Part shown: positions 1-32,734 of the stretch, piece after piece
How positions within the stretch are numbered: the first letter of the stretch is position 1
Layout: every line of letters starts with the position of its first letter
DNA from: Martensiomyces pterosporus
Lineage: Eukaryota; Kickxellomycota; Kickxellomycetes; Kickxellales; Kickxellaceae
DNA length: 32,734 bases
Assembly: GCA_025201845.1 (NCBI GenBank)
Contig: MU604071.1
Location: 1 to 32,734, forward strand
Reading direction: 5' to 3'
Position numbers and translations under genes: made by a program
Notes under the pieces: model-generated
What the model was told of the DNA's origin: nothing
The model's input: only the letters and a program-made list of their open reading frames with translations
The model's database searches: none

Positions 1-656
1 CACATCACACCGGGCACTCAGCAGTCTCTCCAAGCATCACCGTCGCTGGTGCTTTTCTTCGGTGCAGTTCCGGGTTGTTCGATTGTGAATGCAGGTGCCT
101 TTTTTTACTTTCGGCATATTCTGAGGCGACATGCAGCTGGTGTGCCAAGCAGCACTGGGGGCTGCTTTGTTGACAGCAAGCAAACACGATTGCTGCAAGT
201 CCTGTGCGTTCTGCTTGATCATCGCCAGCATGGGCACCTATGGTTGGCATCGCTGTTGTTGCTGTGCAGGAAAGGCGCTCATTAGCAATCAGGCAGGGGG
301 AGCAGACAGGCAGCCAGTGCAGAGGAAGACGAGGGGTGGGCACGCAGCCTCCCCCTGTGAATCCCTCCCCTGCCTACCCACCCCACTCCGCAACCCTTCA
401 TGGTCGTCTTATTCGACACCATTACGAATTACTTGTGCAATGCCTGGGTGCCAGCAGCTTTCATAACAGCAGCCAGTTTGCCTTGCTCTTGCTGGTCCTA
501 GATCACCCCATGGTATAAATTCTGCTGCCATCCCCACCTACCTCAGCTTCTCTTCATTCTAAAACGCCACTCTTTCTCCATTCATCTCTAGCAGTTCAAC
601 ATACCAGCCGATCTTTTACAAGGCACGCAACCTCGCTATCGGATTCAGTTTTAGCC
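1..656. other. gene-poor 5' flank of the window
   Basis: I see no convincing gene here. Several short reading frames overlap on both strands, but their translations are Cys/Ser/His-rich and look like chance frames. A TATAAAT sequence at 514-520 (+) is followed by a pyrimidine-rich stretch at about 540-600. This resembles a fungal core promoter for whatever lies at 657 onward, but it is not proof of transcription. Confidence 0.4.
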
Positions 657-779
657 ATGTCCTCCAGTACAACGTGTCGCAGTGTGCTTCTTCAGGCGGC
701 AGACTCTAAACACCGCGGCTTCGACAACAGACGCGACTATCCTAGCCCACCAAAACCACCGACAGAATACGACTTCTAA
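657..779 (+). CDS. possible 40-aa small protein (tentative)
   Basis: A complete ATG-to-TAA frame of 41 codons. It starts with a short Ser/Thr run, continues with a basic/acidic middle (HRGFDNRRDYP) and ends in a Pro-rich tail PPKPPTEYDF. It lies about 140 bp downstream of a TATAAAT element (514-520) and a CT-rich stretch, the arrangement expected of a promoter and 5' leader. I do not recognise a family. The composition is less random than neighbouring chance frames, and that is the only positive coding evidence. It could equally be the first exon of a longer spliced gene or a chance frame. Confidence 0.25.
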   Translation: MSSSTTCRSVLLQAADSKHRGFDNRRDYPSPPKPPTEYDF

Positions 780-2482
780 TCGGTGCCAAAGCCAGGTCAC
801 CCTCGCTTGCAGTGCCTCTCGTCCGCAGTTGCACCCCCAGCGCCCTGATTAGCACTAGCCAAGCCTGCGCACCAGCCCAACATTACACATCTTACCCCAA
901 TGTCAATGTGCGGGGCGGGATATGGCCGCTACTAGCAGCACATACCATAGCGGGCAAGCAGGCAAGCGGACAAGCGGGGAGGTGTGGTGCGGATGCCCTG
1001 GCTGTAAACACATAAAACAGCCCCAGCGCACCTGATTGTTCGCACACGCTGCTCGCGCTTACTGAGCAGCAGAAGTCACATTGCCCAACCCAGGGCTGCG
1101 GAACCCCCTACACCTGGTTCTTGTCCCCTGTCTCTAAGAGTGTGCTGTTCGCCTGGACACCACACATTGCCGCAGTAGCAAGCCAAAAGGATCCCCAGTC
1201 TATTTTCGCAGCCCGGGGAATCCTCGGCAAAAAATTGTTCTTCCTGACACCGCTTCTTCCACGTCCGCCATACCAGCCAAAGTGCTTTGCTCTCCCCGTC
1301 TTTTTGCACGCTCGCATTTCGGAGGCACGGAAATAGACATACTTGCAACAGGCTGCTCATGTGGATTAAGTGGCAGTAGCGATTCGGAGTCTGTTTCAGC
1401 TTCTCTTGTCCAAAACCAACTGCAATTACCGCTAACGACAGACGCTCAAATGGAGATCAACGGAAGCTGCTCCCCTCGTCTGGCTATGTGTGGGCAGAAA
1501 AAGCACACTAGAGGCAGAGTGGCTACCCAGTCTCTTTTTTCGGTATCCGTCTGGTCGACAAGCTGGGCATGGTATTGTTTCGTGAGCGCATGCTCTTTTA
1601 TTTATCTACATTGTTATTCTCATTTGCCTGTCTACATCGGTCAGCTGCAGCTCCCTTGTAATCCCATGCGAAAGTGGCACTCTTGTATCGCTACTTCCGC
1701 TTTTCAGTAAAAGAGAATGCGAATTCGCCTTTGCCTCACCATATGGGCCATGCGAGCAAAATAAAATATCCGCAGAAGCAAGAATAACCAAAGCAATGAT
1801 CTGCGGCTGTCGCCATCACATATGCTTATGCTGCTGCTGCTAGTGCCGGCTTGTTTTGCACAAAGAAGACAAAGGAGGTGTGAGGATCTGGAGTCTGCAA
1901 ATGCACCACACTCCTGATTTTCGCTTGATGCAGCTCCCTCATGGCCTGATTCGCACACTTGGGGGGCGATGTGGAAGGTGGCATTGGCGGGGCACAGGGA
2001 GATGCAATGGATCCATATATGGATAGATTGGGTCTAGAAGGCGCACTTGGCCCTTGGTGCTCTCGCCCGCAGCTCGTAAAACGCATGCAAACAAGAGCGG
2101 ATGCAGGTTTCGGCTGGCTTGCACTTGTAGAACTTGTTTTATTGCCTGCTTTGAGCTTTGAGCAAGCCACCGCATAGCCCAACCGCATTATTATTTCCAT
2201 GACTCTGCAAGCCTGGTCTGCAGGGCATCATGGCCTGTTGTTGCAGATGTGCACTTGGATGTGCAAATTCAGACAAAGCAGCGAACTCACAGGGGCGCCT
2301 GTCCTATGATGTCTGTTGCATGCCACTTGGACTTCCATGCATATACATGGTGTTATAAGGGACATGCTGTGCGTCCAGTACCATGGTGCATATCACATGC
2401 GGTTCAGCGCTCATTCGGATATGTATATGCAAAATGCACGGTAAGGGTGGATCTATAAAAACAGCACATGGTGCGCTGTGTG
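780..2482. other. long intergenic stretch, no supported gene
   Basis: Roughly 1.7 kb with only short overlapping reading frames on both strands, none with recognisable domains. Two small sequence features stand out: a perfect 14-bp palindrome containing CCATATATGG at 2011-2024, and a TATAAAA element at about 2455-2461 on the + strand, close to the stop of the minus-strand Myb-like gene. No tRNA-like B-box was found by eye. Confidence 0.5.
2011..2024. promoter_or_regulatory. CArG-like perfect palindrome
   Basis: ATCCATATATGGAT is a perfect 14-bp palindrome whose core CCATATATGG matches the CC(A/T)6GG consensus bound by MADS-box factors of the SRF/Mcm1 class. It sits in non-coding DNA about 1 kb downstream of the start of the minus-strand Myb-like gene and 460 bp past its stop, so no target gene is evident. 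A chance occurrence is quite possible. Confidence 0.2.
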
Positions 2483-3037
2483 TTATAACAGCGAAGCGAC
2501 TAGTGGCTCGCCAAGGCCAAAGATGCACACAAGCCCAAACACGCCGACCAGACCCAGCATCTTTGTCGTGCTGCTGGACATGCTGACATTCACGCGGCAC
2601 AGGTAATAGTAGTTGTCGAATATGCGCTTGCATTCCTGAGGCGTCCGCCTTTCCGATGACAGCTTCGACACCTTGGCCCAGTCGATCTCTGTCCGCCCCT
2701 CCCTCAGACTTTCCTTCTGCACTTCGCGCGCACACCGAATGACCTTTTCGATTTCGCTGCGGCTCCATATCGGGTTCCGTGGCGTTGCCTGGTCCTTGAG
2801 CTCGCGCTGCAGCGCATAGAATTTTGTCTGGCAGCTCGAGCTGTCAACCTGCACGCGCTGCCCCACGCGCTTCCAGTCGATGGGGACTGACTTTTCGAGG
2901 TATTCGCTGTGGATGTTGTTGAATAGGACTCGCAGCTGTTTTTGCGTCCACTGGTGCTGGCTCTTCAGGCGCACGTTGTTCAGCTGGCCATGGCGCAGCG
3001 TAGACATTGATCGCGAAAGAAGTGCTGGGCCATTCAT
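2483..3037 (-). CDS. Myb/SANT-like two-repeat protein with hydrophobic C-terminal tail
   Basis: A 184-aa product from the ATG at 3037. Two helical Trp-containing repeats are visible. The first begins at QWTQKQLRVLF (about residues 29-75) and carries DWKRVGQRV. The second begins at IWSRSEIEKVI (about 92-150) and carries DWAKVSKLSSERRTPQECK. Both fit the Myb/SANT pattern (W, IDW..V, then a QCK/QTK recognition-helix region). The N-terminus is Arg/Ser/Leu-rich without acids, like a mitochondrial presequence. The last 25 or so residues are strongly hydrophobic (MLGLVGVFGLVCIFGL), which is odd for a nuclear factor. A further in-frame ATG at 3184 exists, but the added stretch is Cys/His-rich and unlike a real N-terminus. 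The gene is divergent from LTN1, sharing about 340 bp. An unseen 3' intron could replace the hydrophobic tail. Function unknown; DNA binding is inferred. Confidence 0.65.
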   Translation of the reverse strand: MNGPALLSRSMSTLRHGQLNNVRLKSQHQWTQKQLRVLFNNIHSEYLEKSVPIDWKRVGQRVQVDSSSCQTKFYALQRELKDQATPRNPIWSRSEIEKVIRCAREVQKESLREGRTEIDWAKVSKLSSERRTPQECKRIFDNYYYLCRVNVSMSSSTTKMLGLVGVFGLVCIFGLGEPLVASLL

Positions 3038-3377
3038 AGCCGGGTGCTTTATGAGAGTAAACGGAATCGAGGTGAGATGGGCTTGGTGGCACTCTTGCGA
3101 TCCATGCCAAGTGCAGGCGAGGATATCGCAATTACCGCAGGCGGCACGCGGCAGTGTTATGGATTTAATCACGGCAGCCAACAAGCCCTGGTTAATCGGC
3201 CGCAGGCAGGCAGAAAGGGCAGAAAGAAGTAGAACGGCCGCAGATTTGGCAGTCCAATTTGCAACTCTTGCCTCTTGCTCAAACTCGGCTCCAAAAGCTT
3301 GCTCTTTTTTTTTTTATTGCACACAGGCACACGCCCTAGCTGGCCATATATTTCCAAGCAAACAAGGAACGCAGAAA
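3038..3377. promoter_or_regulatory. shared divergent promoter region of the Myb-like gene and LTN1
   Basis: A 340-bp gap between two divergent start codons, so it must hold both promoters. It contains a T-rich run at about 3304-3316, near the LTN1 side. No clear TATA box was identified. Confidence 0.5.
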
Positions 3378-6300
3378 ATGTCGGGAAAGGGCAAGCAGCC
3401 ACGCGTCAAGGGCAACCTCAAGCCAACAAGCAGCAGGTAAGAGCAAAGGGGAATTTAGGGTTTGGAGCGTGTGCGCTGGAGCAATCATTTGGCGGCTAAA
3501 CGTTGTGAGCGTGGACTCTGCTGCTGCGTATCCTGTGCAAGAGTAGCCGTGCAGCGGACCTGCTGGGAGGTGATATGGCTGCGATTAACGCATTCAAGGC
3601 CAACCCTGCGCTGGCGTTCAGCCAGTTCTCCAAAAGCACACCCAGCCCCGGACCAGCCTCAAAGGGGTCCACACCGGAATCGCAGTCGAGGCCATCCACA
3701 CCGGGCCCAGCAGCACTGGACCAGATCGACGGCGTCTTGGCATCGCAGCTGAAGCGGCTGGGCAAGCAGGACTCAAAGACCAAGATGCGTGCGCTGTTTG
3801 AGCTCAAGAGCTACGTTGGCGAGCACACCTGGGAAACCGGTCTTGAGGGAATGATGCTTGCGTGGCCGCCCTTGTTTAGGAAGCACATATTCGACCCTGA
3901 TCGCCGAGTGCGTGCTGCGGTCGCCAACGTCAATGCCGCGCTAGTCAAAAGGGTGGGGAAGCGGCTGGCACCCAACCTGAGCCAGCTGATTGCGCCGTGG
4001 ATTGCGTCGTACTTTGACCCGCATAGAGAGGTCGCAAAAACCTCAAAGCAGGCGTTCGAGTCTGTGTTCCCGGAATCCAAGCGCTCAAAGGTGTTTTCGT
4101 ACTGCCTGGGCGAGCTTGTCGAGTTTGCCTCCGACAATATTATCAACCAGACACCCGAGACGCTGAGCGACCCGCGGTTTGCTGACGCAGAGGAGATGCG
4201 CAGCAAGTACGAGCAGGTTGTCGGCGTGTCGTTTGGAATGCTTGGCTTGGCCATAGACGAGGTTGAGGCCAGCGATGTCCTTGAGCGCAAGGCTGATTTT
4301 GACGCTGTGATGACCAACAAGACCGCGCTGCAGTTCTTGGCCAGCCCAGTGACGTTTATCCGCCGTGCAGTGTACCGGTTTATAAGAACCGTTATGCTCA
4401 AGTGCCCGCAGCTCGCGGAGGACTCATATGGCCCCATGGCTCACAAGCTGCTCTCGAGTGCCTTTGGTGACAACGACCCGACTGCCCATGGAGACATGTG
4501 GGATGCAGTGCTGCTGACAACAAAGAACTATCCGCAGGCATGGCCCGAGGCTGAAGCAAAAAGCAAAGGCAAAAAGTCGTCTGTTGTTGACAAGCTCTTT
4601 GCCTTCCTAGCCACTCGCTGCAGGATGGCTCCCACCATCTCCTATCCGTCGGTTCTGGCGCTTTTGGCGAATCTGCCAGCAGAGATTCTCGACGAGCCCA
4701 CCTTCCAGACGCAGTTCCGCAGCGCGCTGTGGCAGGGCGGCATGGAGTCCGAAGAAGCAGCCGGCTCGGCAACCAAGATCGGCGCCAAGGCAGCGCACCT
4801 GGAAAGCGTCGCTCTGGTCAGCGCTGTCTGCGAATGCTTCTCGTTCCTTTGGACCCGCTCGCTGAAGGCCTCCGGTGCTGCTGCAGTCGACTCTGTCAGC
4901 AAGGAGGCTGCGCAAGAGGTGGACCGGCTGTGGCACTTTTACCTGGAACACAGCGAATCTGCAGACGAGATGTCGGCGCCATTCTGCGGCCTGTACTGCA
5001 AGCTAGAGTCGCTGTCGGCCAGATACGACCCCTCGCTACTGAGCAAGGTTTGGGCACAGGCAAGTTGGTTTGCGCTTCAGCGACTTTCTGGCAACGCCGT
5101 TTCCCCGATTGTTCACTTGACTGCGCAAATCGCAGACCTGGACCCCGCGCAGCATGCAGAGCTTGTCGGCAATGCTAGGAAGCTCCTGGTGGCATTCTGC
5201 CAGCTGGCCATCCAATCGCCCGATGACGCCAGCGCTCAGAGTCTGATCCAGGCGCTTGCCCAGCTGGCTCCAAGCGTTGTTTTCCACGAAGGATTCGCCG
5301 ACAAGTTCTCTGTCCGCCTTGAGGGTTCGGGATCCTGCGACGAGGCCATTAACCTCGTTCTCTCAAAGGCGCAGTACGTGCTTGATACCACTCAGTCGCT
5401 GAGTGGCGCAGCTAAGAGCCTTGATTCATTTATTGCTTCGTCGCTCGAGCGTGCGCAGTCTGGAGACCAGGCTGATTCGGCGTACCGCCTGGTGACTGCA
5501 CTGCTCAAGGCTCTGCCTGAGGCGGAGGTTTCAAAGAACGCCGAGTGGCCAAATGCTGCTCGCTTCCCGTCTCTTGATAGGCTGATCGCCTCGTCCCTCC
5601 CGCAGATGCCTGCTAGTCCCGATGAGGTGCTAACATCTGCAGTCGCTGCTCCCCCGCCATGTGTGGTCCAGCTCTACTGCCAGTCGCTCCTCTTGTACTT
5701 TTGCGGCACCGAGCACATCGCCGATGACACAGTCAACGAGGTGTTTGAGTGGATGGAGCAGGCATTCAAGCTGCACTATGATGTGCAGTGGGTGCGCGAC
5801 GTCACCAAAAGCGTTTCTCTTGAAAGCTGGACAACGACCACCTACGAGGTGCTGAGCGCCTGGACGGCACTAGCTCGGGATCAGCAAGCAGGACCTCGCT
5901 TTGTCCGCTTTTGGCTGGCCAAGTCTGGCAGCCAGGCGCATTCCGCGCTTGGTTTGCTGTTCGACTTCGCCATATCCTCGGCAGATGCGGATGCCAATGC
6001 AGCGGGGGGCCAGGGCGCTATTGGGCTGGCGCAGTCCAAGCTCTACCCGCAAGCCAAGCGCGCTTGGTCAGCGACAGAGTCTCAGCTGGAGAGGCTCCAT
6101 CTCGGATCAGAGCTCTCCAGGGCACTGAGCGAGTCCATTAGCCATGACCTGATCGACTTGCAGGCGTCCAAGAACCCCTCGCACCTTGCACGTTTGGCCA
6201 ACTCGGTGTTTACCCGCATCTGCCCGCAGGACGATTCTGCAACGCTCGAGTCGCTTATCTCCAGCTGGCTTTTGGATGAAGGATCATGGAAGCGTGCTCT

Positions 6301-6493
6301 TGAGCTCGATTCTGCTGCGGCATATGGCGGTACCGGCTTTACCCATCAGTACTTGCGCAGTGTCAGTCTGGGCACCACGGCTCTGAGGCAAGCGGTCGAT
6401 GACTTTGCACCAAAGGGCGCTGCAAAGTCGTTCCACACGCTGGCTCGCTGGTCTGTTGGCGCCTCTGCCTCGGCAAACAGTGAGCGGCGAGGG

Positions 6494-6524
<31 letters not shown>

Positions 6525-9247
6525 GGACCTCGCGGGTGTTTGACGTGTTTGGGCTGTCGAGATTTGCACGGAGAGCACTGTTCAGCATCGACTTCATCCA
6601 GCTCTCGGGTGGCCTCTCCACGCTCTCCGCAGCTAGTAGCGAGTCTGTGTCCACGCTAGTCTTGTACATGGCGCTGGCATATGTCTTGCTTCGTGAGTCG
6701 CTGGCATCGGCGAGCGGCAATGCTGAGGATACAGCGAAGCCTCGCCGTATGAGTGTTGTCAAGATCGAAGAAGAGGATAGCAGAATGTTTGCTCGCGTGA
6801 GCGCAGCGGCGAAGGCCATCGAGGACGTGCTGTCTGATCTGCTGAGCCTCGCTGTGGTCTACGGATCCTCTCTCCCACGCTCCAACAAATCTGCTGAGGA
6901 TGGTCCTTCGGATGATGGCGACGAAAGTGGAGCGGAGATCAGGGTTCCCAGCGACCCAGGGCGCTGGCTCAACACGCTGACCAACTCGATCCTTGAAGCG
7001 AACAGCACTGATCGCGTTGGCATTGAGCAGCGCGAGGGCGGGCCTATTTGGGAGCAGGCGATTGCCTTTTGCATCGCGTGCCACAAGGAAAACGCAGCCT
7101 CGCCATGGGCTCTAGTGCTGGGCACTTTGACCGAGTGGTGCCAGTGGGCAGATCCAGTGGGTTCGGCTGACATTGAGGCGGCTGTGGCAGTGCCCATGTC
7201 AAAGAGTCTGCCAGCGATCGTCAACTCTACGCCATTGGTTGAGCTGATGACCGCGGTTGTTCGCGCTGCTTCTCTCCGCCATGAGTGCTCGCAGTCGCCA
7301 GCACTGCGCGGCACCATGCTTGACCTCGTTGGGTATCTCGGAAAGGCCGTCGACAAGCTCAGCGGCACGCAAGGCGGGTCGCAGCCAGCTGCTATCCATC
7401 ACTTGGTTGCTGGGTTGGAGCTGCTGGGCGAGCTTTTGCCGCCCCAGCAAGGATCACTTGATGCGAATGCGTCGACTCCCAAGATTACGCGCACCCTGCT
7501 TGCGATTCCCGATGTCGCTTCGGATCGCGACGCAGCTGCCTCGTCGGCAACCTCGTTGCCGCTGACCCTGGCTGGCCTCTTGGTGCTACAGAGGTTTGCC
7601 GACTGTGCGCCGGTTATGGATGACGCCAGTGCCGTTGGACTTGCAAGGCTCTGCCTGAGGTGGCTAACCCTAGAGGTCGCTGACGATGTCGTTTCTAACG
7701 ATGCGCTGCTTGTAGCAGCATCCCGGGCTGTCAGCTCTCTTGCAAAAGCAACAAAGCGGCTGGTGAACGACTCACGGAGCGTCGCCGGGCCGCTGATGCG
7801 GCAGATAGGCGAGCGGCTGGTTGAGACCTGCGTCCTCTCTGAGCGCCCAATCCCCGAAGGCGTCTCTGCAGTGGCACAGCTTGTGAAGTGCGGCTACTTC
7901 AGCATGCCCAGCTTTACCAGTCTATTCCCTGTCCTTGCCAATGCCACGCCAATGCTCGACATTGAGCTGCTCCAGCTGGCCCTGGCATCCGGCGACGTCG
8001 TTGCTGATATTGGATCTAACGTCAGCGAGCTGGTCCGCCTTGTCATTCTGGCGGTGAAGGCGCTGGCCGATCTGGGCGTGCCCTACGAGGACTTTGGCGA
8101 GGCCGTGGAATCCGACGAGTACGTGCGCAGTGCCGCGGTGAAGGCGCTGGCCGATCTGGGCGTGCCCTACGAGGACTTTGGCGAGGCCGTGGAATCCGAC
8201 GAGTACGTGCGCAGTGCCAGCTTCCGGCTGCTCTCCAGCCTCCTTCTGGTTACTCGGTGTGCTGATGCCCTTGCGTCCGACGGTGAGAAGTACGAAGAGG
8301 TGACGGATGCGCTGAGCAGTAACCAGGTTCTGGACGGCGCTATGCCATGGGTGTGCGCACTGCTTGGCCTGGATAGTGGCCATAGCTCGTCAACGGCTGC
8401 CTATGATGCCAGGCTGTGGGATGCCTCAGCTGGGCTGGATTGGGAGACCTGGGGCGTCGAGATGGCACAGAACCCTGCGAGCGAGCACCTGTTCCGCGTC
8501 CTCGCTCACCATGTCATGTATGGCCTGGTGTGGACGTTCCCATCGACGTTCCGGTCTTGGTGGTCGGGTCTGTCGCAGGAGTTCCGGGGGACCAGCATTG
8601 CTATGGAGCAGTTCATGGCCAAGCATGTCAGTCCGACCGTTATCGAGCAGGAGATCAGGCGTATTCGTGAGCAGGGTGGCGAAGCAGCCGATGAGGGCAC
8701 TGTCGATGGCGAGGGAGGCGACGAGAACACAGATGCGGATGCGGATGCGGATGCAGAAGCGTGGGGTGTGCATGCCCACATGGAGAAACCCACGGCTGTC
8801 TCGCAGATCCTCGAGGAATACGACGATGCGACTGTAAAGGCTGCGTCGACGCAGGTGACTTTGACCTACACTGTTGACGACAGCACTTTGGAGATTGTCG
8901 TCCGTGTGCCTGCGACTTACCCGCTGGCGCTCCCGACATTCGAGTCTGTCAAGCGAGTCGCGGTGACTGAGAAGCGCTGGCGAGGCTGGCTTGTCGCTGC
9001 CCAGGCACAGATGTCGTGCAACAGGAGGCTGGACGCCGTTTGTGCGCAGCTGCTGGGCAATGTCGGAGCCCACTTTGCTGGTGTCGAGGACTGCTCGATC
9101 TGCTACTCTGCCGTGGGTGCTCTGGACAACACTCTGCCGACCAAGCAGTGCAAGACCTGCAAGCACAAGTTCCATCGCATGTGCCTGTTCAAGTGGTTCA
9201 GCACCAGCAACCAGAGCACTTGCCCGCTGTGCCGCAACCTGTTCTGA
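3378..9247 (+). CDS. LTN1: listerin, E3 ubiquitin ligase of the ribosome quality control complex
   Basis: Exons 3378-3436 and 3547-9247 (intron 3437-3546, GTAAGA donor, TAG acceptor) give 1919 aa. Exon 1 encodes MSGKGKQPRVKGNLKPTSS and exon 2 continues SRAADLLGGD, matching the conserved N-terminus of listerins (GGK-K-R-KGN-RPS-S-RAAELL). A very long HEAT/ARM helical region follows, then an RWD-like segment and a C-terminal RING-CH finger at about 1869-1919: CSIC, CKTC, HKFHRMC and CPLC, ending CRNLF as in the family. Listerin binds stalled 60S subunits with the Rqc2/NEMF and Rqc1 partners and ubiquitinates the trapped nascent chain on the ribosome. Length is near the human protein (about 1770 aa) and longer than yeast Ltn1 (about 1560). 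Low-complexity inserts are present: poly-Ala from a GCA repeat (about 6490-6525) and an Asp-Ala repeat (about 8731-8758). A perfect 84-bp in-frame tandem duplication at 8051-8218 repeats 28 residues. Identity is very secure. Confidence 0.97.
8051..8218 (+). repeat. perfect 84-bp tandem duplication inside LTN1
   Basis: Copy 1 is 8051-8134 and copy 2 is 8135-8218; they are identical at every base by eye. The unit is in frame and repeats AVKALADLGVPYEDFG... (28 residues, about 1522-1577 of the protein). One copy alone leaves a smooth helical reading (…SDEYVRSASFRLLSSLLL), so the second copy looks added. No synonymous change separates the copies, implying either a very recent event or an assembly error. 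Confidence 0.95.
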
Positions 9248-9735
9248 ATGGGCCGCTCAGGCGTTTTTCCTTGGTTTGCTAGGCGTTTACATAGAAGTCA
9301 GGTACTGGCGCTTTATTCTTGGAGCAGCAGGGCATGCACATGTTACTCACCACATGCTTAGCCGTGCATGCCGCTATACCGCAAGAGAAAGCAGCTCGCA
9401 AGCAGGCTTTTGGCTTGGTGTGCACCAAGGTATTGCGAGTGTTTACGTCAGGTGCTATGCCCTGGGGTGCCATGCGAGGCGGCCGCTCTACCCTCCTGCT
9501 TGCCTAAAGGGGGAGCGAGACTGCAGCAGCACGCCCTCCTCGCCTCCTTTGCTTTGTGAGCGGACACTACACCAAATTCGCTTGCCCTCCTTGCTGGCGC
9601 CTTCTTTTCTTTGAATTTATTTACTTTCCTTTCTCTGCCAACACGCTGCCCCTCCAGCACCGCTGCCAGAAGACTATTCAGTAGCAAATTCAGAAGCGGC
9701 AGTAGTAGCTGTTCAGCTGTCGCAAGCATACGGAA
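9248..9735. other. intergenic region between LTN1 and the TORC2-subunit gene
   Basis: A 488-bp gap between two + strand genes, holding the LTN1 3' end and the promoter of the next gene. The last 150 bp before 9736 are pyrimidine-rich (CCTCC, TTTCTTT, CTTTCC), as in a fungal 5' leader. No coding or RNA feature is supported. Confidence 0.4.
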
Positions 9736-10940
9736 ATGGACAGGGAAAGCCTCGATTCAATTCGCTCGCCCATGCGCCCCTGGGCGCAGATACTGCAGTC
9801 GCAGCAGCTCCAGCAGCAGCAGATACAGCCGAGCCCCACTCTAGCGAACAGTAGTCCCAAGACGCCCCAGTCAGCATACTCGGCTAGAAGCCTGCTAACG
9901 CCCATTCCTCACAGCGCCATGTACAAGACACCCACGACGCCGCTGCCTCCGAGCAGCTCGTTGGCTGCGCTGGATGCAAAGAGCATTTCGCGCGACTTTG
10001 GGCAGCCGCGGCTGGACTTGACGGCTGAGGACAAGTGGCGCAGGCTGGGTGCCAGGGTTCTGCCACTGTTCAACGGCGATCGGTTGCAAGGGACGGTAGA
10101 GGAAAACAACGAGATTGTGAGGTATAGTGCATGTTCTTTTGTTTCTTGGTATCTGCTGTTTCTGCCGAATGTGAGGGAGGGGAATGCCTGCTGGGCTAGA
10201 GGCATGCTGAAGCCTGGCGCACAATTAGGTTTCGGGCAGTTCCGGCACTTTGCGCATCTCCTTGCTGATTGCTGCAATTGTGTACACGCATGTATTATCT
10301 ACAATGCCGTGGCTGCGCTGGTAGGAGCTGTTTGCGAAGCGATCTGGATTCGGTGTGGCACGAGATCCACAACATCCTGCGGGTCGGGATGTCGTCGCTG
10401 ATCCGCAATCTCTACCGGCAGTATGGCCTGGTTCCAAAGTTTGAAGCCATGGCAAACCACGGAGCCAGCTTTGGGAGCGGCAATAGCGGCGCCAATGTTG
10501 GGAGCAACGGCAAGCAGCTGCATCTGGCTATGCTGTCGATGAATGGAATTGTGAATGCCGAAAGTGTTGGGTCGGAGCAAGTGGTGGAGGGGCTGGTGAA
10601 CGTGTGGGAGATGCTGTTTTCGCACATATTGCCGTATATCGAGGGCGTGTTCCTCCCGCTGCTTCAGTTCAAAGTGGCTACGGTGTCGAATCTGGACAAA
10701 GCAACGAACATTCGGCAGGCTGTGCTCTCGCACTTCAGAGACAGCATTGTGGTGCCGCTGCTGGGCCGCTTGGACGATGCCGCTGGAATAATTAGGGCTC
10801 AGGGCGCACAGGGCGCTCTTGGCAGCCAGAGCGTGGCGATATTGCTCCAGATGTTGACCATCCTGGCGTCGCTCACGCCGACGGATCGGGGACCCGTGTA
10901 TAACGCCGCACGCACTTTCGCAATGGCACTCTCTGCCTAA
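9736..10940 (+). CDS. HbrB/PRR5-family TORC2 subunit (Bit61-like)
   Basis: Exons 9736-10121 and 10325-10940 (intron 10122-10324, donor GTATAG, acceptor TAG, phase 2) give 333 aa. The first 105 residues are Gln/Pro/Ser-rich and probably disordered (SQQLQQQQIQPSP). The HbrB domain then begins at KWRRLGARVLPLFNGDRL and continues across the splice as EENNEIV-RSCLRSDLDSVW, followed by VWEMLFSHILPYIEGVFLPL, RQAVLSHFRDSIVVPLL and a C-terminal helical region. These are the signatures of the HbrB family, which includes yeast Bit61/Bit2 and animal PRR5/Protor. Family members are accessory subunits of TOR complex 2 at the plasma membrane, linked to AGC kinase activation, polarity and (for Aspergillus HbrB) hyphal branching. 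The splice junction was chosen because it keeps frame and restores the domain; another acceptor 3 nt downstream would also keep frame. Confidence 0.88.
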
Positions 10941-11487
10941 GCGACTTGCCTGCCTTGCGAACTGACTGTACAAACCAGGCATCCTCATTTACTTATTTAG
11001 CCACTCCCAGCCTATTGCTGCTCTACCAAGCCACACCTCGATTGTCTTTACCATGCCGAGGGAGCCAGCGCACAGACGCAAAGATCGGGCGGTATACGCG
11101 CGCACAAGGCTCTTTTATTGCCAGGATTTGGCATCGCATACCGCTCGTGTTGGAAATTTAGCCGTATTGTTAGAGGAAACAAGGCCGGCAAATGCAGCCC
11201 CCCCCCCATTTACGGATGGCATGCGGCCCTTGTGCGTGTGCTGTGTGCCTTGTCTCGTGATTAGCAGCAAGCACCTCAACTGGTTTGGCATGGGGCTGCT
11301 TGTCGGCCACGTCCTCACCCCCCCCCCCGCACGCCTAGCTGCCCATGGTGCAGCTCGCTGCTTTAATTTCGCAGTGCGCTCTCGAGCCTCCGTTTCTCTC
11401 CTGAATTTCGCTTTTGCTACCTCTGCAGCTTGCACTCTTTCCTCTACTAATTCAATCCACACACATTCGCTTGTATAACGACAAAGC
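10941..11487. other. intergenic region with two long poly-C tracts
   Basis: A 547-bp gap between the TORC2-subunit and VPS9 genes. It contains uninterrupted runs of 10 C (11198-11207) and 11 C (11318-11328), about 110 bp apart. The segment just before 11488 is pyrimidine-rich and probably the VPS9-gene 5' leader. No coding or RNA gene is supported. Confidence 0.5.
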
Positions 11488-14115
11488 ATGTTTTCGCGCC
11501 ATACGCCCTTTCGCCAGCAGTCGGGCCCTCCAGCCGACGGCGACCCACTCACCGCGTCAGCGGATGCCAGCGAGGAGCAGATTGTGGGCGCGATTAACAG
11601 AATGGCGCCAGTATCTGAGAGCTCACGGGCAGGCAGCAGGCAGCAGAGACAGGCCTCTAGTGGGCTGTATGGGAAGCATGAGGTGCTGAAGGAGCTGCGG
11701 CCGTCAGCCGCCTCTCTCAGCCAGCAGCACCAGCAGCAGCCAGACCTTCCACCGCGACCGACTGTCTCTGAGAACAGCAGCACGGCTAGTACAGGCAGCT
11801 TTCCTAGCACAGGGTTCTCGCGCTCGCGCAAGACCTCGCGGCAGACACTCAAGGCGAACGCACCTCCCAAGGTAGCAACCGGTGCAGATAACGCTCTAGG
11901 GATTACAGCCGCATCTGCAGAAGGCGATGGAAAGGCCGCAGAGGCAGCGCCAGAGGTTGCTGGGACCTCTACTCCAGCCGCCGAGCCACTGTCAGACAAT
12001 AAGAGCCCAGGAGACGCGCACACAGATAGCACTGTGGGCCTTCTCCCACATGACTCCTTGGGGAGGCTCTTGTGGATGCATCTTCAGGTGGCTCCGGACC
12101 TTGCTGACCTGCGCGACCTGATCGCCGACAACCCCACTGGCATACTCATCCTGCCCCAGTCGCCTTACCGCGGACAGGGAGAGCCCGACCTGGGGTCGAT
12201 AATCAACGACAATGTGCTTTTCACAGACTCAGGTCCTTACGCCAGCGAAGCTGAACCCGCGGCGAACAGCGCGCGAAAGTTTACAACATCCAGCGGTATC
12301 TGCGGGACTGTCGACAGGGGCTCGGTCAACGCGCTGGGAATGCTGCCACCAATGGAGAATATCATGCACGCGATTAGCGAGAGCGATTCCCCGCGCACGA
12401 CTATATTTGACGTTCTGGATGACAGCCTGATGAAGGCGCAGCCGCTCGTTCGTCTGAGGGTCATTGCCATTCATGGGGACTGTGCGCTGCCCGATAATAG
12501 GCATGTTCAGGTTGCAGTCACCAGCGGTCCACTGGAGAGACGCCTGGTGGTTGACTCGGCAGTGACGACGCTGTCAGCAAGGATTTACGAGAAACTGGAG
12601 GCCACGTACAAAGTGCTGCTGCCGCTGGCTGCTGAAGCGATCACTGCAGACGACCACATCAAGGTTGATATCGAGCGCATCATGCAGTATGCGCACTCCA
12701 TCGAGCTGAGCCCGCAGGCGAGAGCTGCTGCGGGTGGCTCTGGTGTGGGCAGTGCACCAAGGAAATACGCGTGGATTGCGGGGCAGCGGGCGTCGAGATC
12801 TAGCACTCCGGCTTCGAGCGCAGGTGCCGCTGCGGAGACTCCAGACGTCGATACGCAGGTGGAATCGTGGCAGTCGTACATGTCGCAGCTACAGGACCAC
12901 ATTTTGGCGTACTTGGCAAGGCTGGAGCAGGAAACCAGCATCTGCGGCGACTCGGAGTCGAGAAAGAAGATTGCTGTGGCGCTGGTTGAGTGTGTTGAAA
13001 AGCTGGTCACGGAGGCAGTGTATGCCAAGATCTTTTCGCCGTGGCTCAGCGACGATCGCGTGCAGGACGAGCAGTTTGCCTCCAAGGTGGCTGCGCTTAA
13101 TATAGCCGAGATCAAGCTCGAGCACCTGGGGCTAGCCACAACGCCCGAGACTGTCGCCGACCTGCATCGGATTTGTGGCGAAACGGGGCGGTTGTTTGAG
13201 AGTATGAATGCGGCCAAGTCTCCGGCCGAAAAGCTGAAGCTTGTGGTTGATGCGCACAAGAATCTGGTCGATCGGATGGACAGGCTCAACGAGAAGACCA
13301 GATCAGCCAGGCGGCTGAAACAGCGGAGCGAAAAGCAGCAGCAGCAGCATGATGAAGGTGCTGGCGATAGTGAGAGCGATGATACGCTGCTTTCGGCAGA
13401 CAGCATCCTGCCGCTTTTAATCTACTCGGTGGTCAAGGCCAACCCACCACGCTTCATCTCAAACCTGCGCTACATCCAGCGGTACCGCACGCGGGCGCTT
13501 CTGACGTCGCAGTTTGAGTACTGCATGACAAATGCACAGGCGGCGGCTTCCTTTGTCAGCTCTGTAGATGCGCGCAAGCTGGGTCTGTCGGCCGAGGTGT
13601 CGTCCAGCGCGTTGGAACGTGTGCTGCCGCCTGCACTCGTCTCCCTCCAAAACCTTTTGCTCAACAACGTCGTCAGCAGCGTCGGAATTGACGTTGTTCA
13701 GGGCGTGGCTGATGGCGGCAAGAAGGTTGCTGTTGGCGTGTACGATGCAACACTGGGCAAGCTGATCGACACTAGCAGCCAGTTCATACTCAGAGCACCA
13801 TGGAGATCACCGTCGGAGCGGGAGCTGCAGCAGGGCACCAGGGCAGAGGCTGAGGACGATGCGAAGCCGCTGAGTGAAAAGACGCTTGATGCAACGAATG
13901 TGATTTCTGGCGTCAAGAATGTCCTGAGCGATGCGAGCGAGCAGCTGTCGCATGAGATCAAGGGTCATTTGCCTCGGGGCTCGCCAAGGAGCCAGAGGCA
14001 GGCACCGCAGATCCACGAGAGATTCATGGGGATCGATGCTGGCGACCTGACAATAAACGATGTGGCACAGCTCTTGGCAAGCTACAAAGAGCTTGCTGCC
14101 TACCTTTGCAAGTAG
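11488..14115 (+). CDS. VPS9-domain protein, probable Rab5-type guanine nucleotide exchange factor
   Basis: A single-exon 875-aa product. Residues 1-190 are Ser/Ala/Gln-rich and likely disordered. The VPS9 catalytic domain occupies about 495-690: VEKLVTEAVYAKIFSPW opens its first half, EKLKLVVDAHKNLVDRMDRL is the bridging helix, and SADSILPLLIYSVVKANPPR followed by ISNLRYIQRYR and QFEYCMTNAQAAASFV is the conserved second half, including the Asp and the aromatic/YR residues that contact Rab switch regions in this family. Between the halves is an inserted Gln/acidic loop (about 615-635). About 180 residues follow the domain and have no domain I recognise. Family members activate Rab5/Vps21-type GTPases on endosomes. 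The domain layout resembles yeast Muk1-like GEFs more than Vps9 itself, as I see no C-terminal CUE domain. Tail-to-tail with the dynein light chain gene (116 bp apart). Confidence 0.9.
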   Translation: MFSRHTPFRQQSGPPADGDPLTASADASEEQIVGAINRMAPVSESSRAGSRQQRQASSGLYGKHEVLKELRPSAASLSQQHQQQPDLPPRPTVSENSSTASTGSFPSTGFSRSRKTSRQTLKANAPPKVATGADNALGITAASAEGDGKAAEAAPEVAGTSTPAAEPLSDNKSPGDAHTDSTVGLLPHDSLGRLLWMHLQVAPDLADLRDLIADNPTGILILPQSPYRGQGEPDLGSIINDNVLFTDSGPYASEAEPAANSARKFTTSSGICGTVDRGSVNALGMLPPMENIMHAISESDSPRTTIFDVLDDSLMKAQPLVRLRVIAIHGDCALPDNRHVQVAVTSGPLERRLVVDSAVTTLSARIYEKLEATYKVLLPLAAEAITADDHIKVDIERIMQYAHSIELSPQARAAAGGSGVGSAPRKYAWIAGQRASRSSTPASSAGAAAETPDVDTQVESWQSYMSQLQDHILAYLARLEQETSICGDSESRKKIAVALVECVEKLVTEAVYAKIFSPWLSDDRVQDEQFASKVAALNIAEIKLEHLGLATTPETVADLHRICGETGRLFESMNAAKSPAEKLKLVVDAHKNLVDRMDRLNEKTRSARRLKQRSEKQQQQHDEGAGDSESDDTLLSADSILPLLIYSVVKANPPRFISNLRYIQRYRTRALLTSQFEYCMTNAQAAASFVSSVDARKLGLSAEVSSSALERVLPPALVSLQNLLLNNVVSSVGIDVVQGVADGGKKVAVGVYDATLGKLIDTSSQFILRAPWRSPSERELQQGTRAEAEDDAKPLSEKTLDATNVISGVKNVLSDASEQLSHEIKGHLPRGSPRSQRQAPQIHERFMGIDAGDLTINDVAQLLASYKELAAYLCK

Positions 14116-14231
14116 CAAGTGCTAAGCTGTTTGTCATCCGCCAGCTACCTACGCGAGCAGTGCGGCTTTGCTGCTTCTAAGTGCCGGTCTGTTTATTCAC
14201 TATGTTTCTTGAAATATCATGGGTTCTGTCT

Positions 14232-14588
14232 CTATGCGCTGATGAGATATGCAGTGACAATAGCATTCATTGACTTGTTCTGGAACTTGTATGTGACCAG
14301 CCCGTCCTGCGATTCGTCCCAGCGCAAGGCGTTGCCAATATGGAATCCGGACCCAGTGTTTTGCACAATGGTGCAGGTGACGATGGACTTGTATGAGGAT
14401 GGCCGGATCGCGGCTAGCTTTTTCGCTGCGTACTCGACGATGTTGTTGTGGAGCTCTGGAAGCAGCCCGTGGTGGTACTCGCCGTTGCCAATAGCCAGAT
14501 CAACTGCGGCTTTGAGGTACTTGTACACCTCTTCCTCGCTATATGGTCGCGCGGCCCCGCTGGCGGCCACATGTTCGCTGGCTGTCAT
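14232..14588 (-). CDS. dynein light chain, Tctex type
   Basis: A single-exon 118-aa protein, the usual family length (about 110-120). Diagnostic stretches are EEEVYKYLKAAVD near the N-terminus, LLPELHNNIVEYAAKKL, then SIVTCTIVQNTGSGFHIGNAL, RWDESQDGLVTYKFQNKSM and the terminal NAIVTAYLISA. These correspond to the Tctex1/DYNLT fold, in which two chains pair through the C-terminal strands and bind the dynein intermediate chain. The likely role is a cytoplasmic dynein accessory subunit in nuclear migration and organelle transport. The start is the only sensible ATG (14588); the stop TAA-like end lies 116 bp from the VPS9 gene end, so the two 3' UTRs probably overlap. Confidence 0.95.
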   Translation of the reverse strand: MTASEHVAASGAARPYSEEEVYKYLKAAVDLAIGNGEYHHGLLPELHNNIVEYAAKKLAAIRPSSYKSIVTCTIVQNTGSGFHIGNALRWDESQDGLVTYKFQNKSMNAIVTAYLISA

Positions 14589-15308
14589 TATTGTAGTTTG
14601 TAGATATGTTGGATAGCGCGATACGTAAGCGAATCCCTGCCTGCTAGCCGTCTATTTTCTGAAGATAAAAGCACAAGGAATGCAAACTGGGGGGTTATGC
14701 TGCGTCACCTGATGGCCTAATCCATGCTACTCGCTGATTTTGGATCAGCAGCTGCGGATGCCAAAGCGAATACAGAAGCGGCTTTGCTGTAAACAACGAG
14801 AAGGACCAGGAGCACAAGGCAATTCTGTGAGCCAGGCAGCCTCATTGTCGAGATGTGAGCGCTGGCAGGATGCTTCGCGTGGTGGAACCTAGAGGCAAGT
14901 CCAAGTGCGAGCTGCGTGCCAGCATTGCAGCTCAGGCTGCCGCATCAGGGGAGGGCGAATTGGGAGCAGCACCTCCCTGGCTCAGGAGGGGAGTACGCTT
15001 TACTGTTTCGGCACCATATGCATATACAAGTGTGCCACAAGCTACTACCGATGTTCCGTGTGTTTTGCTTTGGCTGTCAAGGTTGCAGATCTGCATAGCA
15101 TCATAAACGCTGTGTAGCACATGCGGTCTTCCCCAAAAGTGGGGCTGTCTGGCGCTGCCAAGTCTTAAAGGCGTTGATTAGCATGCTGGGCACGCCATCC
15201 GCATACCAGCACTTGCTCCTTTCTTGCTCCTTTGTTCAGCTGCTAGCCATTAGACATTAGCACTACATCTACACAGGATTGGAAAACAGCAGAGGTACTC
15301 GCGAATCA
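14589..15308. other. divergent intergenic region between the dynein light chain and TPT transporter genes
   Basis: 720 bp holding two divergent promoters. A short inverted repeat, GCTGAT/ATCAGC with a 5-nt spacer, lies at 14733-14749, and a CCCCA/TGGGG hairpin lies at about 15133-15146. Overlapping short reading frames around 14855-15120 have no recognisable domain and are probably not genes. Confidence 0.4.
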
Positions 15309-16283
15309 ATGGCGGGCAAGGCCATTACTAACGACCAGCAGGCTGCTGCTCTGAGCATTTTGGTCTATCTGGCGCTGTCCCTTGGCTTGACGCTCCACAA
15401 CAAAATTGTTCTGCAATGGCACAAATTCGGCTTTCCCTGGCTCGTCACGGCGGTGCACAGCCTAGGCGGTGTTATTGGCATGCGGTTCATGGTGGCCAGC
15501 GGCAGATTCACGCCAGTAAAGTTGGTCCCGCGCAAACGGCGGCTGCTTTGGGCATTCTCTGTCTTGTACACAGTCAACATCGCAGTGAGCAACATATCTT
15601 TGCACTACGTCACGATTCCATTCCACCAGGTGGTCAGAGGCACGGTGCCCGTGTTTACAGTTCTGATGAGCATTGTGCTAGGATCAAGGGGGTATTCGCG
15701 GAGCACGTATCTGAGTCTGGTGCCAGTTGTTGTTGGCGTGGGAATGGCCACATATGGGGATTACTCGTTCACCGTGGTTGGGTTCTTGCTGACGCTGCTT
15801 GGCACAGTGCTGGCTGCCGCAAAGACTGTTGTTACAAACACCATTTTGGTCGGCGGCAACCGGCTGGAGCTGTCAGCGTTCGATCTTCTCTACCAGCTGA
15901 GCCCGCTGGCACTTGTCCAGACACTGGCCTGGTCGGTGGCAACGGGCGAGTTCTCAAGGGTTGTGGAGTTTACACGGTCGCTTGAGGCTACCGAGCGTGG
16001 CGGGGCGGCGCTGGTGGGTGCCCTGCTGGTCAATGGGTCGATTGCATTTGTTTTGAACATTGCCAGCTTTACCGCTAACAAGAAGACGGGCCCATTGGCG
16101 ATGACAGTCACGGGCAACATCAAGGTGGTTCTGACAGTTGTCCTGGGCTGCGTGCTATTTAACACGTCGCTCGCTCCACTGAGCATGGTGGGCACTGCTA
16201 CCACCCTGGCTGGAGGCGCACTGTACTCGGCAGTGCGGTTGCACGAACATGCGGCAGCGTCAAAGGGCGCGCATCTAGCCTGA
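15309..16283 (+). CDS. TPT-family (drug/metabolite superfamily) transporter, probable Golgi/ER nucleotide-sugar-type carrier
   Basis: A 324-aa single-exon protein with about ten hydrophobic segments. The first is LSILVYLALSLGLTLHNK, and HNK with the following aromatic/FPWLVTAVHS stretch is typical of the triose-phosphate-translocator family. The C-terminal half has IASFTANKKTGPLAMTVTG followed by NIKVVLTVVLG, the best-conserved signature of this family (SF.AN…PL…V.GN.K.V). Fungal members sit in Golgi or ER membranes and exchange nucleotide sugars or related phosphates; the substrate cannot be read from sequence. I use the ATG at 15309; the frame is open 10 codons further upstream but only from a TTG. 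INTS11 follows 211 bp downstream on the same strand. Confidence 0.88.
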   Translation: MAGKAITNDQQAAALSILVYLALSLGLTLHNKIVLQWHKFGFPWLVTAVHSLGGVIGMRFMVASGRFTPVKLVPRKRRLLWAFSVLYTVNIAVSNISLHYVTIPFHQVVRGTVPVFTVLMSIVLGSRGYSRSTYLSLVPVVVGVGMATYGDYSFTVVGFLLTLLGTVLAAAKTVVTNTILVGGNRLELSAFDLLYQLSPLALVQTLAWSVATGEFSRVVEFTRSLEATERGGAALVGALLVNGSIAFVLNIASFTANKKTGPLAMTVTGNIKVVLTVVLGCVLFNTSLAPLSMVGTATTLAGGALYSAVRLHEHAAASKGAHLA

Positions 16284-16494
16284 GCATTTGGCGTGTGCTA
16301 CGTGTCCACGTGGCACTGCCCAATACCAGCTCACCAGCCACGATTCTGCGACATCCATGTAGAGAAACAGTGGGGGGGCTCTCTTTCTTTTTCGCATTTT
16401 CTCCACTCTCCTTGGCTCCCTGTACTTTTCTTTTTCGCAACTACACTTTACTGCTCATTCACATCGCATATCGGAACAAAACAGGCTTGCAGAC

Positions 16495-18459
16495 ATGAAG
16501 GTCGTTCCGCTGGGTGCTGGCCAGGATGTTGGCAGGTCGTGTGTGTTGGTGACACTTGGCGGCAAGACCATCATGTTCGACTGCGGCATGCACATGGGAT
16601 ACAACGACGAGCGGCGGTTCCCCGACTTCAGCTACATCACAACCGAGGGCGACTTCACCTCGCGGATCGACGCAGTGGTCATCACCCACTTCCACCTGGA
16701 CCACTGCGGCGCGCTCCCTCACTTCACCGAGCAGCGCGGATACCACGGCCCCATCTACATGACGCCGCCAACAAAGGCCATCTGCCCCATCTTGCTCGAG
16801 GACTACCGAAAGATCACCGTTGAGCGCAAGGGAGAGACAGGGTTCTTTACATCGCAGCACATCAAGGACTGCATGAAGAAAGTCGTCCCTTTGCATCTGC
16901 ACGAGACAGTCTGGGTCGACGACGAGCTGGAGCTCAGGGCGTACTACGCAGGCCATGTGCTGGGCGCAGCAATGGTGTACGCCAGATGCGGCAACGAGAG
17001 CGTGGTGTACACGGGCGATTACAACATGACTCCCGACAGACACCTGGGTGCGGCGTGGATTGACAAAGTCAGGCCCGACGTGCTTATCACCGAAACCACA
17101 TATGGAACCACGATTCGCGACTCGAAGAGGGCCCGCGAGCGGGACTTTCTTGAAAAGGTCCACAGCTGCGTTACGCGTGGCGGCAAGGTTTTGATTCCGT
17201 GCTTTGCGCTTGGGCGGGCGCAGGAGCTGTGCATTTTGATTGAGACGTACTGGGAGCGCATGGGCTTGACAGTGCCCGTGTACTTCTCGGCAGGGCTGAC
17301 GGAGAAGGCAAACCGGTACTACAAGCTGTTTATCAACTGGACGAACCAAAAGGTGAAGGAGTCGTTTGTCGACCGCAACCCATTCGACTTCAAGTACATC
17401 AAGCCCTGGAATCGCGACTATGCAGATCTTCCAGGGCCCATGGTTCTGTTTGCCACTCCTGGGATGCTGCACATCGGCACGTCGCTTGAGGTGTTTAGGA
17501 AATGGGCCCCCGATGAGCGCAACATGCTGATCATGCCCGGATACTGCGTGGCTGGCACTGTTGGAGCAAAAGTTCTGAGCGGGATGAAGGTCGTCGACAT
17601 TGACCAGTACACCCAGGTGCATGTCAACATCGACGTGCAGAACCTCTCGTTCTCGGCCCATGCGGATGCAAAGGGCATCATGGAGCTTATCCGGCAGGCA
17701 TCTCCGCGCAACGTTGTCCTGGTGCATGGCGAGAAGAGCAGGATGACGTATTTGAAGTCCAAAATCATGGGCGAGTTTGGATGTCCGTGCTACGACCCGG
17801 CGAACGGAGAGCTTCTGGAGATTGAGACTGGACAGGATGTGAGGGCGCTGATGTCCGACCAGCTGTTCCAGGCTGCGTGGACAAAGGAGCAAGAGAGGCG
17901 TCAGAAACAGTCAAAGGAGGACATGGCCCCCATCACGCAGCTGCCCGTCCGTGGTGTCCTTGTTCTTGGCGATGGCAAGAGGTCGGCGCGCCTTTTGGAC
18001 CCCTCGGAGTTCGACTTGGACAATGTCCCAGTGGTGTCAGCCGGATCCGATGCAGGCGACGGGGGCGGCAGCGGCGACCAGCTGGTTGTGCCGAGCACGG
18101 CTGCAGGCGAGGACTCGGCCGCCAGCGGCTCGCCAGAACCGCCCGGTCAAGTCACGTTCTCGACACGCAAGATATTTGACGGGCCAAAGGTCGCTGCTCG
18201 CCTGGGCTTGTCTGGTGGTGTGGACCCGGGACAGGCTGCATTGGCTGCGATTCGTGAGCTCCTGTCAATTGATCCGGCCACAAAGCCCCTGGCAAGCCGA
18301 TCGGGCACAGCTGCCGTCAGAGTCGGAGGCAGCGTGGAGGTTGATGTGCCGCCGAAATCGGAGGACTGCGACCTGCCCTCGCTTAGCATCTCTTGGTCCT
18401 GGGAAGAGGAGGAGCTCGCCACCCAGGTACTGGCTGTAATTAACCGCGTTCTTGGGTGA
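16495..18459 (+). CDS. INTS11: Integrator complex subunit 11, metallo-beta-lactamase/beta-CASP RNA endonuclease
   Basis: A single-exon 654-aa product (human INTS11 is 600). It opens [14 protein letters not shown] and [20 protein letters not shown], wording specific to INTS11 rather than CPSF73/Ysh1. Zinc-site motifs are intact: HFHLDH at 65-70, the YYAGHVLGA His at 154, the TGDYN Asp at 175, and SFSAHAD in the beta-CASP/C-terminal part. [13 protein letters not shown] (Glu at 200) and [10 protein letters not shown] complete the beta-CASP motifs. The enzyme cleaves nascent RNA (snRNA 3' ends, paused transcripts) as a heterodimer with INTS9. After about residue 475 the sequence diverges with a Gly/Ser/Asp-rich linker, then ends [19 protein letters not shown], resembling the dimerising C-terminal domain of INTS11. 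All catalytic residues appear present, so it should be active. Tail-to-tail with the CBM19 gene (117 bp). Confidence 0.95.
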
Positions 18460-18576
18460 GCAGGAGGGTGTTGGCGTGGATGGCAATATTGAATTTGAAC
18501 CTGACAAGGTGCAAAGAAAACAGCAGCTAGAAAACGATATAATTGAGAATGGAAGCGAATGCCTGAAAGTGAGGGT

Positions 18577-20043
18577 TTATCCACTTGCATATGTGCTTAT
18601 GGAAAGTCCCAGCACTGCGTCGATGTCGCCGGCATCCAGGGTCGTTGTTTGTGGCCCTTCGCCGTTGGCTGTCGCGGTTGGACCAGTTGGTTGTGCGTTC
18701 CTGTTTGCGGGGCTGTTCGAGTCCTGGTTATGGCCGAGGTTCAGCATGCCCATTATGTTGGCGACGTTGATGCTTCCTAGGTTGGGCAAGCTAATGTGGT
18801 TGAGGTCAGGGAGCGGGAGCTTGGCGATATCGTCGAACGTGATGCCAGCACGGCTCATGATCTCCTCGATGTAGGTGAACTTTGTCAGACTGGCTGGGTT
18901 GAGAGGCGGGATGGTTATGCTGGGCAGCGGGATGCCCGTGACCGCTATGCCGTCAAGGGTCACATCTGGGAGATGCACAGAGGCAAGATCCATTGCTGGA
19001 AGGTCGATGTTAGGCAGGGGGAAGGGAAGCGAGATGCCGTTGTTGAGAACCATTTCCACGCCGTTGGAGATCATTGCGCCTGTGAGCCCGCTGCCGTGGG
19101 CACCCTCGGGAGTCGGTGCTGGGCTGCTGAGGCTGGAGCTGGCTTCTTCCCCACTGCTGGTTGCTGAGGCGGCTGCGGTCTCGTCTGATGCTGAGGTGCT
19201 GGCACCAGTATCAGAAAATAGCCCACCAAACAAGCCACCGGCTGAAGATGCTGAAGAAGAGCCTGTTTCTGTGCTCGACTCCATGCCCATGCCCATGCCC
19301 ATGCCCTCGCTTGATGAGCTGCTGCTGCTGCTAGTTCTGTCTGGGAAGAGTGGCGGGAGGTTGTCAAACAGTCCGTGCCGCGAGCTAGATGACGATGTGC
19401 CCTCCGATGCACCCGACTCGCTAGCGGGTGTAGTGGATGTCGCAGGTGTGCCTGATGCTGAACCCTCAGCTGAGCTGAACTCGCTTATCAACGATGATGG
19501 CAGTGCACTAGTATCCGGCAGCAATGAGGTGCTAGACAGCGTGGCAGGCGAGGTGGGGTTGGCAGCAGCGCTTGGCACATTTGGCTTGCTTCCGTTTGCC
19601 TGGCTCTTCCATCCACAGAACATGTTTTGGCCGGGGTTCTTTACGCAGGCAGTTCCTGGCGGGCATGCAAAATGGACAAATGTGCCCGATAGGCATCGCA
19701 GGAAGTAATCGTACTGGCCATTGGCACCAGGACACACATACTCATCGAATGGCGACGCGTAGCTGCACTGAGCTCCTGCAGTTAGAGAGCTATTCTCTGG
19801 GGCCAGCTGGTTGGCGGTGCTGACCGGGAATCCGCACAAAATCGAGCTGCCCTGAGTATAGCATACAGTGCCTGGCGCACAGGACTTTTGCACCTCGACT
19901 CCCCCAACATCGCACTGGTAGAATACCGAACCTTGGCCGCTGGCAGAGGCGCATCTGTATGACCCAGCGACGCATGAATCGCCAGCCACAGCGGCTGCCA
20001 GGCAGGACACAAGCGATGAGACTGATACCCAGTGTTTCATCAT
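18577..20043 (-). CDS. secreted protein with two CBM19-like chitin-binding modules and a Ser/Thr-rich stalk
   Basis: 488 aa from the tandem ATGs at 20043/20040. Numbering from the Met at 20040: signal peptide 1-19/20 (MKHWVSVSSLVSCLAAAVAG); module 1, about 21-70, with Cys 23, 30, 43, 54, 60, 69; module 2, about 90-143, with Cys 92, 103, 116, 126, 132, 142. Each has the CBM19 shape (C…C…C.(S/G)…C.PGT.C……CG). These modules bind chitin and are fungal. From about 150 to 320 the protein is Ser/Thr/Gly-rich with Ser runs and an (MG)4 repeat from an ATGCCC repeat (minus-strand view, 19285-19311), likely an O-glycosylated stalk. The C-terminal 150 residues are Leu/Pro-periodic (LPFPLPNIDLPAMDL, IPLPSITIPPL) with no family I recognise. 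I see no catalytic domain and no clear GPI signal, so a cell-wall or effector-like binding role is only inferred. The frame stays open to 20268, but that extension lacks a signal peptide. Confidence 0.85.
   Translation of the reverse strand: MMKHWVSVSSLVSCLAAAVAGDSCVAGSYRCASASGQGSVFYQCDVGGVEVQKSCAPGTVCYTQGSSILCGFPVSTANQLAPENSSLTAGAQCSYASPFDEYVCPGANGQYDYFLRCLSGTFVHFACPPGTACVKNPGQNMFCGWKSQANGSKPNVPSAAANPTSPATLSSTSLLPDTSALPSSLISEFSSAEGSASGTPATSTTPASESGASEGTSSSSSRHGLFDNLPPLFPDRTSSSSSSSSEGMGMGMGMESSTETGSSSASSAGGLFGGLFSDTGASTSASDETAAASATSSGEEASSSLSSPAPTPEGAHGSGLTGAMISNGVEMVLNNGISLPFPLPNIDLPAMDLASVHLPDVTLDGIAVTGIPLPSITIPPLNPASLTKFTYIEEIMSRAGITFDDIAKLPLPDLNHISLPNLGSINVANIMGMLNLGHNQDSNSPANRNAQPTGPTATANGEGPQTTTLDAGDIDAVLGLSISTYASG
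19285..19311. repeat. CCCATG hexanucleotide microsatellite within the CBM19-protein gene
   Basis: About four and a half perfect copies of CCCATG (+ strand) encode the alternating Met-Gly run in the stalk of the secreted protein. Being in frame and of 6-nt period, length change would alter the protein without shifting frame. Confidence 0.85.
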
Positions 20044-21123
20044 TTGCCAATATGCGGATATGTGTGCTGTTTCTTGTAGGTGAGAGGAATGGCGTGCTGG
20101 ACAAAAACAAAGAGACAAGAGCCGTGCTGTGCACTCCTCCTTCCACGCCCAGCTGTCTCGTCTCCACCTAGCCAGGTGTGTGGCATTAGTGCACATGCAG
20201 TAAGCCCGGGATTCTGCTATCTCAGCTGCTGACTTGGCACAGCCATTATGTGGAAGCTGCAGTGTCATGCAGCGACATCTCTTGCCGTGCTACCTCGCTG
20301 CATGCAGGCGTCGGCCACTTTGCGGTATAGCCATATGAATCTATAATTTCACACCACCGTAACCACTAATATATCGACATGCTGTGCTGCTGACCCCTTG
20401 CACTCGCAAGAGCAGTCACGCTCGAGCCCAAATGCGCATGGCTCGGCTGGGGGCTGCGAGCCAGAGAAAGGCCGAACCATCACGTGCATACCCGCCAGCT
20501 TCCTGTTTTGACAAGCCATTGGGGACAAAAGCCGGGGATGAGCGCAAGTCCGGGTGGTCAGGAGCTTGAAAACCTCCGGTCGAGCCAGGCGGGGGATCGC
20601 GCCTTCGGGGTTCAAGGGGCGTGCCCAGCACCTCCAGTCTCTGCCTTCTGCCCAGCCGCTGCTCCTGCAGCCTCCTTGCTGTGTGACGGCTTCTCTTCAA
20701 AAGGCCAGCACTGGCCCTTGCTTTTCAGCTGGGCGTGAGGCAGGTCAATCGTCACATGCGAGGAAACAGGCCCGCATTTGCTCCGGCTGACGGGGGCACG
20801 CACTAAATACCATTTGACCCGCCGTCCCTTCGCAGCTGTTTATTAGCCACCCGCGTTTCCGCCGAGCTCGCCCTTCCACAGCTTTCTCTTTTTCTCCTAC
20901 ATGTTTATTTCCTTTGTTCCTTTCCTCTTCCTTGTACTGCCTTTTCTGTTGTGCTTTCTCATCCTCAGTTCCAACGCCTGTGCTGCTGCTCTCTTTTAGG
21001 CGGAGATACGCTGTCTGTATTCTATCGAGCAATTCGCCCTTTTGTTATCTCGCGTCTCCTCGACCTCAATCCCATTCTCTCCACAGACTTACTCGTTAGG
21101 GCCAGAGTAGCATCAGATCACCC
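20044..21123. other. divergent intergenic region between the CBM19 gene and ANT1-like gene
   Basis: 1080 bp between two divergent starts. The 250 bp before 21124 are strongly pyrimidine-rich (CTTTCTCTTTTTCTCC at about 20883), as in a promoter/5' leader on the + strand. Short overlapping frames at 20349-20800 on both strands have no recognisable domain. I see no RNA gene. Confidence 0.4.
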
Positions 21124-22458
21124 ATGTCGCTGTCAAAAGATGCACTTCCGCCCTTTGGCCATGCCATTGCAGGTGCCGGAAGCTCAGCACTGGCGCTATT
21201 CCTCATCTATCCGCTGGACACGTAAGTATGCCACAGGCAGCGCACTGGTCGGCAAGCAGCCTGTGCCTCTCTTGCAAGGAGAAGCGGATCTCCAGCTTCC
21301 TGCCACCACGCCTAGCACCTCACATGTCACTGCGTCTCTTTTGGGAATCTATTGGACGGTGCTTTCAGATGAAATCCTTGTGATCATCGCTTGCCCACCC
21401 CTATCTCCCCATACAGGTCGCCCTCCCGCTTGAGCGGACGCTCGGCTGCAGGTGGGCGCCCGAAGCGACATGCGGGATATAGCGCCTATCACCCGGGTGC
21501 ATCTTGATCTCCGCGCTCATTGCGCTCCTTGCGCTCCTTGGAGATAGCCAGACTGAGTCAGCCGCTTGTTTTCACCTGGTATGCTACTTGGCTGTGTAGA
21601 ATAAAAACCCGTCTGCAAGTGCAGACCCGCAGCGGCGACGACGAAAAGTCGTACAAGAACCCGATCGACGCAGTGCGCAAGATTCTTGTTAACGAGGGAA
21701 TCGGCGGCCTGTACGCCGGACTAGCAACCAACCTCGCCAACCAGCTGATCAACGGATTCGTGTACTTTTACGCCTACAGCATTATCCGCAAGTTCGCTCT
21801 ACGCGCAACCTCGCAAAACGGCAAATCACTGTCGACGGCCGTCGAGCTACTGGTCGGCGCAGTCGCTGGAATGGCCAACCAGCTGATCACTCTGCCCATC
21901 GGCGTTATTGCCACTCGCCAGCAGACCGCCCACCACTCGGAGCGTGTTCCGTGGTACCAGACGGTGTCGGAGATTATACAGTCCGAAGGCATTCCTGGTC
22001 TGTGGGCCGGATTCCGCCCCGCCATGCTCCTGTGCTCGAACCCCGCGATCACGTATGGCGCATTTGAGAAGGTCAAGGGCGTGCTGCTCAAGGACAGAGA
22101 GAGCCAGTACCTGACATCGGCCGAGGCGTTTTGGGCTGGCGCCTTGTCAAAGACTCTGGCCACCATCATCACGTACCCGTATATCATGGCAAAGGTCAGG
22201 CTGCAGTGGCGCCCAAGCAAGGAGGAGCTCGAAGCAGGCGGCGATGAGGTCGTTTATAAGAGCTCGGCCGACGTGCTCATGAAGGTGCTTCGCAGAGAGG
22301 GCATCCCCGGGTGGTACAAGGGCATGCAGACGCAGATTATCAAGGCTGTCATCACTCAGGCACTGATGCTGATGATCAAGGAGTCGTTTACCTTGCAGGT
22401 CATTCGGCTCTTTGGTCTCGCCCGTGCCGGCCGCAAGAGCGCGGCTGTAGCAGCGTAA
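21124..22458 (+). CDS. peroxisomal adenine nucleotide carrier, SLC25 family (ANT1/PMP47 type)
   Basis: Exons 21124-21221 and 21600-22458 (intron 21222-21599, GTAAGT donor, TAG acceptor) give 318 aa. The first exon encodes FGHAIAGAGSSALALFLIYPLDT and the second resumes IKTRLQVQ, so the intron splits the first carrier signature P-x-D-T-x-K-x-R (Pro at residue 30). Three carrier repeats are visible; the second and third signatures are degenerate (LPIGVIATRQQ, YPYIMAKVRLQ). Together with NGFVYFYAYS and CSNPAITYGAFE this points to the PMP47/ANT1/SLC25A17 branch, which exchanges cytosolic ATP for AMP across the peroxisomal membrane for fatty-acid activation. Without a phylogeny a mitochondrial SLC25 carrier of another branch is not fully excluded. 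Without the short first exon the protein would lack helix 1. Tail-to-tail with the orphan gene (163 bp, including a 12-A run). Confidence 0.87.
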
Positions 22459-22621
22459 TCTAGTGCGCTATTGTAGCACGCTCTTTTTGTGCGCCATCTC
22501 TACATCTCCTTCTTGCTTTCGCATCTCATACTAGATTACACACACAAAAAAAAAAAACGCCAGCAGGCAAACAGATACAAGAGAAGTGCCTTTTGCAAAT
22601 GGCCAGCTTGCTCCGTCCAGA

Positions 22622-23677
22622 CTATCTAGCACGGCTGCTGAGTTCTGATGCGACCTTCAACCTGATAGCGTCCACATCTGCTCTGCCGCTGCCTGCTGCA
22701 ACCCATGTGCACTGTGCTGTCAGGGCATCTGCGGCAATCCCATGCACCCGTAGCCCAAGCTGCGCTGCCTCGTCGATGTTCAAGACAAATACAGATCCGA
22801 CTCCAACCCCATCCGCTGGAGGCACCGCGAACAACTCGCGCATAGACCTCACATCCACGCTAATTGCATCGACACCCGGGACCTCGTCCAGCTGCTCCAG
22901 TTCTTTGACACCAGCCGCACTGACAAAGCGACAACCGACCAAGTTCAGCAAACGGATGCCAAATCTTTGAGTCACCACCAGCGACTTTCCCGTCCCTGGG
23001 CTGACAAACTCCACAGAAATCTGGCTGCTGAGCTGCTCCAACGCGTCTATCCCGAGGGCAACTTGAGCAGCAGCTTCAGCACCGCTAGCCAACACGGTTG
23101 GCGTAGACTCTGCAAACGGCGAGTCGTCTTTGCACCTTTGCTCGTCCAGCGTCTTCGCCACGTCACTGAACACGAGCTGACCTCGTCCGCTGCCTGCTGT
23201 TTGAGCACGAGTGCCACTGTTGCTCTGTGGCACTGCATTGAGAGATAGGTTGACCGGGCAAGCCAGTGGTGATACAGGTGCAAAGTGAAGCTTGACCGCC
23301 ATGTCAACCAGCGGAATAGGCGACCGATTTCTGACTTTTATATCTAGCACTGTCTGATACCTGGGTGAGCCGCTCTCTTCTTGTTCTAGCGGGCATGCTA
23401 TGACGCTGATCTGTAGAGCGCGCTTGACGAGTTCCTCCATCATCATGTTCATGGACATGGTCATTTGCGCCGCTTGCTGCATGTTGCTAATGAGCGCACC
23501 CTGCATAGCCTGCAGCGATGCCCCGATATTCTGTGCTGTGTCTGACAAGCCCTGGGCGATTCCAGCTGGCCCACTCGGCTCCTGGATATAGTCTGCGCTC
23601 TGTGCGTGCTTTTGTTGCTCCTCTTCACGGGACTGGTCCGAGTTTTGTAGTGCCATGTCTCTGTTGTCTATTACCAT
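22622..23677 (-). CDS. orphan protein, 351 aa, unknown function
   Basis: A complete frame of 351 aa (or 344 from the second ATG at 23656). I do not recognise a family. Residues 1-50 are Gln/Ser/Glu-rich; about 50-85 is Met-rich and probably helical (MQQAAQMTMSMNMMMEELVK). From about 85 the sequence alternates like beta strands: YQTVLDIKVRNRSPIPLVDM, and later SSQISVEFVSPGTGKSLVV with QRFGIRLLNLVGCRF. The last 130 residues mix strands and helices. The NRSPIPL and VSPGTGK segments look like conserved loops of a beta-sandwich, but that is a reading, not a match. No signal peptide or membrane segment. Smooth composition and length strongly suggest a real gene. Divergent from ARL2, sharing about 250 bp. 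Confidence 0.75.
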   Translation of the reverse strand: MVIDNRDMALQNSDQSREEEQQKHAQSADYIQEPSGPAGIAQGLSDTAQNIGASLQAMQGALISNMQQAAQMTMSMNMMMEELVKRALQISVIACPLEQEESGSPRYQTVLDIKVRNRSPIPLVDMAVKLHFAPVSPLACPVNLSLNAVPQSNSGTRAQTAGSGRGQLVFSDVAKTLDEQRCKDDSPFAESTPTVLASGAEAAAQVALGIDALEQLSSQISVEFVSPGTGKSLVVTQRFGIRLLNLVGCRFVSAAGVKELEQLDEVPGVDAISVDVRSMRELFAVPPADGVGVGSVFVLNIDEAAQLGLRVHGIAADALTAQCTWVAAGSGRADVDAIRLKVASELSSRAR

Positions 23678-23926
23678 CGACCCGTTTTATGAAAAAGAAT
23701 AAAAGGACGGCTGAAATTGAAATTGCGCAATATAAATAGAAAGACAAGAAAGACAAGCCTGTTTGCTGAGGGCGAGCGGTGGGGGGAGCATTTTCGCAGA
23801 TTCGGGCTCCATACTGTGCACAGCCAGACAGGCTGTCTCAAAAGAGCCTAATTTGGCTGCCGCTCTCAATGCGGCCGATATCCGTGCACACGCCCTCGTT
23901 TTATATGCCTGCTTGCTGTCTTCTGT
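23678..23926. promoter_or_regulatory. shared divergent promoter of the orphan gene and ARL2
   Basis: A 249-bp gap between divergent start codons, so both promoters must lie here or overlap the first exons. A TATA-like TTTATATG lies about 27 bp before the ARL2 ATG, and A/T-rich sequence (AATATAAATA) at about 23728-23737 lies near the orphan gene start. Assignment of either element is tentative. Confidence 0.35.
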
Positions 23927-24581
23927 ATGGGTCTTTTGTCGATTATAAGGAAGCTGCGCGAGAAGGAGAGGGAGATCCGGGTCCTTGTTCTGTAAGTCTG
24001 AATAATCGTTGGCATCTGCCCTTTTGAGCCAAGCAGACAGCACATCTACACACTTATCCTTGCCTCAAGCTGTCTTTAAAAACCGATGTAGTGGCCTGGA
24101 CAATGCCGGAAAGACAACGATTATGAAGCGAATGAACGGCGAGGATATCAACACAGTATCGCCAACACTCGGGTTCAACATCACCACACTGGACTTCAAC
24201 AGCTACAAGGTCAATTTCTGGGACGTCGGCGGCCAGCGAACGATCCGGCCGTACTGGCGAAACTACTTTGAGCAAACTGATGGGATCATCTGGGTAGTTG
24301 ATTCGGCGGATAAGGAGCGGATGTCAGACTGCGCCAGAGAGCTGGAATCGCTGCTGAAGGAGGATCGGCTGGCCGGTGCTTCCCTGCTGGTGTTTGCCAA
24401 CAAGCAGGACATTGCTGGTGCGTTGTCAGAAAAAGAGATCCAGGAGGCTATGAACCTGGCCCAGCACACGACCCATCACTGGTCGATCAAGGCATGTAGC
24501 GCAGTGACTGGGGAGAATCTGCTGGAGGGGCTGCAATGGCTTGTTGAGGACATTGGCGCTCACATTTATATGTTTGCATAA
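23927..24581 (+). CDS. ARL2: ADP-ribosylation factor-like GTPase 2
   Basis: Exons 23927-23991 and 24092-24581 (intron 23992-24091, GTAAGT donor, TAG acceptor) give 184 aa, exactly the length of human ARL2. Exon 1 encodes [20 protein letters not shown], the family N-terminus, and the splice falls just before the P-loop GLDNAGKT (23-30). Then PTLGFNI (switch I Thr), WDVGGQ (65-70, switch II), NKQD (125-128) and SAVTGENLL (guanine base contact) follow. ARL2 (yeast Cin4, fission yeast Alp41) works with tubulin cofactors D and E in tubulin dimer folding and also with BART-type effectors at mitochondria. [15 protein letters not shown] and [12 protein letters not shown] are ARL2-specific against ARF1 and ARL3. 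An alternative start at 24009 inside the intron would lose the P-loop first half and is rejected. Tail-to-tail with the Zwilch gene (102 bp). Confidence 0.96.
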
Positions 24582-24683
24582 TACACGCGTCATCCTTCGC
24601 TTGTCAGCCCGTGCTTGGCAGCGCCGAGTCCCTTGGATGCATTTTTTATTTGTACAAAATGAATGTGGGCAGTAGCGAGCTGT

Positions 24684-27122
24684 TTAGAACAGCTTGGCTT
24701 CAAACAGCGTGTATCTGTCATCATCGGCTGCGCTTAGATCGGACAAGGAGCCGTCCATGTCAATGGCTCCGACTACTGCATCGTCCGTATCTGGCGCAAA
24801 GCGAGGGTCGATAAGCGCAGGCGTCTTTGTGAGCAGCTTTACTCTGCGCTTGGGAGCTACTGCAAACAATCCGCCGCAGCTAGCTGACTGTACACTAGTG
24901 GCAATTGTGTACCGTGCAGGATCGAACCCATCAGCAATCGCCAGCACAAACTCTTGCACTTCGGTAGAATACATGGGCAAATAGGTGGTGATTTTTAGGC
25001 GGTCCTCGTAAGCAGGCACCATGTCAGAGCCATGCCACCTCCCAGTATCGGCAACGCTGGCGCCGTGGCCTGCTTCTCCAGTGCCAGCACCACTTTCTTT
25101 GTCCCTGCCGCTGACTCTGCTGTCTTCATTGCTCTCTTCGTCCTCTTCGTCGTCAATCCTGGCCAGTGCTGGAGCAAAGTGGTCCAGGAGCGACGCGATG
25201 ACCTGGCATGCAAAGTGGCGCGGCATCCCCGGCACACCCTGTTGGACGAGCGACCACACCTCCAAAACTCTAAGCAGCAGCCGGAACCTTTGAATCAACT
25301 TTGCCGGCTCCACAGCCATATCCACAAACGGCTCCAGCTGCTTGGGCGTTGCCAGCTGTCCATTGACAAAGTAGAACCAAAAGTCCGAGCGCAGCTTGTG
25401 CAATCCCACATGCACAAGAGCATCCAGTGGCTGGTCGTCGATCCACGCATCCAGCTGTCCAGCCAGCCTCTCGCTCTCGCCTTCCTCATCGATCAGCGTC
25501 TTCTGCTGTGCCATCTGCAGGGCATCCCGGATAAGCTGGGCCAAGGGCGACTGGTTGCTGTGGTGTATATATGGCTGAAGCTTGCGCGTCTCCAATCCCT
25601 CGGCTACGGCTGTGATGAGCTCCGACAGATCGCTATCATCGTGGGCATAGTGCGAGATGTTCCACAGACGCTCGGTAAAATCGAGGTCTTCGCGAATGGA
25701 GAGCCCAGCTACACTGTGTATATCCTTTGTACGGCCCAGCCGTCCCAGCGCAGTGCTTCCGCGAGTGTCGTAGATAGAAGCCTCGATAAACTCGTCAATT
25801 TTCTTGCCAAACGCCTCACGATGCTCTAGCAGCCTTTGCGATCCTGGCTTCTGCTCTCTTGCTTGTAGCTGTCCGTCTACCATGCAGCTGTCTCCTGTCA
25901 TGCCTTCTTCGCTGGCAGCATCCGTTTTTGCCGTATCGTCGTTGCTTGGCACAGCGAGAGGGTCGCCATACATGCGCCTACTATCGTCTGGCTTTTGCCA
26001 CGGGTGGATGCTGAATTCGTACTCATCTGCGTCGGCTTTACTTCCTGGCTCCACCCACTTTGACCCCAACGTCCAGCACTCGCACCATGTCTCTAGACGC
26101 TTGATTTCCATATACAGCGACCTGAGCGATGAAGCAGCCTCGGGGTCAAGCGGGAGCGGCGTGCTCACCAGCTCAAGCACCCACTGTGCAGACGACGACG
26201 GGGCTGGTGGCAGCTCCACAGCATATGCGCCCCCGTCTTTTGCCTCAGAGCTCCAAATTCCCTTCAGGACAACAAACGACGTGGATGCAGGCAAAAGAAG
26301 TGACGAGATGGATTCTGGACCAGTGTCCGCGTCTATGCCAGCCTCAGTGCCGCTGTCTGGCTTTAAAAGATCGGGCTGCAAACCACCCAACGCATTGTCA
26401 GGGTGCAGCGGTGACCCCAAGAGATCATACTCGACCCAGTGCTGCAGCTTCTGCACCGCACTTCTGTCGGCGCTGCCTACCTCCATTCCAGGCGCGCTCT
26501 CGTATACGTGCACCGGCTCTGCAGCTGCATGCGTTCCGCTGTGCTTGAGCGCAACGACATTGGCGAACTCGTATGGGCTGCTGGGACTAAAAACGGCCAA
26601 ATAAAACGACGGGATGGGGGTCGCCAACTCATCGATCTCCCTAGTGAAAACGAGCATAGGAAGCGCCGCGTCGTTCTCCTCCGCCCTAAATGCTGGTAGG
26701 ATCTGCGCGTACTGCGTGGTCAGAACTCTGGCCTTGTTCCTCTCCAAGGGCTCAAGTCCGTGCCCACTACCCCACTCGTACGCATACTGAGAGACTGCTG
26801 TTATACTTTCGTCAGCTGTGGCTAGCGAGGACCAGCTTGTCAGCGGATCCGCTCCACAGGTAACTGCCGCCGAGCGCTGCAGCGTTAGCTTAAAGCCGCC
26901 CGAATTGGCTGGCGTGTATGCTGTGATCAGTATGAATGGCGTGGAGAGCCCCAGGATGCTGCGCAGTGGGTGGTTGACATGCGGAGGAATGAGCCAGAGG
27001 AGTGCTGTTTTGGCAAACACAAACGGCGTCAGGGTGCTGTCAGTGCTGAGTGTGAGCTGCGCCTTTACTGCTGCATTCTCAACAAAAGTGCTGAGCAGCG
27101 CCTTTGTTAGCTGAATCGTCAT
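24684..27122 (-). CDS. Zwilch-like kinetochore protein (RZZ complex subunit)
   Basis: 812 aa from the ATG at 27122 (the frame is open further to 27245, but that region is not protein-like). The core, about residues 350-640, follows animal Zwilch segment by segment: SLYMEIKRLETWCECWTLG and KWVEP; IREDLDFTERLW (476-487); LQPYIHHSNQSPLAQLI; GLHKLRSDFWFYFVNGQLA (from 573); LEPFVDMAVEPAKLIQRFR then LLLRVLEVW. Human Zwilch has the parallel run DLDFAEQLW, QPWLHSGSNSLLSKLI, GLDKLKKDY…F, YR.QKLHHILEIL. The N-terminal half with FTREID and FYLAVFSP fits the family beta region. Zwilch joins Rod and ZW10 at unattached kinetochores, recruiting dynein-Spindly and the checkpoint proteins Mad1-Mad2. The protein is longer than the human one (591 aa) owing to Ser/Asp-rich inserts at about 400-450 and an acidic loop at about 660-700. 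Identification rests on motif reading from memory; the family is thought to be missing from yeasts. Confidence 0.82.
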   Translation of the reverse strand: MTIQLTKALLSTFVENAAVKAQLTLSTDSTLTPFVFAKTALLWLIPPHVNHPLRSILGLSTPFILITAYTPANSGGFKLTLQRSAAVTCGADPLTSWSSLATADESITAVSQYAYEWGSGHGLEPLERNKARVLTTQYAQILPAFRAEENDAALPMLVFTREIDELATPIPSFYLAVFSPSSPYEFANVVALKHSGTHAAAEPVHVYESAPGMEVGSADRSAVQKLQHWVEYDLLGSPLHPDNALGGLQPDLLKPDSGTEAGIDADTGPESISSLLLPASTSFVVLKGIWSSEAKDGGAYAVELPPAPSSSAQWVLELVSTPLPLDPEAASSLRSLYMEIKRLETWCECWTLGSKWVEPGSKADADEYEFSIHPWQKPDDSRRMYGDPLAVPSNDDTAKTDAASEEGMTGDSCMVDGQLQAREQKPGSQRLLEHREAFGKKIDEFIEASIYDTRGSTALGRLGRTKDIHSVAGLSIREDLDFTERLWNISHYAHDDSDLSELITAVAEGLETRKLQPYIHHSNQSPLAQLIRDALQMAQQKTLIDEEGESERLAGQLDAWIDDQPLDALVHVGLHKLRSDFWFYFVNGQLATPKQLEPFVDMAVEPAKLIQRFRLLLRVLEVWSLVQQGVPGMPRHFACQVIASLLDHFAPALARIDDEEDEESNEDSRVSGRDKESGAGTGEAGHGASVADTGRWHGSDMVPAYEDRLKITTYLPMYSTEVQEFVLAIADGFDPARYTIATSVQSASCGGLFAVAPKRRVKLLTKTPALIDPRFAPDTDDAVVGAIDMDGSLSDLSAADDDRYTLFEAKLF

Positions 27123-28465
27123 TTTAGCTGTGGAATATGAATTAGAAGCATTGGCCCAGTTGAGCGTCAGGCGAAGAAATGCGGAAACATGAGGCCATGT
27201 CGGTGCTGTGAAAAGGCTTGCTGTTTTGTTTATGCTATCTTGCACGTGATTTGATGTCGCTGATCAGCTAAGCACGCTCTGGGTGTTTGTTGCTGGGGAG
27301 AGGAGCAGCAGCCGTGCCCCTGAGCAGACCGACTGGAGCATAATTGCCGAGGCGGAAAGGAGAGCGAGGGCATGCGATTTTATCCGAGTGTCTGCAGTGC
27401 CGATTTCGCTCCAGCTACCACCCGGCCCCTGCCTCATGTGAAATGTGCAGAAACATGTGGAGGTGCCTGAAAAGAAGCAAGGCATGTTTGGGGGCAGGCG
27501 GCAGATGAGACGGGTGGATGGGACTGAAAGGCATGTGGCTCCTCGGAGCCGTGCAACCGCTATTATCTCCCGTCCGCAATGCCATCTGTAGGGCGTGTGT
27601 AGGAAAAGAAGAAGGCACCGCGCAAGAAAGCTGACCGCCTCTCCTCGCCAGAATCATATGTCTTCTGAACAGTGGATAGCATAGGTGCGTGCAGCGGAGA
27701 CGGACATGCGAGGCGCAACAGCACATGTACATACATCTGTTCCAAGACATGCTGTAATCTGCTGTTTTTGTTAGGTTTCAGATGGTGTGCAACTCTCCCA
27801 CAGAAATTTATATTGCATGTATTGCCATCACACATGAGTGGACCAAACAAGCCTTGTGATTGAAATTCAAATCAGCAACTGTCTTCATGAGCAGATGATG
27901 GCAAAGAAAGCCCCACCCGCAGACTGACGAGCCGGTCTGGCGGGGTGTGCCAGCACCAGCACCAGCGGCTGAATCCCTTGCATACTTCACATGCCGCAAT
28001 TTCCAGGCGACAGCGTGTCGCTGGCTAGCCTATGAAGGCGCTCTGAAATAGCCATATTGTGCAAGATTGCCGTTTGCCATGTCCCTTGGCACCCTTCTGC
28101 CGTCGCCCGTGCTGATGTCGGGGGTTTTCTGCTTGCACACGTTCCGCCATTGCGTATGAAACACGGTTCCGTTGAATGGACAAATGTAGAAAGGGCCCGT
28201 GTTGCTGCATAGAACCGGCAGATAGCAAGAGCTCGCTGGGACCTGTGTGGGCTGCCTGTGAGATGCCTGTGACAAGAAAGGCCTCACAAGGGCGCGTCTT
28301 CTGTCCAGAACAAATGCATTTCAAAAAGAACCGCGCAAGAGCCCCAGGCATGCACACTAATTTGGCTGGGGAGGGGACAGGTAGATCAACACAAAGCTGC
28401 GCTGGCTGAGGAAGCCCAGCACATTTATCATCACATCTGGTCGATACATGGTTTACACATTCTCG

Positions 28466-28585
28466 TGCAATAACAAGAACCCCCCCCCCGAGACCTCTAG
28501 CAGGGCTTGAGATGCGCGTTGTCTTATGCAATAACAAGAACCCCCCCCCCGAGACCTCTAGCAGGGCTTGAGATGCGCGTTGTCT
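28466..28585. repeat. 59-bp perfect direct duplication containing poly-C tracts
   Basis: Copies 28466-28524 and 28527-28585 are identical over 59 bp and separated by TA (61-bp period). Each contains a run of 10 C (28480-28489; 28541-28550). The bases just before each copy (TCTCG versus TCTTA) share the TCT, so the duplication may extend imperfectly. It lies in non-coding DNA. Confidence 0.95.
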
Positions 28586-29581
28586 GGACTGAAAAAGCGG
28601 GCAGGTGTTGGGGGAAGTGTAGGGGAGGCTGGCCAAGTGGTCCCTTCCCCATCAGCAGGCTCTGAGCAGCACAGATAGGCACTAACTGGCCTTACCCCGC
28701 TTTAGCTTGTGCTACAGGAAAACAGAAGAACAATACCGACTGGTGTGCTGAGGCCGCCGCTGATCAGGGGTGCTGCTGTTACCCGATGTGACCGAGCATG
28801 GAGCAGCAGCGCTCAGATACAAGCCTTGTCCGCTCAGCAGAAGCAACAAACTGCGAGCCCCATGGCCTACGCGACAGCAGTAGCATCAACAGCAGCGAAG
28901 GATATGACAAGCAGGTAGAGGTGGGGTTGGGAACCAACCAGGCAAAGAGGAGGGGGTGGGTGCACTTACCCCCCGGTGTCCGGCTCTCCCCCTTCCCAAT
29001 CAATTACCGCTTATGCCATTAATAATGCCTGATGCCTATTACTGCCACGCGGCTGGTATAACAAAGGGCTGGCGAGAACGCTGCTCATTTAATGAAGAAC
29101 CAGCCGTTCCGCAATATCCCACGCTTCCAGCTTTCTCCTCTGCTCTCTTACACTTCCTACTTTTTTCTACTCGCTGAATGCCTTGTACACACTAAGCTGC
29201 TGCTTTGCTGAAGCTCTGGACACCTAGCAAACAACCCCTTGACACCGATTCTGGTCAAAGCACAAACCCAAGCTCTGGCCCGCACACACTCAATACTATT
29301 CCTCACACTTGGCAATTGGTAGGTACTCTTGCTTCTAGGATAACGGTGAGCCTCCTGTGTGCACACGCCTCTTCGCTTCCTCTTCTTGCTCGTTACTTGC
29401 TGGGGATCAGCCTCTTTCCACCACCGTGGTTTGCCTCGCTTTGCTTGTCCAGTCCTTGGTTTATCCCTCCATATCGCAGCTCCACAGCACAGGTCTTTGC
29501 GTGCGCGTGTTGGCTGAACTGCTGCCACAGCGTCAATGCTGGCTGACTGGCTGGCTGGCAGGCAACCTGGTTTCTTCGCAA

Positions 29582-29738
29582 CCCGCCTCAAAGGGTGGAA
29601 TCGCCGTTGCTAGCGCCATTCCTGTGCATCTCCACAATTTCTCTCTGTCACAAAAAAAAACCCGCCTCAAAGGGTGGAATCGCCGTTGCTAGCGCCATTC
29701 CTGTGCATCTCCACAATTTCTCTCTGTCACAAAAAAAA
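29582..29738. repeat. 79-bp direct tandem duplication upstream of the acyl-CoA synthetase gene
   Basis: Copy 1 is 29582-29660 and copy 2 is 29661-29738. The sequences are identical except for the length of the terminal A-run (9 A in copy 1, 8 in copy 2). Each copy begins CCCGCCTCAAAGGG and ends in CTCTCTGTCACA plus the A-run. The second copy ends about 140 bp before the acyl-CoA synthetase ATG, so it lies in promoter or 5' leader DNA. Confidence 0.95.
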
Positions 29739-29846
29739 CACGCAGCACACCAAAACACCTGGAAGTTTTTCTGTGGAACGTCATTCGCCTTCTCTCTAAT
29801 GCCACACCTTTCTGCACTTCGTGCTTCTTTCTCTCCCTCTTTTTAC

Positions 29847-29867
29847 ATGGGCAGATCTGCAGAATAA
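29847..29867 (+). promoter_or_regulatory. short upstream open reading frame in the acyl-CoA synthetase leader
   Basis: ATG GGC AGA TCT GCA GAA TAA encodes MGRSAE and stops 12 nt before the acyl-CoA synthetase ATG (29880). If the transcript starts upstream of 29847, scanning ribosomes would meet this uORF first and main-ORF translation would depend on leaky scanning or reinitiation. The transcription start is unknown, so this remains a candidate. Confidence 0.4.
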
Positions 29868-29879
29868 CACTCGACAACA

Positions 29880-32407
29880 ATGGCAACGTCTTGCTCAATT
29901 GAAGTTCCCGGCGCACCCGCTGTTCCTGGCGAGACAAAGGTAAGCCTTTATGTCTGCTTCGGGCTGTCAAGGCGCTTCTCGCGTGGCTGCTTGCTGGCCT
30001 CGTGACCCAGCCCTGCTGCCGCCCTCCTCTCCTTCCAGAATGTCTTTTCGCTGCTTACCAAACAATGGGCGAGGTGTGCGTTCAGCAGACCTGGCCGTGC
30101 ATAAGCAATTCATTTTCTCTGGCAAGAGCAGAAAAGAAGCGACTTTGCGCTGTTACACCTCATTGTTGTTTTTGGCAGTGCAAATCGCTCGTGCCGATCC
30201 ATTCCCTGTACGGCAAGGTCACTTGCTGTCTTTGGAAAGCGAACAGGTGCGGGGGGACAGCACACAGACCTCATCACGATTGGCAAGGTCACTTGCTGTC
30301 TTTGGAAAGCGAACAGGTGCGGGGGGACAGCACACAGACCTCATCACGATTGCCGCCCCCCACCACGCCAGACAGCCATGGGAACAATGTCGCTCAGCAG
30401 GCAGCACCCAGACTGATGTGCCGATTCCCAGACAACAATCTCTCCTTGTACTTGTAGCCTCGCATTGCTGCCACGCGCGCAGATGGCACTATCACGGCAA
30501 ACATGGAGGGCATCAACAACTGCCATGACAACTTTTTGCTCGGAATGAAGACTGCTGGCGAAAACAGCGACTACCTTGGGTACAGACCGCTTGGCCCCGA
30601 TGGCCAGCCCGGTCCCTACAAATGGCTCAGCTGGAAGCAGGTCAAGAAGACTGCTACTGAAATCGGATCTGGACTCGCAAAGCTCGGCGTAAAACCCCAG
30701 GAGTGCTTTGGTATATTCTCCCCCAACCGCATCGAGTGGTCATATGTCGAGCACGCCTCTTACATATACAACCAGGTTACTGTGCCGATGTACGACACAC
30801 TTGGCGTTGAGGCAATCAAGCACATGGCTGTGGAGACTGAAATGACTCTGATTGCTGCTGCCCCTGAGAAGCTCACCACCATTTTTGAGCTGTGGGCTGA
30901 TCTCCCTCACGTCAAAACCGTCGTTGTGTTTGGCGAGATCCCCGAGAGCGCAAAGGAGTCGCTCAGCTCTATCCCCGAGGGCTCTCAGCTCATCACATTG
31001 GACGATATGATCGAGCTTGGCAAGAAGGACGGCCTGGCACCTCTCCCCGAAACCCCTGCGCAGCCTGATGATATCTGCACCATCTGCTACACCTCGGGAA
31101 CCACCGGCACGCCCAAGGGCGTCGTTCTCACGCACATGTGCTTCCTCTCGACTGCTCATTCAGCCATGCAGAGGATGGCTCTCGGCTACATCCCGCACCT
31201 CGACCAAAGGGACACACACCTGTCGATCCTGCCCCTTGCCCATTGTCTGGAGCGCTGCCTGCACGCTGTTCTCACTGGCTTTGGCTGCCGCATTGGCTTC
31301 AACCAGGGCAACATCCGCAAGATCTTGGACGATATCACTGAGCTGAAGCCATCGATCCTGGTCGGCGTTCCGCGGATTTTCAACCGCATCCACGATCAGG
31401 TCTGGGCCCAGGTAAGGGCCAAGGGCGGAGTCGCTAGCACGCTGTTCAACCACGCTTACGCGACAAAGAAGGAGAACCTGAAGTCGGGAACCAACAGGCA
31501 CTGGCTGTGGGATCGCCTGGTGTTCAAGACTGTTCGCCAGAAGTTTGGTGGCAACATTCGCCTTATCATCTCGGGCTCGGCGCCCATCTCCACCGATGTG
31601 CTTGACTTTTTGCGCATTGCCTTCTCCACAGCTGTGTTTGAGGGCTATGGGCTGACCGAGACCACAGGCCCTACTGGAATCACAGTGCCCAGCGATATGC
31701 GCGCTGGAAACGTTGGGTGCACGCTTGGAAACTGCCTCTACAAGCTGATCAGCGTGCCAGAGATGGAGTACACCGTTGAGGACAAGCCATTCCCCCGTGG
31801 CGAGGTGTGCGCCAAGGGCAACAATGTCTTCCGCGAGTACTACAAGCGGCCGGATCTCACAGCCGAGGCTATGGACGCTGACGGGTGGCTGCGCACGGGA
31901 GACATCGGCCAGTTCGATGAGCGCGGAAACCTGGTGATCATTGATCGCAAAAAGAACATGTTCAAGCTTGCGCAAGGCGAATATGTTGCTCCTGAGCGCA
32001 TCGAGAACGTGTTCACTGACTGCCCGCTCATTGAGCAGGCCTACATCCATGGCGACTCGCTACAGAGCCAGCTCGTTGCTGTTGTCGTCCCCAGCGAGGA
32101 GTTTTTGCGCCACGAGATCGCAGACAACGACGCCCTGTCTCATCTGGCCGGCTGCGACTTTAAGCAGATTTGCCAGGACAAGGCGGTTGCCAAGCACATG
32201 CTCAAGGTCGTCGATGGCTGGGGCCGGAAGAACGACCTGAAGGGCTACGAGATCCCCAAGAATCTCTACCTGGAAACGGAGCCATTCTCGATCGAGAACA
32301 ACATCTTCACACCCACGTTCAAGATCAAGCGTCCGCAAGCCAAGAAGCACTACCAGGAAACCCTGGACCGTCTCTACACTGAGCTCAACGCGTCAAACAA
32401 GGCATAA
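29880..32407 (+). CDS. long-chain acyl-CoA synthetase (fatty-acid--CoA ligase)
   Basis: Exons 29880-29939 and 30458-32407 (intron 29940-30457, GTAAGC donor, TAG acceptor after CTTGTACTTG, phase 0) give 669 aa. Exon 1 encodes MATSCSIEVPGAPAVPGETK and exon 2 resumes PRIAATRADGTITANMEGIN, restoring the N-terminus of eukaryotic long-chain synthetases (VEVPG…GETKPRR). ATP/AMP motif YTSGTTGTPKGVVLTH is at about 231-246, YGLTETTGP at about 417, GWLRTGDIG at about 496, and DRKKNMFKLAQGEYVAPERI at about 514-534, the fatty-acyl-CoA-synthetase signature. It converts fatty acid, ATP and CoA to acyl-CoA, AMP and PPi for lipid synthesis or beta-oxidation. The C-terminus ASNKA is not a PTS1, and there is no clear signal peptide or PTS2, so compartment is open. 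The intron contains a perfect 70-bp tandem duplication. Tail-to-tail with the edge gene (84 bp). Confidence 0.95.
30212..30351. repeat. 70-bp perfect tandem duplication in the acyl-CoA synthetase intron
   Basis: Copies 30212-30281 and 30282-30351 are identical at every base and directly adjacent. Each begins GGCAAGGTCACTTGC and ends CATCACGATT, with a run of 6 G inside. The repeat lies wholly within the 518-bp first intron, so it should not alter the protein. Confidence 0.95.
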
Positions 32408-32491
32408 ATGTCTGGAATTTCTTGGCTTTCCTTTTACCATTCATCACCTCCCCTGTTTCTCCTTATAATATACTACTATGCAGCCGTTTCA

Positions 32492-32734
32492 TTAGCGCGC
32501 ATTCACTGGCTTGGGCTCCTCCACCAGCAGCATGGGCATGTAGTACAGCCTGTAGTCGCTCTTGAAGCACTCGTGCTCCTTTGTCGCCTTGAATGCCGCT
32601 TGGAGCGAGTTGTTGCGGCGCTCAGCCAGCGAGCGGACCTTGATGCGCCTGATGGACTTGAAGATGCTTGCCAGGAGGAGGATGTGGTCTGCTGCGCGCG
32701 TGGCAGTCGAGAACACAAAGCTGTGGATGCCCAG
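32492..32734 (-). CDS. 3' end of an unidentified gene, cut by the window edge
   Basis: The last 80 codons of a minus-strand frame that is open through the window edge (its 5' part lies beyond 32734). The visible C-terminus starts LGIHSFVFSTATRAAD and continues through a basic helical stretch (IFKSIRRIKVRSLAERRN) to YRLYYMPMLLVEEPKPVNAR. Composition and codon use look coding, and it is tail-to-tail with the acyl-CoA synthetase like the other convergent pairs here. I do not recognise the family and assign no function. Confidence 0.6.
   Translation of the reverse strand: MGIHSFVFSTATRAADHILLLASIFKSIRRIKVRSLAERRNNSLQAAFKATKEHECFKSDYRLYYMPMLLVEEPKPVNAR

What the first reader, a model, noticed from the sequence alone, without database searches (positions are those of the whole stretch)
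24684..27122. Zwilch-like RZZ kinetochore subunit in a fungal genome
The 812-aa product matches animal Zwilch in order and wording across its core (RxDLDFxExLW, QPYIHHS.QSPLAQLI, GLHKLRSDF…F, LLRVLEVW). Rod and Zwilch are generally regarded as absent from yeasts and most Dikarya, where only the ZW10 relative Dsl1 remains. An intact Zwilch here would mean that this fungal lineage kept an animal-type RZZ pathway for checkpoint signalling and dynein recruitment, and would place the loss later within fungi. The long Ser/Asp-rich inserts would be lineage-specific.
Basis: partly seen in the sequence, partly recalled or inferred. Interest (0 to 1): 0.75.

Follow-up and report, generated by a model that had tools for sequence, protein, structure and literature searches.

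The report
Zwilch gene in a Kickxellales fungus
A fungus of the order Kickxellales carries a real gene for Zwilch, a chromosome-attachment protein best known from animals, together with its partners; this fits earlier gene surveys, but two residues that the human protein needs for building the kinetochore's outer layer have been replaced.

The parts
24684..27122 (-). Zwilch gene, single open frame, 812 aa, no intron needed
25227..25736 (-).
25398..25412 (-). Residues 571-575 (HVGLH), aligned with human Zwilch 422-426 (EIGLD); the two acidic residues of the human corona/Spindly patch are His here and non-acidic in every relative that covers them
   Evidence: alignment, counts, role of E422/D426 read (PMC6224608 section 8)
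26283..26405 (-). Variable acidic insert 1, residues 240-280, pLDDT mostly under 50
25851..26051 (-). Variable acidic insert 2, residues 358-424
25005..25139 (-). Variable acidic insert 3, residues 662-706

Best explanation
The gene encodes the Kickxellales orthologue of Zwilch, the third subunit of the Rod-Zwilch-ZW10 complex. Most likely it folds as a mixed alpha/beta protein, docks on the N-terminal beta-propeller of the Rod encoded elsewhere in the genome, and with ZW10 forms an RZZ complex that sits on unattached kinetochores, helps to hold Mad1-Mad2 and brings in dynein. Shown: family, fold, intact gene, presence of Rod, ZW10, Mad1, dynein heavy chain and a CENP-E-like kinesin with a CAAX box. 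Inferred from animals: complex formation, kinetochore location, checkpoint and dynein roles. Inferred from substitution: the Zwilch surface used in animals for Spindly contact and corona expansion is changed, so this RZZ may expand little or use another contact.
Against: No Spindly found, though these tests are weak. The human E422/D426 pair is not kept. The Zw10_N model matched only at 16.8 bits, under its cut-off of 26.3. No localisation or interaction data exist here; Rod and ZW10 also serve membrane traffic in some animals (passages).
Confidence: 0.82

Rival explanations
1. It is Zwilch by descent, but the complex now works mainly in membrane traffic (Rab18 / ER tethering) and not at kinetochores.
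For: In fly cell lysates Rab18 pulls down Zw10, Rod, Zwilch and RINT1 (PMC4232348 passages). Rod may stand in for NAG in flies, which lack NAG (PMC4206994 passages). The acidic pair is not kept and no Spindly was found.
Against: This genome has its own Sec39/NAG-type protein apart from Rod, so Rod need not replace it. [quoted passage not shown]
Confidence: 0.12
2. It is not a Zwilch proper but a Rab3GAP1-type protein or another relative of that fold.
Against: The genome has a separate Rab3GAP1 with the catalytic domain (186 bits); none of 32 Zwilch rows hits that domain and none of 34 Rab3GAP1 rows hits Zwilch, both at E up to 10 within HMMER's filters; profile searches of the PDB separate the two; Foldseek puts 8vyb_A at E 0.59.
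Confidence: 0.02
3. A decaying relic gene that is no longer used.
For: Large unconserved inserts.
Against: 812 codons open without an intron, start and end conserved among full-length relatives, and counterparts in many Coemansia and Linderina records with 40 invariant columns over 32 rows; the Rod frame is intact and the ZW10 frame is open over 783 codons.
Confidence: 0.03

Closest known systems
Human ZWILCH (PDB 7qpg chain B, 3if8 chain B)
   Different: 812 against 591 residues, with poorly conserved acidic stretches of low model confidence; E422/D426 replaced by His571/His575
RZZ complex (Rod, Zwilch, ZW10) of animals
   Same: All three subunits are encoded, plus Mad1, dynein heavy chain and a CENP-E-like kinesin with a CAAX box
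   Different: Spindly not found (inconclusive); the acidic pair of the Zwilch corona patch not kept
Kickxellales proteins named 'hypothetical protein' (Coemansia, Linderina)
   Same: 41-54% identical by BLASTP, 45-57% in the alignment, several of them partial; Zwilch Pfam domain in all 31
   Different: None is identical; the Rab3GAP1 of the window's genome is closest to that of Dipsacomyces acuminosporus (68%)
Rab3GAP1 (catalytic subunit of Rab3GAP; PDB 8vyb chain A)
   Different: No sequence or profile similarity found; no PF13890 catalytic domain in 32 of 32 Zwilch rows

Membership tests
Zwilch (PF09817) | Match to the curated profile above its cut-off | tested here: met
   49 bits against 25; 32 of 32 aligned rows match at E up to 10
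Zwilch (PF09817) | Zwilch fold | tested here: met
   [not shown]
Zwilch (PF09817) | No better match to another family | tested here: met
   Only the two Zwilch sequences in the PDB at E up to 10 by profile; one Pfam family at E up to 1
RZZ complex | Rod with its N-terminal region and Rod_C in the same genome | tested here: met
   Five KNTC1/Rod Pfam domains in one 2815-aa frame
RZZ complex | ZW10 in the same genome | tested here: met
   ZW10 middle, C and C2 domains over cut-off, 7qpg_W E 2e-21; Zw10_N only 16.8 bits, under cut-off
RZZ complex | Physical assembly and kinetochore localisation | not testable with these tools
   Needs cells or purified protein
Animal-type RZZ-Spindly corona module | Spindly gene | tested here: inconclusive
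   Motif patterns gave 0, 2 and 3 hits (controls with the pattern reversed: 0, 4 and 3), none in a plausible Spindly frame; recalled human Spindly found nothing and had no positive control
Animal-type RZZ-Spindly corona module | Acidic pair of Zwilch (human E422/D426) needed for kinetochore expansion | tested here: not met
   Non-acidic in 32 of 32 rows at 571 and in 31 of 31 rows with a residue at 575; G573, K576 and D580 are kept in 31 of 31. Against a full loss: residue 567, four positions before 571, is Asp or Glu in all 32 rows as printed (human Q418)
Animal-type RZZ-Spindly corona module | CENP-E with Cys at position -4 | tested here: met
   L024 frame ends CVQQ before TAA; motor best matches CENP-E; no tree was built
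Rab3GAP1 | Rab3-GTPase_cat domain (PF13890) | tested here: not met
   0 of 32 rows at E up to 10, within HMMER's filters
Rab3GAP1 | Common fold with Rab3GAP1 | tested here: inconclusive
   [not shown]

The most novel reading that the evidence does not exclude
Zwilch is an ancient non-catalytic relative of Rab3GAP1, so that the RZZ complex was built from vesicle-tethering parts throughout: Rod from a NAG-like coat/tether protein, ZW10 shared with the tether, and Zwilch from the Rab regulator of the same Rab18 pathway. In Kickxellales both relatives stand side by side in one genome, and the fungal Zwilch lacks the acidic pair of the animal Spindly/corona patch, i.e. it may show RZZ without the animal corona contact.
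Probability: 0.3. Interest if true: 0.7.

Novelty: new member of a known kind. Interest (0 to 1): 0.42.

Why it matters
The gene itself extends a known distribution: RZZ in fungi. It matters for two narrower questions. First, co-occurrence of Rod and Zwilch in Opisthokonta was said to correlate with flagella and centrioles (Schmitt 2010, as cited in PMC4206994). Coemansia reversa, a relative with the same gene (P0017), has neither flagella nor a centriole, but its spindle pole body holds a ring with nine microtubules that might be a degenerate centriole (PMC6070874 passages); Kickxellales therefore test that correlation. Second, a group of fungi that keeps Zwilch without the acidic corona pair, and in this genome also Rod, ZW10 and a CENP-E CAAX box, is a natural experiment on which RZZ functions need expansion and Spindly contact.

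Tried and rejected
Chance similarity of a low-complexity frame: rejected. Relatives in viral contigs: 12 pattern matches, none confirmed. Sequence-level homology of Zwilch to Rab3GAP1: profile-profile comparison gave nothing (probability 0.4 with the single sequence; 0.1 with the 34-row alignment); PDB profile searches do not cross-hit. Of the 47 Rab3GAP1 relatives, 33 were put into A2 with the own protein, 14 were left out as redundant or truncated. All 31 Zwilch relatives (the own protein, listed as P0001, replaced by the window reference) were put into A1; several are partial.

Spindly: exact motif 0 hits; a looser pattern 2 hits against 4 for the reversed control, neither in a long coiled-coil frame; a third pattern 3 hits against 3 for the control, none in a plausible frame; recalled human Spindly residues 1-442 nothing at E up to 1, no positive control. 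The motif letters are recalled, from no call.

CENP-E CAAX: of 12 kinesin regions fetched, 1 has Cys at -4 of its longest frame; for some of the others (L025, L031, L033) the longest frame may not be the gene's true end, so this is 1 of 12 frames, not of 12 checked proteins. The CENP-E name rests on the PDB ranking, not on a tree.

Distribution in other fungal phyla was not tested: both Zwilch searches returned the own protein and named Kickxellales only (30 rows each), which may reflect the word-based candidate step (in one search a capped candidate list) and does not show absence elsewhere. Literature: five papers hold both Zwilch and Rab3GAP (listing); of these I read passages of PMC4232348 only, which show no proposal of kinship. 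Rod, Zwilch and Dikarya together: 0 papers. Coemansia and kinetochore: 3 papers (listing; passages of one, PMC6070874). The library lacks most subscription journals, including the two papers that I tried to open, and I could not see figures or supplements, so whether a Kickxellales species was in the published profiles is unknown to me.

Searches (tRNA; Rfam; bacterial promoter scan) had little bearing on the question and found nothing; they, some paper look-ups and some notes were made while waiting for the structure tool.

Full report
What is there. The frame at 24684-27122 is open for 812 codons on the minus strand; the plus strand is not open. Only one Pfam family matches at E up to 1, Zwilch, at 49 bits over a cut-off of 25, across residues 464-600. 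Human Zwilch chains are the only PDB sequences that match, with the single protein at E up to 1 and with a profile of 32 sequences at E up to 10. In the own genome (17.4 Mb, 216 contigs) the family gives one match, this place. The start and end of the protein agree with those of its full-length relatives, and no intron is needed.

Which organism. The named relatives are species of Coemansia and Linderina, 41 to 54% identical by BLASTP and 45 to 57% in the alignment, several of them partial. For the Rab3GAP1 protein of the same genome the closest named relative is Dipsacomyces acuminosporus at 68%, against at most 59% for the others listed. Dipsacomyces belongs to Kickxellaceae, Kickxellales. 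The window therefore most likely comes from a fungus of that order, outside Dikarya; I do not name the species.

Partners. Rod is a single frame of 2815 aa on contig C47 with all five Pfam domains of KNTC1/Rod found above cut-off and a match of E 7e-51 to Rod in the RZZ structure. ZW10 lies on C32; its 694-aa ATG frame matches the middle, C and C2 domains above their cut-offs and ZW10 of the RZZ structure at E 2e-21. The N-terminal domain matched only weakly (16.8 bits, cut-off 26.3); a 109-base intron would give a protein of about 830 aa. Mad1 (182 bits), dynein heavy chain (440 bits) and a Sec39/NAG-type protein distinct from Rod are encoded as well. Among 12 kinesin regions, one has a motor whose best PDB matches are two CENP-E motors (290 and 287 bits against 254 for the next) and a frame of 2471 codons that ends in CVQQ, i.e. 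Cys at position -4, the published definition of the CENP-E CAAX box (PMC10630089 section 12).

What is missing or changed. I could not find Spindly by motif (no more hits than the reversed controls) or by a recalled human sequence. These tests are weak: the motif may differ and the query had no positive control. A firmer observation concerns Zwilch itself. In human Zwilch, E422 and D426 lie in a conserved surface patch; mutating both blocks kinetochore expansion while Spindly is still recruited, and the matching residues of the worm protein are needed for an interaction with Spindly (PMC6224608 section 8). The alignment, with human numbering, places them at His571 and His575 here, inside a block that aligns without gaps (PVQMLLEIGLDKLKKDY against PLDALVHVGLHKLRSDF). 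Over the 32 aligned sequences no acidic residue stands at 571 (32 of 32) or 575 (31 of 31 with a residue), while G573, K576 and D580 are kept in 31 of 31. So the human pair is not kept in any Kickxellales row examined. Against reading this as loss of the patch: residue 567, four positions earlier (human Q418), is Asp or Glu in all 32 rows as printed, so the acidic surface may have shifted by a helix turn. I did not compare the two structures residue by residue.

How it most likely works. From the animals: Zwilch binds the Rod propeller, Rod carries ZW10, and the complex at unattached kinetochores supports checkpoint signalling and recruits dynein through Spindly (established for animals; passages of PMC10711656, PMC12429063, PMC4206994 and PMC8832123). 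Since frames for all three subunits are present and open here, an RZZ complex is the most economical reading (about 0.82). Kinetochore function is inferred, not shown. The main rival is a role in membrane traffic, for which the Rab18 pull-down of Rod, Zwilch and Zw10 in fly cells is a reason to look (PMC4232348 passages), but the separate Sec39/NAG protein and the CENP-E CAAX box speak for the kinetochore.

What is known. [quoted passage not shown] see also PMC5579357, passages and section 5). I could not see the figures or supplements, so I do not know whether Kickxellales were in those sets.

Verdict. A real, intact, correctly named Zwilch with its partners in a Kickxellales fungus: a new member of a known kind. 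The added value lies in the replaced acidic pair and, more speculatively, in the likeness to Rab3GAP1.

Noticed in passing
[not shown]
   Followed up: partly
L024:1069-8481 (G000 C15), + strand: CENP-E-like kinesin frame of 2471 codons ending in a CAAX box, CVQQ.
   Followed up: partly
window 8051-8218, 28466-28585, 29580-29738, 30212-30352: Four exact two-copy tandem duplications of 84, 61, 79 and 70 bases, the first in frame inside a listerin (Ltn1) gene; 16 other loci of the genome (105,696 bases) hold one such. Recent duplications or an assembly artefact; none touches Zwilch.
   Followed up: partly
L038:2305-6204 (-), G000 C65: Rab3GAP1 gene of 1299 aa, beside a frame that by eye looks like a tRNA dimethylallyltransferase; two relatives (P0041, P0067) are annotated as fusions of these two, probably gene-model errors.
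   Followed up: no
P0014 (Coemansia sp. RSA 1822): Zwilch annotated as a fusion with a Methyltransf_16 domain at its N-terminus, probably a merged gene model.
   Followed up: no
window 18577-20268 (-) and 22622-23677 (-): Two frames of 563 and 351 aa without any Pfam match at E up to 1; the first looks Ser-rich by eye.
   Followed up: no
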